DNA from: Chloroflexota bacterium
GTDB lineage: Bacteria > Chloroflexota > Dehalococcoidia > Lucifugimonadales > Lucifugimonadaceae
Direction: 5' to 3'
DNA length: 64,000 nucleotides
Assembly (NCBI GenBank): GCA_027618835.1
Contig: JAQCHZ010000008.1
Span: forward strand, 1-64,000
Within the stretch, counting starts at the first letter, position 1. Every line of letters starts with the position of its first letter. This document shows positions 1-64,000 of the stretch, one piece after another. The notes below the pieces were generated by a model. That model was not told the origin of the DNA, searched no databases, and saw only the letters and a program-made list of their open reading frames with translations. Position numbers and translations under genes: made by a program.

Positions 1-108
1 GAACTCTCTAAATGACCTGAGATTGAGAATACGATTTCACTCTTAGGCCGTTGAGAGTGAAAATAGCCAAACTATTTGCCCCGACACAGAGTTCTGACAG
101 AACCTTTT

Positions 109-252
109 GGGCGTTAGGCTCCGGGCGTCCGATGCGGACTTGGTCGCGCGTTCTTTCGTTAGTCGCGCTCGTCATCGGATGACTAGGCTCCGCGTGGCCA
201 GGGCATCTACCCATCCTCTAACTCCTTCCCGAAGGAAGGAGGACTGATTTGT
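109..252 (+). repeat. Dual-hairpin intergenic repeat, copy 1
   Basis: Two hairpin-1 units are present: GTCCG/CGGAC at 127-139 and GTCATC/GATGAC at 171-183. They are followed by the family's linker and hairpin 2, CTCCTTCC-CGAA-GGAAGGAG at 222-241. It lies 3' of the alcohol dehydrogenase gene. Nothing else is recognisable in bases 1-260; the short reading frame through it is repeat sequence. Confidence 0.85.
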
Positions 253-260
253 GCTTTAGG

Positions 261-1298
261 TTAGCCATTTCCTACGAGGATTCGGTATACGTCTTTGGTA
301 GGTTTTAACATTCGCTCAAACCCATCCTCTATCCCACGATCCAACGGGACTAGGGCGGAGATTAGGGGCTTCACGTTAACCGCTCCTGAGGCGATTAGGT
401 TTACTGCTTTTTGGTAGCCGCCGGTGCTGGTGGCTGACGAGCCGATGATGGTTTTTTCTGCCATGTGTGCTCTGCCGAAGTTGAGGGTGGCGTCTTCGTG
501 CGAGAAGCCGACGATGACTACTCGACCACCTCGTCGCACCCAATTAGCAGCGTCCAAGCCGGTTCCCGGCGCACCCGCGGTCTCAATGATGACGTCGGGA
601 CCATAGCCGTTGGTGAGGGCGGGCAAAAGCTCCCCTGGGTCGACGTCGTTGGGGTTCAAGGTTTCTATCGCCCCAAGTTCCCTTGCTAATTTCAGGGATT
701 GTTCGCGGGGGTCGATTGCTATGACGTTGAGTCCGGCTGCTTTGAGGACTTGGAGGGTGCAGAGTCCGACGACGCCGCATCCGATTACGGCGGCTGTTTC
801 GCCCACAGTCACTTTTGCATTTTCCACGGCGTGAACTGCAACGGAGGTTGGTTCGGCGAGGGGTGCTTCTTCGTTGGTGACATTGTCGGGCAGGGGGATG
901 CAGAGGGCGGCTGGCCAGACGCCGAATTCGGCGAGTCCGCCGTCATCAGAGAATCCGAAGTTACGTCCGTTTTCGCAGAGTTGGGATGTGCCTTTGCGGC
1001 AGAAGAAGCAGGTTCCGCATGTGCGGACGTTTTCGACTGCGACTCGGGTGCCGATTTCGATTCCTGCTACGTTTGCGCCTTCGCCGAGTTCAATGACGAT
1101 GCCTGCGGCTTCGTGTCCGAGGACGCGTGCGGGTCGGTCGCCGCTGCCGAACATGCCGTGCTGCCACATTTCAATGTCGGTTTGGCAGATGGATGAGTAG
1201 GTGAGCTTGAGTAGGACTTCGCCGGCTTTGGGCGTTGGCTTTGGGTATTCGGAGTCGAATCGGAGGTCGTTTTTGCCGTGTAGGACGATTGCTTGCAT
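261..1298 (-). CDS. Zinc-dependent alcohol/polyol dehydrogenase (MDR family)
   Basis: A 345-residue medium-chain dehydrogenase that should oxidise an alcohol or polyol using NAD(P) in the cytoplasm. Visible motifs are catalytic-zinc ligands Cys38 and the GHE pair at 61-63, a four-cysteine structural zinc lobe (Cys94, 97, 100, 108), and the dinucleotide motif GCGVVG at 173-178. The second strand of that fold ends in Asp (VIAIDP), which favours NAD over NADP. Length is normal for the family. The substrate cannot be read from sequence; threonine, sorbitol and other secondary alcohols are all possible. It is monocistronic and flanked on both sides by the dual-hairpin repeat. Confidence 0.9.
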   Translation of the reverse strand: MQAIVLHGKNDLRFDSEYPKPTPKAGEVLLKLTYSSICQTDIEMWQHGMFGSGDRPARVLGHEAAGIVIELGEGANVAGIEIGTRVAVENVRTCGTCFFCRKGTSQLCENGRNFGFSDDGGLAEFGVWPAALCIPLPDNVTNEEAPLAEPTSVAVHAVENAKVTVGETAAVIGCGVVGLCTLQVLKAAGLNVIAIDPREQSLKLARELGAIETLNPNDVDPGELLPALTNGYGPDVIIETAGAPGTGLDAANWVRRGGRVVIVGFSHEDATLNFGRAHMAEKTIIGSSATSTGGYQKAVNLIASGAVNVKPLISALVPLDRGIEDGFERMLKPTKDVYRILVGNG

Positions 1299-1314
1299 GT
1301 TTATCTTTCGTTTT

Positions 1315-1412
1315 GTCGCGCTCGTGATCGGATGACTTGGTCGCTAGCTGCAATCTACCCATCCTCTAACTCTTGCCTTCGGCTTTTGTCCCGAAGGAAG
1401 GAGGACGGATGA
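1315..1412 (+). repeat. Dual-hairpin intergenic repeat, copy 2
   Basis: The hairpin-1 unit GTGATC-G-GATGAC has one mismatch. It is followed by the linker and a degenerate hairpin 2 ending in CCCGAAGGAAGGAGGAC. It sits directly upstream of the alcohol dehydrogenase start, so it may lie in that gene's leader. Confidence 0.75.
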
Positions 1413-1471
1413 ATCAGATTTGATGTGGTTGGCGAAGATGATAGTTGAGGCTTCGGCGAGTTGGGCGGGCG

Positions 1472-1996
1472 TTAGTTGTCGGAAATGTGTTTGATTGCGG
1501 CGGAGCCTAGTATTTTGACGTCTTCGGGTGGGGTTCGGAGTTCGCCTGAGGGGGTTTCGAATGGGGTTTCGCTTTGGAGGTCGTCGAGGGATGCCCAGAG
1601 CCAGCCGGCGTTTGAATCGGCGAATTCGTTTTGGGCGGCTAGTTCGCTTGTCGGAATGGAGTCGAATCCGGTGAGTCGGGTGAAGTAGATGTGGTCGATG
1701 TGCTGGTGTTTGCCGTGTTTTTTGTCGACGACATTTTCGATCATGATGCTGTGTGGCGCTGCGACCTGTTCGAGATTGCCTATGACGATTTCGGTTTGGG
1801 TTGGGACGATTTCGACGTCGAAGCCGGTTTCTTCTTTGATTTCACGAAGAGTCGTTTGGACAGGGTCTTCGTTGGGATCGACGTGACCGCCTGGTGGTAG
1901 CCATTCCTGAACCTTTTTGTGCCAGTGCAGCAGTGTGGATTCGCCGTGAACGACGAAGCCTGTGGCTGTGAAATGGCGGGTTGTGGGGGATGGCAT
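1472..1996 (-). CDS. Nudix hydrolase
   Basis: A Nudix-family pyrophosphohydrolase of 174 residues from the chosen ATG at 1996. The complete Nudix box G-x5-E-x7-R-E-U-x-E-E-x-G-U is present, running from GHVDPNE to REIKEETGF. It binds the catalytic Mg2+ and hydrolyses a nucleoside diphosphate linked to another moiety. The frame stays open upstream to 2086, but those residues have no family character and run into repeat DNA, so the start beginning MPSPTT was preferred. Substrate class is unresolved; NDP-sugars or oxidised dNTPs are possible. Confidence 0.88.
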   Translation of the reverse strand: MPSPTTRHFTATGFVVHGESTLLHWHKKVQEWLPPGGHVDPNEDPVQTTLREIKEETGFDVEIVPTQTEIVIGNLEQVAAPHSIMIENVVDKKHGKHQHIDHIYFTRLTGFDSIPTSELAAQNEFADSNAGWLWASLDDLQSETPFETPSGELRTPPEDVKILGSAAIKHISDN

Positions 1997-2065
1997 GAGG
2001 GATATTAGGCTAACGGAGATGTTTGGAAGTGGCGCAGACGCGAGTAGAGCCACCGAATGAGCATG

Positions 2066-2245
2066 GGCGTTGGCTCCGGGCGTCACTATCGTGACTTGGT
2101 CGCAGAGTCGTAGTTTACGCTCCGGGCGTCGTCGGACGACTTGGTCGCGCGTCGCATTTCTCGTTAGTCGCGCTCGTCATCTGATGACTCGGCTCCGCGT
2201 CGCGGTCTCCTACCCTAGCCCTTCCATCCGGAAGGGGAGCGTATA
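2066..2245 (+). repeat. Dual-hairpin intergenic repeat, copy 3 (three hairpin-1 units)
   Basis: Three consecutive hairpin-1 units have different but self-complementary stems: GTCAC/GTGAC at 2081-2094, GTCGTC/GACGAC at 2127-2139 and GTCATC/GATGAC at 2175-2187. One hairpin 2 follows, CCCTTCC-ATCC-GGAAGGGG at 2218-2236. This is the richest single copy for seeing stem covariation. Confidence 0.88.
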
Positions 2246-2328
2246 GCGAAGGGTGGCAGGCGCGAGTAGAGCCACCGGATCAGCATATCCGCTTTTACGG
2301 AGTTTGCTGGTCGGGTGGCTCTACCCTA

Positions 2329-2373
2329 GAGGTGCCCTACTGGTAGGGCGCCCTACTTAAAGTAGGACACCTC
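2329..2373. repeat. Nested inverted repeats forming a potential three-way junction
   Basis: An outer stem GAGGTG (2329-2334)/CACCTC (2368-2373) encloses two perfect hairpins: GCCCTAC-TG-GTAGGGC (2334-2349) and CCTACTT-A-AAGTAGG (2352-2366). All three stems are perfect by eye. There is no T-run, so this is not a simple terminator. Function is unknown; a structured RNA or a small palindromic mobile element are both possible. Confidence 0.7.
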
Positions 2374-2628
2374 GTTTGGTACTAGACATTAAAACTGACC
2401 ACCTCCTTCTTGGAATCGAACTCCGGACAGTAGAGTTTTTCTGCCCACGGCGCCTGCCCTGATGAAGGGTTTGGTCAAGACCGATCAGTGGATTATACGG
2501 AATTGTGCGAAAAAAGGTTTGATGGTGGGTACTTAGGAACGTGATGAGAATTGGTTACGCGCTGTTGGTGAGCTGTTGCCCAATCGTGGTTTGTGAGTGG
2601 GCTTACGAGGTGTCCCAGCGGGGGTATG

Positions 2629-2728
2629 GCGTTAGTCGCGGCTGCGTTGGTCGCGGTCGTCGTCGGGCTACTCGGCTCAGCGTCGGAATTCTCCCCCTCT
2701 AACTCCCCCACTCTGGGGGAGGACTGAT
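2629..2728 (+). repeat. Dual-hairpin intergenic repeat, copy 4
   Basis: Hairpin 1 is degenerate (ggtcgtcgtcgggctac). Hairpin 2 is perfect: CTCCCCCA-CTC-TGGGGGAG at 2703-2721. It lies just 3' of the hydroxyacid dehydrogenase gene that ends at 2745. Confidence 0.75.
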
Positions 2729-2744
2729 TGTTCCGGGTTGGGGG

Positions 2745-3737
2745 TTAGATACGGCCGAGGACTTCGGGGTTTACTACTACTGTTGGTCGTTCGCCTCGGA
2801 GGACTCGGGCGGCTTCTTCACCGGCGCGGCGGCGGATGGTTTCCCAGCCGATTTTGCTGGATCCGGCTACGTGAGGGGTGCAGATGACGTTATCCATCTT
2901 CAGGATTGGGTTGTCTGGAGAGAGCGGTTCTTCTTCGAAAACGTCGATTCCTGCACCGGCTATTTGGTTCTGTTGCAGTGCGTGCACAAGGGCTTTTTCG
3001 TCGACGACTGGGCCACGAGAAGTGTTTATCAGATACGCCGAGGGTTTCATCGCTTCGAGGGCTTTGGAGTCGATGTAGTGGTGGGTGTTGCCTGCTAGAT
3101 GCGGAACGTGGAGCGTTACGTAATCAGATCGTTTGAGAAGTTCGTCTTTGGAGACGAATTCAACGCCGTATTCGATCGCTAGATGATCACCAACGTATGG
3201 GTCGCTAACGAGGACGTTCATGCCGAATGCATTGCACTTGCGTGCCACGGCGCGACCTATCCATCCGAATCCGACAATTCCGACCGTTTCACCGTAAATG
3301 CGGCTGAGAATCGAGCGGGAGTAGACCTCACCCCATCTGCCAGTCGTAGTCGCCAAATCAAGTCGTTTTAGCTCCCTAGCTGATGCCAATAGGAGTGACA
3401 TGGCGTGATTGGAAACCTCTTCTGAGGTTGAGCCAGCGATGTTGGTAACTATGATTCCAGCTTCGGTACAAGCGTCGACATCTACAGTGTCGTAGCCGTG
3501 TCCGTATCGGATGATCTGTTTGCAGTTCGTTAGCTGGTCGATCATTGCTTGGGTGACCGGCGAGTGATCGTTGAGAATCACTGTGGCGTGTTTCACTGCT
3601 TCGATGATTTCGCCTTCCGAGGAGGCTGCGATCGAAACGATTTCGCAGTCGATTCCTTCGAGTGCTTTTCGTTCGAGTTCGAGGGGAGATTCTGTGGCGT
3701 CGATATGAACTACGAACGGGCGGTCGTTTTCGGGCAT
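2745..3737 (-). CDS. D-2-hydroxyacid dehydrogenase (phosphoglycerate dehydrogenase/CtBP-like)
   Basis: A 330-residue NAD-dependent D-isomer-specific 2-hydroxyacid dehydrogenase. It has an N-terminal substrate-binding half, an inserted Rossmann domain with GIVGFGWIGRAVA, the conserved Arg in NTSRGPVVDE, the Glu in FEEEPL, and the catalytic His in CTPHVAGS. Length is normal for the short form, and no ACT domain is attached. The family reduces or oxidises 2-keto/2-hydroxy acids; the substrate is not determined. The ATG start is unambiguous. It is separated from the glycine-zipper gene by a short gap. Confidence 0.88.
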   Translation of the reverse strand: MPENDRPFVVHIDATESPLELERKALEGIDCEIVSIAASSEGEIIEAVKHATVILNDHSPVTQAMIDQLTNCKQIIRYGHGYDTVDVDACTEAGIIVTNIAGSTSEEVSNHAMSLLLASARELKRLDLATTTGRWGEVYSRSILSRIYGETVGIVGFGWIGRAVARKCNAFGMNVLVSDPYVGDHLAIEYGVEFVSKDELLKRSDYVTLHVPHLAGNTHHYIDSKALEAMKPSAYLINTSRGPVVDEKALVHALQQNQIAGAGIDVFEEEPLSPDNPILKMDNVICTPHVAGSSKIGWETIRRRAGEEAARVLRGERPTVVVNPEVLGRI

Positions 3738-3794
3738 TAATGTGATTCCAAGCGGTCTATTTGTAGAAGTCGTATTGGGTTGTCGGAGGTTCGA

Positions 3795-4019
3795 TTACTT
3801 TCTTTCGGAATTTCCACTGCCAGAACGACCCATTACGGTGCCGATTCCGGCTCCGATGGCTACGCCGATGGCGATACCCGTGCTGGTGTTATCGATTAGT
3901 GCTCCGATGATGACACCGATAACAATGCCCAGCCCCATTCCGAGCTTCATCTTGCTGTAATCGAATTTGTTATTGGTATTGCTCTGGGCGTCGTCGGTTG
4001 TTTTGTCTTGGTCTGGCAT
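3795..4019 (-). CDS. Small glycine-zipper membrane protein
   Basis: A 74-residue protein from the ATG at 4019. A polar, Asp/Gln/Asn-rich N-terminal third is followed by a hydrophobic stretch with alternating Gly (GLGIVIGVIIGALID, then AIGVAIGAGIGTVMG). This matches glycine-zipper segments, which pack into membranes as helical hairpins. The tail is short and basic. Role is unknown; envelope-associated small proteins of this type are common. An upstream in-frame ATG at 4064 is possible but extends into repeat DNA. Confidence 0.6.
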   Translation of the reverse strand: MPDQDKTTDDAQSNTNNKFDYSKMKLGMGLGIVIGVIIGALIDNTSTGIAIGVAIGAGIGTVMGRSGSGNSERK

Positions 4020-4043
4020 GGTTATTTGGTTATGAGTCGCTGT

Positions 4044-4127
4044 CTCGTTAGTCGCGGTCGTCATCGGATGACTCGGCTCCGCGTCGCAATTCTCCTACCC
4101 TAGCCCTTCCGTCTGGAAGGGGATAGC
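4044..4127 (+). repeat. Dual-hairpin intergenic repeat, copy 5
   Basis: Hairpin 1 is GTCATC-G-GATGAC (4060-4072). The linker and hairpin 2, CCCTTCC-GTCT-GGAAGGGG (4104-4122), follow. Copies of this subtype carry tctcctaccctag in the linker. Confidence 0.88.
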
Positions 4128-4132
4128 TGCGG

Positions 4133-4158
4133 CCCTTCGACGGGGCTCAGGATGATGG
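4133..4158 (+). repeat. Short repeat R2 (ccttcgacggggctcagg type)
   Basis: One of three copies in the window; the others are at 12424-12448 (inverted) and 12837-12861. It abuts dual-hairpin copy 5. The core is cccttcgacggggctcagg followed by atgatg or gtgatg. Confidence 0.75.
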
Positions 4159-4220
4159 TTCGTAAATTGTTGGCTTAGGAGATAGCGGCTGAGATATCCA
4201 AGTGAACGGATTTCAGGCGG

Positions 4221-5192
4221 TTAGAACCAGTTTGCTTTGTCTACTTCGTTGCGGAGTGGTTCGCCTGCTGCGAAGTGCCTGAAGTTTTCTACGACGATTT
4301 CATAGCGTCGTTCGAGCAGGTTTGCTCCACCGACCGCAGCGGTGTGAGGCGTGAGGATGGTGTTTGGGGCGTCCCATAGTGGGTGGTCGGCTGGAAGAGG
4401 TTCGATTTCGTAGACATCGAGACCCGCACCCGCAATTTCGCCAGAACGGAGCGCTGCGTTCAGATCATCGAGCTTGGTGGTCATGCCGCGTCCGATGTTG
4501 ATGAATATTGCTGAGTTTTTCATCAGTGAGAATTTCGAAGAGTCGAATAGGCCTTCGGTTGCCGGGGTGTGCGGGATCGTGAGCACAACGAAATCGGCTT
4601 TGGGAAGCTGCGAGTCGAGCTGGTCGGGGCTGAACATGTCATCGACCCACTCAGGCTTGGACTCACGGCGTGCGTCGATGCCGAGCACGTTCATGCCTAC
4701 TGCTTTGCAGAGTCGGGCTGTTTCGGTTCCGATTCCGCCAACACCGACGATTAATACGGTCGATTCAGGTAGGAAGATGTCGTGATTAGGAGATTCGAGA
4801 ACTTCGTACTTGTGCTCGCTTTGCTGATCTCGGTAGATGTTGAAATGCTTTGTGAAATTCAACATGTACGTGAGGATTTGCACCGAGATGTGGTCGTTGT
4901 AGATCTCACGAAAGTTGGTGACCTTCGTTGGGTGTGCGATCAGTTCATCGAAGTAGTACCCAGCATTTGGTGCTGCCGCGGGAGCTTGCAACCAGCGCAG
5001 GTTTGGCGCGGCGGCGACTAACTCTGGAGTCATCGTTCCGTAGGCGGCGTCGGCGTCGGCGATTTCTTTTAGTGCTTGCTCGTCAGTGGTAGGTGTGGCG
5101 ATGCCCCAGCCGGGTGCACTGTCGAGAAGGCGCGGAATCCACTCGGCAAAGAGGTCTGACTGCGGTGGGAGAAATACAAACTTGTTTGCCAT
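4221..5192 (-). CDS. D-2-hydroxyacid dehydrogenase (GhrA/YcdW-like)
   Basis: A 323-residue second member of the D-2-hydroxyacid dehydrogenase family, distinct from the one at 2.7-3.7 kb. Visible features are the Rossmann motif VGVGGIGTETARLC, the Arg in NIGRGMTTK, the Glu in YEIEPLP and the catalytic His in LTPHTAA. The N-terminal half is divergent, with a Trp-rich entrance (WLQAPAAAPNAGYYF) as in glyoxylate/hydroxypyruvate reductase-type enzymes. Glyoxylate or hydroxypyruvate reduction is plausible but not proven. It appears monocistronic. Confidence 0.87.
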   Translation of the reverse strand: MANKFVFLPPQSDLFAEWIPRLLDSAPGWGIATPTTDEQALKEIADADAAYGTMTPELVAAAPNLRWLQAPAAAPNAGYYFDELIAHPTKVTNFREIYNDHISVQILTYMLNFTKHFNIYRDQQSEHKYEVLESPNHDIFLPESTVLIVGVGGIGTETARLCKAVGMNVLGIDARRESKPEWVDDMFSPDQLDSQLPKADFVVLTIPHTPATEGLFDSSKFSLMKNSAIFINIGRGMTTKLDDLNAALRSGEIAGAGLDVYEIEPLPADHPLWDAPNTILTPHTAAVGGANLLERRYEIVVENFRHFAAGEPLRNEVDKANWF

Positions 5193-5368
5193 GAGGTGGT
5201 TTTTGGTTCCTGTTGTTTCTTGTTTTTCGAGCTAGGATCTTCAGTAGGAAGTCATCGAGCTCTAGATCGACGAATGGGAGTCGAGGCAGATTTTAGCACC
5301 GTGTCGACGGTCTGATTCGTCTTTGAGCGTAAAAAAAATACCGGTATGCTGTGGGCAGGACTTGAATT

Positions 5369-6274
5369 ATGAAAATTGGCGACTTCGAAATAGAGATGCC
5401 CGATCCACCGCTTCAGAATCCGCATTGTATTGCGATTTTGAAGCCGTGGATTAATGTTGGCAATGTTGGGAAGATCGTGCTGCGACGACTCGGCAAGCTA
5501 TACGCGTCCGAGCGAATCGGGCAACTTGATCGACCCAGCAAGTTCTATGATTTCACTCGGTATCGACCCCAGATTCGCCTAGCTGGTGATGTTCGATCGG
5601 TTCGGGTGCCGAACACTCGGATTAGCTATGCGCGGCGTCCTGGCGAGAGCGATCTGGTTCTATTGGAGCTACTTGAGCCGCATTCGTTTGCTGAAGATTT
5701 CAACGATTCGGTGATCGAATTAATCAAGGCGTTGGGAATCACCAGATATATCCAGATTGGTGGCATGTACGACTCTGTGCCGCATTCTCGAGAGTTGTCG
5801 GTAACTGGCTCGGCACGAGGGTGGGAGCCACCGGCGGGTTTTGGGAATGTACAGATAGGAAAGTCGAGATATCAGGGTCCGACTTCGATGACATCACAAA
5901 TATCTGAGCGGATATTCTCTGATTTGCACCTCGAAACGCTTTCGCTGATGGTTCATCTTCCGCTGTACCTGAAGCTCGATGACGACTTTGCTGGAAGCGC
6001 TCGAATTCTCAAAATCCTTTCCGAACTTTATGGTTTCAGCACGATGCTGCCTGAAGTGGAGATGGGCGAGAAACAGTACGAACAGGTGAATCCGGCGATG
6101 ATCGACAACCCTCAATTAAAGGACATGGTTGAGCGGTTCGAGCGGGAGTCGGATACCGATGATGGCAACGGAACGGATGATGGTGACGGGCAGTGTGCAG
6201 ATAGCAGTGCGGTTTCGTTGTCGCCAGAAATCGAGCAGTTCTTGAGCGAGATAGCTGAGGGTGATTTGGGTTAA
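5369..6274 (+). CDS. PAC2-family protein
   Basis: A 301-residue protein of the PAC2 (proteasome assembly chaperone 2-like) family. The N-terminal half shows the family's pattern: a parallel sheet beginning with an IAILKPWINVGNVG segment, then DLVLLELLEP, then ITRYIQIGGMYDSVPHSR. The C-terminal 50 residues are low-complexity and acidic (repeated Asp-Gly). Bacterial PAC2 proteins have no firmly known function, although archaeal and eukaryotic relatives assist proteasome assembly. The start is supported by GCAGGA eight bases upstream of the ATG. Confidence 0.75.
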   Translation: MKIGDFEIEMPDPPLQNPHCIAILKPWINVGNVGKIVLRRLGKLYASERIGQLDRPSKFYDFTRYRPQIRLAGDVRSVRVPNTRISYARRPGESDLVLLELLEPHSFAEDFNDSVIELIKALGITRYIQIGGMYDSVPHSRELSVTGSARGWEPPAGFGNVQIGKSRYQGPTSMTSQISERIFSDLHLETLSLMVHLPLYLKLDDDFAGSARILKILSELYGFSTMLPEVEMGEKQYEQVNPAMIDNPQLKDMVERFERESDTDDGNGTDDGDGQCADSSAVSLSPEIEQFLSEIAEGDLG

Positions 6275-6281
6275 GATAGTG

Positions 6282-6380
6282 ATGAACCTGAGTCACGCAG
6301 TAAATAGGTTTTTCAGCCGCCCTAGATTTACCGTATTTGTAATTTTGATATTGAACTTGGTTGCTGTTACTGCCTGGTAG
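6282..6380 (+). CDS. Possible 32-residue single-pass membrane peptide
   Basis: A very short ATG frame begins 7 bases after the PAC2 stop. It encodes a basic N-terminus (RFFSRPR) followed by about 17 hydrophobic residues (FTVFVILILNLVAVTAW) and then stops. It has the shape of a small membrane peptide co-transcribed with the PAC2 gene. It has no clear ribosome site and no recognised family; chance cannot be excluded. Confidence 0.25.
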   Translation: MNLSHAVNRFFSRPRFTVFVILILNLVAVTAW

Positions 6381-6478
6381 GGAGTTGTTCTGGTTCGCGT
6401 GGGCGGCGTTCTTTCCGGGTACGAAGGTTTATTCGGGTGAACCTTGAGTGTTGCTCAAGAGGATGTATATATGGCGCT

Positions 6479-6512
6479 AAAACGGGTCGACCAATGGTCG
6501 ACCCGTTTTGTT
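6479..6512. terminator. Bidirectional intrinsic terminator
   Basis: A perfect 14-bp stem (6479-6492 with 6496-6509, loop AAT) is flanked by A-rich DNA on the left and GTT on the right. It lies between the rightward PAC2 gene and the leftward gene ending at 6547, so it can end both transcripts. Confidence 0.9.
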
Positions 6513-6546
6513 GATCTATTTGGCTCAGGGAGCCGTTGTCACTAAC

Positions 6547-7440
6547 TTACTTGTTGGTGACGGTTACGCCTGTGAGCTTTTCTACGTAGCTGAGAATGGC
6601 CGAGTGGTCGTTGCCACCTTCGCCCCACTCAATAAGTGCCTTGAAGACCTGTTGCAGATTGGCTGTAACTTGAAGTGACAAGCCTAATTCGTTTGCAGTC
6701 TTGGCGGCGTTGTTGATGTCTTTGTAGTGAAGCTCGATGCGGAATCCGGGAGCGAAGTTTCGCTCGAACATCATCGGAGCCTTGGCGTTCATCACGTTCG
6801 ATCCGGCGAGTCCGCCCTTGATTGCGTTGAACACTGTCTCGGGGTTTACTCCGGCCTTCGTTGCAAGAGTCAGAGCTTCAGCTAGTGCGTGAATATTTGC
6901 GCCAACGATGATCTGGTTGGCGAGCTTGGTGGTGTTGCCGGCGCCGCTGCCACCGCATAGAACTGCCGACTTGCCCATAACCTCGAATAGAGGTTGTGCT
7001 CGCTCGAAGTTGCCGGAATCGCCGCCGACCATGATTGCCAGATCGCCAGAGACTGCCATCGGTTCGCCACCAGAAACAGGAGCGTCGATGAACTTCACAC
7101 CTTTTTCTGCACATGCATCGTGGATGCGTTGCGAAACGCCGGGCTCGATCGATGACATATCGATGATCAGGTCGCCAGCCGAAGCGCCTGCAAGTAGACC
7201 GGCTTCACCGAGAACTACTGCTTCAGAATCGGGTGAGTCTGGAACCATCAGAACGATGATGTCGGATTTCGATGCGACGTCGGCAGAGGATGTTCCCGCT
7301 GCTGCGCCAACTGCGACTAGTTCGTCGACTGATGCTGATGATCGGTTGTAGACGGTTACGTCGTATCCGGCTGTGACGAGGTTCTTTGCCATGGGCTTGC
7401 CCATGATTCCGAGTCCGACGAATCCGATTCGTTCTGCCAT
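6547..7440 (-). CDS. 3-hydroxyisobutyrate dehydrogenase / tartronate semialdehyde reductase family
   Basis: A 297-residue beta-hydroxyacid dehydrogenase. It begins with the family's signature Rossmann motif GFVGLGIMGKPMA. It carries the substrate loop DAPVSGGEPMAVSGDLAIM and the catalytic Lys in NTTKLANQ, and ends in the all-helical domain. The enzyme interconverts a 3-hydroxy acid and its semialdehyde with NAD(P). The ATG at 7440 was chosen because the family motif begins seven residues later and AGGAACC lies just upstream. The frame stays open further upstream without homology. It is probably co-transcribed with the reductase that ends at 7493. Confidence 0.9.
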   Translation of the reverse strand: MAERIGFVGLGIMGKPMAKNLVTAGYDVTVYNRSSASVDELVAVGAAAGTSSADVASKSDIIVLMVPDSPDSEAVVLGEAGLLAGASAGDLIIDMSSIEPGVSQRIHDACAEKGVKFIDAPVSGGEPMAVSGDLAIMVGGDSGNFERAQPLFEVMGKSAVLCGGSGAGNTTKLANQIIVGANIHALAEALTLATKAGVNPETVFNAIKGGLAGSNVMNAKAPMMFERNFAPGFRIELHYKDINNAAKTANELGLSLQVTANLQQVFKALIEWGEGGNDHSAILSYVEKLTGVTVTNK

Positions 7441-7492
7441 TGTTTGAGGTTCCTTTAGATGCGAATTAAGGTGCGAGGGGACCGAAGACGAA

Positions 7493-8275
7493 TTATTCGT
7501 CTTCCTTCCAGAAGCGTTCTTCGATGAAGTTGTAGTCGGTTGGCTCCATGCGGACTCCGACGTCTTCAATCATCTGAGGGTGACCACAGGCGTAGACGCA
7601 GGTTTCTTTAGGATCAACTCCGAGTTTTTCGAGGTAGTCATCAACCAACACGTTGATTCGCCCCTTGGCGCCGGTCCAGTTGGCGTTTCGTTCCTCGTTC
7701 GGACGTGAAACGGAAGGGTAGAACTTGATGAAATTGTGCTTCGCAGCGAGTTCGTTCAACTCTTCGTCGTAGCCGAATTCATCGTCGTAGCTTGCGCCTT
7801 CAAGGACGTGGAATGTGTAGTCCTCACGAGCGACACCATCGACAGGTTCTGGCCATGCGGGATCGTTCAAGAACTTTCGCAGCATTGAGATATAAGGAAC
7901 AACTCCGGTGACGGTGCCAACGAAGATGTGGTGCTTGTACTGCGGTTGCAGAACGAAAATTCCCTTGGCCCGTGGGCGAAGAGTCATTTCTGCGCCGACT
8001 TTCTGGTGGTCCAGAAGCGGGGTTAGGTGACCGCCGTGCTCAACTGGTACGACCTCTATGAAGAGTTCGATGTTCTCTTCGTCGGGAGACGATGAGATCG
8101 AATAAGGGCGTTCGATGCCATCGACACCGATAGTGCAGTATTGACCAGGCTTGAACGTGTAGTCCTGCGCAGGTTTGATCCAGAATTTAATCAGATCTGA
8201 GGTAAGTTCTTCACGCTTCACAAGTTCACAAGTTGTGAAGCGCCCTTTGATCATTGGGCGGGACGCATCTGCCAT
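7493..8275 (-). CDS. Ferredoxin-NADP+ reductase-like flavoprotein
   Basis: A 260-residue FAD- and NAD(P)-binding reductase. The FAD-binding beta-barrel carries RPYSISSSP. The nucleotide-binding domain begins GTVTGVVPYISMLR and ends with VYACGHPQMIEDV. The last residues are aromatic and acidic, as in bacterial (FPR-type) ferredoxin-NADP reductases. It transfers electrons between NAD(P)H and ferredoxin or flavodoxin in the cytoplasm. It lies 52 bases upstream of the hydroxyisobutyrate dehydrogenase-like gene on the same strand, suggesting a two-gene operon. The partner protein is not encoded here. Confidence 0.85.
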   Translation of the reverse strand: MADASRPMIKGRFTTCELVKREELTSDLIKFWIKPAQDYTFKPGQYCTIGVDGIERPYSISSSPDEENIELFIEVVPVEHGGHLTPLLDHQKVGAEMTLRPRAKGIFVLQPQYKHHIFVGTVTGVVPYISMLRKFLNDPAWPEPVDGVAREDYTFHVLEGASYDDEFGYDEELNELAAKHNFIKFYPSVSRPNEERNANWTGAKGRINVLVDDYLEKLGVDPKETCVYACGHPQMIEDVGVRMEPTDYNFIEERFWKEDE

Positions 8276-8452
8276 CGTTTACTCCATACATATATCGAAT
8301 TTAACGAAATCCAGAATACCGTAACCAGCGACCGTTCGAGGGTCTTTCTAGGGGGGGGATTTGCATGTTTATTAGCAGATTGCCGAATTTTGGTACACTC
8401 TCACTAAAAGATTGAAGGTGTTGCGGTGTTAGAGTTTGCCTGCAATTTGAGC

Positions 8453-8466
8453 ATGATTGAAATCAT
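8453..8466. promoter_or_regulatory. Perfect dyad upstream of the malic enzyme gene
   Basis: ATGATT-GA-AATCAT lies 92 bases 5' of the malic enzyme start, in the 282-base divergent gap between the leftward reductase gene and the rightward malic enzyme gene. It could be an operator. No regulator family is implied by the sequence. Confidence 0.3.
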
Positions 8467-8557
8467 CGTAAGTTCAACTTAGATTCGACGTTATTATTTC
8501 AGGCAATTTTGCACACGATTCTCGCAGTCTGAATAGCGATCTGGAGCGATAAAGAAC

Positions 8558-10015
8558 ATGGCAGTACGAACACCGGGCGTTGCATACAGCATCACGGTTC
8601 GATCCGAGTATCCGAATGTTCCGGGAATGCTAGGCAAGATCACTTCAGCGATCGGAGACGCAGGTGGCAGCGCCACGGGTGTCGATGTAGTTCAGACGTC
8701 GAAAGGTTCAATGGTTCGTGACTTCACCGTAAACACTTCAGGGCACGAACACGCGATCGAAATTGTCGACGCGATCAAGGCCGTACCGAATGTGAAAGTT
8801 CGTAGCGTTTCCGACCAGACGTTCTTGCTTCACGTCGGTGGAAAAATCGAGATGAGTTCTCGTGTGCCGGTTACTACTCGTGACGATATGTCGAAGGCAT
8901 ACACGCCGGGTGTTGGTCGAGTCTGCATGGCGATCCATGAAGATCCTGACGCTGTTTGGGCTCTAACGGGTAAGGGCAACACGATTGCTGTTGTTTCTGA
9001 CGGATCGGCAGTGCTGGGTCTTGGTGATATCGGTGCGGCAGCCTCGCTTCCGGTTATGGAAGGCAAGGCGCTGTTGTTTAAGGAGTTTGGCGGAGTCGAT
9101 GCTTGGCCAATTGTGCTCGATACTAACGACACTGAAGAAATTATCCAATTTGTGAAGGCGATCTCTCCGGGATTCGGCGGCATCAACCTTGAAGACATCA
9201 GTGCTCCTCGCTGCTTTGAGATCGAAGATCGTCTGCGAGCCGAGCTAGATATTCCTGTGTTCCACGACGATCAACACGGTACAGCCGTGGTTGTTCTGGC
9301 TGGACTCATAAATGCATTGAAGATTGTCGACAAGAAGCCTGCCGATTTGTCAGTTGTGGTTGCTGGAGTTGGTGCGGCGGGAACGGCTTGCACAAAAATT
9401 CTTCAGAGCTACGGCGTGAAGAATATCATTGGATATGACCGCCAGGGCGCGCTGGATCGAGGTCGAGACTACGGCGACAACACGATGAAAAAGTGGTTTG
9501 CCGATAACACGAACCCCGGCAATTTCACCGGTACGCTTGCTGAAGGACTGGTTGGCGCCGACATGCTGTTGGGTCTTGCGGGTCCGGGGCTGGTTACCAC
9601 CGAGCAGGTTTCGAAGATGGCGTCCGACGCCATCGTATTTGCCCTATCGAACCCAGATCCTGAAATTTGGCCAGAAGAAATCCCTGACAATGTTCGAGTT
9701 ATGGCAACGGGTCGTACTGACTATCCGAACCAGGTGAACAACTCGCTCTGCTTCCCAGGATTGTTCCGGGGTGTATTGGACGTTCGTGCATCGACAATCA
9801 ACGATGAAATGAAGATCGCCGCTGCGATAGCAATTGCGGGCGTGATTCCTGATTCGCACATATCTGAAGATTTCATCATTCCTAGCGTGTTCGACAAAAA
9901 CGTCGCCAAGAGAGTTTCTCGTGGAGTGGCTCAGGTGGCACAGGAAACCGGTGTGGCGAGACGTCGAAAGCGTCGTGGTGACGAGGTTTACGCAGCTTTC
10001 AAGACTCACCACTAA
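8558..10015 (+). CDS. NAD(P)-dependent malic enzyme with N-terminal ACT domain
   Basis: A 485-residue enzyme that oxidatively decarboxylates malate to pyruvate. Residues about 10-80 form an ACT-type regulatory domain, followed by the malic-enzyme N-terminal domain with YTPGVGRVC and the Lys in VMEGKALLFKEFGG. The metal-binding segment is EDISAPRCFEIEDRL, then FHDDQHGTA. The Rossmann domain carries VVAGVGAAGTACTKIL. An ACT domain implies allosteric control by a small ligand, perhaps an amino acid. The ATG has a distant GGAG. It is followed after 13 bases by the FAD oxidase gene, so the two are likely co-transcribed. Confidence 0.92.
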   Translation: MAVRTPGVAYSITVRSEYPNVPGMLGKITSAIGDAGGSATGVDVVQTSKGSMVRDFTVNTSGHEHAIEIVDAIKAVPNVKVRSVSDQTFLLHVGGKIEMSSRVPVTTRDDMSKAYTPGVGRVCMAIHEDPDAVWALTGKGNTIAVVSDGSAVLGLGDIGAAASLPVMEGKALLFKEFGGVDAWPIVLDTNDTEEIIQFVKAISPGFGGINLEDISAPRCFEIEDRLRAELDIPVFHDDQHGTAVVVLAGLINALKIVDKKPADLSVVVAGVGAAGTACTKILQSYGVKNIIGYDRQGALDRGRDYGDNTMKKWFADNTNPGNFTGTLAEGLVGADMLLGLAGPGLVTTEQVSKMASDAIVFALSNPDPEIWPEEIPDNVRVMATGRTDYPNQVNNSLCFPGLFRGVLDVRASTINDEMKIAAAIAIAGVIPDSHISEDFIIPSVFDKNVAKRVSRGVAQVAQETGVARRRKRRGDEVYAAFKTHH

Positions 10016-10028
10016 TCGGGCGAAATCG

Positions 10029-11129
10029 ATGAAGGTTGCGATAATTGGGGGCGGTGTAGCAGGCTGTGCGACAGCCTACTACCTTTCGAAAGATGGCCAT
10101 GAAGTAACGCTGTTCGAGCGAGATTCATTGGCATCGCACGCTTCGGGATTCGCTCTTGGCGGGATTAATCCCGTCATACTGGGTGCTCGAGAACCAGAGT
10201 ACAAGGCATTTTCGGACTACTCGATCGGCTTGCATCGCGGGTTGGCGTCTGAGCTAACCGAGGTTGTTGGTGGCGATCTTAATTTCGTTCGTAAACCATC
10301 GGTAAAGCTGGTTCGGGATGAAGCTGAAGCCGCCGAGTTGCGCTTGGTTTACGAGGCGCACGCCACCGAATTTGGCTACGATATGCGGTGGCTGGGACTG
10401 GGTGAGCTAAGCCATATTGATGCGCGGATTACTACCGACGTTATTGGCGGGTTGTACATTGGCGAGGCGTTCGAGCTCGATCCTTACAAGCTGGCTCTTT
10501 CTCTTTGGCAAGCGGCTGAAAGTCGTGGTGCTCAAATGGTGAATCGGGAAGTTTCTGAGATTTCTGTGGTAGGAAATCGTGTAACGGGTGTTGTTACCGA
10601 AGGGGGCGTGTTTGAAGCAGGCGCAGTGGTCGCCGCTGCTGGACCTTGGAGCGGCGGGCTACTAGGTGCACTTGGAATCGACGTTCCGGTGTCACCTTTA
10701 CGTGGTCAGATCATTCGACTTGATGCGCCGTCGCCTCCGATGATGCTATCTCTATGGTGGGATCACGACTACGCAACCACGAAGTCGGACGGTCTGACGT
10801 GGATCGGAACTACGGAAGAGGAAGTCGGATTCGACGATCGGATCACGGACGAGGGTCGGGATCGAATCATCGCTTCCGCGGTGTCGATACTGCCTTATTT
10901 GGAAGATGCCCAACTTGTGCAGCAGACGGCGTGTTTGCGTCCGATGACGCCCGACAAGATGCCGATTATCGACGGCTCAGTTGGTATCGAGGGTTTGGTG
11001 GTATCGACAGGCGGTGGTCTGCAGGGAATCGCGCTTGGGCCGGGGATGGGTATTGCTACGGCTGCTTTGGTGAGTGGGGAAGATTCGCCGGTCGAGGTGA
11101 GCGCGTTTTCGCTCGGTAGGTTCGCGTAG
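10029..11129 (+). CDS. FAD-dependent oxidoreductase (D-amino acid/glycine oxidase family)
   Basis: A 366-residue DAO-family flavoprotein. It opens with the dinucleotide motif VAIIGGGVAGCATAYYLS and an acidic residue at the end of the second strand (TLFERD). It has the mid-domain GAVVAAAGPWSGGL and the C-terminal FAD-contact segment STGGGLQGIALGPGMG. Such enzymes oxidise amines such as glycine, sarcosine or D-amino acids to imines. The start at 10029 avoids overlap with malic enzyme, and the Rossmann motif starts immediately after it. The substrate is unknown. Confidence 0.85.
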   Translation: MKVAIIGGGVAGCATAYYLSKDGHEVTLFERDSLASHASGFALGGINPVILGAREPEYKAFSDYSIGLHRGLASELTEVVGGDLNFVRKPSVKLVRDEAEAAELRLVYEAHATEFGYDMRWLGLGELSHIDARITTDVIGGLYIGEAFELDPYKLALSLWQAAESRGAQMVNREVSEISVVGNRVTGVVTEGGVFEAGAVVAAAGPWSGGLLGALGIDVPVSPLRGQIIRLDAPSPPMMLSLWWDHDYATTKSDGLTWIGTTEEEVGFDDRITDEGRDRIIASAVSILPYLEDAQLVQQTACLRPMTPDKMPIIDGSVGIEGLVVSTGGGLQGIALGPGMGIATAALVSGEDSPVEVSAFSLGRFA

Positions 11130-11317
11130 AGTCGGGTTTTCTTGGTAGGGGGCGATTGTTTCTTTGCTCGCCTGAGTTCGTGGATTCGATATCGGAAAGC
11201 CGCGATTTTGCGCGGGAAATCTGGAAACTCGTGTCTGGCTAATTATTCGTCAGTTGCTTTGGGGCGACTTCAATTTCTTTTTCGTTTAGAACAAACATAC
11301 GACGTGTCGTTGAGCAG

Positions 11318-11911
11318 GTGACGCGCGCTCCGGGGAATACTGGATTTGGTATTGACGCTGAATCGCGGCAGATGGCGTTCGAACTGGAGCAGAAACCGGT
11401 AGGTAAGCCGACTGTTGAGGCTGTCGATCTGTTGATTCAGGCAACTTTTGATGAGCACCAGCCGGGTCTATCGTTGCCGTCGGTTCGGGTTTCAGCTCGG
11501 ATGCGTAGAACGCTCGGTTCGTACATGCCTTCTCGCAAGCAGATTGCGATTTCTTCCCGATTGCTGGCCATGGGTGATGAGAACGATATTCGACAGGTTG
11601 TGCTTCACGAGGTGGCGCACGCGATTGTTCATGATCGGTGGGGCGATAAACCGAGTGCACACGGTCGAGAATTTCGATCAGTTTGCAACGAGATTGGTGC
11701 GAAGCCTCGACGGTTTGTCGATGTCACCACTGGCGAGTGGCAGTCGCAAATTCGTTATCTATCTAAGTGCGGGCATTGCAAGGTGTTGATCGTTCGCAAA
11801 CGACGAATGCGGTCGGTTAAGTGTATCTGTGGGTTGAAGCTGTATCCGCAATCGTGGCGAGCCGTTGCGCCCGCCGAGGGCGGCGACGCTGGCGACTGGG
11901 TGATGCTGTAG
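11318..11911 (+). CDS. SprT-like zinc metalloprotease-fold protein
   Basis: A 197-residue SprT/Spartan-like protein. The zinc motif HEVAH (in VLHEVAHAIVHDRWG) is followed by a third ligand region around AHGREF. A C-terminal treble-clef zinc ribbon contains CGHC and a later CICG. The domain layout (SprT core plus zinc ribbon) is that of the bacterial SprT family, related to DNA-protein crosslink proteases; the bacterial role is unclear. Start is uncertain between GTG at 11318 and ATG at 11372; neither has a strong ribosome site. No conserved neighbour is evident. Confidence 0.8.
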   Translation: MTRAPGNTGFGIDAESRQMAFELEQKPVGKPTVEAVDLLIQATFDEHQPGLSLPSVRVSARMRRTLGSYMPSRKQIAISSRLLAMGDENDIRQVVLHEVAHAIVHDRWGDKPSAHGREFRSVCNEIGAKPRRFVDVTTGEWQSQIRYLSKCGHCKVLIVRKRRMRSVKCICGLKLYPQSWRAVAPAEGGDAGDWVML

Positions 11912-12054
11912 AGAGCGTTGAGAAGGAAACTCATAAACACAAAAAAGCCAATTACGAACGATACGATTGAAAATATTGACAGTGCCGTTACGAACACGGC
12001 GATTCGTTTGTTTTGGTGTCGAGATTTATGGGGGTAGCCCGCTCCCATTTCCAC
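11755..12054 (-). CDS. Possible small membrane protein overlapping the SprT gene tail
   Basis: A 99-residue frame. Residues about 18-48 form an uninterrupted hydrophobic stretch (for example IAVFVTALSIFSIVSFVIG) behind a basic N-terminus with several His and Lys, as in a genuine inner-membrane anchor. The C-terminal half lies antisense to the last 157 bases of the SprT-like gene and looks like shadow sequence. The real gene may therefore be shorter or truncated. No family recognised. Confidence 0.35.
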   Translation of the reverse strand: MEMGAGYPHKSRHQNKRIAVFVTALSIFSIVSFVIGFFVFMSFLLNALYSITQSPASPPSAGATARHDCGYSFNPQIHLTDRIRRLRTINTLQCPHLDR

Positions 12055-12400
12055 TGGTTCGCCGTAACCCTCAAATATCGTGCGTACTAGAGCGCTAGAC
12101 GATTGTTGTAGTGAACAGTGTCCATGCGGTCACCAGCGATGATTTGTCATGCTCAAAATCTGTATCTAATAGCAATAGTGAGAAACCTAGAACACTCACC
12201 GATAAAGAACTCGATCGGTCGGAAGCTTTAATTAGCCCTTTTCACGCTTGTGGTGAAGAGGGGGTTAGTGCGTTTAATCCAGATTCATTTTCGTATGTCG
12301 TATCGAAATCTTAGTTGATTATTGGGCAAGGGCAGAGGTTAGTGTCGTCAGGACAATTGTCGTGCTTTACGGGTGTTGAGTGTCGTCCTTCAGGATATCG
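12055..12400. other. Intergenic region without a supported gene
   Basis: A 67-codon GTG frame at 12111-12314 is Ser-rich and matches nothing I recognise. It has no clear ribosome site. No repeats or strong hairpins were seen before the R2 element at 12424. Confidence 0.5.
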
Positions 12401-12754
12401 TCAGTCTGCTTCCCACATTGCCGCATCATCCTGAGCCCCGTCGAAGGGTCGGGGTACGGGGCGAGGTGTCCGCTGAGAATATGAGCGAGCTAGAGCCGGC
12501 AGAAGGTCGAATCGATTGGCGATCAGAGCTTCTTTCTTTGCCCGACTCCAGCCTTTGACCTGTCGTTCTGCGCTAAATGCCAACGACATGGGCGGGAAGT
12601 CTTGAGTGAATACAACGTTCACGGGTAGCCTCGATGATGTCCAATGTCCGCCTAAACCGATTTGGTGTGTTTTGATTCGGTATTCGAGATTTGTTGTGGA
12701 TCCCGTGTAGTACGAGCCGTAGGCACATTCGAGGATGTAGAGGTAGGCGGTCAT
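12401..12754 (-). CDS. GIY-YIG domain protein (UPF0213 type)
   Basis: A 117-residue protein. Residues 1-85 form a single GIY-YIG nuclease fold: YLYILEC, YYTGSTTNLEYRI with the conserved Tyr and Arg, and the Glu in SAERQVKGWSRAKK. Stand-alone domains of this type are common, but their substrate is generally unknown; nucleic-acid cleavage or repair is inferred. The last 25-30 residues are not family sequence. They include codons provided by an R2 repeat copy (12424-12448), which suggests the repeat inserted into or extended the 3' end. Confidence 0.82.
   Translation of the reverse strand: MTAYLYILECAYGSYYTGSTTNLEYRIKTHQIGLGGHWTSSRLPVNVVFTQDFPPMSLAFSAERQVKGWSRAKKEALIANRFDLLPALARSYSQRTPRPVPRPFDGAQDDAAMWEAD
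12424..12448 (-). repeat. Short repeat R2, inverted copy inside a gene end
   Basis: catcatcctgagccccgtcgaaggg is the reverse complement of the R2 copies at 4133 and 12837. It lies within the reading frame of the GIY-YIG gene and encodes the residues around PFDGAQDDA near its C-terminus. Confidence 0.8.
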
Positions 12755-12836
12755 GTAGCTTGGTTCTGATTGGTGGAGATGCGTCTACGCTACTTGCGGT
12801 GATGGCTGATATGGAAGTTGTCGTGGCAGGGCGTGA

Positions 12837-12861
12837 CCCTTCGACGGGGCTCAGGGTGATG
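12837..12861 (+). repeat. Short repeat R2, third copy
   Basis: cccttcgacggggctcagggtgatg. It lies about 390 bases from the inverted copy at 12424. The stretch 12755-13020 holds no gene I can support. Confidence 0.75.
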
Positions 12862-13021
12862 CTGGAAGGAGTGTTGGCGAGGACCTACGGCTCGGTTCCT
12901 AGCCTATTGAATTCCCGAGCAGTCGAACCCGGAACTTCGACCATCCGGTTACGGGTCGATATGTTAATGTGGCAACGTTGTGATTAATGTTGGTTGGTGG
13001 TAGTTTTAGTAGTTAAGAACA

Positions 13022-13175
13022 GAATATTTGTGGGCCTTTAAATCCAGTCCAGTGAGGCTGGCAAGGGAATCCGCTTAGAACGCCTCTGCTTGCTCGAATG
13101 CTGCACGGGTCTCTTCGCACACATGTCACGCATAGCGCGGCTTCGATCCTTGTCAGCAGGCAAGGATTTTTTTGT
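13022..13175 (+). promoter_or_regulatory. PyrR-dependent transcription attenuator of the pyr operon
   Basis: The segment 13035-13067 carries the PyrR-binding stem-loop: cctttaa-atCCAG...gtgaggCTGGcaaggg, with the family's conserved tcc.gtgaggct core. The CAAGG at 13062-13066 can pair with CCTTG at 13148-13152, the 5' arm of the downstream terminator, giving an antiterminator. By the known PyrR mechanism, UMP-bound PyrR stabilises the binding loop, frees the terminator arm and stops transcription. It lies about 110 bases upstream of pyrR. Confidence 0.88.
13146..13173 (+). terminator. Attenuator terminator of the pyr leader
   Basis: Stem ATCCTTG (13146-13152)/CAAGGAT (13161-13167) has an 8-base loop and is followed by at least six T. 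It is the regulated terminator of the PyrR attenuator. Confidence 0.88.
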
Positions 13176-13185
13176 GGGTATTTTT

Positions 13186-13258
13186 AGTCCGGGCGTGCTT
13201 TCGCACTTGGGACTTATCTCCCCCCGCTAACTCCCTCGATCCGGGGGAGGATCTGACC
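13186..13258 (+). repeat. Dual-hairpin intergenic repeat, copy 6, in the pyr leader
   Basis: Hairpin 1 is GTGC-TTTC-GCAC (13195-13206), a fifth distinct but self-complementary stem. Hairpin 2 is imperfect, ctccc...gggag (13231-13249). It sits between the attenuator terminator and the pyrR start, so it is transcribed only when the attenuator is read through. Confidence 0.75.
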
Positions 13259-13283
13259 GGCCTACGCTGACGATGGAGCGCAT

Positions 13284-13826
13284 GTGACGAACGAGATGGA
13301 GAGAGTTCTGCTTACGCAGGACGATATTAGAAGGGCGATGACGAGGATTTCTCACGAGATTCTCGAACAAAATCGTGCTTCCTCCGATCTTGTATTAGTT
13401 GGCCTGCAGACCCGCGGTGTTCACATCGCAAAGCGTCTCGCCGACAGCATCGAACGCATCGAGGGCTTTAGGCCCATCGTAGGCACTCTTGATCCTCGTT
13501 TGTGGCGAGACGACCCGGAAGTGGCTTCAGGCCAACCTTTGATGCCATCTGATATTCCTGAGGGCGTAGGCGGCAAGCCGGTAGTGATAGTCGATGACGT
13601 TCTCTACACCGGTCGCACGATTAGGGCAGCCATGGAAGCACTTCTCGACTTCGGCAGGGCGAGTCGAATTCAACTAGCGGTACTCGTTGATCGTGGTCAC
13701 CGAGAATTGCCAATCAGGCCAGATTTCACAGGTAAAAACATTCCCACTGCCCGCGGCGAGCGCGTACAGGTTCGGATCACGGAAATTGACGGTGATGACG
13801 CCGTTGTACTGGGACGTGAAGGCTAA
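13284..13826 (+). CDS. pyrR: Bifunctional pyr operon regulator / uracil phosphoribosyltransferase
   Basis: A 180-residue PyrR. The PRPP-binding motif VVIVDDVLYTGRTIRAAM lies near residues 95-115. The N-terminal QDDIRRAMTRISHEIL and the LVGLQTRGVHIAKRLA segment are characteristic. It binds the operon leader RNA in a UMP-dependent way and can convert uracil plus PRPP to UMP. The GTG start at 13284 is preceded by GGAG. Its stop overlaps the pyrB ATG by one base (taATG), indicating translational coupling. It is the first gene of pyrR-pyrB-pyrC-carA-carB. Confidence 0.95.
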   Translation: MTNEMERVLLTQDDIRRAMTRISHEILEQNRASSDLVLVGLQTRGVHIAKRLADSIERIEGFRPIVGTLDPRLWRDDPEVASGQPLMPSDIPEGVGGKPVVIVDDVLYTGRTIRAAMEALLDFGRASRIQLAVLVDRGHRELPIRPDFTGKNIPTARGERVQVRITEIDGDDAVVLGREG

Positions 13827-14896
13827 TGACAAACCCAACGACAGCTGCCGGAAACAACCCCGCAGGCGAATCCTCGAACGACGCTTCGGAAGAAATGTTT
13901 GTAGCACCTCGTCAGCACTTGCTGGATCTGGATGATCTTTCGGTTGGTGAAATAAACGATCTTCTCGACAGTGCAGAAGGCATGCTCGAAATAACGGGCA
14001 GGGACATTCGAAAGACACCTGCGCTTCGTGGCAAAACGATTATCACTTTGTTCTTCGAGAACTCGACTCGCACACGGGTGTCGTTCGAACAGGCAGGCAA
14101 GATTCTTGGCGCTGACGTGATCAACGTCACGGCTTCGACAAGCAGTGTGAGCAAGGGTGAATCACTTCTCAATACTGTGAAGACGTTGCAGGCGATGAAG
14201 ATCGACGCCTTGGTCGTAAGGCACCCGCACTCTGGTGCGCCGTACTTCATATCGAACCATACTGACGCATCGGTTGTGAATGCTGGTGATGGCATGCACG
14301 CTCACCCAACACAGTCGTTATTGGATCTGTTTACTGTTCGAAACAACATTGGCGATATGGCTGGCAAGAAGATCGCAATTGTTGGTGATGTTCTCTATAG
14401 CAGGGTTGCACGGTCGGACATCTTAGCGTTCCAGAAGATGGGCGCAGAAGTAACGATCTCGTGTCCAAATACGCTAATACCTGACGAATGGACGCTGGGT
14501 TCTACGCTTGGCGACGAGACTGGATTCGGTGGTCTGAAGCTGGCACGAAACGTCGAAGAGGCGGTTGATTCGGCAGACGTCGTTATGGCTCTTCGGATTC
14601 AGCAGGAACGACAGGATGCGGGTCACTTGCCTAGCTTGCGAGAGTACTCCGACCGATGGGGAATCAACGCAAAGCGAATGGCGCTGGCGAACGACGGAGC
14701 GTTGTTGATGCATCCGGGTCCGATGAACGAGGGTGTTGAGATTTCGAGCGAGGTTGCTCACGGCGCACAAAGCGTTGTTGAGGAACAAGTGCGCAACGCT
14801 GTGGCGGTTCGCATGGCGGTTTTGTACACGCTTTGCGCTCCGGGTAAATCGTCCCGAATCGGCGGCAGCGAATCTAATAGCGGTAACGAAGCCTAG
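13826..14896 (+). CDS. pyrB: Aspartate carbamoyltransferase catalytic subunit
   Basis: Catalyses carbamoyl phosphate plus aspartate to carbamoyl aspartate, the committed step of pyrimidine synthesis. It is 356 residues, with an N-terminal extension of about 30 hydrophilic residues (NPTTAAGNNPAGESSND) beyond the usual start. The carbamoyl-phosphate motif is NSTRTRVSFE, followed by SKGES, the HPHSGAPYF segment and GMHAHPTQSLLD. The aspartate loop around LRIQQERQDA is intact. No pyrI follows, so a simple catalytic trimer, perhaps associating with dihydroorotase, is likely. Confidence 0.95.
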   Translation: MTNPTTAAGNNPAGESSNDASEEMFVAPRQHLLDLDDLSVGEINDLLDSAEGMLEITGRDIRKTPALRGKTIITLFFENSTRTRVSFEQAGKILGADVINVTASTSSVSKGESLLNTVKTLQAMKIDALVVRHPHSGAPYFISNHTDASVVNAGDGMHAHPTQSLLDLFTVRNNIGDMAGKKIAIVGDVLYSRVARSDILAFQKMGAEVTISCPNTLIPDEWTLGSTLGDETGFGGLKLARNVEEAVDSADVVMALRIQQERQDAGHLPSLREYSDRWGINAKRMALANDGALLMHPGPMNEGVEISSEVAHGAQSVVEEQVRNAVAVRMAVLYTLCAPGKSSRIGGSESNSGNEA

Positions 14897-14914
14897 TTTA
14901 GAAGGAATACGCAT

Positions 14915-16276
14915 TTGGCAGCCAGAAAACTGGCAATAACGGGTGGCAGAGTGATTGATCCCGCTCAGGGAATCGATCGAATCGCTGACGTCCTTATTTC
15001 AAACGGCAAGATCGACGAGGTGACTGCTGGGACGACTGGTAGCGCGCCAGATGGGTACGAGCATATTGACGCTTCGGGCAAGATTGTTTCGCCGGGTTTT
15101 GTCGATCTTCACACTCATCTTCGCGATCCCGGTCAAGAGTGGAAAGAGACGATTGTCACCGGCACTCGTGCCGCTGCTTTCGGCGGGTTCACAACGATAA
15201 GTGCCATGCCGAATACCGACCCTGTCCAGGATTCTGCTGCAGTAGTTGACGACGTGATGAGACGCTCGGCTGCCGACGGTTTGATTCGGGTGCTGCCTAT
15301 CGGTGCGATTTCGATTGGCCAGAAGGGCAAGCAACTTGCTCCGATGGGCGAGCTTGCAAATTCGGGCGTGATCGGCTTCTCCGACGATGGGAACCCGGTT
15401 ACTGATGCGAACCTTATGCGACAGGCGTTGTCGTATTCGGTGGAGCTCGGGCTTCCGATCATCAACCATGCCGAGGATAAGAAGATCGGTGCGGGCGGAG
15501 TGATGAGCGCCGGCACGGTTGCCACCCGACTCGGACTTGCGGGCGTTCCTGCCGAAGCCGAAACGGCGATGGTCGCACGTGATTTGAATCTTGCTGCTCT
15601 GACCAAGGCTCGACTGCACATTCCTCATATTTCGACTGCTGGATCGCTGATTGCATTGCGCACCGCGAAAGAGAGTGGAGTAGATGTCACCGCTGAAGTG
15701 ACTCCACATCACCTTACATTGAGCGACGAATGGGTTTACGGCTTGAAGGGCGTGGTTCCAACAACGGTTGGACCTGAGGCTTACGACACCAACACTAAGG
15801 TGAATCCGCCGCTTCGAAGCAGGGCTGATGTCGAAGCTGTGATCGATGCTGTGAGTGAAGGTCTGATCGACATTATTGCGACCGATCACGCTCCACATGC
15901 GGCTACGGACAAGGTGTGCACATATAACGAAGCTGCCCACGGGATTAATGTGCTGGAAACGGCGTTCTCGTCGGTGTTCCAACTAGTGGATGCTGGGAAG
16001 ATTTCGGTCGTTCGTTTGATCGAATCGCTAACGTCGGGTCCGGCTACGATCTTGCGCAAAGATATCGGCTCTCTGAAAAAGGGATTCTCGGCTGACGTGG
16101 TTGTTATCGACCCCGGCAGTAAGTGGATTGTGAATCCAGAGCAGTTCGAATCGAAGAGTGTGAATAGTCCGCTTGCTGGTGTGGAGCTTACGGGTCGTGT
16201 TGTGACAACGATTTATCAAGGAGAGACCGTGTTCGATCTCAGTGACGTGGTTGCGAGTGCTGGAGCTAAACAATGA
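14915..16276 (+). CDS. pyrC: Dihydroorotase (class I)
   Basis: A 453-residue zinc amidohydrolase closing carbamoyl aspartate to dihydroorotate. The metal-binding HTHLRDPG lies in the first quarter, ISAMPNTDP follows, and ATDHAPHA near residue 325 carries the catalytic Asp. This is the long class I type usually encoded next to pyrB. The TTG start at 14915 is supported by GAAGGA eight bases upstream. Its TGA stop overlaps the carA ATG (ATGA). Confidence 0.95.
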   Translation: MAARKLAITGGRVIDPAQGIDRIADVLISNGKIDEVTAGTTGSAPDGYEHIDASGKIVSPGFVDLHTHLRDPGQEWKETIVTGTRAAAFGGFTTISAMPNTDPVQDSAAVVDDVMRRSAADGLIRVLPIGAISIGQKGKQLAPMGELANSGVIGFSDDGNPVTDANLMRQALSYSVELGLPIINHAEDKKIGAGGVMSAGTVATRLGLAGVPAEAETAMVARDLNLAALTKARLHIPHISTAGSLIALRTAKESGVDVTAEVTPHHLTLSDEWVYGLKGVVPTTVGPEAYDTNTKVNPPLRSRADVEAVIDAVSEGLIDIIATDHAPHAATDKVCTYNEAAHGINVLETAFSSVFQLVDAGKISVVRLIESLTSGPATILRKDIGSLKKGFSADVVVIDPGSKWIVNPEQFESKSVNSPLAGVELTGRVVTTIYQGETVFDLSDVVASAGAKQ

Positions 16277-17478
16277 CCGACGTTCGCGGAAAAGTTTATT
16301 TAGTTCTTGAAGATGGTTCAGTATTCCGGGGAACCCGATTGGGTGCGGAAGGCGAGACCACCGGTGAGGTTGTGTTCAACACATCGATGACCGGCTATCA
16401 GGAGATGCTGACCGACCCTTCATATGGTGGTCAGATTCTGGTGCCGACGTATCCGATGATTGGAAACTACGGCACAAGCGAGGCCGACGTTGAATCGACT
16501 CGGATTCAGGTCAACGGCTTCGTCGTTCGGGACGATTGCGAAGAGCCTTCGCATCCGCTTTCTGAAGGCACGATTCACGATTACTTGGTTGATAACGGCA
16601 TCCCGGGAATATCGGGGGTCGACACTCGGGCGATCACACGCAAGCTTCGGTCGGCTGGTGTGATGATGGGAATTATCACTCCTAACGACGATGTTGAAAC
16701 GGCACTGACGACTCTTTCAAAGGCACCTCGGTACGGCGAGTTCGATGTTGTTGAAAACGTCTCGACCGATGATATTTACGAATGGACAGGCGACGCTGGT
16801 GAGAAATCACGAGCGTTCTTCGACTTACGAGATCGGGCGCGACAGGGTGGTATGGGAATCGATGTCGAACGTGGCATTGGTCAGCGTGATCTCGGCGACA
16901 ACTACATGAAGGTTGTGGTCAATGACTACGGTGTGAAGTTGAACATATTGCGTTCGCTTCGGGCACGTGGTTGCGAGGTAATTGTTGTTCCTGATGATGC
17001 TTCAGCTGAAGACATTTTGGGTCACAAGCCCGACGGTGTGATGCTTTCGCCTGGCCCTGGGGACCCAGAGCTTTTGGATCGTTCGGTTGCGACAGCAAAA
17101 GGGCTTGCTGGCAAGGTTCCTATGATGGGAATTTGTCTTGGACATCAAGTGATCGCTCGGGCGTTTGGGGCTTCGACTTTCAAACTTCACTTTGGTCACC
17201 GTGGTGGTAACCAACCGGTGAAGGATTTGGAATCGGGTCGGGTGTACGTGACGGCGCAGAATCACGGCTACGCGGTTGATGCTGATGGTTTGCCTGACAG
17301 TCTCGAAGTTAGCCATATCAACCTGAACGATCAGACGATTGAGGGTCTACGTCACAAGGACATGCCGATCATGACGATCCAGTACCACTCTGAGGCGTCA
17401 CCAGGTCCGCACGATAGCGAGTATCTGTTCGATAGGTTCATTGGACTGATTCGAGCGGGGATGGGTGCGAAGGTTTAG
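16273..17478 (+). CDS. carA: Carbamoyl-phosphate synthase small (glutaminase) subunit
   Basis: A 401-residue glutaminase subunit that feeds ammonia to CarB. The N-terminal CPSase domain begins VYLVLEDGSVFRG. The class I amidotransferase domain has the nucleophile Cys in GICLGHQVIA and the His/Glu pair in QYHSEASPGP. Its stop is TAG. A palindromic R4 repeat lies in the 166-base gap before carB. Confidence 0.95.
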   Translation: MTDVRGKVYLVLEDGSVFRGTRLGAEGETTGEVVFNTSMTGYQEMLTDPSYGGQILVPTYPMIGNYGTSEADVESTRIQVNGFVVRDDCEEPSHPLSEGTIHDYLVDNGIPGISGVDTRAITRKLRSAGVMMGIITPNDDVETALTTLSKAPRYGEFDVVENVSTDDIYEWTGDAGEKSRAFFDLRDRARQGGMGIDVERGIGQRDLGDNYMKVVVNDYGVKLNILRSLRARGCEVIVVPDDASAEDILGHKPDGVMLSPGPGDPELLDRSVATAKGLAGKVPMMGICLGHQVIARAFGASTFKLHFGHRGGNQPVKDLESGRVYVTAQNHGYAVDADGLPDSLEVSHINLNDQTIEGLRHKDMPIMTIQYHSEASPGPHDSEYLFDRFIGLIRAGMGAKV

Positions 17479-17559
17479 ATAGTTTTTTGGAATTGACAGC
17501 GATGAGAATCGAAGGCGGGTGATTGAGTTTCGGCAGAGCGTTGGCTGAAGAGACGTTTT

Positions 17560-17597
17560 CCCCTCACCCCAACCCTCTCCATGAGGAGAGGGTTGGT
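17560..17597 (+). repeat. Short palindromic repeat R4 between carA and carB
   Basis: A perfect 12-bp stem, CCAACCCTCTCC (17569-17580)/GGAGAGGGTTGG (17585-17596), with loop ATGA. A second copy lies at 63254-63295. It is within the pyr operon transcript and could act as a processing or attenuation hairpin; it has no T-run. Confidence 0.8.
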
Positions 17598-17644
17598 TAT
17601 TTGTACGAGTAAGAAATGGTGCCATAGGCACGCAGGAGATTTGA

Positions 17645-20600
17645 TTGACTAACGGCGCGACGCCAGCGAAATCGGGAATAGACGAGACTCTGAAAAAAGT
17701 TCTGGTTATTGGTTCGGGGCCGATCATTATTGGTCAGGCTGCGGAGTTCGACTATGCGGGCACACAGGCCTGTCGTTCGCTTCGTGAAGAGGGTGTCGAG
17801 GTCGTTCTCGTGAACTCGAATCCGGCTACGATCATGACCGACGAGGACATGGCGGATCGGATTTACATCGAGCCGCTTACAGTGCCGGTACTCGAACGAA
17901 TCATCGAACGTGAACGTCCTGACGGCGTGATCGGAACAATGGGCGGACAGACCGGGCTTAACCTCGTAGTCGACCTCGAAAAAGCCGGAATTCTCGATAA
18001 GTACAACGTAAGGACGCTCGGTACTTCGGTAGCAACTATCGAAATGGCTGAAGACCGAGAGCAGTTCCGTGATTTGCTCGAACGCCTTGGTGAGCCTGTG
18101 CTTCCATCTTTTGCTGTAGAGACAGTTGAAGACGCGGTCGAAGCAGGTCGTAAGATCGGTTACCCAGCAGTAGTTCGACCCGCTTATACGCTGGGTGGAA
18201 CCGGTGGCGGAATCGCTCAGAACGAAGAGGAACTTCGAAAGATCGCTGCGGGCGGAATATCCGCCAGCAAGGTTGGTCAGGTTCTCATTGAGCAGTCGCT
18301 GCTTGGCTGGAAAGAAATCGAGTACGAAGTGATGCGAGACGGCGACGGAAACGTCATCACCATCTGCAACATGGAAAACCTCGATCCGATGGGCGTGCAC
18401 ACCGGCGACTCTATCGTCGTGGCTCCAAGCCAGACGCTCAACGACAAGGACTACCAGCGTTTGCGCACCGCATCGCTGAATATTATTTCCGGGCTCGGCA
18501 TCAAAGGCGCCTGCAACGTTCAGCTCGCCTACCGACCTTCGAACATGGTCGCTGAGGTTGTTGGCGAAGGCGCCGGTTACAACGAGGAAGGCTCGATGTA
18601 CTACGTCATCGAAGTGAATCCTCGTTTGAGCCGATCTTCAGCGTTGGCATCGAAGGCAACAGGTTACCCAATTGCTCGTGTCGCAGCGAAGATCGCACTC
18701 GGCAAGACGCTCGACCAGATTTCAAATGCTGTTACCGAGAAGACGACAGCCGCTTTCGAGCCTGCGCTCGACTACTGCGTCGTAAAGATTCCTCGATGGC
18801 CGTTCGATAAGTTCCCGACTGGTGACCGTTCGCTGGGGACTCAGATGAAAGCGACCGGCGAGGTGATGGCGATTGATCGTACGTTTGAGGCGGCTTTACA
18901 GAAAGCTGTACGTTCGCTTGAAAACGGTCGGGGGTCGCTGCTTTGGGAAGATCCCGAGTGGGGCAACGACGGTCCGCCAGACCTGCTTGCCGACGATGAT
19001 CGTATTTGGAAGATGACTGCAGCTATTCGTGGCGGTCGCACGGCTGAATCGGTAACGCTGGAGACCGGGGTCGATCCGTGGTTTACACGTGCACTTCAGC
19101 GAATCGTGGGAATGGAGCGAAAGCTATTAGCAGAAGAGATCACGCCTGATTTGATGTGGCGCGCCAAGCGACTCGGATTCTCCGATTCGCAGATCGGTAC
19201 GCTTGCCGACTATCTGCCTGAGCAGGTTCGCACTATGCGAAAAGATTGGGGACTGAAGCCCGTCTACAAGATGGTCGACACCTGCGCTGGTGAATTTGAG
19301 GCGGTAACGCCTTACTTCTACTCGACGTATGAGCAGGAGAACGAAGCTCTTCCAACCGGTCGTGAGACTGCAATCGTTTTGGGCAGCGGCCCGATTCGAA
19401 TTGGACAGGGCATCGAGTTCGACTACTGCTCGGTTCACGCTGCTTGGGCGCTTCAAAAAGCTGGCGTTGAATCGGTGATGATTAACTCGAACCCAGAGAC
19501 GGTTTCGACTGACTTTGACACTTCAGATCGTCTTTACTTTGAGCCTCTCGATGAAGAGAGCGTTCGAGACATTATCGAAAATGAAGGCGGTGGAGTTGCC
19601 GAGAATAACCCAGCTACGATGGTGCAGTTTGGCGGACAGACCGCCATCAACCTTTCGCAGTTGCTGGGTGTTGCCGATCTACCGGTTTTGGGTTCGACAC
19701 CTGACGTGATCGACTTGGCTTCGGATCGTGGTCGGTTTGAGGAAGTTACTTCACGACATGGATTGCCACAGCCTCCGGGCGGAATGGCTTCTAACGTTGA
19801 AAGCGCACTTCAAGTCGCAAATAACGTCGGATATCCGGTGCTTGTGCGACCTAGCTACGTGCTTGGTGGTAGGGCGATGGAGATCGTTCAGACTCCGGCT
19901 GAGGTAGTTCGATATTTTGAAATGGCGATGAGAGAATTCCCTGGGCAGACGATTCTCATTGACCACTATTTGACCGGGCTCGAAGTCGAGGTCGACGCAG
20001 TTTGCGACGGCGAAGATGTGTTGATTCCCGGAATAATGCAGCACATCGAACGGGCGGGAGTTCACTCTGGTGACTCGATGGCTGTCTATCCCGCGCAGTC
20101 GCTGACTGAGGCGGAGGTCGAGACGATTGTCGACTACACACGTCGAATCGGACTGGCGTTGGGCGTTGTCGGGCTGATGAACATTCAATTTGTAGTCGCA
20201 GGTGGCGGCACATATCGAGGATTCAAATCTAGCGGAGCGAACCGTAAATCTGATGATCCAGAAATTTACATAATCGAAGTGAACCCGCGTTCTTCCCGAA
20301 CAATTCCGTTCATTTCGAAGGTCACTCGAATTCCGATGGTTCGTATCGCTACTAATGTAATGCGCGGGATATCCATCAAAGAACAGGGATATAAAGGTGG
20401 ACTCGCCAAGAAGCAGAACCTGATTGCCGTGAAGGCGCCAGTGTTCTCGATGTCAAAACTCGCCGGTGTAGATACTTACCTTGGCCCCGAGATGAAATCG
20501 ACCGGTGAGGTCATGGGAATCGACACCACGTTCGTTGGTGCAGTTACCAAAGCGCTTCTTGGATCGGGAATGAACGTTCCTGCAGGTGGTGCAGTGCTAT

Positions 20601-21007
20601 TGAGCATTGCTGATCCTGACAAAGCGGATGCGTTGGGTCTTGTTCGTACTCTCGATGAAGCGGGTCATACTATCTACGCTACGAGCGGAACAGCCGAGAT
20701 GATCCGAGCGATGGGCATTGATGTTCACGAAGTTGAGAAACGACTCGAGAGCAAAGATGGTCGAACCGTTGTCGATATTATCGAAGACGGAACTGTGAGC
20801 GCAGTTGTGAATACGGTGACTGGCGATCGTTCGACAATGCAGGATGGTTTCCACATTCGTCGTTCAGCTGTGATGCAGCGTATTCCGTGCTTCACGTCTA
20901 TCGACACTGCGCGTTGTGCTGTTGAGGCTGAGGGGTCGGTAGCAGGGGTAACTGGCGGTCAGGCGTACAACATCAAGACTCTTGCTGAGTACCTAGATGG
21001 CGAGTAG
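17645..21007 (+). CDS. carB: Carbamoyl-phosphate synthase large subunit
   Basis: A 1120-residue synthetase making carbamoyl phosphate from bicarbonate, ammonia and two ATP. Two homologous ATP-grasp halves are visible: the first begins VLVIGSGPIIIGQAAEFDYAG, the second (about residue 575) AIVLGSGPIRIGQGIEFDY. The C-terminal MGS-like allosteric domain (about 970-1110) contains IYATSGTAEMIRAMGI. An insertion of about 20 residues near GGTYRGFKSSGANRKSDDPE lengthens the second ATP-grasp half relative to the usual protein. The TTG start has AGGAG eight bases upstream. Confidence 0.96.
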   Translation: MTNGATPAKSGIDETLKKVLVIGSGPIIIGQAAEFDYAGTQACRSLREEGVEVVLVNSNPATIMTDEDMADRIYIEPLTVPVLERIIERERPDGVIGTMGGQTGLNLVVDLEKAGILDKYNVRTLGTSVATIEMAEDREQFRDLLERLGEPVLPSFAVETVEDAVEAGRKIGYPAVVRPAYTLGGTGGGIAQNEEELRKIAAGGISASKVGQVLIEQSLLGWKEIEYEVMRDGDGNVITICNMENLDPMGVHTGDSIVVAPSQTLNDKDYQRLRTASLNIISGLGIKGACNVQLAYRPSNMVAEVVGEGAGYNEEGSMYYVIEVNPRLSRSSALASKATGYPIARVAAKIALGKTLDQISNAVTEKTTAAFEPALDYCVVKIPRWPFDKFPTGDRSLGTQMKATGEVMAIDRTFEAALQKAVRSLENGRGSLLWEDPEWGNDGPPDLLADDDRIWKMTAAIRGGRTAESVTLETGVDPWFTRALQRIVGMERKLLAEEITPDLMWRAKRLGFSDSQIGTLADYLPEQVRTMRKDWGLKPVYKMVDTCAGEFEAVTPYFYSTYEQENEALPTGRETAIVLGSGPIRIGQGIEFDYCSVHAAWALQKAGVESVMINSNPETVSTDFDTSDRLYFEPLDEESVRDIIENEGGGVAENNPATMVQFGGQTAINLSQLLGVADLPVLGSTPDVIDLASDRGRFEEVTSRHGLPQPPGGMASNVESALQVANNVGYPVLVRPSYVLGGRAMEIVQTPAEVVRYFEMAMREFPGQTILIDHYLTGLEVEVDAVCDGEDVLIPGIMQHIERAGVHSGDSMAVYPAQSLTEAEVETIVDYTRRIGLALGVVGLMNIQFVVAGGGTYRGFKSSGANRKSDDPEIYIIEVNPRSSRTIPFISKVTRIPMVRIATNVMRGISIKEQGYKGGLAKKQNLIAVKAPVFSMSKLAGVDTYLGPEMKSTGEVMGIDTTFVGAVTKALLGSGMNVPAGGAVLLSIADPDKADALGLVRTLDEAGHTIYATSGTAEMIRAMGIDVHEVEKRLESKDGRTVVDIIEDGTVSAVVNTVTGDRSTMQDGFHIRRSAVMQRIPCFTSIDTARCAVEAEGSVAGVTGGQAYNIKTLAEYLDGE

Positions 21008-21037
21008 GTATTGATCGTTTCGGCTGGTCGGCTTGGT

Positions 21038-22084
21038 CTATGCCGAAACTAGTTCTATGCCTGTGGTTTCGCCGATTATTCGGGTGACGACTGCGAATAG
21101 GTCAGGGCGATCCCACGCGTAGCTGTCGTGTGCAACGTACGGAATGTCGACACCGTGCCGTTTGCCTACGACCTTGGCGTAGGCGTGACCGACGCGAAGT
21201 ACGGCGTAGTAGTCGATCAGTGCTTCGTCTAAATCCTGTAGCTCATGACTTTGCGCCATGTAATCAGCGAGTGCTATTTCGAGCATATTGTCGATCTCTG
21301 CTTCTGGAATTCCGACGTCGTCAGGGGGGGGGATGGACAGGATCGTTTTGGTTACAGCTATGTCGTATTCAGGATCGGTGAACATTGCGTTGCCCCAGTC
21401 GATAAGTCCGGAAACTTCACCGTTGTGCATCAAGATATTGTTCGGGTGTAGATCGCCGTGGCAGATCGATAGGCTATCGTGCTGTTTGGGATAGTTGTTG
21501 TTCAACCAATCACTGATTTCAATAAGATCGGGCGCCTGAGCAGCTTCTGCAATGGCGGTTATGCGGCCGAGCAGACGAGTCGGTTTCATGTGATCGACAT
21601 CTACCCCTGAGTTACCAAGATGATGCATCAGCTTTGTGGGGTCGAGACGATGCAGGCCATAATTAAGATTCGCCATTATCCACGGGAATCTCGGGATGAG
21701 TGCTTGGTCGGCAAATATGGTTTCACCCATGTTCGATCCCGGTAATCGCTCCATCAGCAAAAACGGTCGGTTGAGCAGCAATTCACCAACGGAATCTATT
21801 GGCACTCTCGGAACTGCGTGGCCACCGCAAGCGGCGGCGTTTTGAACGGTCGATTCCCTGATGACTCTGTGAACTTCATGGGCATGGCGGAAATGTCTCA
21901 GTACGAGATCGCTTGGGAATTTCGCTGGTGCATTGAGAATCGTGAGCCCTAAGGTGTCAGTGTCGAAGCCGCCTTGTAGGCGCTTGATGTCTCCCGATAT
22001 CGAGACATTTTCAGCAAGCTTCGTGCGTAGAAACGAGGTGAGTTGTTGAGACAGTTCCGAACGATTGTCGAAGGAATTTCCCAA
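21038..22084 (-). CDS. Aminoglycoside phosphotransferase (APH)-family kinase
   Basis: A 348-residue small-molecule kinase of the APH/choline kinase fold. Present are the Brenner motif CHGDLHPNNILM with catalytic Asp, the metal-binding Asp in GLIDWGNAMFTDPEYD, and an N-terminal lobe with DLVLRHFRHAHE in the ATP-anchoring position. Environmental members of this family mostly phosphorylate metabolites; antibiotic resistance should not be assumed. The start appears to be TTG at 22084. It is convergent with carB with only 30 bases between them. Confidence 0.8.
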   Translation of the reverse strand: MGNSFDNRSELSQQLTSFLRTKLAENVSISGDIKRLQGGFDTDTLGLTILNAPAKFPSDLVLRHFRHAHEVHRVIRESTVQNAAACGGHAVPRVPIDSVGELLLNRPFLLMERLPGSNMGETIFADQALIPRFPWIMANLNYGLHRLDPTKLMHHLGNSGVDVDHMKPTRLLGRITAIAEAAQAPDLIEISDWLNNNYPKQHDSLSICHGDLHPNNILMHNGEVSGLIDWGNAMFTDPEYDIAVTKTILSIPPPDDVGIPEAEIDNMLEIALADYMAQSHELQDLDEALIDYYAVLRVGHAYAKVVGKRHGVDIPYVAHDSYAWDRPDLFAVVTRIIGETTGIELVSA

Positions 22085-22230
22085 CAGATGCCTTTGCGCG
22101 AATTTAGGCCGACCGGCTAGTGGGCAACTGCCTCAGAGATTACACCAGGCAGGGTTACCGATATTGAAGTTCCTTCGGTTGTTCAGGTCGCCTATGTCAT
22201 TCGGCTGTCAGTACCAGATCGTCTGAACGT

Positions 22231-22260
22231 AAAAAAAAGACCCTGCAATTGCAGGGTCTT
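22231..22260 (-). terminator. Intrinsic terminator of the methyltransferase gene
   Basis: A perfect palindrome AAGACCCTGCAATTGCAGGGTCTT (22237-22260). Read on the minus strand it is followed by a run of T. It lies 29 bases past the stop of the leftward gene ending at 22289. Confidence 0.9.
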
Positions 22261-22288
22261 CATAGAACAATGTTGGAGCAGAGCTAGG

Positions 22289-23113
22289 TTAGATCTTGGC
22301 TGCGCTAACCGATAACCATAGTCGTGGAACAGTCTTTAGTTCCATCTCGTCCCAAATCTGTCCAAGACCCTTCTGAAGTGCTTCACGTCCGACATCCAAT
22401 GGCACGCCGGGCATTACGCCTTCGATCCAGTCGGAGAACCCAGATATGTGATGCCAACCTTCGTGCGGAACTTCGACTCGATTGAAGTCGTTGACTAACA
22501 CTTTGAATCCGGCGTTTTCGACTAGGTCGACGTAGTCCTGAGCTTTAAGCTGAATCCGTGATGAGACTTTCGCAGACTTGTCGGCAGATAAGCCATGTTC
22601 TCGTTTGAGGATGCGGAGTGATCGCATCATCCACTTCCGGAAGAACAGCAGGCTGTCATCTGGGTGCGAACCTTCGTAGAACGAAGTGTTGAATGCAAAA
22701 ATACCGTTCGGCTCAAGCGTCTCTTTGATTTGGTCGACCAAAACCGTTTTTTCAGGGACGTAGTGAATCGAGTTGCAGTAAACAACTGCATCGACCTTGT
22801 CTTTGACGGCTCCGGTGAGGTTCTGCACCTCGGAGTGGACGTACTTGATTGCAACGTCCTTACGCTCACCAATCTCTTCCGCAGCGGCTTTAAGCGCGGT
22901 TCTGGAGTGGTCGACAGCGTAAATTACCGTGTCCTTGGCCGACTGAAGTCGTTCAAGGATAAGTTTGGTAATGCCACCGGTACCACAACCCAGGTCGACG
23001 ATTTTTCGTTGCTTGCCAACTTCGGCAAGGTCGAGCAAACGTTCGTTTACCTTGGTGTAGAAAGGTAGGTTAGAGAAGCTTGTGAAGTTGTATTCTTCGC
23101 TAGCTGTTACCAA
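22289..23113 (-). CDS. SAM-dependent class I methyltransferase
   Basis: A 274-residue methyltransferase. The SAM-binding motif I is KIVDLGCGTGGITKLIL near residues 37-53, with an acidic motif II (IYAVDHS) and motif IV VVYCNSIHYVPE. The C-terminal half is helical and lacks similarity to a named subfamily, so the acceptor (small molecule or lipid) is unknown. The TTG start at 23113 has GAGG seven bases upstream. Confidence 0.8.
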   Translation of the reverse strand: MVTASEEYNFTSFSNLPFYTKVNERLLDLAEVGKQRKIVDLGCGTGGITKLILERLQSAKDTVIYAVDHSRTALKAAAEEIGERKDVAIKYVHSEVQNLTGAVKDKVDAVVYCNSIHYVPEKTVLVDQIKETLEPNGIFAFNTSFYEGSHPDDSLLFFRKWMMRSLRILKREHGLSADKSAKVSSRIQLKAQDYVDLVENAGFKVLVNDFNRVEVPHEGWHHISGFSDWIEGVMPGVPLDVGREALQKGLGQIWDEMELKTVPRLWLSVSAAKI

Positions 23114-23254
23114 AATCGTGCCTCATGATCCGCTGCGTGCACAGCGCTTGTTCAGATTCGATCCCACGTATGATCGCGTGGATGAGCCACGGCATTCAGC
23201 AGCGGCCGGTTAATTCTATCAGAGCTTGCCGATTTCTTTAAGGGAGTATTACTG

Positions 23255-24040
23255 TTGTTGCGCCGACGCTCAGTTCAATTCGTACTCGGTTTGATGCTCA
23301 TGGCACTTGCCGCATCTTGCGGTGGGAACTCGGGCGCCGGTGTGCCGTTGATATTCGCGGCGGCTTCACTTTCAGATGTGCTTACTGAATCGGCGGAGAT
23401 TTACGATCGAGAAACCGGGAAGCGGGTTGAGTTCAGCTTTGGCGGATCGCTGACGCTGGCGAATCAAATCGCCAAGTTGGGTGCGCCGGCTGATGGGGTT
23501 TTCTTTGTAGGTGAAGAACCTAAGACGATTTTAGGTGAGTTGGTGAACCCGGTTCCCAACGGCAGCATTGGATTGGTGAATACGCTGCTTGTGATCGCTT
23601 CCAAAGATGCCGGACATGTTGGGACATTGAGTGATCTGGCGTCGTCGGATGCCCGAGTCGCTATCGCCGATCCGTCGTTGGCTCCTGCGGGTCAGTTTGC
23701 CAAACAGGCGCTTGAATATGCTGGTGTTTGGGAAGAGATCGAGAGCGATTTGATATTTGCCGTGGATGTGCGGGCCGTGTTAGCTGCTGTGGAATCGGGT
23801 AATTCCGACTACGGAATCGTCTATCGCACAGATGCTTTCGGATCGGATTCGATTTCGATCATGAATGAGATATATGAAGGCTATTCGCCTATCGCTTACG
23901 TCGGTAGATCATTGAAGCTGGCTGAAAATTCGGCTTCTGCGGTGGAATTCTTCGAATTCCTTTCTAAATCGCCCACGGCACGCGATGTCTTCGAGTCCGC
24001 TGGATTTACAATCGGATTCGCCGGACCGGCCGGTACTTAG
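23255..24040 (+). CDS. modA: Molybdate ABC transporter substrate-binding lipoprotein
   Basis: A 261-residue periplasmic-type binding protein. The signal peptide RRRSVQFVLGLMLMALAASC ends in a lipobox with acylation at the Cys. The ModA-type start of the mature domain, LIFAAASLSDVLTE, and SFGGSLTLANQIAKLGAPAD follow, with the oxyanion-binding Ser residues. It captures molybdate or tungstate. The TTG start has AGGGAG eight bases upstream. First gene of modABC. Confidence 0.9.
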   Translation: MLRRRSVQFVLGLMLMALAASCGGNSGAGVPLIFAAASLSDVLTESAEIYDRETGKRVEFSFGGSLTLANQIAKLGAPADGVFFVGEEPKTILGELVNPVPNGSIGLVNTLLVIASKDAGHVGTLSDLASSDARVAIADPSLAPAGQFAKQALEYAGVWEEIESDLIFAVDVRAVLAAVESGNSDYGIVYRTDAFGSDSISIMNEIYEGYSPIAYVGRSLKLAENSASAVEFFEFLSKSPTARDVFESAGFTIGFAGPAGT

Positions 24041-24067
24041 AATCTTGTCGATTTCCTATCTATAGGT

Positions 24068-24763
24068 ATGAACTCAGATATTTCCATAGTTGCACTCTCA
24101 TTGCAGATCGCACTCGTTGCGACGGCTGTGACGTTGCCGGTTGGCATGTTTGTGGCGTGGTTGTTAGTTAGGAAGCAGTTCAGAGGCAAGTTCGTTCTCG
24201 ATGTCTTCGTTTCATTGCCGTTGGCGCTCCCGCCTGTAGTAGTTGGGTATGCGTTGCTGTGGATTGTGGGAACAAATGGCTGGATAGGGCAGTTGAGCGA
24301 GTCGTTGTTCGGGTCGACATTAGCTTTTACGTGGATAGCGGCGGCGTTGGCGGCGGCGATTGTTTCGTTGCCGCTTGTCGTTCGTTCGTTTGCAGCGGCA
24401 CTTGCTGGGGTTGATCCTCGGCTCGAGGTTGCAGCACGGGGACTTGGTGCGGGATCGATTCGCACGTTCCTGACGGTCACGCTCCCTCTCGCTTATCGAG
24501 GTGTTATCGCCGGGGTGCTTCTTGGGTTTGTTAGGTCGTTATCTGAATTTGGAGCAACGATTATCGTTGCGGGGAACATTCCGGGGCGCACGCAGACGCT
24601 TCCGTCGGCGATATTCACACGTATCTCGGCAGGAAATACCGACGATGCTTGGAGACTGGCGCTGGTATCGGTTGTTCTGGGCGTAATTGCGTTGGCTGTT
24701 CACAATTGGTTACTGAAGCGAACGGCGAACGGAATATCTAGCTCGAACGGTGGGTTTCGATGA
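24068..24763 (+). CDS. modB: Molybdate ABC transporter permease
   Basis: A 231-residue inner-membrane permease with about five transmembrane helices. The EAA loop that contacts ModC is recognisable around VDPRLEVAARGLGAG. Further family marks are FVSLPLALPPVVVGYALL and LSEFGATIIVAGNIPGRTQTL, both strongly ModB-like. Its TGA overlaps the modC ATG. Confidence 0.93.
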   Translation: MNSDISIVALSLQIALVATAVTLPVGMFVAWLLVRKQFRGKFVLDVFVSLPLALPPVVVGYALLWIVGTNGWIGQLSESLFGSTLAFTWIAAALAAAIVSLPLVVRSFAAALAGVDPRLEVAARGLGAGSIRTFLTVTLPLAYRGVIAGVLLGFVRSLSEFGATIIVAGNIPGRTQTLPSAIFTRISAGNTDDAWRLALVSVVLGVIALAVHNWLLKRTANGISSSNGGFR

Positions 24764-25824
24764 TTTCGTTCGATATCCAATTGAATCATCCTGATTTTTC
24801 GCTTAGTGCAAAAGGCGAATTCGATGATGGAATTACGGCGGTGTTTGGTCCTTCGGGAGCAGGAAAATCTAGCCTTCTGAACTGTCTTGCAGGTTCGATC
24901 AAGCCTAGCGATGGTTGGGTCACGTTAGACGGAACCACTTTGTATTCGGGATCCAACGGTATTTGGGTTTCATCGGAAAAACGTAGGATTGGCACTGTGT
25001 ATCAAGATGGAGCGCTGTTTCCTCACTTGAATGTTCGAAAGAATATTGAGTTCGGATGGAAGCTTTTGCCAGAAGACCAGCGACGACTTGATCCGCTTGA
25101 GATCGCCGATCTGCTTGGCCTGACGCATCTTCTTGATCGTGCCCCAAACGAACTTTCTGGTGGTGAACGTCAGAGGGTGGCTATCGCACGAGCACTGGCT
25201 ACATCGCCAGCGTTGCTACTTCTTGACGAGCCTTTGGCGTCGCTAGATGCGGCACGGCGCGGTTCGATATTGAATTATTTGAAGCGAGTTCACGCTGAAT
25301 TGAACATGCCGATGATCTATGTTTCGCACTCGATTTCAGAGGTTGTTTCAATAGCATCGTCGGCGATGTTGTTGAGAGACGGTGAGGTTGAAGGCTTCGA
25401 TCGACCATCGGCTTTGCTGCTTGGGGCTATTTCTACGAGTGACGAAGTCGACAGCTTCGACAACATCCTTGACGGCGTTATTGGCGACTCTACGGATTAC
25501 CTGACGACAGTGAGGATTGGGGAAGTCGATATCTCAACTCGGCACCAAAATAAGAACCCTGGCGACAGAGTTGTCGTTTCACTTGGTGCTAATAAGATAA
25601 TTTTGGCGACGGACGAACCAACAAATCTTTCAGCGCGGAATATTCTTAGAGGAAGTGTTTCGGAAATATGGTCGAACACCGGCAAAGTATTCACCGAGGT
25701 AGACATCGGTGAAAAATTTATCGTAGAACTCACAGAAAACGCACTTAGTGACCTTGGTATAGCCGTTGGTCAGAACGTATTTTTAGTATTCAAATCAAGC
25801 AGCGTCGAAGTTTACGACGCCTGA
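24760..25824 (+). CDS. modC: Molybdate ABC transporter ATP-binding protein
   Basis: A 354-residue ATPase. It carries Walker A GPSGAGKSS (about 32-40), the ABC signature LSGGERQRVAIARAL, Walker B LLLLDEPLASLD and the switch His in YVSHSISE. Residues about 235-350 form a C-terminal TOBE-like region (two repeats) of the type that binds oxyanion and regulates import. Last gene of modABC; a lipoprotein follows after 19 bases. Confidence 0.93.
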   Translation: MISFDIQLNHPDFSLSAKGEFDDGITAVFGPSGAGKSSLLNCLAGSIKPSDGWVTLDGTTLYSGSNGIWVSSEKRRIGTVYQDGALFPHLNVRKNIEFGWKLLPEDQRRLDPLEIADLLGLTHLLDRAPNELSGGERQRVAIARALATSPALLLLDEPLASLDAARRGSILNYLKRVHAELNMPMIYVSHSISEVVSIASSAMLLRDGEVEGFDRPSALLLGAISTSDEVDSFDNILDGVIGDSTDYLTTVRIGEVDISTRHQNKNPGDRVVVSLGANKIILATDEPTNLSARNILRGSVSEIWSNTGKVFTEVDIGEKFIVELTENALSDLGIAVGQNVFLVFKSSSVEVYDA

Positions 25825-25843
25825 GAATCCGAATCACACACAT

Positions 25844-26452
25844 ATGAAACGCACCGTAACGCTCGCGATGCTTGTCGGCATTTTCGCGATAGCCCTTGCC
25901 GCATGCTCGTCTGAGCCGAAACCAACTTCCACTCCTCGACTGACTGCTACGACAGTTGTTGTGCAACCAACGAGGGATGCACAACCCGTTGTGCCTTTGG
26001 AGGCGGAGCTCGATCGTAAGACGGCGATGTTGTTGGGTCTAGATTTGCATCGTCAATTATGGGCGACTCGTCCCTCAAACAACTATAAGTTTGGATTTCA
26101 GTGGAACGTCGGCGAATTTGCCTACGAGAGGGCAAATGTTGAGGTGAGGGTTCTCAAAAATGAACTTGAGGCTGTGCTGTGGGCCGACAATGCTGTGAAA
26201 GTCGATGGCACTGAGGCTGCTGGATTCGATGTGCCAGCTGAACCGAATCACGACGATTACTACACCGTCGACGGTTTATTTGCCGTTATCCAAGAAGCTA
26301 TCGAGAGCGAGCCTGCGCGGGTATCACTCGGATTCGATTCGGCGTTCGGGTTTCCGACTTCGGTTGTGATCGAGTTTCCACCGAGCAGCGAGCATAAGGA
26401 CATTTCGTTCTTCGCTGCACAGCTCGTTGCGATTCCGGGTCCACCTGAATAA
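25844..26452 (+). CDS. Predicted lipoprotein of unknown function
   Basis: A 202-residue secreted lipoprotein. The signal KRTVTLAMLVGIFAIALAAC ends in a lipobox at residue 21. A Thr/Pro-rich linker (about 25-50) follows, then a compact alpha/beta domain with many acidic and aromatic residues. It starts 19 bases after modC and is likely co-transcribed with the mod genes, but nothing in it indicates metal transport. No family recognised. Confidence 0.65.
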   Translation: MKRTVTLAMLVGIFAIALAACSSEPKPTSTPRLTATTVVVQPTRDAQPVVPLEAELDRKTAMLLGLDLHRQLWATRPSNNYKFGFQWNVGEFAYERANVEVRVLKNELEAVLWADNAVKVDGTEAAGFDVPAEPNHDDYYTVDGLFAVIQEAIESEPARVSLGFDSAFGFPTSVVIEFPPSSEHKDISFFAAQLVAIPGPPE

Positions 26453-26551
26453 ATTGGCTTAGCGTTCGCTGGTGAGATCGTTTTACGCGGTTGCCAATCG
26501 TCTTTCGAGAACCTCAGGATGACATTTGCAACGTTCTTGGCTGTTCAAGAA

Positions 26552-27250
26552 TTACCGGGTGTTTGCTTGCCCGGCAGGGCAGAGATCGAGTAGGACGCAT
26601 TCTGCACAGAGCGGATCGTTTTTGGCGCAGACTCGCGCTGCATGACCGTCGAGTTGGGCGTGGAAATCGCCCCACATATCAACATTTGGATCAAGTTTTG
26701 ATTCGAAGAGTCGTTGGTAGTCGGCGTATTTGTTGCCTCCGACCTTCCAGCCGAGTCGGTCGACCAGTCGGCGTGTGTAGGTATCCATCACGAACCTTGG
26801 CTTTTTGGCTGCGTAGAGAATGATGTCGTCGGCAGTTTCTTCGCCAATTCCGTAGATATTCAATAAACGCTATCGCAACTCGGGAAGTTCTAGTGCGAAG
26901 AGGTTCGCGTCGTCGCCATCGAATTCTTCTACGAGTGTTCGAGCAAACGCTTTTAGCTTCTTGGTTTTGGTGTTTTAGTAGCCAGACGAGCGGATCGCCT
27001 CGGTTAGATCTTCATCGTTGGCCTCGTGAACTGCTTTGTAGCCCCAAATTCCGGCGTCGCGGAGATTCACCAAAGCTCTCTTGGCGTTATTCCAATTGGT
27101 GTTTTGAACCAGAATTGCTCCTGCCGAAATCTCGAAGCCTGCGTCTTTGCCAGAGTCGTATTCGACTGGCCACAAGTTGCGATGACCGATTTTCTCTAGA
27201 AGGCGGTTGTATATTTCTAGGAGTAGTTCGGTTGAGGGTGTGGTTGGCAT
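26552..27250 (-). pseudogene. MagIII/endonuclease III-like DNA glycosylase gene with two in-frame stops
   Basis: One continuous reading frame encodes an HhH-GPD DNA glycosylase but is broken by TAA at 26975-26977 and TAG at 26870-26872, with no frameshift. The N-terminal part contains GAILVQNTNWNNAKRALVNL. The C-terminal part contains the hairpin GIGEETADDI, catalytic Asp in FVMDTYTRRL, and the iron-sulfur spacing C-x6-C-x2-C-x5-C. Glu replaces the endonuclease III Lys in the hairpin, as in alkyl-base (MagIII-type) glycosylases. Between the stops the frame still reads as family sequence (KTKKLKAFARTLVEEF). Recent nonsense decay, readthrough or assembly error are all possible. Confidence 0.82.
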
Positions 27251-27324
27251 TGGGAGGTGAGCAAGGTAGGAGATTAGTTCGCCGTGTAGTGAGTGTCGGA
27301 ATACGCCGCTGCAAGGGGGAGAAA

Positions 27325-27354
27325 GATACTGAAATGAATTCAGCATGACAATGG
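27325..27354 (+). repeat. Short repeat R3 (ctgaa..ttcag), divergent copy
   Basis: gatactgaaatgaattcagcatgacaatgg. The CTGAA/TTCAG core stem is kept, but the flanking pair seen in other copies (37433, 40470, 46412) is lost. It is located upstream of pyrF. Confidence 0.65.
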
Positions 27355-27435
27355 AAATGGATAGTCGATGCTCACAGGATTTGTGAGATAATTCATATCC
27401 AGTAATAGCGTTATTTGAAGTGACAGGAGCCACCT

Positions 27436-28290
27436 TTGCAGACGATGTTCGAGAGACTGGATGCAGCAGCAGCCAAGATGGAGAGTTTCGTTTGTGTGGG
27501 TCTTGATCCCACTCCTGAACGCGTTCCTATCGACGACATTTTGGCGTTTAACTGCGCCATTGTCGACGCCACCAAAGACGTGGTGTCGGCCTTCAAGCCT
27601 CAGTTTGCCTACTACGAGGCGATGGGAATCGAAGGCTTCCGGATTCTTGAAAAAACCATTCAGCACATCAGAGATGTTGCACCCGATCACGTGATTGTTG
27701 GGGATGGCAAGCGAGGTGATATTTCCACTACTGCAACTGCCTACGCAACCGCCATGTTCGAAGTGTGGGATGTGGATATCGCGACCATCTACGCCTACCA
27801 AGGAAGCGATTCAGTCGAGCCGTTTTTGCAGTATCCGGGCAAAGGCGTTTACATCGTTTGCCGAACATCGAACCCTAGTTCGCGTGATATTCAGGACCTC
27901 GTGGTAGATGGAGCGGATCATCAAGAGCATGTATTCGATCGAGTAGCCGATATGGCAGATCGATACGCTAGATCAGAGAATGTTGGCCTGGTTGTTGGTG
28001 CAACATATCCCGACGATCTACGTGCACTGCGGTCTAAGCACGCTGCGCCTTTCCTTATCCCTGGGGTTGGTGCACAGGGCGGTGTAGCTGAAGAAACGGC
28101 GCGTGTCGGTGTTAACGAACAGGGTGGCGGATTCATCGTGAACTCTTCGCGGGGGATTATTTACGCATCGAGCAACCCTGAAGATTTCGATATTGCTGCT
28201 CGTGGCGAAGCCGAAAAGCTGAAGAATCAGCTCAACGATGCGCTGAAGCCAAACGGGCCGTTTAGTGCCGAAACTGTGACGGTCGAGTAG
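27436..28290 (+). CDS. pyrF: Orotidine 5'-phosphate decarboxylase
   Basis: A 284-residue OMP decarboxylase (long, mycobacterial-type subfamily) completing UMP synthesis. VGLDPTPERVP opens the barrel, AFKPQFAYYEAMG follows, the catalytic Lys-containing signature is VIVGDGKRGDISTTATAYA, and the phosphate-binding loops are PGVGAQGG and VNSSRGIIYAS. The TTG start at 27436 is preferred because AGGAG lies six bases upstream; an ATG nine bases later is too far from it. It is separate from the pyr operon and not visibly under the attenuator. Confidence 0.95.
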   Translation: MQTMFERLDAAAAKMESFVCVGLDPTPERVPIDDILAFNCAIVDATKDVVSAFKPQFAYYEAMGIEGFRILEKTIQHIRDVAPDHVIVGDGKRGDISTTATAYATAMFEVWDVDIATIYAYQGSDSVEPFLQYPGKGVYIVCRTSNPSSRDIQDLVVDGADHQEHVFDRVADMADRYARSENVGLVVGATYPDDLRALRSKHAAPFLIPGVGAQGGVAEETARVGVNEQGGGFIVNSSRGIIYASSNPEDFDIAARGEAEKLKNQLNDALKPNGPFSAETVTVE

Positions 28291-28319
28291 CTCGCGTAAT
28301 TTCGCGGTGGATCGTTTGT

Positions 28320-28532
28320 ATGCCAGTAACACCTTTTAACGTTGGCGACCGTATAACTCTCAAGAAAAAGCATCCTTGTGGCGGTTTTGAGTGGGAGGTT
28401 TATCGTATTGGTGCCGATATTGGTATGAAGTGTTTGACGTGTGAACGTCGGATGATGCTGACCCGACGGGATGCCGAGAGAAGAACGGTAGCCAGAGTTG
28501 AAGCGGTTAGTGATGTTGACGATGAATCGTAA
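28320..28532 (+). CDS. DUF951-family small protein
   Basis: A 70-residue protein of the DUF951 family. It has the conserved KKHPCGGFEWEVYRIGAD core and the CLTCERRMML pair of cysteines. Members are short, highly conserved, nucleic-acid-binding-like proteins of unknown role, often beside translation or S6/ychF genes. It lies 29 bases after pyrF. Confidence 0.85.
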   Translation: MPVTPFNVGDRITLKKKHPCGGFEWEVYRIGADIGMKCLTCERRMMLTRRDAERRTVARVEAVSDVDDES

Positions 28533-28707
28533 TCGGCACCGGCGACCGAATAATTATCGGGATAAGTGACGTTTCAACTGCCGTGTTAGCGTGTACTCGG
28601 TGTAACCTTGTTCTCACTTCAGACTGGCATTGCGATGCCGACGCTGAACGCAGGCGGATCGTACTGGCGCAATGCCAATGACCAACAATTGGATGGAGGC
28701 TGACAAC

Positions 28708-29331
28708 ATGATGGAGCTGGTAATCGACAGCATTCGAGTTAGTTTGCTCAACCACCAACGCGTGGTGATTCTCAAGCAGAAGGAAGTCGATCGATACCTT
28801 CCCATATGGATCGGCCCGCCTGAGGCGGACGCTATCGCCGTTCGATTGCAAGAAGTATCTGTTCCGCGTCCTTTAACACACGATTTATTGCTCAACTCCA
28901 TTAAAGATCTCGGTGGTGTGATCGATCACATCGTTGTTTCGAGTATGGAGAACGATACTTACTATGCAACGATCGTGGTTCGGCAGGGCGACAAGACGGT
29001 TGAGATAGATGCTCGACCTTCCGATGCTCTAGCTCTTGCCGTTCGCGCTGGTGTTCAGATATTTGCGGCGCCTGAAGTAATGGACAAGTGTGGAGTGCGG
29101 CTCGACAAGGACAGTGGTCTTGCTACTGTCGGTGAAGATGCCGCGGGTGCCGCTGCTGCTCCTGCTCGTGAGGCAGGTGGTCCGGTTGGGGCCGAAGAAG
29201 CCGAGAAGCTATCGGTATTTGCCGACTTCATCGAATCGCTTGATCTGGGAGATATGGATACGCCTAGTGGCTATAACGATAATCCCAGCGGTGACAAACC
29301 GGCTGGTGACGAGCCTGTCGCAGGTGGTTAG
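28708..29331 (+). CDS. Bifunctional nuclease-domain protein (DUF151)
   Basis: A 207-residue protein. Residues 1-130 form the BFN/DUF151 domain: VVILKQKEVDRYLPIWIGP, then LLNSIKDLGG and the conserved ARPSDALALAVRAG. The C-terminal 70 residues contain an Ala/Gly-rich linker and acidic tail with a short UVR-like helix (EAEKLSVFADFIESLDLG). Plant and bacterial members have reported DNase/RNase activity. The start at 28708 was chosen because GGAGG lies eight bases upstream; the frame is open for 36 bases before it. Confidence 0.85.
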   Translation: MMELVIDSIRVSLLNHQRVVILKQKEVDRYLPIWIGPPEADAIAVRLQEVSVPRPLTHDLLLNSIKDLGGVIDHIVVSSMENDTYYATIVVRQGDKTVEIDARPSDALALAVRAGVQIFAAPEVMDKCGVRLDKDSGLATVGEDAAGAAAAPAREAGGPVGAEEAEKLSVFADFIESLDLGDMDTPSGYNDNPSGDKPAGDEPVAGG

Positions 29332-29366
29332 CTGGGTTGGGCGAGCTTATCCGGTAAGTAAAAATC

Positions 29367-29396
29367 GACCCCGTATTTAGCGGGGTCTTTTCTTTT
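29367..29396 (+). terminator. Intrinsic terminator after the nuclease-domain gene
   Basis: Stem GACCCCG (29367-29373)/CGGGGTC (29381-29387) is followed by TTTTCTTTT. It separates the pyrF-DUF951-nuclease group from the ATP synthase operon. Confidence 0.9.
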
Positions 29397-29557
29397 AATA
29401 CGTGGTTTCTGTCGTGTTTCAAGTTTGTTTCAGTTGTTATCACTTGAACTAGTGGTAAATTCGTCTCAAAAGACGAGCCAGTTTCGTGGAAATTTCGTTT
29501 GGATTCTGTTGCGCTTGTGATAGCATGCACAATCGGTCATTTAGAGCAGGGGGTACC

Positions 29558-29863
29558 TTGTCGGACGCACCAAAATCGCCTCCCGAGTCATCGGGGAAGG
29601 GCAATGAAAACGGTGATTTGCCAGGTTCATCCTCGGATCAAGCAACAAGTGGCTGGCCCGCAACAATTGCGTTGCTGGGGCGAGTAGGTGGGATCGGCTG
29701 GTTTGTCGGTACTTCTATAGCTCTGGGTTCGTACGGCGGGTATTGGCTCGATCGACAATTTGAAACGGCTCCTGTCCTCACAATCGTTGGGCTGGCGTTG
29801 GGCGTGGCAACTGCATTTGTTGGCATGTTCCGGCTTCTCAGCGCGATTAGAAGAGGGCGGTAA
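29558..29863 (+). CDS. AtpZ/AtpI-like ATP synthase assembly membrane protein
   Basis: A 101-residue protein with a polar Ser/Gly/Asn N-terminus and two transmembrane helices (about 40-62 and 72-95) separated by GGYWLDRQFETAP. This pattern is typical of the AtpZ/AtpI family encoded at the head of F-type ATP synthase operons, where it helps assemble the c-ring or moves Mg2+. The TTG start at 29558 is preceded by a GGGGG ribosome site; the frame extends upstream. First gene of the operon. Confidence 0.8.
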   Translation: MSDAPKSPPESSGKGNENGDLPGSSSDQATSGWPATIALLGRVGGIGWFVGTSIALGSYGGYWLDRQFETAPVLTIVGLALGVATAFVGMFRLLSAIRRGR

Positions 29864-29902
29864 CAGCCAACAGAGAACGAAAGAGAATCAGGTACAGGCC
29901 GC

Positions 29903-31186
29903 TTGGGAAAGCTTCTTTCTAGTCCCAAACTCCTTGTCATCGCCATCGCTGCTGTTGCAGCGTTGTTAGTCTCGGTAGCCGGTGGCGCACTTGGTGCATC
30001 ATTCGGTTTGGGATTCCTTGGCGGTCCGATTCCGTTTATCTCGATCCCAGCCGAGCGAGTTGCCTTTATTGGTAGCTACCAGCTCCTGAACTCAACTGTT
30101 ATGTTCTGGTTCGGTGGGCTGATTCTTCTCTTCATCGCATGGCGAGCGGGTCGAAACGTGAAAGACGTTCCTTCCGGTTGGCAGAACCTGATGGAGATGA
30201 TTTACGAATTCTTCAGCAACACCGTTGACGGCGTTGCTGGTGGAAGGCCTAAGGCGGGCCGACGTTTCCTCGCATTGGTAACCACTATTTTCCTTGTCGT
30301 GATGATTATCAACTGGGTTGGAATTCTCCCCGGTGTTGGATCAGTAGGCCGGATCGAATCTATCGAAGAGTGGGTTCACCACCATGTCGAAAAGTTCGAG
30401 GCTGAAGTCGAAGATGCTCACCCTGCTTACACCCACGAGCAGGTCGAAGCTGCTGCGTTGGTTCACCTTCTTGAAGAGCACGGCGAGGACACGTTTGTTG
30501 CGTTCGACGGTATCTTCGTTCCGCTTGGTCAGGGCGAGCAGGCACGTGTTCCTCTGAACAAGATTATTTCTTTTACTGAGACAGACCTCCATGAGATTGA
30601 AACCGCCATCGAACGTGGCGATGATCTGTCTCACGTTGAGGCGCTTGAAAACATTCACCACGACATTGAAGCTGGTGTTGTGAAGAGTGAATTTACTTAC
30701 GACGAAGGCGGCTCGAACGAGAAAGATTACAACTTCACTGGCCAAACGGCTGGTCTGTTGGTTCCTTACCTTCGTGGTGCTTCTACTGATATCAATACCA
30801 CGCTAGCAATCGCCATTATTGCGATGTTCACGGTTCAGTTCTGGGGCTTCCGAGCTCTGGGCGTTCGTGGATACGGCGGCAAGTTCTTGGTCAACCCGAT
30901 TACGAAGGGTCCGATCGCAACATTTGTTGGTGTACTTGAGGCGTTTGGTGAGCTGACTCGAACGATCAGTTTTACTTTCCGTCTATTCGGCAACATGTTT
31001 GCCGGTGAAATTCTGCTTATAGCGATGGCGTTCTTGCTGCCGCTTGTCGGAATCATCCCATTCATGGGTCTGGAATTGTTTGTGGGCGTTATCCAGGCGT
31101 ACATCTTCGCAATGCTCACTCTTGTATTTGGCGTCATGGCAGTCGCGAGTCACGGTGATCACGACAGCCACGCGGAGGATCACTGA
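29903..31186 (+). CDS. atpB: F1Fo ATP synthase subunit a with large extramembrane insertion
   Basis: The proton-channel subunit. The C-terminal core is canonical: LLVPYLRGASTDINTTLA, then ISFTFRLFGNMFAGEI with the essential Arg, and a final helix FVGVIQAYIFAMLTLVF. At 427 residues it is about 150 longer than usual. The excess is an acidic, His-rich insertion at about residues 150-285, between VGILPGVGSV and LLVPYLRG, i.e. in a loop outside the membrane. An extra N-terminal hydrophobic segment (10-33) is also present. The TTG start is followed directly by family-like sequence. Confidence 0.93.
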   Translation: MGKLLSSPKLLVIAIAAVAALLVSVAGGALGASFGLGFLGGPIPFISIPAERVAFIGSYQLLNSTVMFWFGGLILLFIAWRAGRNVKDVPSGWQNLMEMIYEFFSNTVDGVAGGRPKAGRRFLALVTTIFLVVMIINWVGILPGVGSVGRIESIEEWVHHHVEKFEAEVEDAHPAYTHEQVEAAALVHLLEEHGEDTFVAFDGIFVPLGQGEQARVPLNKIISFTETDLHEIETAIERGDDLSHVEALENIHHDIEAGVVKSEFTYDEGGSNEKDYNFTGQTAGLLVPYLRGASTDINTTLAIAIIAMFTVQFWGFRALGVRGYGGKFLVNPITKGPIATFVGVLEAFGELTRTISFTFRLFGNMFAGEILLIAMAFLLPLVGIIPFMGLELFVGVIQAYIFAMLTLVFGVMAVASHGDHDSHAEDH

Positions 31187-31255
31187 GAACAGCGATCCCC
31201 TTGAAATAGGCGTGGTGGGCGACATGAATCATTGTGATTGGCCACCGACGCATAG

Positions 31256-31507
<252 letters not shown>

Positions 31508-31621
31508 TTCAATCGGAATCCGTATGACTTGCCTGTGCGAGAGTTTTCTCTTGCTCAGGAGTCGCTAGCGGCCCGGTGACGGCGAATTTAGTTCGTCGGC
31601 ATAACCGATAAAGGAACGAAT

Positions 31622-32122
31622 ATGGAAGCGCTTGGAATAACACTTCAGCAGTTGCTAACTCAGTTGGTTAGCTTTCTGATCCTGTTTTTCCTGTTGTACA
31701 AGCTGGCGTATGGCCCGATTATGGGCATGCTCGACGGCCGTGCACTGAAAATCAAGGAGAGTTTGGAAGCAGCTGAGACAGCACGTCTCGATGCAGCATC
31801 TTCGGCCGAACGAGTGGAAGCAGAAATTGCTTCAGCGCGTGTAGAAGGCCAGAAGATTGTGGCAGAGTCGCGTGAAGCAGCTTCGAAGCTTCGTGAACAA
31901 GAGCAGGGACGTGCACGTGAAGAGGTCGAGACGATGCTCGAACGTGCAAGAGTTGAAATTAGTCGCGACAAAGATTCTGCTGTGGAACAAGTTCGTAAGG
32001 AATTTGCGAGCCTCGTTATCACAGCTGCTGAACGAATCGTTGAAGGGTCACTTGATGCCAAGTCTCACTCCGGCCTTATAGATAGGGTTTTGGAAGAAGG
32101 ACTTAGCGAGAGGAAGAACTAG
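31622..32122 (+). CDS. atpF: F1Fo ATP synthase subunit b
   Basis: A 166-residue peripheral-stalk subunit. One N-terminal transmembrane helix (LLTQLVSFLILFFLLYKLAY) is followed by a long, charged coiled coil rich in Ala, Glu and Arg through residue 150. It links subunit a to the delta/alpha subunits. A single b-type gene is present, so a homodimer is expected. Confidence 0.93.
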   Translation: MEALGITLQQLLTQLVSFLILFFLLYKLAYGPIMGMLDGRALKIKESLEAAETARLDAASSAERVEAEIASARVEGQKIVAESREAASKLREQEQGRAREEVETMLERARVEISRDKDSAVEQVRKEFASLVITAAERIVEGSLDAKSHSGLIDRVLEEGLSERKN

Positions 32123-32165
32123 AGAACTTGTTGAATTTCGATTTGATGAGAACTCTGTAGTAGCA

Positions 32166-32705
32166 ATGGCAGCAACCGGACGAAGATATGCACATGCAGC
32201 TTTCGAGCTGGCTAAAGAAAAGAACAACCTCGACCGTTGGGAGAAAGACCTGGCGCAAGCGGCTGAAGTTCTTGGCGATAAAGATGTATTGAGTTATCTC
32301 GATGCACCTCAGGTGACGGACAGCGCAAAGCTGGACGGTATCGGCAAGCTTCTTTCGGATGTTGATGTGTTGGTACGAAACTCTGTGAACCTGATGACGG
32401 TGAATCGTGACATCACTAAATTTGCGGACATGTTCCGGATCTTTAGTGAAATGGCCGATGAGCACCACGGTATCGCAAGAGCCGAGGTGACTACAGCGGT
32501 TCCACTTGATGACGCTCGACGCAGCAAAATTGCTGCACGTTTGGCGAAGTTGGTGGGGCGAGACGAAGTAAAGATTACTGAGATCGTTGATCCCGAGATC
32601 ATCGGCGGAGTCGTAGTGAGAGTCGGCGACAGGCTGGTTGATGGGAGCACTCGCACTCAGTTACGAGCATTGCGTGATTCATTGGCCGAGCGGCCAGTCG
32701 ATTAG
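32166..32705 (+). CDS. atpH: F1Fo ATP synthase subunit delta
   Basis: A 179-residue OSCP/delta subunit joining the b stalk to the top of F1. The N-terminal helical bundle starts TGRRYAHAAFELAKEKN. The C-terminal family signature is VDPEIIGGVVVRVGDRLVDG. The position between b and alpha is standard. Confidence 0.94.
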   Translation: MAATGRRYAHAAFELAKEKNNLDRWEKDLAQAAEVLGDKDVLSYLDAPQVTDSAKLDGIGKLLSDVDVLVRNSVNLMTVNRDITKFADMFRIFSEMADEHHGIARAEVTTAVPLDDARRSKIAARLAKLVGRDEVKITEIVDPEIIGGVVVRVGDRLVDGSTRTQLRALRDSLAERPVD

Positions 32706-32793
32706 GGCGAAAAATCCCGAATAGGGAAAATCAACGGCCGATCGATCAGGCCAGTAGAGTATTTAGACGGGTTTTACCCGGAGAGAGAGTCCA

Positions 32794-34305
32794 ATGGCAG
32801 TACGAGGTCAGGACATAGCCTCTGTTATCAAGAGGCAAATTGAAGATTTCGGTGGCGACATCACTCAGGTGGACGTCGGAACCGTTATCGAAGCCGCAGA
32901 CGGTACGGCTCAGATTCACGGACTCTCAGGAGTTCGGTATTCAGAGCTGCTACAGTTCCCCGGCGATATTTTTGGACTAGCACTGAACCTCAACGAGGAC
33001 AGTGTTGGTGCGGTGATTCTCGGTGATTACATCCAAATAAAAGAGGGTGACGAGGTTCGCAGCACGGGTCGAATTATTGAAGTTCCTGTTGGTGATGCAA
33101 TGCTGGGTCGAGTCGTTGACTCACTCGGTGTGCAGATCGACGGCAAGGGCACAATCGCTACTACTGAGTCGTACCCGGTCGAGAAAATCGCCCCTGGTGT
33201 TGGTGCTCGGCAGTCGGTTGACCAGCCTGTGCAGTTTGGTCTGAAGATCGTTGATGCGATGGTTCCGGTTGGCCGAGGACAGCGAGAGCTGGTTATTGGT
33301 GACCGTGCAACTGGTAAGACTTCGGTCTGTATCGACGCACTCATCAACCAGAAGGACAGCGGAATCATTGGTGTTTACGTGGCCATTGGCCAGCGTGCAT
33401 CGAAGGTTGCGCAGGTTGTAACTCGATTGGAAGAGAACGGCGCTCTCGACAACACTGTCGTTGTTGCTGCTAACGCTTCCGACCCAGCAGCTATGCAGTA
33501 CCTTGCTCCTTATACGGGCTGCGCAATTGCTGAATATTTCATGGCTCAAGGTAAAGACGTACTCATCGTTTACGATGACCTTACAAAGCACGCTTGGGCT
33601 TACCGACAGATGTCACTATTGCTTCGCCGTCCTCCAGGGCGTGAGGCTTACCCCGGTGACGTCTTCTACCTCCACTCACGCTTGCTGGAACGAGCTGCTC
33701 GCCTGAACAAGGATGCGGGTGGTGGTTCGATTACTGCTCTGCCGATCATTGAGACGCAGGCTGGTGACGTTTCGGCTTACGTTCCTACTAATGTTATTTC
33801 GATTACCGACGGTCAGCTCTTCCTTGAGCCTGATTTGTTCAACTCGGGTGTTCGACCTGCTGTGAACTCGGGTATTTCGGTTACACGTGTCGGATCTTCG
33901 GCTCAGTCGAAGGCTATGAAGTCGGTTTCAAGCTCGCTTAAGGCTGAAATGGCTCAGTATGCAGCGCTCGTTACGTTCGCTCAGTTTGGTACAGACGACC
34001 TCGACGCCGTCACCCGACGACAGCTGGAACGTGGTGCTCGATTTACAGAGTTGTTGAAGCAGGACGAAAACTCACCATTGTCGGTTGAGGCTCAGGTTTC
34101 AGCGTTGTACGTCGCAGGCAAGGGCGCTCTTGAAGACGTTGCTGTTGAGAACGTTCGAGCGTGGGAAGCTCAGTGGCATGACTATGCTGCTGCGAATATT
34201 CCTGAAGTTCTGAAATCGATTGCTGACACAGGTGATTTGAGTGACGACGCTAAGTCGAAGCTTGATGATGCTGTTGTAGCTTTCAAGCAGACCGTCAGCC
34301 TCTAA
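32794..34305 (+). CDS. atpA: F1Fo ATP synthase subunit alpha
   Basis: A 503-residue non-catalytic nucleotide-binding subunit. The P-loop reads GDRATGKT at residues 169-176, with Ala where most alpha subunits have Gln. Other marks are [20 protein letters not shown] and [17 protein letters not shown] near the C-terminal third. Length is normal. AGAGAGAG precedes the ATG. Confidence 0.96.
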
Positions 34306-34353
34306 GAATTATTCGAACCAACTCGATAACACTGAAACTAACAGAGACAAGAA

Positions 34354-35232
34354 TTGCCGAGTACCAAGGACTATAGAGATCGAATTCGTTCGGTTTCGAA
34401 CACAGCGAAAGTCACGGGCGCAATGCAGATGATTGCAGCGTCGAAGATGAACCGTGCCCAGAATATGGTGCAGGCGGGTCGTCCTTACGCTGATCGAATA
34501 CGTGACGTGCTCGGTGATCTTGCAGCTCTCGCCGCTAAAGACGATGATGCGCCGACTGTCGACCTTTTGAAGGTTCGACCGGTGAAGAAGACTCTCGTTC
34601 TATTGGTTACTCCTGACCGTGGACTGGCTGGTGCGCTTGTTGGAAACCTCCAACGTGCTGCTGCCAAGTTCATTCATGAGGCAGAAGGCGAAGTTTCGGT
34701 TGTGACTGTTGGTCGTAAGGGTGAACGTTTTGTCACCCGAACCGGTCAGGATCTGATGGCAAGTTTCACGGTTCCCGACCGACCAACCTTGGATGACACG
34801 ATCGCTGTGGGCAAGATGCTGGTTGGCGAGTACAGCTCGGAGCGTGTTGATCGGGTCGTTCTTATTTATGCAAAGTTCATCAACACTGCTGTGCAGGAAA
34901 TTACTGCACGACAGCTTCTACCAGTCGAGCCTGCTGAGCGCGGGGACGACGATGTAGATAAGTTGGAAGAGCTCGATTACATCTACGAGCCGAGCATCAA
35001 TGATGTGCTCGCGTCGCTCGTACCGCGATACATCGAAACTCAGGTGTATCACGGAATTCTCGAAGCGTTTGCTAGCGAACACTCTGCTCGGATGATTTCG
35101 ATGCAGAATGCGACGGACAACGCTAATGAGATTGTCGAGGGCTTGACTCTCGATTTGAACAAAGCACGGCAGGAATCTATTACTGCCGAGCTTCTTGACA
35201 TCGTGGGTGGCGTGGCCGCCTTGGAAGGCTAA
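34354..35232 (+). CDS. atpG: F1Fo ATP synthase subunit gamma
   Basis: A 292-residue central-shaft subunit. The N-terminal helix carries DRIRSVSNTAKVTGAMQMIA, the central domain contains LLVTPDRGLAGALVGN, and the C-terminal helix carries MQNATDNANEIVEGLTLDLN. Both coiled-coil ends are intact. It starts with TTG. Confidence 0.95.
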   Translation: MPSTKDYRDRIRSVSNTAKVTGAMQMIAASKMNRAQNMVQAGRPYADRIRDVLGDLAALAAKDDDAPTVDLLKVRPVKKTLVLLVTPDRGLAGALVGNLQRAAAKFIHEAEGEVSVVTVGRKGERFVTRTGQDLMASFTVPDRPTLDDTIAVGKMLVGEYSSERVDRVVLIYAKFINTAVQEITARQLLPVEPAERGDDDVDKLEELDYIYEPSINDVLASLVPRYIETQVYHGILEAFASEHSARMISMQNATDNANEIVEGLTLDLNKARQESITAELLDIVGGVAALEG

Positions 35233-35235
35233 TAG

Positions 35236-36708
<1,473 letters not shown>

Positions 36709-36742
36709 AGCGGGTTAGGTTTCTAGAGGACATCAAATAGTT

Positions 36743-37162
36743 ATGGCTAAACTTCAGTTAGCAGTTGTTACCGCCGAGGGCGAAAGCTTTTCGGGTGAGG
36801 TAGATATGGTCGTTGCACCGGGAGGACTCGGTGAATTCACCGTGCTGCCTTCGCACGCTCGAATGATCTCGACTCTTGCTGCGGGCGTTCTTCGTTTTGA
36901 TCAGGGTGCCGATTCTGTTTCGCTGGCGATGTCGGGCGGTTTCTTGGAAGTTTCTGACAACCGAGTGACTGTTCTTGCCGATGCTGCTGAGCGGGACGAT
37001 GCGATCGACCTAGAACGGGCGGAGATTGCTCTGGCTCGGGCGCAGGAGCGCATCGCTGGAACGACTGCTGATATGGATCTTGAACGTGCGACGACTGCAC
37101 TTCGACGGGCTAGGGTTCGAGTAAATCTCGGTCGCCGAAGTCGCGACCGCGGTCTGAGCTAG
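36743..37162 (+). CDS. atpC: F1Fo ATP synthase subunit epsilon
   Basis: A 139-residue subunit. The N-terminal beta-sandwich has VVAPGGLGEFTVLPSHA, followed by a C-terminal helical hairpin rich in Ala, Arg and Glu. The long C-terminal helices are the form that can inhibit ATP hydrolysis. Last gene of the operon; the terminator lies 100 bases downstream, beyond a repeat copy. Confidence 0.93.
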   Translation: MAKLQLAVVTAEGESFSGEVDMVVAPGGLGEFTVLPSHARMISTLAAGVLRFDQGADSVSLAMSGGFLEVSDNRVTVLADAAERDDAIDLERAEIALARAQERIAGTTADMDLERATTALRRARVRVNLGRRSRDRGLS

Positions 37163-37167
37163 GGTGT

Positions 37168-37252
37168 TTGGGCGTTTGGCTCGGGCGTCGTCGGACGACT
37201 TGGTCGCCGCGTCGAGTCTCCCCCTCTAACTCCCCCACTCTGGGGGAGGACA
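37168..37252 (+). repeat. Dual-hairpin intergenic repeat, copy 7
   Basis: Hairpin 1 is GTCGTC-G-GACGAC (37187-37199) and hairpin 2 CTCCCCCA-CTC-TGGGGGAG (37230-37248). It lies between the atpC stop and the operon terminator, so it is transcribed as part of the 3' untranslated region. Confidence 0.88.
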
Positions 37253-37262
37253 AATATGAATG

Positions 37263-37294
37263 AAAAGCCCTCGGCGTAACGCCGTGGGCTTTTT
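37263..37294 (+). terminator. Intrinsic terminator of the ATP synthase operon
   Basis: Stem AAAAGCCC-T-CGGCG/CGCCG-T-GGGCTTTTT with one T-T mismatch is followed by T-rich sequence. The gap from here to 37513 contains only one R3 repeat copy and no supported gene. Confidence 0.85.
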
Positions 37295-37432
37295 GTTGTT
37301 GGGAGAATTTCACTTGCCCACACCAGTCGGACTTCCCGAGTGCATCCGAGGGATCTGGTGCGTGGTCGCGTTATGTGGTGAGTGACTGGGTGCAGTCGGC
37401 GAAGAAGCCCGTTGGTGCCAGCCAGCGATTGA

Positions 37433-37461
37433 CCCTGAAAATGAATTCAGGGTGACAGTGG
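37433..37461 (+). repeat. Short repeat R3, C/G-flanked variant
   Basis: CCCTGAA-aatgaa-TTCAGGG then tgacagtgg. Compared with the copies at 40470 and 46412 the outermost stem pair is C-G instead of T-A, a compensatory double change. Confidence 0.8.
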
Positions 37462-37513
37462 CAAGCGTTACGATCCTACGTCGACCAACTTCACAGGGTG
37501 ACAGTTTTCGATG

Positions 37514-37894
37514 TTAGCCGGGTCGCTTGTTCTCCGGCTGCTTGATGTGATGTCTGATTCCGTGGCCGGCGAATGGTTCGTCGGAGTGCCGAGGGATTAT
37601 GTGCAGATGAGAGTGCGGGTGACTCTGACCTGCCGCCGGACCGCTATTCTAGCCAACGCTGTAGCCGTCGGGCGCGTACTTATCGTCGAGCATGTTCTTG
37701 GCCTGCTCGAGCAGGCTTTGGGTTTCGTCCCATTCTTCTTTCGTTAGGTCGAAGACCGTTTCTCGATGTGCGCGAGGAAGGATCATTCCACCGCCAACAA
37801 GGATCGGGTCGCCGGTGTCCATGAAGTAGCAGAGTGTTCCCTCGATGAGAACCGACGAGTGTTCAACTCCGTTGCAGAACGAGCAGTCAGTCAA
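37514..37894 (-). pseudogene. HIT-family hydrolase gene interrupted by one TAG codon
   Basis: One 126-codon frame encodes a histidine-triad protein: zinc pair CSFC, MILPRAHRETVFDL, then YSVG-stop-NSGPAAGQS and the catalytic triad motif HPHSHLHIIPR, ending GIRHHIKQPENKR. The TAG at 37649-37651 replaces the Trp normally found in this position (GWN), so a single TGG-to-TAG change explains it. The upstream peptide alone would lack the active site. The TTG start at 37894 has GAGGA upstream. Pseudogene, readthrough or sequencing error remain possible. Confidence 0.85.
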
Positions 37895-37974
37895 TTTCGA
37901 TCCTCGGTGTTCAGATTAGTTGGTTCGACATTAGCGCCGAAAGTGTAGCGCACACTCGGGCGCCGACGAGCGCG

Positions 37975-38003
37975 AAAAGACCCGGCATAACGCCGGGTCT
38001 TTT
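37975..38003 (-). terminator. Intrinsic terminator of the LuxR-type gene
   Basis: A perfect 12-bp stem AAAAGACCCGGC (37975-37986)/GCCGGGTCTTTT (37992-38003). On the minus strand it follows the regulator gene that ends at 38066. Confidence 0.88.
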
Positions 38004-38065
38004 CCACAACATCCTTGGAGCATGACCTACTCCAGAGAAGTCGATTCGTGGTTTGGTATACCGAC

Positions 38066-38599
38066 TTACCCGAACGAAATCAGTTCTTGCCTTATGGCGT
38101 TTAACACTGCTTCTGTTCGGTTGCCCGCAGACATTTTGCGCATGATGTTTGCAACGTGGCGTGCGATTGTGTTGTGGCTAATACCAAGTTCGCTTGCCAT
38201 TTGTTTGTTGCTGAATCCGGCAGCGATTAGCCGGGCCACCTCTAGCTCACGATCGCAAGTTGCGGCGGTTTGCCTGGGTGGCGCAGCATGCCTGAAGACG
38301 ATTGCTGGTCGGTAAGTTGGACCAGCGGTTGGGTATGTGTATGTAGCTTTCAATTCGAACCTCGATTGGCGTTTGGCTGTTTCTTTACTTAGCCGCAACG
38401 CACGCCCTATGAGGGTGGCGTATTCGAGAGGGTTTACGAATTGATTCGTAAAGCGCGCTGCTACAGCTGGACTTGATGCACCGATTTGGTGACAGTCCTG
38501 CCGGAGAATGGATATCTTGACGCGCTTCTTGCCGTTGATAAGCGGCGTGCCCAACTTCGTTTGGTGGTTCGATTGGGCAGAAGGTGCGCTCACAAACAA
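38066..38599 (-). CDS. LuxR-type DNA-binding regulator
   Basis: A 177-residue protein. The C-terminal 65 residues form a LuxR/NarL helix-turn-helix: DRELEVARLIAAGFSNKQMA, then SELGISHNTIARHVANIMRKM. The N-terminal 110 residues are basic and resemble no known receiver or ligand domain, although PLEYATLIGRALRLSKETA is helical. It probably represses or activates genes not identifiable here. The start appears to be TTG at 38599; a GTG two codons later is possible. Confidence 0.72.
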   Translation of the reverse strand: MFVSAPSAQSNHQTKLGTPLINGKKRVKISILRQDCHQIGASSPAVAARFTNQFVNPLEYATLIGRALRLSKETAKRQSRFELKATYTYPTAGPTYRPAIVFRHAAPPRQTAATCDRELEVARLIAAGFSNKQMASELGISHNTIARHVANIMRKMSAGNRTEAVLNAIRQELISFG

Positions 38600-38813
38600 A
38601 TGCGAGCGGATTTATATAACCGGTAGGACGTTACTTGGTCGGGGCGACCATGATCACGGACTTTGTAAGGAAAATTACGTTTCTCATCTTTTTGATTTAC
38701 CCCTGTCTTTGAATCGGGTTTGGGAAAAGCACTGAATCAGTAGGTCGTTCAGGCATAGCAACGTAATCTAACATAACCCTTTTGCACTACGACTAACAAA
38801 TATTGGTTACGTG

Positions 38814-38990
38814 CGTTAGTTGCGCTCGTCGTCGGACGACTCGGCTCCGCGTCGCATTGACGTTAGGTTCCATCGTCGTCGAATGACTCAGTCACGCGTC
38901 GCAGTCTCGTTAGTCGGCTCGTCATCTAATGACTCGGATCCGCGTCGAAATTCTCCTACGCTTGCCCTTCCGTCTGGAAGAGGGTAGCGG
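38814..38990 (+). repeat. Dual-hairpin intergenic repeat, copy 8 (compound)
   Basis: Hairpin 1 is GTCGTC-G-GACGAC (38828-38840), then two further hairpin-1-like units (gtcgtcgaatgac, gtcatctaatgac) and a hairpin 2 of the cccttccgtctggaag type near 38964. Confidence 0.8.
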
Positions 38991-39030
38991 CAACGTTAGT
39001 CGCTGTTATCGGTTCTCGGCCGGATCGGGG

Positions 39031-39166
39031 TAGTTAGAGGGGGAGACTGCGACGCGGAGCCTAGTCGTTCGATGACCAGAACAGTTATCCCCTTCCAGAC
39101 GGAAGGGCTAGGGTAGGAGAATTGCGACGCGCGACCAAGTCGTTCGACGACGCCCGGAGCATTCAC
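39031..39166 (-). repeat. Dual-hairpin intergenic repeat, copy 9 (inverted, compound)
   Basis: Two tandem minus-strand copies. Read in reverse complement they give ggctccgcgtcgcagtctccccctctaac, and then gctccgggcgtcgtcgaacgacttggtcgcgcgtcgc with a ccttccgtctggaagg hairpin 2. With copy 8 they form a large inverted repeat. Confidence 0.82.
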
Positions 39167-39171
39167 GCCAG

Positions 39172-39822
39172 CTAACGCAGGTAGTACGTCATCGACTGTA
39201 GGGACAGAACCGGGTCGATACCTCGCATCGTTACGCCTTCGGGTACTTGTGGCGACAGCGGAGCGTAGTTAAGTATCGATTTAATGCCTGCTAGGACCAT
39301 GGCATCGATCACTTCCTGAGCATGGTCGATCGGGACAGTGACGATACCGATTTTGATATCAAGTTCTTTCACTGACTCGGTTAACTGCGATATCGACTGA
39401 ACGTGAAGACCTGAAATCGTTTTACCTACGATGTCGTGGCTTGTGTCGAAGGCGGCGCTAATATTGAAACCTGATGGAGCGAAGCCAGGATAAGAAACAA
39501 CAGCCCGACCGAGCCTTCCCATACCAACAACCGCCGCGTTCCAGGTTCGGTCGAGACCAAGGATTTCGCGGAGCTGACGTTCGAGCATCGCTACGTCGTA
39601 TCCACGTCCTTGTTTACCGAATCGCCCGAAGTAAGAAAGATCTTTCCGAATCTGAGCAGGGGTCATCTGTAATCTCGAGCCCAGTTGCTCAGAGGAAATG
39701 ACTTCTTCGCCGGCGGACGAATACTGCGTGAGGACTCTCACGTACAAAGGCAGCCGTTGAATAACGACTTCTGGAACCGGAAATTCCGAACTTAAATTGT
39801 CACTATTGTTGGGAGTTGTCAT
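39172..39822 (-). CDS. rex: Redox-sensing transcriptional repressor Rex
   Basis: A 216-residue Rex. The winged-helix DNA-binding domain carries QLGSRLQMTPAQIRKDLSYF and GRFGKQGRGYDV. The Rossmann domain carries NAAVVGMGRLGRAVVSYPGF. The C-terminal domain-swapped helix is short. Rex senses the NADH/NAD+ ratio and represses respiratory and fermentative genes when NADH is low. The ATG at 39822 begins just before the family sequence; the frame extends 18 codons further upstream without similarity. A TGTG-N8-CACA dyad lies in its promoter region. Confidence 0.93.
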   Translation of the reverse strand: MTTPNNSDNLSSEFPVPEVVIQRLPLYVRVLTQYSSAGEEVISSEQLGSRLQMTPAQIRKDLSYFGRFGKQGRGYDVAMLERQLREILGLDRTWNAAVVGMGRLGRAVVSYPGFAPSGFNISAAFDTSHDIVGKTISGLHVQSISQLTESVKELDIKIGIVTVPIDHAQEVIDAMVLAGIKSILNYAPLSPQVPEGVTMRGIDPVLSLQSMTYYLR

Positions 39823-39860
39823 TGTGCGCGTAGCATCACATAAAAGAGAAGCAAAGCCGT

Positions 39861-39878
39861 GTGTGCTTTGTATCACAC
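39861..39878. promoter_or_regulatory. Possible Rex operator upstream of rex
   Basis: GTGTG-CTTTGTAT-CACAC has the TGTG-N8-CACA half-site spacing known for Rex operators (consensus TTGTG-N8-CACAA). It lies about 40 bases upstream of the rex start, suggesting autoregulation. It also lies 80 bases upstream of the divergent membrane-protein frame. Confidence 0.5.
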
Positions 39879-39959
39879 TGTATAAATAATCGCACGTGTG
39901 CTGTAGTACGGCGAATGTATGCTGTTGGTAAGAATTTCGATCAAATAGGGGAGAAGCTG

Positions 39960-40289
39960 ATGAAACTTCGAGAAGTGGGGCGTGTTGCGGCGATATTAGG
40001 CGCTACGCTGACGTTTCTCGTCGGAGCTGTCAGTATTGTCCTCGGCGTTGTGAATTCGTCGCCTGACCAAGGCGGCTGATCGCTCGTCATACGGGGCTTG
40101 GTACTTGTGGCGTTATCGGTAGTTGCTGGATATGCCGCCTCGATCAGTATTCGCAAACCCGAAATGGCATCGATTCAACTAGTGGTGGTTGCAGTGCTTG
40201 GCAGCGTCGCCGCATTTCGAAGTTTTTGGATTGCCGCGGGTGTCTTGGTCGTATCCGCTGCGATTGTTTACTCAAGCCGAGAGAGCTAG
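39960..40289 (+). pseudogene. Multi-pass membrane protein gene interrupted by in-frame TGA
   Basis: ATG at 39960 (with GGGGAG upstream) opens 39 codons: a basic start and one hydrophobic helix (VGRVAAILGATLTFLVGAVS), ending SSPDQGG-stop at 40077-40079. The same frame continues without frameshift for 69 more codons with further hydrophobic helices (GLVLVALSVVAGYAAS; LVVVAVLGSVAAF; FWIAAGVLVVSAAIVYSS). As one protein it would have three or four helices and 109 residues. It could also be two separate small membrane peptides. Family not recognised. It is divergent from rex. Confidence 0.6.
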
Positions 40290-40290
40290 C

Positions 40291-40425
40291 CGTTAGTCGC
40301 GCTCGTCGTCGAACAACTCGGCTCAGCATCGCAATTCTCCTACCCTAGCCCTTCCATCTGTAAGGGGATCGTCGCGGCGTTAGCTCCGGGCGTCTCGGGC
40401 GTGACTTGGTAGCGCGTTGTAGTTG
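40291..40425 (+). repeat. Dual-hairpin intergenic repeat, copy 10
   Basis: Unit gctcgtcgtcgaacaactcgg (degenerate hairpin 1), linker, hairpin 2 cccttccatctgtaagggg, then a second unit gctccgggcgtctcgggcgtgacttgg. The stretch to 40697 otherwise contains only R3 and copy 11. Confidence 0.75.
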
Positions 40426-40469
40426 CGTCAGTTGAGATTTGCCAGGAATGCTGCAATTGGGGAGAAATA

Positions 40470-40498
40470 TCCTGAAAATGAATTCAGGATGACAATGG
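40470..40498 (+). repeat. Short repeat R3
   Basis: TCCTGAA-aatgaa-TTCAGGA then tgacaatgg. Nearly identical to the copy at 46412. Confidence 0.8.
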
Positions 40499-40542
40499 TC
40501 ATTGAGGGTTGGTTTGAGTGTACGCAGCTTTGAAACTAACGG

Positions 40543-40623
40543 TTCTCCCCTAGAGTGGGGGAGTTAGAGGGGGAGACTGTGACGTGTGACTGAGTCGTTC
40601 GGCGACGATGGAACCTAACGCCG
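40543..40623 (-). repeat. Dual-hairpin intergenic repeat, copy 11 (inverted)
   Basis: Read on the minus strand: gcgttaggttccatcgtcgccgaacgactcagtc, linker, and hairpin 2 ctaactcccccactctaggggag. Confidence 0.78.
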
Positions 40624-40644
40624 CAGCGACTAAAGCGCCTTAAA

Positions 40645-40680
40645 CAAAAAAGGCCCCGGTATCAATTACCAGAGCCTTAA
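40645..40680 (-). terminator. Intrinsic terminator of the zinc-ribbon gene
   Basis: On the minus strand, aaggc/gcctt and ggta/tacc arms form an interrupted hairpin followed by TTTTTT. It lies 18 bases past the stop at 40698. Confidence 0.8.
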
Positions 40681-40697
40681 GAGTTCGGTAGTTGCAA

Positions 40698-40919
40698 TTA
40701 TGCAGCTACGACTTTAGCCGGAGTGGCGGTCTCAGACATTGCTCGACGTGCAGCCTCTTTCGAGTCCACCGTAAACGAGCACTGGAGGCAAGACAAACTC
40801 TTGCTATCTGGGAATACGACGAGCTCAATGTCGCCGTGGCACTTCGGGCATGCCTTTAAGTAAAGCACTTTAGTTCCTTCTTCTTTCGTCCCCGCCAAAA
40901 CACTGGTCGGGGCGTTCAT
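40698..40919 (-). CDS. Small zinc-ribbon protein
   Basis: A 73-residue protein with a two-CxxC zinc ribbon: CPKCHGDIELVVFPDSKSL followed by CLQCSF. The cysteine pairs are separated by about 17 residues and flanked by short helices. Such stand-alone ribbons are usually nucleic-acid or protein adaptors; the role is unknown. It has its own terminator and is divergent from the hspR operon. Confidence 0.7.
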   Translation of the reverse strand: MNAPTSVLAGTKEEGTKVLYLKACPKCHGDIELVVFPDSKSLSCLQCSFTVDSKEAARRAMSETATPAKVVAA

Positions 40920-41228
40920 AAAATTTTGGTCCCGATTGCGTTACGAATCCTGTAACAAGATTCACTCCGTAAAACGAGCCGGGGCAGATACTACTACGAA
41001 AAATCTAAAGATACAAGATATCTATATCCGATTTCGTAAACATTTGGTTAACGGCCCGTGAGCGAGTCGTTAGGTAACGACGAAATCATGCGCTTAAGTT
41101 TACACGACCTGTGTCAACTATTACAATAGTAGTCGTGTTATTTACATTGACTCGGTTAGCCGATTCGTTCGTAGATGACCAGATTTAGATTTTAATACCG
41201 TCTTCATTCGCTTCATTAAGGAAAATTC
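40920..41228. other. hspR upstream region
   Basis: A 309-base gap between the divergent zinc-ribbon gene and hspR. It contains two dyads listed separately and no reading frame worth calling. I see neither a CIRCE element (TTAGCACTC-N9-GAGTGCTAA) nor the actinobacterial HAIR consensus (CTTGAGT-N7-ACTCAAG). Confidence 0.6.
41066..41138. promoter_or_regulatory. Paired dyads upstream of hspR-grpE-dnaK
   Basis: Two inverted repeats: GTCGTTA-GG-TAACGAC (41066-41081) and a nested dyad ACACGAC...ACTATT-AC-AATAGT...GTCGTGT (41102-41138). They sit 90-160 bases before the hspR start and are candidate operators for HspR autoregulation in a lineage-specific form. Confidence 0.45.
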
Positions 41229-41777
41229 TTGACTCAGAACTATGAGCAAACACCCGACGAGCAGGAACAAGCCGGTAAACAGGATCTCGCCTGGTCGCGT
41301 TCAAAGAATTTGAACCGAATGTTGACTGAGCTATTCGAAATCGCTTCGAGTGGTGACGAAAACCGCAGCGTTCCGATGAATGTGAATCGCCCTAGCAGTA
41401 GTCAGCAGTTTCATCGAGTTCCGCCGACTACTCGGATAACAGGGGTTTACGTAATCAGTGTGGCGGCTCGATTGGCTGATATGCATCCGCAGACGTTGCG
41501 TAAGTACGATAAGGAGGGGTTGGTTAGTCCGCAGCGATCGGGTGGGAGCCGACGGCTTTACTCTGATTCCGACGTTGAACGCTTGCGCGTAATTCGTCGG
41601 CTTGCTGACGGATTAGGATTGAACTTGAATGGTGTTAGCTTAGTGCTCGATCTGGTGAGATCATTAACGGATATCGTTTCGCTACTGGAGAGCAGCCCTG
41701 AAGTATCAGATACGGGGGCTGCGAGAGTGGCGGCAGACGAGCTTCGACAGATACTCTCGTATGTTGGCGCTGATTAG
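41229..41777 (+). CDS. hspR: MerR-family heat-shock repressor HspR-like
   Basis: A 182-residue regulator. Residues about 73-140 match HspR: YVISVAARLADMHPQTLRKYD, then GLVSPQRSGGSRRLYSDSDV and RLADGLGLNLNGVSLVL. HspR represses dnaK-type operons with DnaK as corepressor. About 70 N-terminal residues precede the domain, longer than typical HspR, and are polar and Gln/Ser-rich. The TTG start has AAGGA upstream. It is the first gene, ahead of grpE and dnaK, unlike the actinobacterial dnaK-grpE-dnaJ-hspR order. Confidence 0.88.
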   Translation: MTQNYEQTPDEQEQAGKQDLAWSRSKNLNRMLTELFEIASSGDENRSVPMNVNRPSSSQQFHRVPPTTRITGVYVISVAARLADMHPQTLRKYDKEGLVSPQRSGGSRRLYSDSDVERLRVIRRLADGLGLNLNGVSLVLDLVRSLTDIVSLLESSPEVSDTGAARVAADELRQILSYVGAD

Positions 41778-41831
41778 CTGGTCTAATCTTGTCCAATTCA
41801 TTTCTTTTCATTAATAGGTCATTAAAAAACG

Positions 41832-42401
41832 TTGTCAGAAACAGAAGACAAAATACCGCAGGAAGATTCTGCGGAATCGGAACAATCTACGGATTCCGCC
41901 AACATCGAAAATTCGTCAGGCGAATCAAATGATGAACTAGCGGAAGCACTTCGAGAGAAGGACCAATTCAAACGTCTGGCTCAGCGAGCGCAGGCCGACT
42001 TGGTCAACTACCGAAGACGTATTGAAGGTGAGCAGGAATCATCGCGACATCGAAATTTGCAACGAGTCGTGCTCAAGTTTGCTGATGTGATTGATCAGCT
42101 GGATGTTGCGCTCAGTGCCGACTCTATGAAGAATGCTGAGACAGGCTGGCTGGAAGGAATCATGGCAATTCAGAAAAATTTCGTGAATACCGTTTCTTCA
42201 GAAGGCTTTGAGCGATTCGACTGTGTGGGCGAAGAGTTTGACCCTCGTAAACACGAGGCTTTGCTTTCGAGTCCTACAGCAGACCACGCTCCAGATACAG
42301 TCGTTACAGAACTACGGCCCGGATATATGTACAACGGAGAAGTCGTTCGGCCCGCTCAGGTGCAGATTGCTGTCGCATTACCTGATGAGGATGAGGACTA
42401 G
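41832..42401 (+). CDS. grpE: GrpE nucleotide exchange factor
   Basis: A 189-residue cochaperone that releases ADP from DnaK. An acidic, Ser-rich N-terminal tail (1-40) is followed by the long paired helix with RAQADLVNYRRRIEGEQ. The C-terminal beta-wing carries GEEFDPRKHEALLS and the GYMYNGEVVRPAQVQIA signature. It starts with TTG 54 bases after hspR. No dnaJ lies in this operon. Confidence 0.93.
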   Translation: MSETEDKIPQEDSAESEQSTDSANIENSSGESNDELAEALREKDQFKRLAQRAQADLVNYRRRIEGEQESSRHRNLQRVVLKFADVIDQLDVALSADSMKNAETGWLEGIMAIQKNFVNTVSSEGFERFDCVGEEFDPRKHEALLSSPTADHAPDTVVTELRPGYMYNGEVVRPAQVQIAVALPDEDED

Positions 42402-42449
42402 AACGATAAAAAGCATGGATATGAGTAAGGGTTACGAATTCGGGCATAA

Positions 42450-42535
42450 GCAATAACTCCGGGCGTCACTTTCGTGACTGAGTCGTCAGCGACAATCTAC
42501 CAATCCCCTAACCCCTTCCCGAAGGAAGGGGAACA
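42450..42535 (+). repeat. Dual-hairpin intergenic repeat, copy 12, between grpE and dnaK
   Basis: Hairpin 1 is GTCAC-TTTC-GTGAC (42465-42478); hairpin 2 is CCCCTTCC-CGAA-GGAAGGGG (42522-42541). It lies inside the probable hspR-grpE-dnaK transcript. Confidence 0.88.
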
Positions 42536-42632
42536 AAACGAAGCATTTATTTAGTTACTACGAATTTCGAACAACAGGTTCAACAATTTCCGGCTCAGAA
42601 TCCGGAAACGAAGAAGGAAATCTAAAAGAACA

Positions 42633-44576
42633 ATGGCAAAGGTTATTGGAATCGATCTCGGCACCACGAACTCCGCAATGGCGATCATGGAAGCCGGAGA
42701 ACCACAGATCGTTGAGAACGCAGAAGGACGACGCACTACTCCATCGGTAGTTGCATTCAATTCGAAGACTGACGAGAGATTCGTTGGTGAATTGGCTCGT
42801 CGTCAGGCAATTACGAACCCTGAGAACACTGTGTACTCGGCAAAACGATTCATCGGTCGACGATTCGACGATGCTTCGGTTCAGGCTGACGTAAAGAACG
42901 TTTCATTCAAGCTCGGCGAGCTTGACGGTGGAGACGCTGGAATCGTTCTAAATGGCAAGACCATCACACCTGCCGAAGTTTCGGCAATGATTCTGCGCAA
43001 ACTCAAGGCCGACGCTGAGGCAAAGCTGGGCGAACCAGTTACTCAAGCCGTAATCACTGTTCCTGCGTATTTCAACGATGGTCAGCGGGAAGCTACAAAA
43101 ATCGCTGGTCAGATCGCTGGACTTGAAGTTCTGCGAATCATCAACGAGCCAACCGCAGCTTCGCTCGCGTACGGTCTCGACAAAGAGGGTGAACGAACTA
43201 TTGCGGTCTACGACCTCGGTGGTGGAACCTTCGACGTTACGATTCTCCAACTCGGTGAAGGCGTGTTCGAAGTAAAGAGTACGAATGGCGACACTCACCT
43301 CGGTGGTGACGACTTCGATCTGAGCTTGGTCGACTACTTGGCGGACGAATTCAAGAAAGAGAACTTAATCGACCTTCGTAAGGATGTTTCGGCGCACCAG
43401 CGACTTCGAGTCGAATCAGAGCGTGCCAAGATTGAACTTTCGTCAGTATCTTCAACTGAAATTAACTTGCCGTTCATTTCTGCAGACTCTTCAGGTCCGA
43501 AGCACCTTCAGTCGACTTTAACCCGAGCAAAACTCGAAGAGTTAACAAGTTCGCTGATTGAACGAACATCTGCTCCGACCAAGGCGGCTCTTAAGGACGC
43601 AGGCGTTGCACCGGGTGAAATCGACGAGGTTGTTCTCGTTGGTGGAATGACACGAATGCCAGCAGTGATCGAAATGGTCACCAAGCTGTTCGGCAAAGAG
43701 CCAAACCGTTCGATTAATCCAGACGAAGTCGTTGCCCTTGGCGCAGCGATTCAGGCTGGTGTTCTTCAGGGCGACGTTAAAGATGTTCTGCTTCTTGACG
43801 TAACACCTCTTTCCGTTGGAATTGAGACACTCGGTGGTGTTCGCACAGCTCTTATTGAGCGAAACACGACTATTCCTACTTCCAAGACGGAAACGTTCAC
43901 TACTGCTGCCGACAACCAGTCGAGCGTGGAGATTCATATCGTTCAGGGTGAGCGTGAGATGGCCGGCGACAACACGTCGATTGGTCGATTCAATCTTGAC
44001 GGAATTCTTCCGGCTCCTCGTGGAGTTCCGCAGGTCGCAGTTACGTTCGATATCGATGCCGATGGCATATTGAAGGTGTCGGCTAAAGACAACGGCACGG
44101 GCAAGGAACAGCACATCACGATCACGGGTCGTTCAGGAATGGACGGTGCTGAGGTCGCGAGACTCGTCAAGGAAGCTGAAGAGAACGCTGAAGCCGATAA
44201 GTCAAAGCGTGAGGGTGTCGAAACCCGTAACGCCGGTGAGAGTGCTGTTTTCCAGGCTGAGAAGATTCTCAAGGACGAAGGCGACAAGGTTCCTGAAGAG
44301 ATCAAGAGTGATGTCGAAGCGAAAGTAGAAGCTGTCAAAGAGACTCTGGCCGATGAGGCTGCCGAGACAACTACGATTGCTGCTGCAACTGAAGAGCTAC
44401 AGACCGCACTTCAGGCTATTGGACAGGCTGTTTACGAAGCCAACCAAGCCGCTGGTGGCGAGGAAGCTACTGTTGAAGGTGGCGATCAGGCTTCAGACGA
44501 TGAAAACGGCGATGCTGCCGACAGCGAGAGTGATGACGATGACGACACCGTCGAAGGTGAATTCCGAGAAGTTTAG
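42633..44576 (+). CDS. dnaK: Chaperone DnaK (Hsp70)
   Basis: A 647-residue Hsp70. The ATPase domain has [16 protein letters not shown], the Lys in [37 protein letters not shown] and the phosphate loops [12 protein letters not shown] and [11 protein letters not shown]. The linker reads [19 protein letters not shown]. The lid is helical and the C-terminus is acidic, ending GEFREV in place of the usual EEVD-like tail. An AAGGAAA site precedes the ATG. Confidence 0.97.
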
Positions 44577-44888
44577 TCGCTAGCGACATTTTCCTCAGGT
44601 TGGTCGTCGGTGACTCTGGCGGTTTGATCTGAGGAGATAACGAAAATATGAGAAAACCCGTCCGTCTGGCGGGTCTTCTCTTTTAAGTGCTTGTGTTTTT
44701 GGTAGTTGGTCAGTTGTGCGATTCGGTGTTGAGTCGAGAGTTGCGTTGTGTGGATGTTGATTGCCACGTCGCAGGGCCTCCGCGCAATGACAGGGTCGAT
44801 TATTGACGGCAGTTTCTTTGTTGAATGCTGGTCGGTGAACGCTGCCGGTGTTGAGTGGATGTTGGGTGCTTGATAGAGTCCGGCGACT
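44577..44888. other. dnaK-xylB intergenic region
   Basis: Contains the dnaK terminator (44650-44684) and a fragment (about 44765-44800, cgcagggcctccgcgcaatgacagg) that resembles the 3' side of the R3 repeat. No gene is supported. Confidence 0.6.
44650..44684 (+). terminator. Intrinsic terminator of the hspR-grpE-dnaK operon
   Basis: Arms GAGAA-A-ACCCG and CGGGT-C-TTCTC enclose the loop tccgtctgg and are followed by TTTT. One A-C mismatch interrupts the stem. Confidence 0.8.
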
Positions 44889-46379
44889 ATGACTCAACCA
44901 ACGTTTCTCGGAATAGATGTCGGAACCTCGTCGATCAAAGTCGTCGCAGTCGATCCAACCGGCAAGTTGCTAGCGGTGGCGAGCAGTCCGATGTCAGTCG
45001 ATGTTCAACGTCCGGGATGGAGCGAACAGAACCCTGAGGATTGGTGGGCTGGAACATGCTCGGCGATCAGACAGGCACTTAGTGAGATCGACTCGCCTGA
45101 AGTGCTGGCGGTCGGGCTTTCTGGTCAGATGCACTCGCTCGTGTCGTTGGATACTTCATTAAACGTCGTGAGGCCAGCAATTCTGTGGAACGACGTGCGA
45201 TCGAGTGCCGAAGCGGCTTATGTTCGAGAAACGGTCGGCAACGAATCGTTGCGTCGGCTCGCAGGGAATCCATCGCTTGAAGGATTCACGGTCACCAAGC
45301 TGCTGTGGATGCGAAATCACGAGCCGCAGTTATACGAAAAAATCTCACACATGCTGCTGGCGAAGGACTACGTACGGTTTCGCCTGACCGGAGAGCTTGC
45401 AACCGATCCGTCTGATGCCTCGGCAACCCTTCTGTTCGACATCGTCAACAGCCGGTGGTCGGACGAAATGTGCAGCATACTCGATATTGATCCGAGGTTG
45501 TTGCCAACTATAGTCGAGTCGGCCGAAATAGCCGCGACTGTCACAAGCTTTGCTGCGAGTAAGACTGGGCTTGCAGCTGGGGTTCCGGTTGTAGGAGGTG
45601 GCGCCGACAATGCGTGTGCCGCCGTTGGAGCTGGAGTTGTTTCTTCAGGCGAAGCACTATTTTCAGTGGGAACTTCGGGAACGGTCGTTGTTCCAATTTC
45701 TCAGCCGTCGACCGATCCCGGTATGAGGATTCACTCGATGCGGCACGCCGTTCCCGACACTTGGTATTTGATGGGCGTTGTGCTGTCGGCGGGTGCTGCG
45801 CTCGACTGGTGGAGGCGGTCATCCGGTCAGGCAAGTTTCGACGCTCTGGTATCTGAGGCAGCGGAAGTCGAAGCAGGGTCGGGTAGCGTGACTTTCTTGC
45901 CGTATCTCACTGGCGAACGAACGCCTCATGCCGATGCCAATGCCCGGGGTGTTTTCTTTGGCATGCATGGCGGTACTGAACGGGCGCATATGACTCGGGC
46001 TGTGATGGAGGGCGTTTCGTTCGCCTTGCGTGACTCGATGGAGTTGATGAACGAACTTGGTGTGAACCCCTCTGAGGCTGTGGCGGTCGGTGGCGGCGCT
46101 AGCAGTTCAATGTGGCTTCAGATGTTAAGCGATGTGGTTGATTTACCGCTGCGCACGGTGGGACCATCGGAAGGCGCGCCGCTGGGATCTGCGATGTTGG
46201 CTTCGGTTGGCTCAGGAGCGTTTGGAGGTGTCGTCGAAGCTGGGAAGGCGTGGCTGACTGGTGTTGAGTCGGTAGGGCCTCGTGATTCACTTCGCGGGGC
46301 TTACGACGATGCGTATGGTCGTTATCGAGCGTTGTATCCGGTGTTGCGGGAGATGTTTGGTGCGGTGAGCGGTGAGTAG
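44889..46379 (+). CDS. xylB: FGGY-family carbohydrate kinase (xylulokinase)
   Basis: A 496-residue sugar kinase. The N-terminal ATPase fold has FLGIDVGTSSIKVVAVD, the substrate-site loop GLSGQMHSLVSLD and AILWNDVRS. The C-terminal domain has GSGSVTFLPYLTGERTPHAD and VAVGGGASSSMWLQMLSDV. The GQMHSL and WNDVRS motifs favour D-xylulose over glycerol. It has its own promoter region after the dnaK terminator. No xylose isomerase or transporter is nearby. Confidence 0.88.
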   Translation: MTQPTFLGIDVGTSSIKVVAVDPTGKLLAVASSPMSVDVQRPGWSEQNPEDWWAGTCSAIRQALSEIDSPEVLAVGLSGQMHSLVSLDTSLNVVRPAILWNDVRSSAEAAYVRETVGNESLRRLAGNPSLEGFTVTKLLWMRNHEPQLYEKISHMLLAKDYVRFRLTGELATDPSDASATLLFDIVNSRWSDEMCSILDIDPRLLPTIVESAEIAATVTSFAASKTGLAAGVPVVGGGADNACAAVGAGVVSSGEALFSVGTSGTVVVPISQPSTDPGMRIHSMRHAVPDTWYLMGVVLSAGAALDWWRRSSGQASFDALVSEAAEVEAGSGSVTFLPYLTGERTPHADANARGVFFGMHGGTERAHMTRAVMEGVSFALRDSMELMNELGVNPSEAVAVGGGASSSMWLQMLSDVVDLPLRTVGPSEGAPLGSAMLASVGSGAFGGVVEAGKAWLTGVESVGPRDSLRGAYDDAYGRYRALYPVLREMFGAVSGE

Positions 46380-46411
46380 CTGGCGCTATCGTGGTGCCGG
46401 TTGACGATAGA

Positions 46412-46438
46412 TCCTGAAAATGAATTCAGGATGACAGG
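46412..46438 (+). repeat. Short repeat R3
   Basis: TCCTGAA-aatgaa-TTCAGGA then tgacagg, in the convergent gap between xylB and the deacetylase gene. Confidence 0.8.
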
Positions 46439-46463
46439 CCAGGGCAGCGATTGGTTCGGCGTC

Positions 46464-47612
46464 CTAAATCCCGAATTTCGGGAAGATTAGCGAACGGATT
46501 TCGTTGAGCGTTTGGGTGTTATGGGTCTGGATTTCGCTTAGGTATTGTTGCTCAGCGGGAGCTGGCGGAATGTCGGCGAACGTGGTCAGATTGCTAAGCG
46601 AAGTGAAACTCATTGGCACATCCTCTGGTAAATTGAAATTGGCCATTGATGCTAGTGCCAGCGTCCACGATCGAGCCACCGCCGAGAGATCGTAACCACC
46701 TCCACCAACTGCAACCCACTTACCGATTTCCGTAGCAAGAACCCCAAGCTTTTTCACTGCGAGATTAAAGCCCTGTGTGGTCAACGAAAGATGCGTTAAC
46801 GGATCTTGGAAATGGGTATCGATTCCGAGCTGAGTGAACAATACGTCAGGTTTGAACGCACGTACCAACGGAGGGATCACCTCGTCGAACGTAGCGTGCC
46901 ATTCATCGTCTTGTGTGTATGGGGCGAGCGGGACATTGACGGAGTAGCCCTTGCCATCGCCTGAGCCGATTTCTTGCACATAGCCGGTGCCGGGGAAGAG
47001 CCACTGACCCGACTCATGGATTGATATCGTCAGCACCTGGTCGGAGTCGTAGTGACCCATCTGTACGCCGTCGCCATGATGACAATCGATATCGATGTAG
47101 GCGACTCTAAGGCCTGCCGCGACCATCGCCTTCATAGCGATTACAGCATCGTTGAAAATTCCGAAACCGGCAGCGCTTCGAGGCATTGCGTGGTGGTGAA
47201 CGCCGCCTGCGGGAGCGAAGGCTACATCGGCTTTTCCTGAAGTAACCAATTCGCTGGCGCTGAGAGTGGACCCGACACACAGAGCGGTCGTTTCGTAAAT
47301 TCCTGGTCGCACCGGATTATCTGAAGTGCCGAGACCGAATTCGCCCATTCCGGGTGCGATCGCTCCGTTTGAGATCGCTTCAACAATCGACACATAGTCG
47401 GGGTCGTGGCTGGTTTCGATCTCTTGTTTGGTCGCTACGCGTGGTGCTGGAGATGCAACGTTTCCTAGATCCAGTAATCCGCTGGCTCGCATCAACTCGT
47501 GCATGTGTCGAAGGCGAATCGGACGGAGCGGGTGCTCGGGCGAAAGTTGGTACTGCGACAGCGCGTCGGCGTAGACCAAAGCTGTTTTCGGATGTGTCCA
47601 GTATTGGGTCAC
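46464..47612 (-). CDS. HDAC/AcuC-family deacetylase
   Basis: A 382-residue class I/II-type histone-deacetylase-like protein. It has PEHPLRPIRLRHMHELM at the start, the active-site His pair and GGVHHHAMPRSAAGFGIFND, the zinc site YIDIDCHHGDGVQ and the late GGGGYD loop. Bacterial members deacetylate small molecules or proteins such as acetyl-CoA synthetase (AcuC). The GTG at 47612 was chosen. It leaves 43 bases to the preceding gene, whereas the longer frame to 47726 overlaps that gene and adds no homology. Confidence 0.87.
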   Translation of the reverse strand: MTQYWTHPKTALVYADALSQYQLSPEHPLRPIRLRHMHELMRASGLLDLGNVASPAPRVATKQEIETSHDPDYVSIVEAISNGAIAPGMGEFGLGTSDNPVRPGIYETTALCVGSTLSASELVTSGKADVAFAPAGGVHHHAMPRSAAGFGIFNDAVIAMKAMVAAGLRVAYIDIDCHHGDGVQMGHYDSDQVLTISIHESGQWLFPGTGYVQEIGSGDGKGYSVNVPLAPYTQDDEWHATFDEVIPPLVRAFKPDVLFTQLGIDTHFQDPLTHLSLTTQGFNLAVKKLGVLATEIGKWVAVGGGGYDLSAVARSWTLALASMANFNLPEDVPMSFTSLSNLTTFADIPPAPAEQQYLSEIQTHNTQTLNEIRSLIFPKFGI

Positions 47613-47655
47613 GCTGCTGAGTTCTGCTTTTCGTGTCGTGTCCGGCGGATGAGTG

Positions 47656-49125
47656 CTAGGTTTTGCGCTTCGGCATTCTACGACGTGATGTGAAAAGCCA
47701 CAGTCCTGTGACGACAGAAAGCCCAATTATCAGGCCTGCTACAAGCCAGTCGGGGTCGTTATTTTCTTCAAAATCCCCGGGGATAAACACCTGGGGATTC
47801 TCAGGGGTAACGGTTGGAAGTGAGGATGGAGTAACGGTTGAGGTCGAATCGAGCCGTTGACCAGTTGATGCAGCCGCTGATGCTTCGTAATCGATCAATG
47901 GAACGGGCGTGTTCGGAAGCTGTTCTCCATCGATTTCTCCCGGTTCTACTGTTGCAGATGGAATGGGTAGAGGGTCGGCATTGAACAGTGCCCGCCAGTC
48001 GTTCTCGACTTCGTAGAAAGGCTTGTCATAGATCAATTCAAAGGCGTCTTCTAGCGATCTGCCTTTGTTCATTTGCTCGAGAAAATCTGCCATTGCAGCG
48101 TGACTGTATTCCTCGACCAGATACCCGACGAATGCTCCGGCTTGCGGGTAGAAGATGAACACATCGCTTCGTTGTCCGGGGATCGTTTGCATGTGGTTCA
48201 GCGAAAGAAGTTCGTCAGGGCGAACGCTTGACCTTAGCCGATCGTTAGAGCTCTCGCTGGAACCTGATTCAAGGAATCGAGAAAGTCCTTCGCCTAGCCA
48301 CGAGGGAACGCCGGTAAACGATGACGATATTGCCTCATGAGAGTACAAATGTGCCAGTTCGTGGGTGAACGTCGTTGAGTTCATCTGACCTTGAACGAAA
48401 AGACGGTACTCGGGTTGAGCGAATCCTGCGAAGAGGAATTGGTCGGTTGCTGTTTGGCTAACAGGCGGGAACGACGGTGTAGCCGCCTGTATAGACGGGA
48501 ATACGATTGCTTTGAAATTTGGCGGATCGGTTACACCGAGTGTCGCTTCGAGAGTTGGTATTCGATGGTCGACCGTTGCAACGAGTTCTTCGACTCGCGC
48601 ACGATCGATGCCGTAGTAGATCACTGTGTAGCCGTCTCCTGTAACTCGCTCCCAATCATTGGCGGGGTCGAGGTATTCGATTGAGTCGGGAGAAATGATA
48701 GAAGAAGTTGTGCCAACAAGATCAGTCACTTCGATTTGGATATCGAATTCTGCACCGGGTGGGTAGTAAGAACCTGGACCAGTCAAAATATCGAACTCAA
48801 TTAGGACTTCGATGCCATCGGGGCTGGCTAACGAGTACTTAGGGTATGAGTACGACCAGATCGTCGAGCCGCCATGAGGACGGAATAAAGCACGGACGTT
48901 GCCGATTTCTTTTGCCGAGTAGCCAACATCGATTGTTGCTGAGATCGAAATCTTCTCGCCATAGTCGATCTCTACCGACTGGTTCGTGATCGCTAGGGCT
49001 CTTGAAGTTTCCGCGCTGGCGGTTCTCGGTGTTAGTTCTCCCGTTCCCAAAAGGGCGAGCGAAACTACGATCGCTATCACGGCGATCGCGGGTACTCGGC
49101 TTGAACTTAGAATGGGGTGAATCAC
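47656..49125 (-). CDS. Membrane-anchored gluzincin-type HExxH protein (peptidase MA-like)
   Basis: A secreted protein of about 489 residues from the GTG at 49125. The N-terminal signal segment is VPAIAVIAIVVSLALLGTG. A beta-rich domain (to about 160) precedes a peptidase-MA-like catalytic domain with HELAHLYSHEA and a downstream Glu ligand in PSWLGEGLSRFLE. A Thr/Pro/Ser linker follows, then a C-terminal transmembrane helix (DWLVAGLIIGLSVVTGLWLF) and basic tail facing the cytoplasm. It is predicted to act at the cell surface. Substrate is unknown. A longer ATG start at 49164 is possible. Confidence 0.75.
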   Translation of the reverse strand: MIHPILSSSRVPAIAVIAIVVSLALLGTGELTPRTASAETSRALAITNQSVEIDYGEKISISATIDVGYSAKEIGNVRALFRPHGGSTIWSYSYPKYSLASPDGIEVLIEFDILTGPGSYYPPGAEFDIQIEVTDLVGTTSSIISPDSIEYLDPANDWERVTGDGYTVIYYGIDRARVEELVATVDHRIPTLEATLGVTDPPNFKAIVFPSIQAATPSFPPVSQTATDQFLFAGFAQPEYRLFVQGQMNSTTFTHELAHLYSHEAISSSFTGVPSWLGEGLSRFLESGSSESSNDRLRSSVRPDELLSLNHMQTIPGQRSDVFIFYPQAGAFVGYLVEEYSHAAMADFLEQMNKGRSLEDAFELIYDKPFYEVENDWRALFNADPLPIPSATVEPGEIDGEQLPNTPVPLIDYEASAAASTGQRLDSTSTVTPSSLPTVTPENPQVFIPGDFEENNDPDWLVAGLIIGLSVVTGLWLFTSRRRMPKRKT

Positions 49126-49343
49126 GAAACAGAAATTTCCTTCGGTATAAAGATATACGTGCATTCTGTTGAACCGGTCTTAGAGTGGCTAACAATTTTG
49201 AGACGGAAGAACATTGTTTGCGGTGTTCACCGATTAAGTCCCCACTCGGTTAACCTTGTCAGCAACATTTCTACTTCGGCAACACGAGAGTTGGTTTGGT
49301 TTCGGATCGGGCAGGACTCTCCCTAGCTCAGCGAAAGCAAAAG

Positions 49344-50252
49344 ATGCGTTACTACCAGTACCTACAGAATGGCACGAAGCACGTCGGCGTTGAAGATGAC
49401 GCCGGGCAGGTGACAGATCTCACAGCCCTCAACTCGCAGATTGGATCGACCCTCGATCTGTTCAAGGTTGCTTCGATCACGAATTCAGACATCGACTCAG
49501 TAAGCCGAGGAATTTTGGAAGCCAACAAAGGAGCCGCTACGGTTTCTGCTGCTGAGCTTCTCGATGGAGCACAGCCCGGCAAGCACGGAGTGACCATGCT
49601 CCCACCAGTCGACGCACCAGAAGTATGGGCGTTTGGCGTTACGTACATGGACTCGATGCGAGAGCGACAGGCAGAGAGCGGTTCGCCGGACGTTTACGCC
49701 AAGGTTTACGACGCCGACCGACCGGAATCATTTTTCAAGGCGACTCTAGATCGATTGCAGTCACCGTTTGATGAAGTAGGCATTCGAGGCGACTCCGCTT
49801 GGAACGTTCCTGAACCAGAGCTGGCATTCGTGACTTATGGCGGCAAGATCGTTGGCTACACGTGTGGTAACGATATGAGCAGTCGAACTATCGAAGGTGA
49901 GAACCCTCTCTATCTTCCGCAGGCGAAGGTCTATGACAAGTCAGCGGCGCTTGGACCGGCGCTCGTTTCTAAAGAATCGATTGGTGACGCCCAGAAGCTA
50001 GCTGTAACCCTCGTGATTGAGCGTGACGGCAAAGAGGCGTTCCGAGGCCAGGCGAATACTGCCGATATGAAGCGCGATTGCGAGTATCTGGTGGGTTGGC
50101 TCGTGCGGCACAACTCGATTCCCGATGGCACATCGGTGATGACAGGAACGGGAACAATTCCACCTCCAGAATTCACCCTGGCAGCTGGAGATGTCGTGCA
50201 TATTACGATCGACAAGATTGGGACACTTACCAACACTGTTGTCGTTGTCTGA
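49344..50252 (+). CDS. Fumarylacetoacetate hydrolase (FAH)-family enzyme
   Basis: A 302-residue FAH-superfamily protein. The metal-binding Glu residues lie in VPEPELAFVTY, the Asp region in GNDMSSRTIEGENPLYLPQAK, and the C-terminal core is SVMTGTGTIPPPEFTLAAGD. This form, with an N-terminal about-90-residue domain, is typical of 2-keto-3-deoxy sugar acid dehydratases (for example KDA dehydratase) and acylpyruvate hydrolases. The ATG at 49344 was chosen because family sequence begins there. Its stop overlaps a small lipoprotein start. Confidence 0.83.
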   Translation: MRYYQYLQNGTKHVGVEDDAGQVTDLTALNSQIGSTLDLFKVASITNSDIDSVSRGILEANKGAATVSAAELLDGAQPGKHGVTMLPPVDAPEVWAFGVTYMDSMRERQAESGSPDVYAKVYDADRPESFFKATLDRLQSPFDEVGIRGDSAWNVPEPELAFVTYGGKIVGYTCGNDMSSRTIEGENPLYLPQAKVYDKSAALGPALVSKESIGDAQKLAVTLVIERDGKEAFRGQANTADMKRDCEYLVGWLVRHNSIPDGTSVMTGTGTIPPPEFTLAAGDVVHITIDKIGTLTNTVVVV

Positions 50253-50415
50253 GCGCAAGTCTCTTAACCGTTTGGGGCTGCTGGAGATTATGTCGCTGGC
50301 AGTCGCCGTAATGTTCATCGCCGGGTGTGGCGACGACGGAATAGGTGCGTCGCCTAAGCCAACACTGGCTCGGACGAGTGAGCCGCCGTCTTTCGTTCGG
50401 AGAGCATGGCATTAA
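50245..50415 (+). CDS. Small lipoprotein
   Basis: A 56-residue frame from TTG at 50245 overlaps the FAH stop by 8 bases. It has a positively charged N-terminus (SERKSLNR), a hydrophobic core (MSLAVAVMFIAGC) and a lipobox Cys at about residue 28, then a short Pro/Ser-rich tail. It looks like a complete or C-terminally truncated secreted lipoprotein, coupled to the FAH gene. An internal ATG at 50290 is an alternative start. Function unknown. Confidence 0.45.
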   Translation: MSERKSLNRLGLLEIMSLAVAVMFIAGCGDDGIGASPKPTLARTSEPPSFVRRAWH

Positions 50416-50487
50416 ATCCGGTGTGAAATGCCGAGAGCAGGCATAAAACGTTGCGTAATCGACCTTTTCCTAGTCAGATAGCCTCGA

Positions 50488-50509
50488 AAATGGCGTATTA
50501 CCGCCATTT
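50488..50509. repeat. Hairpin in the MoxR upstream region
   Basis: AAATGGCG (50488-50495)/CGCCATTT (50502-50509), loop TATTAC. No T-run follows, so terminator function is doubtful. It lies about 140 bases before the MoxR start. Confidence 0.4.
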
Positions 50510-50646
50510 CATCGTCGAATTCACAACAAACAATTCAATTTACGAATCGCCGCTAGATATTTGCGCTGGAACTTTTACCCATGTTGATGCAACGGCGTAA
50601 ACTACTGCACCAACATGTCTCGTAGGTGCGGGATTCGGAGAAGCAA

Positions 50647-51642
50647 TTGACGATTGAGAGTCCAAGCAGAGTGTCCGAAACAACAACATCAATTGACGTG
50701 TCTTCAGTAAAGACGCTAGCGACTAACATTCGTGAGTCGGTGCAGCGAGTAATCGTTGGTAAATCTGAAACGATCGACATCGCAATTTTGGCGCTGCTAT
50801 GCCGTGGTCACGTTCTTCTTGAAGACGTACCTGGTACAGGCAAGACAACGCTGGCAAAGGCTTTGGCTGCATCGCTCGATTGCCAGTTCGGTCGAATTCA
50901 ATTCACACCAGATCTGGTTCCCGGCGACGTTCTGGGCGTGAACTTCTATAACGCGTCCAAGGGCGAATTCGAGTTTAGGCCTGGCCCGGTTTTCTCTCAA
51001 ATACTTCTCGCCGACGAAATCAACCGAGCTACTCCTCGAACCCAGTCAGCATTGCTAGAAGCTATGCAAGAACGCCAGGCTTCTATCGACGGCGTGACGA
51101 CCGCACTTCCTGATCCGTTCATGGTGATGGCGACGCTCAATCCTGTCGAAATGGAAGGCACCTTCCCGTTGCCTGAGGCGCAGTTGGATCGATTTCTGGT
51201 TCGCGCTTCGCTTGGCTACCCAGATCGTGACGAAGAATCTTCTATGCTTGATCGATTCCGGGCAGGGGAAAATCCTGATGCGATCACACCGTCGGCTACT
51301 ACGGCCGATCTGGTGGTGGCCCGAAATACTGTCGATGGCGTGACGGTGAACGACACGGTGCGCGACTATCTTCTCGATATCGTTGCAGCGACTCGAAATA
51401 GCACCGCCTTGCGACTTGGGGCTAGCCCTCGAGCTTCCTTGGCGTTACAACACGCTGCGCAGGGCCGAGCTGCCATGAGCGGTCGTTCGTACGTACTGCC
51501 AGACGATGTGAAAATACTCGCTGTGCCTGTATTGGCGCATCGACTTCTCGCTGAGACCACTACCCAACTTCGAGGGCAAGCTACGGCTCAGATAATCGGC
51601 GATATCCTCGAAGCGACTCCGGTTCCGATCGAGCGAGAATAA
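50647..51642 (+). CDS. MoxR-type AAA+ ATPase
   Basis: A 331-residue AAA+ ATPase of the MoxR family. It carries Walker A VPGTGKTTLAKALA, Walker B ILLADEINRATPRTQSALLE with the family MoxR pattern, and sensor regions MATLNPVEMEGTFPLPEAQLD. MoxR proteins act as chaperone-like factors with DUF58 proteins. The TTG at 50647 (GGAG six bases upstream) is preferred to the GTG at 50626. The stop overlaps the next ATG by one base. Confidence 0.9.
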   Translation: MTIESPSRVSETTTSIDVSSVKTLATNIRESVQRVIVGKSETIDIAILALLCRGHVLLEDVPGTGKTTLAKALAASLDCQFGRIQFTPDLVPGDVLGVNFYNASKGEFEFRPGPVFSQILLADEINRATPRTQSALLEAMQERQASIDGVTTALPDPFMVMATLNPVEMEGTFPLPEAQLDRFLVRASLGYPDRDEESSMLDRFRAGENPDAITPSATTADLVVARNTVDGVTVNDTVRDYLLDIVAATRNSTALRLGASPRASLALQHAAQGRAAMSGRSYVLPDDVKILAVPVLAHRLLAETTTQLRGQATAQIIGDILEATPVPIERE

Positions 51643-53030
51643 TGGGCATGTACAACGTTTGGATGACGAGAGGGCTTGAAGCCCGCTATCGTCGTCCATC
51701 GCTCAAAGCCTCACGTGCGACATCGCTCAATCCGCTAGGCGAACTGTTCGTGCTGCTTCTCATCATCGTAGTAATTGTTGGCGCGGTTACGCACGAAACG
51801 TTGATAAGTGCTGTTGGCGCTCTCGCGTTCGTCATTGCGATCGCCTCTCGAGTCTGGGCTGCACTTTCGCTTGAGGAGATAACTGTCGACCGAACGGCAT
51901 CAGTGAACCACGCATTTCAGGACGACGAGATCGAGATCACGTTCACGATCGAAAATCGCAAGCCGCTGCCAGTGCCGTGGTTGGAGATAAATGAGTACGT
52001 GCCGCGCGGTCTATTGATTGAAGGTCACAAGGCGGTCGAGCAGGCGTATCTGGGTGGAGCAGAGATCAGCGCATCGACCTCGCTCGGAGGATATGAGCGG
52101 GTGAAGGTGAAGCGGAAGCTCACCGCGCTGGCGAGAGGTTCTTATCGGCTTGGTAAGACTCGACTTCGAAGTGGCGATCTTTTTGGCTTGTATCCATCTG
52201 AGGCTACTCTAGAGCACACCCCTTGGTCGATATTTGTTTACCCAACGATCAAAGCCATCCCTGGTTTCTCCCTGAAGGCTAGGCGTCCGATAGGTGATTC
52301 TGTATCACGTAAACGTCTTTGGGATGATCCGTCACGCCCAGCCGGAGTTCGCGAATACCGACCGGGCGATCCGATCAAAAGTATTGACTGGAAGACTACA
52401 GCTCGTCGTGGCGATATGTTCGTGAGGCAGTTCGACCCGAGCGTGTCGGAGCATGCTGTAATTTTTGCTGAAGCGGTTACTACCGACGTTCCGTGGGAAG
52501 GCTATCGTTCGGACGTGCTTGAAGGTTCGATGACGGCTGCTGCTTCGATAGCGAATCACGCTCTTGATCTTGGTTACAAGGTTGGTCTCGTAACCAATGG
52601 GGTTAGTGCGGCAAGCGGATCACACTCGGTTGTGACACCGGGAACGGGAGCTGCCCAACTTACGCTGTTGCTCGAATCACTTGCGATGGTTCACCCAATC
52701 GGAGTTCGTAGTCTCGACGAACTCGCTCGTAACAAGCGGGGAGCGATACCTGGTGGAGCAACATTGATTCACGTCGGAGGTATCTACCACCCTCGAACCA
52801 TGAACTATCTGATGGGGCTTAAGCGAACTGGGCACCCAATAATCATTCTTCATACGGGTCGGGAAGAGCCGCCCGACTATCCCGATTTTGAAGTACGAGA
52901 CGGCCGCTCGATGTTCCTCGATATGAAACCAGCGTCGGGGCCGACAGATTTTCAGCGTCCGGCTAAGACCGGCTCAAGCTGGGACGAAATTCCAGTAGAA
53001 GCCGTCTCGTCGAATCGAAGTGCGTATTGA
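51642..53030 (+). CDS. DUF58 protein with N-terminal membrane helices
   Basis: A 462-residue protein. Two N-terminal hydrophobic helices (about 28-70) are followed by a beta-rich domain and the DUF58/vWA-like core marked by REYRPGDPIKSIDWK. It is the standard partner of MoxR ATPases in a predicted assembly or stress complex at the membrane. Start and stop overlap both neighbours (taATG and TATTGA), so the three genes form one coupled unit. Confidence 0.88.
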   Translation: MGMYNVWMTRGLEARYRRPSLKASRATSLNPLGELFVLLLIIVVIVGAVTHETLISAVGALAFVIAIASRVWAALSLEEITVDRTASVNHAFQDDEIEITFTIENRKPLPVPWLEINEYVPRGLLIEGHKAVEQAYLGGAEISASTSLGGYERVKVKRKLTALARGSYRLGKTRLRSGDLFGLYPSEATLEHTPWSIFVYPTIKAIPGFSLKARRPIGDSVSRKRLWDDPSRPAGVREYRPGDPIKSIDWKTTARRGDMFVRQFDPSVSEHAVIFAEAVTTDVPWEGYRSDVLEGSMTAAASIANHALDLGYKVGLVTNGVSAASGSHSVVTPGTGAAQLTLLLESLAMVHPIGVRSLDELARNKRGAIPGGATLIHVGGIYHPRTMNYLMGLKRTGHPIIILHTGREEPPDYPDFEVRDGRSMFLDMKPASGPTDFQRPAKTGSSWDEIPVEAVSSNRSAY

Positions 53031-54448
53031 AAAGTAATTACGCTGTTGTTTCGTACGGCGCGCTCGTAGTTGTTGAGAGCATTTGGTGGTTTTCGCTGAT
53101 CGCTATGATCGGTGGCATGGTCGGGCTTGGTGGTTCTCCAATTCCGTGGCCATCATTGGTTGCATTGATGGGTGTTGGAGTGGTGTCGGCGTGGCTGTTC
53201 GGCGGGGCCAAGGGCGATTCGACAACGATCGCTATGTATCAAGCCGTAGTGGCTTTGATCGCCGTTTATCTGGCGCTTGCCACTGCAACCGTCACCGAAT
53301 CGTGGTCGTTCAAGATCGCGTGGCCGGTCGACACATTCGGCGGCACTTACGGCGGTGAGGGCGTTGCCGATGTAGCCATCGGCGTGATTGCCGCCAGTTG
53401 GCTTTGGTATCGCTCCCGAAATATTTTGGCGGGTGGTGGGATAGCTCGGCGTCTGAGCACGGCGTTCAAAGTCGGTACTGCGTTTCTTGCGTTCGGTCTG
53501 TTGATCGAATTGACTGTGATTCGATCTGATATCGGAATCGCCCCATTGTTGTTCCCATTCTTCGGCGCTGCTTTGGTTGGTATGGCGGCATCGCGACTTC
53601 CTCAGTCGGGTGATAGGGGGCAGGCTTCGTGGCCGTTGGTTATCGGTATATCGGTTGGCGCAATACTTGGTGTTGGAGTTATCGGCGCTTTGCTAACGGG
53701 TCGATATGGAAACCTCGGCGTTCGCGAAGCTGTCAACGTTTGGGCAGGATTTGTCGATGCGTTGCTGTGGGTTCTTCGTTATCCAATCGAATGGATCATG
53801 ACCGTATTGTTCAACGGGATTCTGTGGCTGCAGAGCCTGTTAAATGGTGATGAAGAACCAGTAGAGGACAGCGTTCCGGGGCCACTTTCGGATGAAATGG
53901 TGAATCCGGTGGTGGAGCGGGCCGAAAGCGCATCGGACTTTGCTATTGAGGCACTTCGATGGCCGCTTTCAATATTGCTGCTCGTGGTGCTGTTCTTCGT
54001 TCTTGTGTTCGCATACAGGCGCTACACGGCTCGCCATGAATTGGAAGATGACGGTGAGCGAGAGTCTATTCGTGGTGATGCTGACGCTCGCGCCGACATG
54101 ATGAAGCTCTTATCCAATTTGATGCCCAGCTGGATGCGCGGCGGTAAGAATCGTTCGCTGTGGAAATGGCCGGAAGGTGACAAGGGGATTGCCGAGGCGT
54201 TCCTGCTGTATTTCGATACTCTCACCCACGCAATTAAACGCGGGATGATATTTGACCCGAACGTGACTCCGAACGAAAGAGTGCAAGCGCTGGCCGTATT
54301 CCTGCCGGGTGCTCCGATCGATGCTGTGACTTCCCGATTCAATGCCGCCTGCTACGGCGCTGTGCCTTCTGATCTGTCAGAGATCGCAGGGCTACGAAAT
54401 AAAATCGAAGAAGCGGCAAAGAAACCTAAGCCGGGCGACGAAGATTAG
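53027..54448 (+). CDS. Polytopic membrane protein with DUF4129-like C-terminus
   Basis: A 473-residue protein with a hydrophobic N-terminal half of about eight helices (to roughly residue 270). A further helix (ALRWPLSILLLVVLFFVLVF) precedes a cytoplasmic C-terminal domain containing FLLYFDTLTHAIKRGMIFD, as in DUF4129 proteins usually found beside MoxR and DUF58. The transglutaminase domain often present in this protein is absent. The TTG start overlaps the DUF58 stop. Confidence 0.78.
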   Translation: MKSNYAVVSYGALVVVESIWWFSLIAMIGGMVGLGGSPIPWPSLVALMGVGVVSAWLFGGAKGDSTTIAMYQAVVALIAVYLALATATVTESWSFKIAWPVDTFGGTYGGEGVADVAIGVIAASWLWYRSRNILAGGGIARRLSTAFKVGTAFLAFGLLIELTVIRSDIGIAPLLFPFFGAALVGMAASRLPQSGDRGQASWPLVIGISVGAILGVGVIGALLTGRYGNLGVREAVNVWAGFVDALLWVLRYPIEWIMTVLFNGILWLQSLLNGDEEPVEDSVPGPLSDEMVNPVVERAESASDFAIEALRWPLSILLLVVLFFVLVFAYRRYTARHELEDDGERESIRGDADARADMMKLLSNLMPSWMRGGKNRSLWKWPEGDKGIAEAFLLYFDTLTHAIKRGMIFDPNVTPNERVQALAVFLPGAPIDAVTSRFNAACYGAVPSDLSEIAGLRNKIEEAAKKPKPGDED

Positions 54449-54484
54449 TCGGTGCAAATCCGATTGGCTTGATCCGTCAGGCTG

Positions 54485-55987
54485 CTAGTTGTGGCTAACA
54501 GGCTCTGGAAGCGTGATCACGCGTAGCATGTTGGTTGTTCCAGATACGCCGATTGGTAAACCGGCGACAGCAACAATCGTATCGCCTTCTTTTGCGATTT
54601 TTGTTTCGATAGCGAGATTCGAAGCTTCGGCGAACATATCCTGAATGTTTGTGTGCTTTTTTACTGCGACTGGGATCACTCCCCAGCGCAGAGCAAGTTT
54701 TGCTCCGGCTCCTATATCTGGCGTAAGGGCAAAAAGAGGCGTTTCAGGACGATACGCAGCGACGCGTGCAGCCGTGCTTCCCGATGTGGTGAAAGCGATT
54801 ATGGCTTTGGCGTTGATCCTGCGGGCTGTGGCTGTCGCCGCGTCGGCGATTGCATCGTCGATGGGGAGCCCGCCTTTGGAAGCAGCATCGCGTCTTCGCC
54901 CAGCCATTTTCGGATGTTCGAGATAACGCTCAGCTCGTTTTGCGATTTTCGCCATCGCCTGAACCGCCCTGTACGGGTATTTTCCTACCGACGTTTCGGC
55001 TGAAAGCATGATCGCGTCGGTTCCGTCTCGAACCGCGTTGTAGACGTCGGTAACTTCAGCTCGAGTCGGCATTGGCGCTTCGATCATCGATTCCATCATC
55101 TGCGTGGCAGTGATTACCGGCTTTCCGATTTCATTTGCCATTCGAATGATTCGTTTCTGTACGGACGGCACGCGTTCGAACGGCAGTTCGACACCAAGAT
55201 CGCCACGGGCGACCATGACAGCGTCGGACTTGTCCAAAATATCTGCGAGATTGTCGACTGCCTGCTGGATTTCGATCTTGGCAACCAGCTGTGGAGTTTT
55301 GCCCGCTGCGGCGAGTTGTGTTCGAACTCGTACAACGTCGTCGCTGTCTCGAACGTATGAGAGGCCGACGAAATCGATATCGGATGATTCAACCCAGGTT
55401 AGCGCTTTTGCTGTTTCGGGCGTGAAATAGTCGACTGTGGTTGTGTTTCCGGGAGCCGTGACTGCTTTATTTGGCTTCATCACACCGCCACGAGTAACAC
55501 GGCAGTGAATCTCCTCTTCATCGATCGAGTCGACACGTAGTTCAACTGATCCTTCGTCGATAAGAACTAAAGAACCCTTTTTGATGTCGTTGTGTAGACC
55601 GAGCGGCCAGACGTTCGCACGTTCGGCGTTTCCGTCACAAGGCGTTCGCTGGAGGATGAAGCTTTGGCCGGTCTTTAACGTAATTTCCGGTTCTGCCATG
55701 TCGCCGACGCGGTATTTTGGGCCGGGCAGGTCGGCGAGGATTCCGACTGCAACTCCCATTTCCTCTGCGGCTTGACGAAGAATCTTCACATAGCCGTCGT
55801 GGTCTGAAGAATTACCGTGGCTGAGGTTTAGTCGACCGACGGACATTCCCACACGAATCAGCCGTTTTATTCGAGATAACGTGCCCGTGGCGGGTCCGAT
55901 CGTGCAGACAATACGAGTTCGCGCGCGGCTTTTCAAAAACGGTGGGAGCAAATAAGAACTGTCGGTAACGGCCAAGCGATTCTCCAA
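54485..55987 (-). CDS. pyk: Pyruvate kinase
   Basis: A 500-residue glycolytic enzyme making pyruvate and ATP from phosphoenolpyruvate and ADP. RIVCTIGPATGTLSRIKRLI opens the barrel, GRLNLSHGN follows, the metal site is VMVARGDLGVEL, and GKPVITATQMMESMIEAP and AIMLSAETSVGKYP are intact. The C-terminal regulatory domain is present without the extra PEP-utiliser domain. The start is probably TTG at 55987. Convergent with the DUF4129-like gene. Confidence 0.96.
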   Translation of the reverse strand: MENRLAVTDSSYLLPPFLKSRARTRIVCTIGPATGTLSRIKRLIRVGMSVGRLNLSHGNSSDHDGYVKILRQAAEEMGVAVGILADLPGPKYRVGDMAEPEITLKTGQSFILQRTPCDGNAERANVWPLGLHNDIKKGSLVLIDEGSVELRVDSIDEEEIHCRVTRGGVMKPNKAVTAPGNTTTVDYFTPETAKALTWVESSDIDFVGLSYVRDSDDVVRVRTQLAAAGKTPQLVAKIEIQQAVDNLADILDKSDAVMVARGDLGVELPFERVPSVQKRIIRMANEIGKPVITATQMMESMIEAPMPTRAEVTDVYNAVRDGTDAIMLSAETSVGKYPYRAVQAMAKIAKRAERYLEHPKMAGRRRDAASKGGLPIDDAIADAATATARRINAKAIIAFTTSGSTAARVAAYRPETPLFALTPDIGAGAKLALRWGVIPVAVKKHTNIQDMFAEASNLAIETKIAKEGDTIVAVAGLPIGVSGTTNMLRVITLPEPVSHN

Positions 55988-56173
55988 AAATGAGCTGATT
56001 CAATCGTAGGTGACTATAAAGTTATGTACCGAGGATACAGATTTTCAATGGCGAGTTGCTGTTTTTTAGGGCCAAAGATCGCCTATGCGAATTTGACAGC
56101 GAAACTGACAGGTCTAAAATTCAATTAACGCCCCGACACAACTTCGACCTAGTTCTTACTTCAGGATCGCTAC

Positions 56174-56875
56174 GTGACAATCGCACAATCTCTTCTTTCT
56201 CTTCAAAGCACGGATCAATCATTAGCGATAAGGCGACGTGAATATCGCGAAGTTCAGACAGAATTAGATTCTGAAGGTGGCTTGCCAAAGCTTCGGGAGT
56301 CATGCGACAGCACCCGAGTTCGCGTACTCGAAGCAAAGGTAAATATGGCACGCCTCGAATCCGATTTGGCAATGCTGAAGGATGAGGTCGCAGAGCTGGA
56401 GACCCGACTCTACGGTGGAGCTATCACTAACGTGCGTCAGCTTACAGCGATTGAGACAGAGCACTCCTCGGTTCGACGCAATCTAGCCCAGGTCGAAGAG
56501 GCAATCTCTCCGGCGCAAGTTGCCGCAGAGCATGCTGGACAGCAGTTCGCCGACTTAACAGCCGACCTTGAAGCCAAAGAAAAGGCATGGAAGACACGAC
56601 AGGTTGAGCTTCGTTCGGAAAAGATTGAGAAGGGCACTGCATTCAACGAAATGCTGCAAATTCGTAACGACGAAGCTGCGCAGATTCCCGACGACCATCT
56701 TGCCCGATACACGCGACTATTCCGCTCGAACCGAGGCATTGCCATCGTTCGAGTAGACCGTGGTGTTTGTCAGGGTTGTGCAGTTCGACTGCCAGTCGGC
56801 GAACTAACCCGACTCCGAGCGGCTGATGGCCCAATTCCCTGCAGTTGTGGCAGGGCGCTCCTTACCGAGCATTAA
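56174..56875 (+). CDS. Coiled-coil plus C4 zinc-ribbon protein (CdsZ/CT398-like)
   Basis: A 233-residue protein. Residues 1-170 are an antiparallel coiled coil with heptad-rich Glu/Arg/Leu and a tip region LYGGAITNVRQLTAIE. The C-terminal zinc ribbon has CQGC and CSCGR. This is the conserved bacterial family of hairpin coiled-coil zinc-ribbon proteins; its cellular role is not settled, with secretion or RNA-related functions suggested in different organisms. The GTG start is at 56174. Its TAA is followed with no gap by the TTG of the next gene. Confidence 0.85.
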   Translation: MTIAQSLLSLQSTDQSLAIRRREYREVQTELDSEGGLPKLRESCDSTRVRVLEAKVNMARLESDLAMLKDEVAELETRLYGGAITNVRQLTAIETEHSSVRRNLAQVEEAISPAQVAAEHAGQQFADLTADLEAKEKAWKTRQVELRSEKIEKGTAFNEMLQIRNDEAAQIPDDHLARYTRLFRSNRGIAIVRVDRGVCQGCAVRLPVGELTRLRAADGPIPCSCGRALLTEH

Positions 56876-58315
56876 TTGCGGGCAGTTGGATTCCATAGTG
56901 AACCCGCTCAAATTACCAACGCGTCCCTAGGCGATTCTGACTCCGGTCAAGGATCTGGGGACGTTTTTGATTCATCGAGCCGACTTCATCCCCGCGCCGA
57001 GATCGAACTGTACTGTCAGCGAAATTCTCATCATCTGGATAATTGGTTCGAGCCAGCAGAAGACGAAGCAGCAAACGACTTAGACGCCAGACACGATCGA
57101 TATCGCCGGATGCTCGCATCGTTTACCGGAGCTAACGCTCGACTGGCGCTTGTGCTTGTGCCGGATGCATCTCACATCGCCGAAGATCTTGAAACGTTGG
57201 TTTCTCGGCTCCTTGAACTAAACCGCCTCGATACCGAAGTTCGGTGTACCGATCCCGATCGTCCAGACGCACTCCAAAGTGGAGAGCAGTTGTTAGGGCT
57301 AGGCGGACGATCACCCCAGCGACAAGCACGAATTCGAGACGCCATAGTTGCGAAAGCATCTAGAGGCGAAGTGCTTGGAAGAACTCCTTATGGTTATGAA
57401 TCTGGCACAGACGGTCTGATGAAGCCGGTGCCGGTAGAAGCAGAAATAATAAAAGAGATTTTCGAAACGTACGCAGGTCCGTGGCACGCTGATGACTCAA
57501 AACCCAAGGGCGGTCCCGGTCTCAGGGCAATTGCTCGATCGCTGAACGATCGTGGGCTTTTGACTCGCACCGGTCGACCGTGGTCAGCCTTGGCGGTTTC
57601 TGGGATTCTTAAAAATCGTACCTACCTCGGAACGTATAGCCGGTACGGTGTTCGAATCGCTGGAAGTCATGAACCACTGATCGAACGTGAAATATTTAAT
57701 CGTGCTGAAGCTGTGACCAAAACTCGTAAGCCAGTCCGGCGTCGAGCAACCGAACCGCCGTACCTACTTGGTGGAATTGCCCGTTGCGATTTGTGCGGTC
57801 GTGGCCTGTCGGGACTCACTCGACGGAGAAGCTGGAAACGGACCAATGGTACGTCTACTTCGAAATCGTACCGGTACTACGAGTGTCCTTCACGAGACGC
57901 CCGCCGAGAGCGTACCGAGGATGTTGCACGTCACGCCTCATGGCATGCCGACGAACTCGAAACAGCGGTTCTTGCTGACATTGGTGGCTGGGGACGCCGG
58001 GTTCAGAATAAATTGAAACCGGAAGTCGGTGATTCAGTGGCAGAAAAGATCGCTGATGCCGAGCGAGAGTTCACCCGTGCCGTAAGGGCTGTGGCTTCGG
58101 CGTACGGAACATTGAACGACCTCGCTGCCCCGTTGGAGCGATTAGAACGGACACGCTCTGGCTCAGGGGCACCTTCGGTCGAACAGATCGATATCGAACA
58201 ACTACTTACCGACGTGCAAAGTACCGATATCAGCGTAGCCAAGGCTGCCGTTACCGCAGTGGTCGAGCGAGTGATCGTTGGCGAAGACCAAGCTGAAGTG
58301 CTTCCACGGTTCTAG
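56876..58315 (+). CDS. Serine-recombinase-like protein with degenerate catalytic domain
   Basis: A 479-residue protein. Residues about 145-390 are clearly a large-serine-recombinase DNA-binding region: recombinase domain (RGEVLGRTPYGYE, GGPGLRAIARSLNDRGL, VSGILKNRTYLGTYSRYG) and zinc-ribbon (ARCDLCGRGL, YYECPS), then a coiled coil. The N-terminal resolvase domain is recognisable only in outline. The usual YxRVS active-site segment reads GFHSEPAQ, and the DRLxR segment reads DASHIAED, so the catalytic Ser and both Arg are missing. It starts at the base after the zinc-ribbon gene stop (TAA TTG). A domesticated DNA-binding protein is more likely than an active integrase. Confidence 0.8.
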   Translation: MRAVGFHSEPAQITNASLGDSDSGQGSGDVFDSSSRLHPRAEIELYCQRNSHHLDNWFEPAEDEAANDLDARHDRYRRMLASFTGANARLALVLVPDASHIAEDLETLVSRLLELNRLDTEVRCTDPDRPDALQSGEQLLGLGGRSPQRQARIRDAIVAKASRGEVLGRTPYGYESGTDGLMKPVPVEAEIIKEIFETYAGPWHADDSKPKGGPGLRAIARSLNDRGLLTRTGRPWSALAVSGILKNRTYLGTYSRYGVRIAGSHEPLIEREIFNRAEAVTKTRKPVRRRATEPPYLLGGIARCDLCGRGLSGLTRRRSWKRTNGTSTSKSYRYYECPSRDARRERTEDVARHASWHADELETAVLADIGGWGRRVQNKLKPEVGDSVAEKIADAEREFTRAVRAVASAYGTLNDLAAPLERLERTRSGSGAPSVEQIDIEQLLTDVQSTDISVAKAAVTAVVERVIVGEDQAEVLPRF

Positions 58316-58478
58316 TTGGAACTTGGTGATAAGCCGGGATTCTGGGCGGATCGTACGTCTACCTGATCGTCTTAGATCGCAATCCCACAAGACTTGCTAA
58401 CTTGGGGTAATCAGCTTACTATTAGTAAGTGCGATATTAATTACGTATATTTTGATAGTTCTGGTGCTGGAGATAATC

Positions 58479-59468
58479 ATGCCCGCAGTAACGGTCGACA
58501 ACATTCTTGCCTTGGATCGAGTGGCGCGTCCTGCCGACGGCAGCAAGGTCCGATCGGTGATGACTATCACGACCGCCCCTTCAGGATTCGAAGGTGAAGG
58601 CTTTCCAGTGCGACGTGGGTTCGCCGGAATCCCGCAGCAGTACCTCGACCCGTTCATCATGCTCGACCAGATGGGCGAAAATGAGTGGCGCGCTGGTGAG
58701 GCGAAGGGCACACCGTGGCATCCACATCGTGGATTTGAAACGGTCACCTACATGATCGAAGGTGAGTTCATGCATCGTGATTCCGAAGGCGGAGGCGGTG
58801 TCATAAGCGACGGTGACACGCAATGGATGACTGCCGGGGCAGGGATTCTTCACATCGAAGTTCCGACCGAGGAAATCGTCATCAGTGGTGGAACGGTTCA
58901 CGGAACCCAGCTTTGGGTTAACCTGCCGCGCGATAAGAAGTGGGCCAAACCTCGATATCAAGATATTTCTCGAACGAACCTTTCGTTGCTCAGTTCGCAC
59001 GATGGCGGGGCGCTTGTTCGTGTAATTGCAGGGTCGCTTGACGATCACGATGGTCCTGGCGTTACTTATTCTCCAATCACGTACGTCCATGCCACGATTA
59101 GTCCGGGGGCGCAGTTGGAACTGCCTTGGAATCCTGAGTACAACGCTTTGGCTTATGTGCTTGCAGGTAAGGGCACGGTTGGTCCGAACAAGAACGCTAT
59201 TCATCTGGGGCAGGCTGCCGTTTTTGGCGAGGGCGATTCGATAGTAATGACAGCCGACGAGGAGCAGGACAGCAAGGCGCCTGATCTGGAGATTTTGATT
59301 CTTGGTGGTCAGCCGATTCGAGAGCCGGTGGCTTGGTACGGTCCGTTCGTGATGAACACGCAGGAAGAGCTTCAGCAGGCGTTCGCCGACTACCACGCTG
59401 GCAAGCTCGGCGTGATTCCGCCCGACGTGATTCCACACACGAGTGGCGGAGAAGACGCACAGGCTTAG
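58479..59468 (+). CDS. Pirin-family bicupin protein
   Basis: A 329-residue pirin. The N-terminal cupin has the iron ligands in WHPHRGFETVTYMIEGEF and in ILHIEVPTEE (His and Glu). The second cupin, ELPWNPEYNALAYVLAGKG, lacks a full ligand set, as usual. Pirins act as quercetinase-like dioxygenases or redox-dependent regulators. The C-terminal extension of about 45 residues includes PVAWYGPFVMNTQEEL. The ATG at 58479 has GGAG six bases upstream; the upstream hydrophobic frame is not family sequence. Confidence 0.9.
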   Translation: MPAVTVDNILALDRVARPADGSKVRSVMTITTAPSGFEGEGFPVRRGFAGIPQQYLDPFIMLDQMGENEWRAGEAKGTPWHPHRGFETVTYMIEGEFMHRDSEGGGGVISDGDTQWMTAGAGILHIEVPTEEIVISGGTVHGTQLWVNLPRDKKWAKPRYQDISRTNLSLLSSHDGGALVRVIAGSLDDHDGPGVTYSPITYVHATISPGAQLELPWNPEYNALAYVLAGKGTVGPNKNAIHLGQAAVFGEGDSIVMTADEEQDSKAPDLEILILGGQPIREPVAWYGPFVMNTQEELQQAFADYHAGKLGVIPPDVIPHTSGGEDAQA

Positions 59469-59657
59469 ATTGTTGGTGCGTTTCGGAGAGGTATCGTCAC
59501 ATTGATCTGCCCGTCAGAGTAAAGTGTCGTTCAAGCAAGCTTCGAAACTTAGATCGTGCCTGGAGCCCTGACACCAAAGGTTCTGACAAAACCGATCACA
59601 TCTGGTGATGGTATGTACCCCTGGACAGAACCGCGCAGGCACTTGGAGTAGCAATTA

Positions 59658-59690
59658 AACAAATAGGGTGCAGCCCGAAGGCCACACCCT
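59658..59690 (-). terminator. Intrinsic terminator of the RRM-protein gene
   Basis: Outer arms AGGGTG (59665-59670)/CACCCT (59685-59690), inner GC-rich arms, then T-rich sequence on the minus strand. It lies 45 bases past the stop at 59734. Confidence 0.75.
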
Positions 59691-59733
59691 AAATAACTCT
59701 AGCTTTGTAGTTTGGTGTAACTACACTAACTGC

Positions 59734-60087
59734 TTACCAGCGTTCTCGACGATCACGGTCGCCACCGCCGCCATCGCCACGGTCGCCACCGCCGCCACCG
59801 CCGCCACGGTATCCACCGCCGCCGCCGCCGGAGCGAGGAGCCTGCTCTTTAGCCTCGTTTACAACAATTGGTCGACCATCGAGGTCAGAACCGTCCATCT
59901 CTGAAATGGCTTGTTGAACAGGACCTTCCTCTGTAAACGTCACAAATCCAAAACCGCGAGACCTACCGGTCTCCCGATCACTGATAACGGTTGCCTCTTC
60001 AATGTCACCGAACCGCTCGAAAGCAGTCTTGAGACCGGACGAATCCGTCTCCCATGCGAGGCTACCAACAAATAACTTTTTACCCAT
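59734..60087 (-). CDS. Glycine-rich RRM RNA-binding protein
   Basis: A 117-residue protein. Residues 1-80 form one RNA-recognition motif with RNP2 LFVGSL and RNP1 RGFGFVTF. Residues 85-117 are Gly/Arg/Asp-rich. Proteins of this build in bacteria are cold- or stress-responsive RNA chaperones. The gene has its own terminator. Confidence 0.93.
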   Translation of the reverse strand: MGKKLFVGSLAWETDSSGLKTAFERFGDIEEATVISDRETGRSRGFGFVTFTEEGPVQQAISEMDGSDLDGRPIVVNEAKEQAPRSGGGGGGYRGGGGGGGDRGDGGGGDRDRRERW

Positions 60088-60290
60088 AAATCTATACTCA
60101 ATCGTGAGAATCCCATCGAATGTTCTTTGTTGAACAAATCCGATTGCCGCTAATTACGGTTATCGTCCCACATTATGTTTCTGTACCCTGCCGCGACTTA
60201 CCCGAGTGACCTCATCTTGCTGACGAAATTACGCGGGCGTTGGTCAGGGGCGGGGTACAACGTGAATTATATCTTCTGATCGGAAACTGT

Positions 60291-60550
60291 GGAGTGCTGT
60301 CAGGTCCCTTGCGTGTACTCGACGATTTGCTCGACATAAATACGTGATCAATCCCTGTATTTAAGCTAACAACTCGATCCTTAAAGTCGACCACTCGTTT
60401 GTGAATATCTTCCGTCGGACGTCCGCTGGAACATGCTGACCGTCTGTGGCATGGACTCTCAAATAATCTCGTAGCTCGCCGAACGCAGTACAAGACTGGC
60501 TTCTGGCCTCGGTGTTCACCGGCGAACTCGACTCTCCTCGCACTCCACCA
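60291..60550 (+). ncRNA. Candidate structured RNA with tmRNA-like ends
   Basis: The segment begins GGAGTGC and ends GCACTCC-ACCA, giving a perfect 7-bp acceptor-type stem with a CCA end. The 3' end CTCCACCA and an upstream CTCGACT resemble tmRNA (consensus TTCGACTCC...CTCCACCA), and the 5' region contains CTCGACGATTTGC, similar to the tmRNA D-loop. A terminator follows 40 bases later with no other rightward gene to serve. Against this: the T-arm is imperfect, the length (260) is short, and no convincing tag frame ending in Ala-Ala is visible. Confidence 0.35.
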
Positions 60551-60590
60551 AACGCATTGGGGTTAGGTAAACCGGTGAAAGCTTAAATTC

Positions 60591-60619
60591 AAAGACCCAG
60601 CGCTAGGCTGGGTCTTTGT
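60591..60619 (+). terminator. Strong intrinsic terminator
   Basis: A perfect 11-bp stem AAAGACCCAGC (60591-60601)/GCTGGGTCTTT (60607-60617). No rightward protein gene precedes it within 1 kb, which implies a non-coding transcript upstream. Confidence 0.85.
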
Positions 60620-60631
60620 TGGGATTCTTAC

Positions 60632-60660
60632 TGGTCGGGGCGGCAGGACTCGAGCCTGCG
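60632..60660 (-). other. tRNA-Pro 3'-end fragment
   Basis: Reverse complement reads CGCAGG-CTCGAGT-CCTGC-CGCCCCG-ACCA: a perfect T-arm, the acceptor 3' strand of tRNA-Pro, and CCA. The 5' half (expected to begin CGGGGCG) is absent; instead the sequence runs into a CTCCCG-AAGG-CGGGAG hairpin and repeat copy 13. It is a partial tRNA, like the remnant left at an attachment site or carried by a mobile repeat. Confidence 0.7.
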
Positions 60661-60689
60661 CTCCCACACTCCCGAAGGCGGGAGGAGCG

Positions 60690-60775
60690 TTTAGCTCCGG
60701 GCGTCGTCGAACGACTTGGTCGCACGTCGCAGTCTCCACCTCTAGCTCCCCCACTCTGGGGGAGGACTGAATCTG
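60690..60775 (+). repeat. Dual-hairpin intergenic repeat, copy 13
   Basis: Hairpin 1 is GTCGT-CGA-ACGAC (60703-60715); hairpin 2 is CTCCCCCA-CTC-TGGGGGAG (60746-60764). It is adjacent to the tRNA-Pro fragment. Confidence 0.85.
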
Positions 60776-60872
60776 CCTCTGGAGTCGCACGTTTGAACCA
60801 GCCATAATTCAGAATGGCAAGGTTGGTTGTTGAGTGTTTGTGAGCCGACAAACCTAGTACCCTTGAATATGT

Positions 60873-61248
60873 CGCGAGGGGGACGGACGGTCGCCGCTGT
60901 GTTTCGACACGGGGGAGGAAAGTCCGAGCACCTCATGAATCAGAGTGCCTGCTAACGGCAGGGCGGGGCAACCCGACAGAAAGTGCAACAGAAAATAAAC
61001 CGCCTTTCGTTTCGGCGATCGGTAAGGATGAAACGGTGCGGTAAGAGCGCACCGCTCGGATGGCGACATTCGAGGCAAGGTAAACCTCACTCGGTGCAAG
61101 ACCAAATAGGGAAGCTATGACCGGATTCGGGGAGCTTCCGGGTTGGTTGCTTGAGCCTGTAGGCAACTGCAGGCCTAGATGGATGGCCGTCACTGATTTC
61201 GCTTCATTGCGGAGTTAGTACAGGACTCGGCTTATAGTCCGCCTCGCG
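60873..61248 (+). ncRNA. rnpB: RNase P RNA (type A)
   Basis: The catalytic RNA that matures tRNA 5' ends. P1 closes with CGCGAGG (60873-60879)/CCTCGCG (about 61242-61248). Conserved regions appear in order: GGGGAGGAAAGTCCG, GACAGAAA with ACCGCC, GGTAAGGATGAAACGGTGCG, GGTGCAAGACC, AGATGGATGGCCGTC and the 3' ACAGGACTCGGCTTATAG. Length (about 376) and order fit type A. A terminator follows. Confidence 0.95.
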
Positions 61249-61267
61249 GCGAGACGAAACTTACGTG

Positions 61268-61302
61268 AATAGCCCCCGGCAAAACCGTGGGCTATTGTTT
61301 TT
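61268..61302 (+). terminator. Intrinsic terminator of rnpB
   Basis: AATAGCCC/GGGCTATT with an inner CGG/CCG pair, followed by GTTTTT. Confidence 0.88.
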
Positions 61303-61476
61303 AACGGCTACAGACATGGGTATAGAGAAGTGGCGACGACATTCAGATTGTCATTCTGAATTCCGTTCGGCGTTGGTCAGGCAGTCGAGGTCAACGCATG
61401 AGTGTTGGATTTGAATTCACTTATAGGCGTATGCTCTGTCCCGTTAAGTCAGGCGAAAGTCAAAGGATCCGTTCAT

Positions 61477-62424
61477 ATGTCAGCGACACCGACATCATCG
61501 ACCGTTTTTGAACCAGTGGCAGGATGGCCCGCTGTTCCTCACGGGATAATTCTCAAAGAAGCTACTTCTCTTGCGATCGATGAAAACGACCACGTCTACG
61601 TGTTCAATCGTGGCAATACTCCGATGGTTATCTTTGATCGAGATGGAAACTTCCTGAATTCATGGGGAACGGGCGACTATATTCGTCCTCATGGAGCACA
61701 TGTCACTCCAGAGGGCGATCTTTTACTGGTGGATGACTTTGGGCATACGCTCAAAAAAACCAGTGTTGACGGAGATCTGAAATTCGTAATCGGCACTCAT
61801 GGTGAAGCATCGGATTGGCAACAGGGCGCACCTTTTAATCGCCCTACGGATGCGTACATTTCGCCGGTTTCGGGAGATATTTTTGTAACGGACGGTTATG
61901 GAAATTCGCGAGTACATCGATTTAAGCCCAATGGCGAACATGTGATGTCATGGGGAGAACCGGGTACTGGTCCGGGGCAGTTCAGTCTTCCTCACAATTT
62001 GGTCGTGTTGAATGATGGACGCGTCGTTGTCTGTGACAGAGAGAACTTCCGCATTCAGGTATTTACTGAGGATGGCGAGTACATCGAACAGCATCACTTC
62101 CACCGACCACAGGCGATTAGTCTTGGGCGTGGCGACGACAGTGCTATTTATCTAACCGAAACTCGTCCTCCAGAGGTTCAAGAGGGCGTGCCGGGACTCG
62201 GTCTGAAAATCCGAGTTCTTGATCAATCGTTTAGCGAGATAACGAACTTTGGTGCCGGAACATCTGGTGTTGGTCCCGATCAATTTATTTCGCCGCATGG
62301 TATTTCTGTCGACTCAGAAGGATCGGTTTACGTGGCTGAAGTTTCGTACACGGCCATGGGTTCGAGACTCGACCCTCCACGTGAGGTTACGAGCTTGCGA
62401 AAGTGGAAACGTGTTGCTGGGTAG
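61477..62424 (+). CDS. NHL-repeat six-bladed beta-propeller protein
   Basis: A 315-residue protein composed of NHL-type repeats. Each blade shows the pattern xxxVYVFNRGN...VxxFDxxGxFLxxWG, for example FVTDGYGNSRVHRFKPNGEH and VVVCDRENFRIQVFTEDGEY. It resembles the peptidylglycine alpha-amidating lyase-like propellers common in environmental bacteria; a lyase, hydrolase or scaffold role cannot be decided. No signal peptide from the chosen ATG at 61477, which has AGGA nine bases upstream. Confidence 0.82.
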   Translation: MSATPTSSTVFEPVAGWPAVPHGIILKEATSLAIDENDHVYVFNRGNTPMVIFDRDGNFLNSWGTGDYIRPHGAHVTPEGDLLLVDDFGHTLKKTSVDGDLKFVIGTHGEASDWQQGAPFNRPTDAYISPVSGDIFVTDGYGNSRVHRFKPNGEHVMSWGEPGTGPGQFSLPHNLVVLNDGRVVVCDRENFRIQVFTEDGEYIEQHHFHRPQAISLGRGDDSAIYLTETRPPEVQEGVPGLGLKIRVLDQSFSEITNFGAGTSGVGPDQFISPHGISVDSEGSVYVAEVSYTAMGSRLDPPREVTSLRKWKRVAG

Positions 62425-62484
62425 TTGGCTTTTCGTTGATTCTTGCGCCGGGTTGGAAAGTCTATTCACGAGGGATTTAGTTAG

Positions 62485-63210
62485 ATGAGTGAAGCACCAT
62501 ATGGTCACGTCAAAGCTCTGGTATTTGATGTGTTTGGCACTGTCGTAGACTGGCGTGGCTCGATCATTCGAGAGATCAGAGCTACTGGCAAGACGAACGG
62601 GGTCGATGGTGACTGGGAGGCGTTTGCCGATCGATGGCGAGCTGGCTATCACGACGGTATGAACGCTTTCCGTAGTGGTGAAGCTGAGTGGAAAACCGCA
62701 GATCAGATGTACCGAGAACGACTTGATCTGCTTCTCGGTGAGTATGGGATTTCAGGATTTTCGGAACAAGAAACCGACCACCTGAATAAGGCATGGCACC
62801 GACTCGATCCGTGGGCTGATGCGGTCGAAGGTTTGACGATGCTCAAGAGCAAATTCGTAATTGGGACTCTGTCTAACGGGAACGTCGGTTTGCTTGTAAA
62901 CATGGCAAAGTACGGTGGACTTCCGTGGGATTGTGTTTTGGCTGGCGAACTTGCTGGCAGTTATAAGCCCGACCCGAAGGTCTATCTGATGGTAAGCGAA
63001 TTACTTGGCATCGAGCCGCACGAAGTGATGATGACTGCAGCGCACAACCATGATCTGATCGCAGCGAAGAAGACAGGGTTGTCGACGGCTTTCGTGAGTC
63101 GACCTGATGAGTACGGTGTTTCGGCGCGCAAGCCCGATCTTGTGGCTGCAACTGAAGCGGATGTTTCAGCGACAGACTTTGTGGATCTCGCCGTTCAACT
63201 GGTTGTTTAA
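62485..63210 (+). CDS. Haloacid dehalogenase type II (HAD superfamily)
   Basis: A 241-residue HAD hydrolase of the L-2-haloacid dehalogenase subgroup. Motif I is VFDVFGTVVDWRGSI with the nucleophile Asp, motif II TLSNGN, motif III Lys in GSYKPDPKVY, and motif IV MMTAAHNHDLIAAKKTG. The Trp after the nucleophile motif and the helical cap are as in type II dehalogenases. Substrates may be 2-haloacids or a phosphorylated metabolite. Separated from the propeller gene by about 60 bases. Confidence 0.87.
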   Translation: MSEAPYGHVKALVFDVFGTVVDWRGSIIREIRATGKTNGVDGDWEAFADRWRAGYHDGMNAFRSGEAEWKTADQMYRERLDLLLGEYGISGFSEQETDHLNKAWHRLDPWADAVEGLTMLKSKFVIGTLSNGNVGLLVNMAKYGGLPWDCVLAGELAGSYKPDPKVYLMVSELLGIEPHEVMMTAAHNHDLIAAKKTGLSTAFVSRPDEYGVSARKPDLVAATEADVSATDFVDLAVQLVV

Positions 63211-63253
63211 GTGAGTGGAGGTGATCGGTTACTCGTGGCTATCGACCGTATCT

Positions 63254-63295
63254 CCTTCACCCCAGCCCTCTTCCACTTGGAGAGGGTTGGGGTCA
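63254..63295 (+). repeat. Short palindromic repeat R4, second copy
   Basis: ccttcaccccagccctcttccacttggagagggttggggtca. The imperfect counterpart of the copy at 17560 inside the pyr operon; here it lies between convergent genes and may act as a terminator. Confidence 0.75.
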
Positions 63296-63300
63296 ACCGA

Positions 63301-64000
63301 CTAAATCGAGTAATCGACGTTTAGCGTGTCGGCCATTTTCTTGAAGTAGTTGACGGTGTGGCGAGGTAGCGGGATTCCCTGTTCTTGACGCTTCGAAACG
63401 TATTTCGAGTCGGGGTAGCCGGGGTACATAACGTCGCCAGCGGCTTCTGGGGATGGCTCTTGGGCGCGGAAGGCTTTGAGCATTTCGTCCATGTCTGACT
63501 TGAACTCGTCGGCAGGTCTAAAGCCATCGATTCGAGTTGCTTGGAAGTAGTGGCAAAAACGTCCGCCCTTCGGATTGTCCATCATCAGACCCGAAAGTCG
63601 TTCACCCGGCAGAATAGCACCAAGAACGTCGGCCATAATGCCGATTCCTGTGCCTTTGTGTGCGCCGGTGTCGTACTTGCCACCCAGCGGCGGCTGACCA
63701 ATGGCTTCACTGCGCTTTGAAATGTCGGTTACAGGTTTGCCATTGGCGTCCTGCGCCCATCCTTCAGGAATATCGACCCCAAACGCCTGAGCGATTGAAA
63801 CCTTGCCGTACGAGGTCATCGAAGACGCCATATCGATAACGAACGGAGGCTCTTCGCCAGCCGGAGCAGCGAACGCCATAGGATTCGTGCCCATCCACGG
63901 GTATCGAGCGTTCATCGGAATGATCACACGACCGCCACCCGAGGACATCGTGTAGCCGATCATGTCGTGCTTCAGGGCGAGTCGAGCGTAGTAGCCGGCC
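63301..64000 (-). CDS. Ldh-family (malate/L-lactate/ureidoglycolate) dehydrogenase, 5' end beyond the window
   Basis: Partial gene with at least 232 codons visible. The frame stays open through the right edge; residues before the internal ATG at 63963 (AGYYARLALKHD) continue family sequence, so the true start lies outside. Conserved features are MIGYTMSSGGG, the substrate/NAD loop NPMAFAAPAGEEPPFVIDMA, and KGTGIGIMADVLGAILPG. This family of NAD(P)-dependent 2-hydroxyacid oxidoreductases differs in fold from Rossmann dehydrogenases. The substrate is not determined. Confidence 0.88.
   Translation of the reverse strand, partial: AGYYARLALKHDMIGYTMSSGGGRVIIPMNARYPWMGTNPMAFAAPAGEEPPFVIDMASSMTSYGKVSIAQAFGVDIPEGWAQDANGKPVTDISKRSEAIGQPPLGGKYDTGAHKGTGIGIMADVLGAILPGERLSGLMMDNPKGGRFCHYFQATRIDGFRPADEFKSDMDEMLKAFRAQEPSPEAAGDVMYPGYPDSKYVSKRQEQGIPLPRHTVNYFKKMADTLNVDYSI

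Follow-up and report, generated by a model that had tools for sequence, protein, structure and literature searches.

An inherited insertion, predicted to fold as an extracytoplasmic domain, in the ATP synthase subunit a of SAR202 Chloroflexota and some of their relatives

Introduction

Few proteins in energy metabolism are under constraint as strong as that on subunit a of the F-type ATP synthase. In the solved subunits a, the turn between the helices aH3 and aH4 lies on the outer side of the membrane, beside the proton-entry half-channel. The enzyme considered here comes from a marine SAR202 bacterium of the genus Candidatus Lucifugimonas and is encoded within a 64,000-nucleotide stretch of DNA (hereafter the window); SAR202 ranks among the most common lineages in the dark ocean.

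The closest solved sequence in a phmmer search (1.5e-44) is the subunit a of Chloroflexus aurantiacus (PDB 9itj to 9itx), for which there are 18 PDB entries and 36 chains, with two a-subunits (chains T and Z) and four b chains in each entry. The likeness lies in the core and in an extended N terminus that aligns with that of the window's protein. The aH3–aH4 loop of the C. aurantiacus protein seems to be modelled only in part in the chains on deposit (a sequence of 312 aa as against 222–266 residues in the library chains). A Chloroflexus-like gene (L118) has an enlarged loop at the same site, which at 68 residues is half the size of the one described below. It contains a pair of cysteines and lacks both the E..E..HH motif and the domain, whereas the loop in the window has the motif and the domain and no cysteine. 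The subunits a of E. coli and Bacillus PS3 share the core helices and the essential Arg with the window's protein; neither has the domain. Lineage-specific additions around the proton path are also described from Acinetobacter baumannii, where a repositioned N-terminal mini-helix is reported to relocate the periplasmic entry site; as reported there, these additions are placed elsewhere (the N terminus and a 12-residue aH4–aH5 loop) and are far smaller than the domain in the window (PMC8849298).

Results

The atpB gene and the atp operon

All of the membership features tested identify the product of atpB in the window as an F-type subunit a. The Pfam family PF00119 matches it with an E-value of 5e-44 and 151 bits (cut-off 33.9), in two stretches separated by a gap that corresponds to the insertion, and NCBIfam TIGR01131 with 107.4 bits (cut-off 102.6). 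The catalytic Arg, R360 in the FRLFGN motif of aH5, is invariant in all 75 aligned sequences, and the helix that bears it is unaltered, as an earlier note on this DNA had stated. The operon is ordinary, with the order atpI-like, a, c, b, delta, alpha, gamma, beta, epsilon (Table 1). Just 5' of it, at positions 28672-29331, lies a gene for a protein with a bifunctional-nuclease domain (PF02577).

Table 1. Features of the atp locus, with positions in the window and residue numbers of subunit a
Feature	Positions	Strand	Evidence
atpI-like gene, directly upstream of atpB	29486..29863	+	PF09527, 2e-14
atpB, subunit a, 427 aa	29903..31186	+	PF00119, TIGR01131; TTG start identical in 16/16 genus sequences inspected
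Helix aH3, residues 116-141, before the insertion	30248..30325	+	AlphaFold2 full-length model
Predicted extracytoplasmic domain between aH3 and aH4, residues 144-292 (as folded alone)	30332..30778	+	AlphaFold2, pLDDT 87.4, pTM 0.81
Insertion proper, residues 150-284, acidic, His-rich	30350..30754	+	Loop length and composition
Glu152, invariant in the insertion clade	30356..30358	+	44/44 rows
Predicted helix 154-172 with the EEWVHHH motif	30362..30418	+	AlphaFold2 model, alignment
His160, nearly invariant in the insertion clade	30380..30382	+	43/44 rows
Helix aH4, residues 297-319, after the insertion	30791..30859	+	AlphaFold2 full-length model
Helix aH5, residues 337-378, essential Arg360 at 30980-30982	30911..31036	+	Alignment, model
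atpE, subunit c	31280..31507	+	PF00137
atpF, subunit b	31622..32122	+	PF00430; closest solved b is Chloroflexus aurantiacus 9itj
atpH, subunit delta, full-length	32166..32705	+	PF00213, positions 3-172 of 172
atpA, atpG, atpD, atpC (F1 alpha, gamma, beta, epsilon)	32794..37159	+	Order of the operon

Size and composition of the insertion

From N137, the last Asn of aH3, to D296, just before aH4, the subunit a of the window has 158 residues, as against 29 in E. coli and 28–29 in the Dehalococcoides-like genes L103–L105, which gives a net excess of about 129. The earlier note had given about 130 residues, and both this size and the site of insertion stand; its further statement that the flanking peptides are adjacent in a normal subunit a does not hold strictly, as a loop of 13–68 residues is usual in the Chloroflexota sampled. 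Residues 150–284 contain 23.7% D+E, 5.2% K+R and 8.1% H and have a net charge of -25. When compared with 966 windows of 135 aa from the other long open reading frames of the 64-kb window, the value of the insertion was reached by 3 of them for D+E and by 1 each for H and for net charge. The acidic and His-rich composition noticed earlier is therefore far from chance in this protein.

Predicted fold

The AlphaFold2 model of the full-length subunit a (75 sequences) has a mean pLDDT of 74.8 and a pTM of 0.61, and its best-predicted part is the insertion, with pLDDT values of 85–96 over residues 151–200 and 92–96 over residues 221–260. Residues 144–292, when folded alone with 53 sequences, show the same secondary-structure elements as in the full-length model (scores in Table 1): a strand (149–153), two helices (154–172 and 178–193), a strand (197–201), two further helices (226–238 and 246–257) and a return strand (282–288). 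Hence, the insertion is predicted with good confidence to fold as an autonomous mixed alpha/beta domain, the first and last strands of which would rise from the two membrane helices. At most one of the 53 domain members matched any given Pfam family, and a profile of the domain retrieved nothing from the PDB sequences at an E-value of 10. Structural comparison likewise yielded no clearly similar solved structure (best Foldseek E-value 1.9; best VIA Z 3.5, rmsd 6.2, 80 residues), which does not in itself prove a new fold.

Position relative to the membrane

The core of the model superposes on the solved subunits a of C. aurantiacus (9itm_T: VIA Z 22.2, rmsd 3.8 A, 249 aligned), Bacillus PS3 (6n2d_a: Z 19.8, rmsd 2.4, 199 aligned) and E. 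coli (6oqr: Z 17.6, rmsd 4.2, 238 aligned). By homology with these, we infer that the domain lies on the membrane's outer side, above the aH3–aH4 edge of the proton-entry half-channel, in agreement with the outward orientation proposed earlier. SAR202 cells are described as monoderm and devoid of peptidoglycan genes (PMC10444878), and the domain would thus face the outside directly. In six Chloroflexus-like genes (L096, L106, L107, L113, L115 and L118), the aH3–aH4 loop contains two cysteines, the first of which is always 14 residues past the Asn anchor; the pair likely forms a disulfide on the outer face, consistent with an extracytoplasmic loop.

Inheritance and phyletic distribution

A search of relatives recovered the gene from 56 of 60 genomes. 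The insertion is carried by 18 of the 19 genomes of the genus, including that of the window (G208 gave no match, and in G205 the gene is split over two contigs). Among the carriers is the single-contig complete genome CP046147.1 of the cultured Candidatus Lucifugimonas marina JH1073 (SAR202; locus L126, with the contig coordinates of genus member G213); SAR202 strains of this genus have been brought into culture (PMC10444878). An artefact of assembly or annotation, which the earlier note had considered together with absence from close relatives, is refuted by these genomes, has nothing in its favor, and can be dismissed with near certainty: the insertion is real.

The length of the loop is nearly constant within the genus (146–160 residues, with 158 in 12 of 18 rows) and ranges over 102–182 residues in the other genera of the family and 87–126 residues in those further members of the order whose loop is of this type. 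Over the phylum sample, it spans 13–182 residues, values to be read as a range rather than a frequency, since the loci were the best Pfam matches together with genes picked by eye, many of them by open-frame length. This sample comprises 113 measured loops (L061 and L062 duplicate L063 and L064, and L001 and L002 duplicate the window's own locus); seven further loops (L005, L006, L008, L016, L023, L025 and L091) had no motif anchor from which to measure. From the associated sequence set A3, L143 was missed by the search pattern, and L149 and L078 were excluded as they were cut too long by it. In a more even sample of the order (98 genomes, 94 matched and 92 measured, the fragments in G294 and G321 being omitted), the net insertion, taken against the Pfam model, is below 20 residues in 34 of the 92 and at least 45 in the other 58. 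The gene in the window has 130 on this scale, a value exceeded by one genome of the order with 154.

A FastTree phylogeny of 111 core sequences, built without the loop and rooted at the midpoint, brings the long loops with the motif together in one group and places those members of the order that have short loops with Dehalococcoides-like sequences. A comparison across the Chloroflexota, which the earlier note had proposed, thus indicates that the insertion is clade-specific and inherited. The order itself contains two kinds of subunit a, a long-loop N-W type (L033–L078) and a short-loop A-W type (L079–L090), suggesting either that the gene was transferred or that, as far as this gene is concerned, the order is not a natural group. 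Long loops lacking the motif are found elsewhere, namely in L081 (118 residues), L085 (143), L096 (110) and L098 (90). These probably arose independently, and the aH3–aH4 site seems to be a hotspot of independent loop growth.

Searching 119 members of the class with the domain profile matched 11 genomes, 7 of them outside the order. The latter seven matches, all in atpB, comprise three strong ones (family f7, E-values of 1e-10 to 1e-15) and four weak ones (1e-4). Judged by eye, six of the seven loops have a similar succession of elements, with L210 being less clear. In the window's own genome the profile matched a single place, and the domain found no match among phage records, on which grounds a paralogue or a mobile domain was rejected. 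We also considered a link with rhodopsin, which scored over the cut-off in 5 of the 98 genomes of the order (G098, G223, G268, G309 and G326) and in neither G000 nor G213. All five have long loops, but so do 53 genomes without rhodopsin, and there is thus no general link.

Conservation and selection

We examined 44 rows of the insertion clade, which were selected by kinship and loop type rather than by the motif, the counts being unfiltered. Two residues at the base of the domain stand out, with Glu152 present in all 44 and His160 in 43; their invariance may be purely structural. Five other histidines (H159, H161, H173, H188 and H193) are 83–100% conserved in the genus versus 12–38% in the 16 rows from other genera of the family, where H159 is found in 4 and H161 in 6. 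The trimmed loop carries a net charge of -12 to -28 in the 18 rows of the genus; in the 26 rows from other genera, this charge ranges from -3 to -26 (median -10). Over all 44 rows, it correlates weakly with GC content (Spearman -0.33, p 0.027, uncorrected for relatedness). The strong acidity and His-richness are thus features of the genus and not of the domain family.

Among 16 sequences of the genus, the median dN/dS is 0.14 for the insertion and 0.06 for the core, ratios that are rough as dS is near saturation; pairs with saturated dS were dropped, leaving 50 (insertion), 88 (core) and 114 (N terminus) of 120. The insertion is under purifying selection, even though its protein sequence changes about four times as fast as that of the core (dN 0.287 versus 0.072). 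What selection keeps is the fold and the base of the domain and not its charge. Vibrio-type subunits a (L165–L202) begin with a YIxHHL motif (e.g., GYIEHHL) resembling the EEWVHHH of the insertion, a possible case of convergence at the proton inlet between this gamma-proteobacterial N-terminal motif and the insertion.

Discussion

The extra outer domain on the subunit a of this SAR202 clade and some of its relatives is real and inherited. As to what it does, the explanation we tentatively put first, while holding it at somewhat less than an even chance, is that of a clade-specific, fixed extracytoplasmic element that caps the proton inlet or forms a vestibule to it, a function that we infer from the place of the domain. 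In a cell with one membrane and no peptidoglycan, such a cap would wall off the mouth of the channel from the open medium and fix or stabilize the aH3–aH4 turn, and protons might be guided on a defined route along its conserved base, past Glu152 on the rising strand and His160 on the first helix. The strong acidity of the genus would then be a lineage-specific surface property added onto the cap. Its position and topology, the predicted fold, inheritance, purifying selection and the two conserved residues all support a cap, and the mini-helix of A. baumannii indicates that parts of the channel mouth can set the route of proton entry. Counted against it is the fast evolution of the domain relative to the core. 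Close relatives in the same order function with loops of 29–36 residues, which makes the domain dispensable for the reaction. A bolder version, namely that the subunit a of SAR202 and related Dehalococcoidia gained an extracytoplasmic domain with a novel fold and a dedicated role in gating or conditioning the entry of protons, we consider unlikely; to our knowledge, no F-type ATP synthase has an outer-side control element of this kind.

Next in order comes a docking platform, an alternative that is on the unlikely side but deserves serious attention. Here, the domain would organize supercomplexes by binding a respiratory complex, a second ATP synthase, the S-layer or another such partner at the outer face. 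A domain that is folded, extracytoplasmic and without a listed known fold, the surface of which evolves fast over a conserved base, would suit such a role, as would the S-layer-like outer layer seen in one cultured SAR202 strain (PMC10444878). However, the operon is ordinary, an unsystematic look turned up no partner gene, and the length of the loop is highly variable among relatives. Neutral elaboration, likewise a serious rival, would mean that a length-tolerant turn grew by drift and became a domain without a new function; the graded lengths across the phylum and the apparently independent motif-less long loops both favor it. The near-constant length in the genus, purifying selection, the conserved Glu152 and His160 and the confidently predicted fold speak against drift, and we rate it as improbable. 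Slightly less probable again is the proposal of the earlier note that the acidic, His-rich surface serves as an antenna that collects or buffers protons, or other cations, for the inlet. In its favor are the extreme composition in the genus and a net charge that is negative in every one of the 44 clade rows. Nevertheless, this charge falls to -5 in several genera with large domains (L055, L056, L057 and L060) and weakly follows GC content, most of the histidines are not conserved outside the genus, and sea salt at the outer face of a monoderm cell would be expected to screen the charges. As a general function, proton buffering or funneling is hence a weak explanation, given the variation in charge across the clade and histidines that are mostly a genus-level feature.

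The two remaining alternatives are very unlikely. The EEWVHHH motif could be taken as a metal site, with the HHH cluster and a nearby Glu binding a metal and regulating the inlet, and a Glu/His/Asp metal site is reported to cap the other, cytoplasmic channel in Pseudomonas aeruginosa (PMC12796488). Against this, only one of the three histidines is conserved, H159 and H161 being retained in a minority of the family rows outside the genus. Marginally fainter still is the prospect of an enzyme with two a-subunits, in which the domain would bridge or separate two inlets; the pointer to it is that, among solved structures, the nearest relative is the enzyme of C. aurantiacus with its two a and four b chains per entry. 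The delta subunit argues otherwise. In SAR202 it is of the full-length OSCP type, with all 56 matched genomes (59 searched) covering about the whole family model, whereas the C. aurantiacus delta (9itj_S, 157 aa) is shorter than the one in the window and only the C-terminal part of the SAR202 protein, residues 104–171, aligns to it. An intact N-terminal domain of delta is reported to limit the stalks to one (PMC12229609), and the full-length delta of SAR202 thus argues against the two-a-subunit design. On our reading, a shortened and divergent delta would define the two-a-subunit type, and the form of delta should help to predict in which Chloroflexota an enzyme with two a-subunits could occur.

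Among the open-licence papers in PMC, we found no published account of this insertion, and the main text of the SAR202 cultivation paper contains no mention of ATP synthase (PMC10444878). The additions reported near the proton inlet of subunit a, such as those in Acinetobacter, are small compared to a folded domain of 130 residues. Being present in a clade with a cultured member, the domain offers a natural experiment on how protons arrive at the inlet of an enzyme with its outer face in sea water and presents a concrete target for cryo-EM.

Follow-up and report, generated by a model that had tools for sequence, protein, structure and literature searches.

Loss of catalysis and class-wide retention of a large serine recombinase in Dehalococcoidia, a candidate DNA-binding protein encoded next to a coiled-coil zinc-ribbon gene

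The window analysed here is the whole stretch of 64,000 nucleotides, and the gene rec occupies positions 56876-58315 of its forward strand. From a TTG start codon, rec encodes a protein of 479 amino acids that belongs to the large serine recombinases and is without catalysis. Analyses of its residues, distribution, descent and selection leave us highly confident that rec has been domesticated as a vertically inherited, near single-copy chromosomal gene whose catalytic function has been lost. The complete reading, in which a recombinase was captured, died, was retained and now acts as a DNA-binding protein together with the product of the upstream gene cc, is considered probable, though with clearly less assurance. 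The rec family represents a new fate for a known enzyme family, and it is both ancient and widespread. Serine integrases are known to have been domesticated where their recombination serves the host; retention free of catalysis across dozens of families would be new.

By the architecture of its predicted structure, rec is a complete large serine recombinase with a resolvase fold, a Recombinase DNA-binding domain (RD), a zinc ribbon and a coiled coil, because the model matches solved integrases over its whole length and carries a resolvase fold at its front. The RD (PF07508) was located by Pfam at residues 186-282 (57431-57721, forward strand; E 3e-15) and the recombinase zinc ribbon (Zn_ribbon_recom, PF13408) at residues 297-369 (57764-57982, forward strand; E 9e-9), in agreement with the original prediction that both domains had been kept. 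The zinc ribbon contains C304, C307 and C337 and a DNA-facing strand with R316, W320, Y332 and R333, residues that are conserved throughout the class, and the helices of the coiled-coil motif within the zinc-ribbon domain were assigned to residues 388-428 (58037-58159, forward strand) from the secondary structure of an AlphaFold2 model. This model was built from 51 orthologues (pLDDT 85, pTM 0.51). Although Pfam gave no Resolvase match for rec of the window, a resolvase fold is evident in the model, and the Pfam Resolvase domain itself was detected in four orthologues of the class (L157, L161, L168 and L171). The dead resolvase-fold domain (residues 1-145; 56876-57310, forward strand) was delimited by comparing the model with the catalytic domains of TP901-1, gamma-delta, Sin and 3guv; the front domain matched TP901-1 with Z 11.6, 3guv with Z 11.5 and the gamma-delta resolvase catalytic domains with Z 9.6. 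Residues 1-479 of the model align over the whole length with the SPbeta integrase YokA (Z 17), Bxb1 (Z 14) and PhiC31 (Z 12); that the rmsd against these integrases is large is a matter of domain arrangement. A profile match to PHROG 95 (E 2e-46) was also obtained.

Loss of the active-site signature had been read from the sequence of the window, and alignment with 20 intact recombinases, mostly from the same phylum, bore it out: GFHSEPAQ (56888-56911, forward strand) stands at the place of YxRVS and DASHIAED (57164-57187, forward strand) at that of DRLxR. The positions of Tyr6, Arg8, Ser10, Arg45, Arg68 and Arg71, all of which are kept in 20 of the 20 ordinary recombinases in the same alignment, are occupied in rec of the window by F, S, P, H, H and E, respectively. 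Ser10, Arg68 and Arg71 occur together in none of the 121 rec orthologues, against all 20 ordinary recombinases. Across the family the catalytic-Ser position varies freely, and in L161 it is taken by Thr. L162 and L167 still read YFRES, yet the arginines at 68 and 71 are missing from both; the Ser motif therefore persists in places as a relic. An intact Ser/Arg set elsewhere in the protein was looked for and not found. Judged by its residues, rec is unable to act as a recombinase by any known chemistry.

Four other residues of the dead domain, Cys47, His52, His100 and Cys124 (within 56876-57310), are present together in 58 of the 81 sequences of the order, and they bear on the idea that the active site has been rebuilt, with His100 and Cys124 lying, in the order, at the sheet end of the old active site. 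The remaining members of the class do not conserve His100 and Cys124, however, and the catalytic-Ser position is not under constraint; moreover, the secondary structure places Cys47 and His52 at the opposite end of the sheet from His100 and Cys124. A new enzyme built on the old fold is accordingly rated very unlikely. A Cys-His-His-Cys metal site was also considered and rejected, since the two pairs, conserved as a set in the order only, are probably not in one place and a single metal site is thus unlikely.

Of the 100 genomes listed for the order, 82 have a rec orthologue (E <= 6e-25), among them almost all members of the genus of the window; two further matches in this search were ordinary recombinases, which are sporadic among the relatives. 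Profile searches then covered the class and the phylum. Within the class Dehalococcoidia, 100 of 197 genomes were recovered at E <= 2e-76, after which nothing appeared until 4e-54, where ordinary recombinases start. In a sample of 251 genomes from the phylum, no E value below 4e-56 was obtained outside the class, and the non-class matches that were checked proved to be ordinary recombinases with intact active sites. The gene spans some 40 families in the order search and many more in the class; because many class members are without rec, it is dispensable at the scale of families. In a quick tree, the 100 dead sequences all fell on one side of a branch with an SH-aLRT of 100. Distances between rec proteins track those of pyruvate kinase (rho 0.70 over 32 loci, with 0 of 999 permutations as high).

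The ratio dN/dS was computed against a relative of 94% identity, more distant pairs being left out because their synonymous sites were saturated. The whole gene gave 0.062 and the dead domain 0.056, from which it follows that the dead domain is not drifting; helix E plus RD (residues 146-285) came to 0.016, the zinc ribbon to 0.049 and the C-terminal part to 0.168. The value for rec is near that of pirin (0.044) and lower than that of cc (0.107). Higher ratios for rec, up to 0.31 and still well below 1, were obtained with several pairs taken from other genera. These data also bear on whether rec is simply a decaying recombinase gene without function, as the vanished catalytic residues and the decay of another recombinase remnant in the genome might suggest. 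The reading frames are open in the orthologues listed, and the gene is kept across many families under purifying selection; decay is refuted by that selection and is given next to no credence.

Purifying selection, vertical inheritance and a conserved locus were thus all found for rec, as for a host gene, and catalysis has been lost in 121 of the 121 sequences examined, which form one branch and are conserved class-wide; the domestication proposed in the original prediction is well supported on these grounds. The picture of an enzyme borne by a mobile element does not fit, given the core-gene neighbours, the vertical inheritance and the lack of a close viral relative in scans of low sensitivity. 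Two such scans of IMG/VR for a viral progenitor gave only two matches, at 24-25% identity, and the best phage records against rec were ordinary integrases at 24-30% identity.

A dead recombinase could still serve in the control of live ones, either as an integrase that blocks integration by serving as a decoy or occupying sites, or as a non-catalytic partner of an active recombinase. The complete recombinase architecture of rec, including the coiled coil that mediates contacts between integrases, would suit such a role, and so would the sporadic occurrence of ordinary serine recombinases in the relatives. The genome of the window (89% complete), however, contains no Resolvase-domain match, and a search of it for a second active serine recombinase yielded only an interrupted, decayed remnant of an ordinary Recombinase domain, 87 amino acids long (L235, contig C21, 75521-75718). 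With no other Resolvase domain and only this broken remnant at hand, a helper role for an active recombinase is unlikely in this host. Conservation of rec across the class in hosts without a common active partner, and the little sequence that ordinary recombinases share with it, count further against control of other recombinases, which we consider quite improbable.

The gene directly upstream, cc (56174-56875, forward strand), encodes a coiled-coil and zinc-ribbon protein of the CT398/HP0958(FlgZ)/MSMEG_4306 family (COG1579, DUF164). Single-sequence Pfam matches of cc were below the cut-off, and full-length profile matches were obtained to CT398 (E 5e-28), HP0958 (E 2e-22) and MSMEG_4306 (E 1e-20). 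The coiled-coil hairpin and C-terminal C4 zinc ribbon that define COG1579/DUF164 are both present. The conserved cysteines are C199, C202, C223 and C225, so that cc of the window differs from its COG1579 relatives in not having two full CxxC pairs. As first reported from the sequence, the TTG start of rec adjoins the TAA stop of this zinc-ribbon gene. Across the family, 100 of the 121 loci have cc directly upstream of rec and on its strand, with a gap of mostly 0-12 nt; the gap of about 220 bp at locus L036 is unlike the tight spacing elsewhere. Absence or frameshifting of the pair in relatives was looked for, and the pair was found intact and syntenic. Some family-level groups (f41, f46, f92 and f98) keep rec without a detected cc, which indicates that the partnership is not obligatory and that rec can act alone. 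The coupling to the zinc-ribbon gene that was originally proposed therefore holds as a matter of gene order, and not as a strict dependence.

A core-gene setting had likewise been claimed for the locus, and no phage or mobile gene was seen among the neighbours of rec in the window, which are genes for pyruvate kinase, pirin, an RRM protein and RNase P RNA. Pyruvate kinase (54485-55987, reverse strand; Pfam PK E 1e-100, supported by synteny) is the divergent neighbour in the order. The class A RNase P RNA gene, rnpB (60875-61250, forward strand; Rfam RF00010, 318.6 bits), lies 2.5 kb downstream of rec in the window and adjoins it in most relatives; in the genus of the window the pirin and RRM genes separate the two. 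The gene for the small RRM RNA-binding protein, which has a glycine-rich tail, lies at 59734-60087, after pirin and before rnpB, and is read from the opposite strand. The conserved cc-(rnhA)-rnpB neighbourhood around rec was absent from the original prediction. Among the 81 loci of the order, 55 have the start of the conserved 5' motif of rnpB 24-264 bp beyond the stop codon of rec, and Rfam detected rnpB in 8 of 10 loci tested. The RNase HI gene (rnhA) stands directly behind rec in 22 loci of the class, often with rnpB about 500 bp further. Many rec-less genomes, whether they belong to the class or not, have rnhA directly behind cc and rnpB behind rnhA, or else only rnpB after cc; at other rec-less loci neither gene follows cc. 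A survey of the neighbourhoods of flgZ homologues recorded rnhA and, in Borrelia, rnpB (PMC3372290).

Because rec-less genomes show cc followed by RNase HI and/or rnpB, the recombinase appears to have been inserted into an old cc-rnhA-rnpB cluster. On the most economical history, the recombinase gene of a mobile element would have landed behind cc in an ancestor of much of the Dehalococcoidia, and the recombinase would have lost its nucleophile and catalytic arginines and been retained by the host; later, rnhA would have been lost from the locus in the order of the window, and the pirin and RRM genes would have been inserted between rec and rnpB in its genus. The tree of cc for counting gains of rec was poorly resolved and is compatible with a single gain. 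Reciprocal losses of the two genes were also observed: in one order member without a detected rec (L267, genome G081) rnpB lies 72 bp after cc, and at four loci of the class (L142, L145, L147 and L148) cc is undetected and rec lies within 100 bp of rnpB.

Such a neighbourhood raises the question of RNA. The products of rec and cc might bind RNA or R-loops as partners of RNase HI and RNase P RNA, the DNA-binding surface having been redirected to structured RNA or RNA-DNA hybrids. The short distance from rec to the rnpB motif, the rnhA genes directly behind rec and the persistence of the rec-rnpB adjacency at the four loci lacking a detected cc are in favour of this. The cc-rnhA-rnpB order exists without rec, though, in and outside the class and in other phyla too (PMC3372290), so rec may be a passenger of its location; the rnpB promoter seemingly has elements between rec and rnpB or within the end of rec, and this by itself could tie the two genes together; and selection on rec is still strong in the genus of the window, where two genes intervene. 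An RNA-directed function is regarded as unlikely, if somewhat less so than the control of other recombinases.

Binding of DNA is the function that we favour for rec. Its class-wide conserved residues sit mostly in the DNA-binding half, and R217, R256, R316, W320 and R333 are near-invariant in rec and different in most ordinary recombinases. Y332 and R333 align with Tyr297 and Arg298 of the A118 (LI) integrase, in whose DNA complex Tyr295 and Tyr297 of the zinc-ribbon strand touch thymine methyl groups (PMC3783163). That contact positions are kept across such distances suggests a common DNA target. As to the partner family, a CT398 homologue of Waddlia co-localises with DNA and pulls down RpoD (PMC6426960), and FlgZ protects RpoN (PMC3372290). 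The conserved contact positions, together with a partner family that touches transcription elsewhere, point to rec as a sequence-specific DNA-binding protein; argued from architecture, a regulatory or architectural role on DNA is plausible, and we judge the case for it about evenly balanced. We infer a course of action in which rec, made together with the CT398/FlgZ-type protein, would dimerise and bind a specific DNA sequence, where it would bend or bridge the DNA or act as a transcription factor, the two gene products often cooperating to a regulatory end. A bolder proposal, that rec is a class-wide core DNA-binding or chromatin-type protein which forms with the sigma-associated CT398/FlgZ-type protein a two-protein global regulator new to bacteria, is put forward only tentatively and is more doubtful than not.

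The resolvase fold, long helix E, RD and zinc ribbon with embedded coiled coil are shared by rec and the serine integrases (A118/LI, SPbeta YokA, Bxb1, PhiC31; PHROG 95), whereas rec is without the catalytic Ser, Arg8, Arg45, Arg68 and Arg71 and without a visible element or cargo, being inherited vertically, in nearly single copy, between cc and rnhA/rnpB. A parallel is offered by TldR, which derives from TnpB: both are mobile-element proteins that lost catalysis and were kept, as a transcription factor in the one case and putatively so in the other, and they differ in that rec has another fold and no RNA guide. TldR has been described as a phage-encoded RNA-guided transcription factor (PMC13418256). 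Hin-type invertases and the skin-element and fdxN recombinases are serine recombinases retained by the host (PMC8987985), but they are retained for recombining DNA, which rec, by its residues, cannot do. For COG1579, of which cc is a full-length relative, the order with rnhA and (in Borrelia) rnpB was already known (PMC3372290), and the published neighbourhoods consulted show no recombinase after the gene. No description of an inactive or domesticated serine recombinase family of this kind was found in the open literature, with few subscription journals covered. The family would offer a candidate DNA-binding protein that is widespread but unstudied in a large class with mostly uncultured members, a set of natural, catalytically silent integrases for the study of DNA recognition, and, through its locus, a clue to the unexplained clustering of genes for COG1579, RNase H and RNase P.

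A sigma-70-like promoter of the cc-rec pair was recognized at 56093-56120 on the forward strand (TTGACA, 16 nt, TAAAAT), matching the consensus at 11 of 12 positions. An alignment of 17 genomes of the genus shows the block to be conserved, and conservation upstream of cc falls mainly on the promoter elements. An operator for autoregulation was also sought and rejected: the region before cc, the cc-rec junction and the stretch behind rec contain no long palindrome, and the search yielded no DNA target for rec. Production of a cc-rec fusion by stop-codon readthrough was considered, the frames being contiguous in the genus of the window, and was rejected because the relatives show each of the three stop codons and each of the three relative frames. 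At the junction (56838-56930), synonymous sites in the final dozen codons of cc and in codons 1-17 of rec are, in the genus of the window, much more strongly conserved than those in the remainder of the two genes; z is about 7 for a 10-codon stretch at the start of rec and 4.2 at the start of cc. Translation coupling is the simplest reading of the conserved junction. Some 20 nt ahead of the rec start codon there is a CCCTGC/GCAGGG hairpin.
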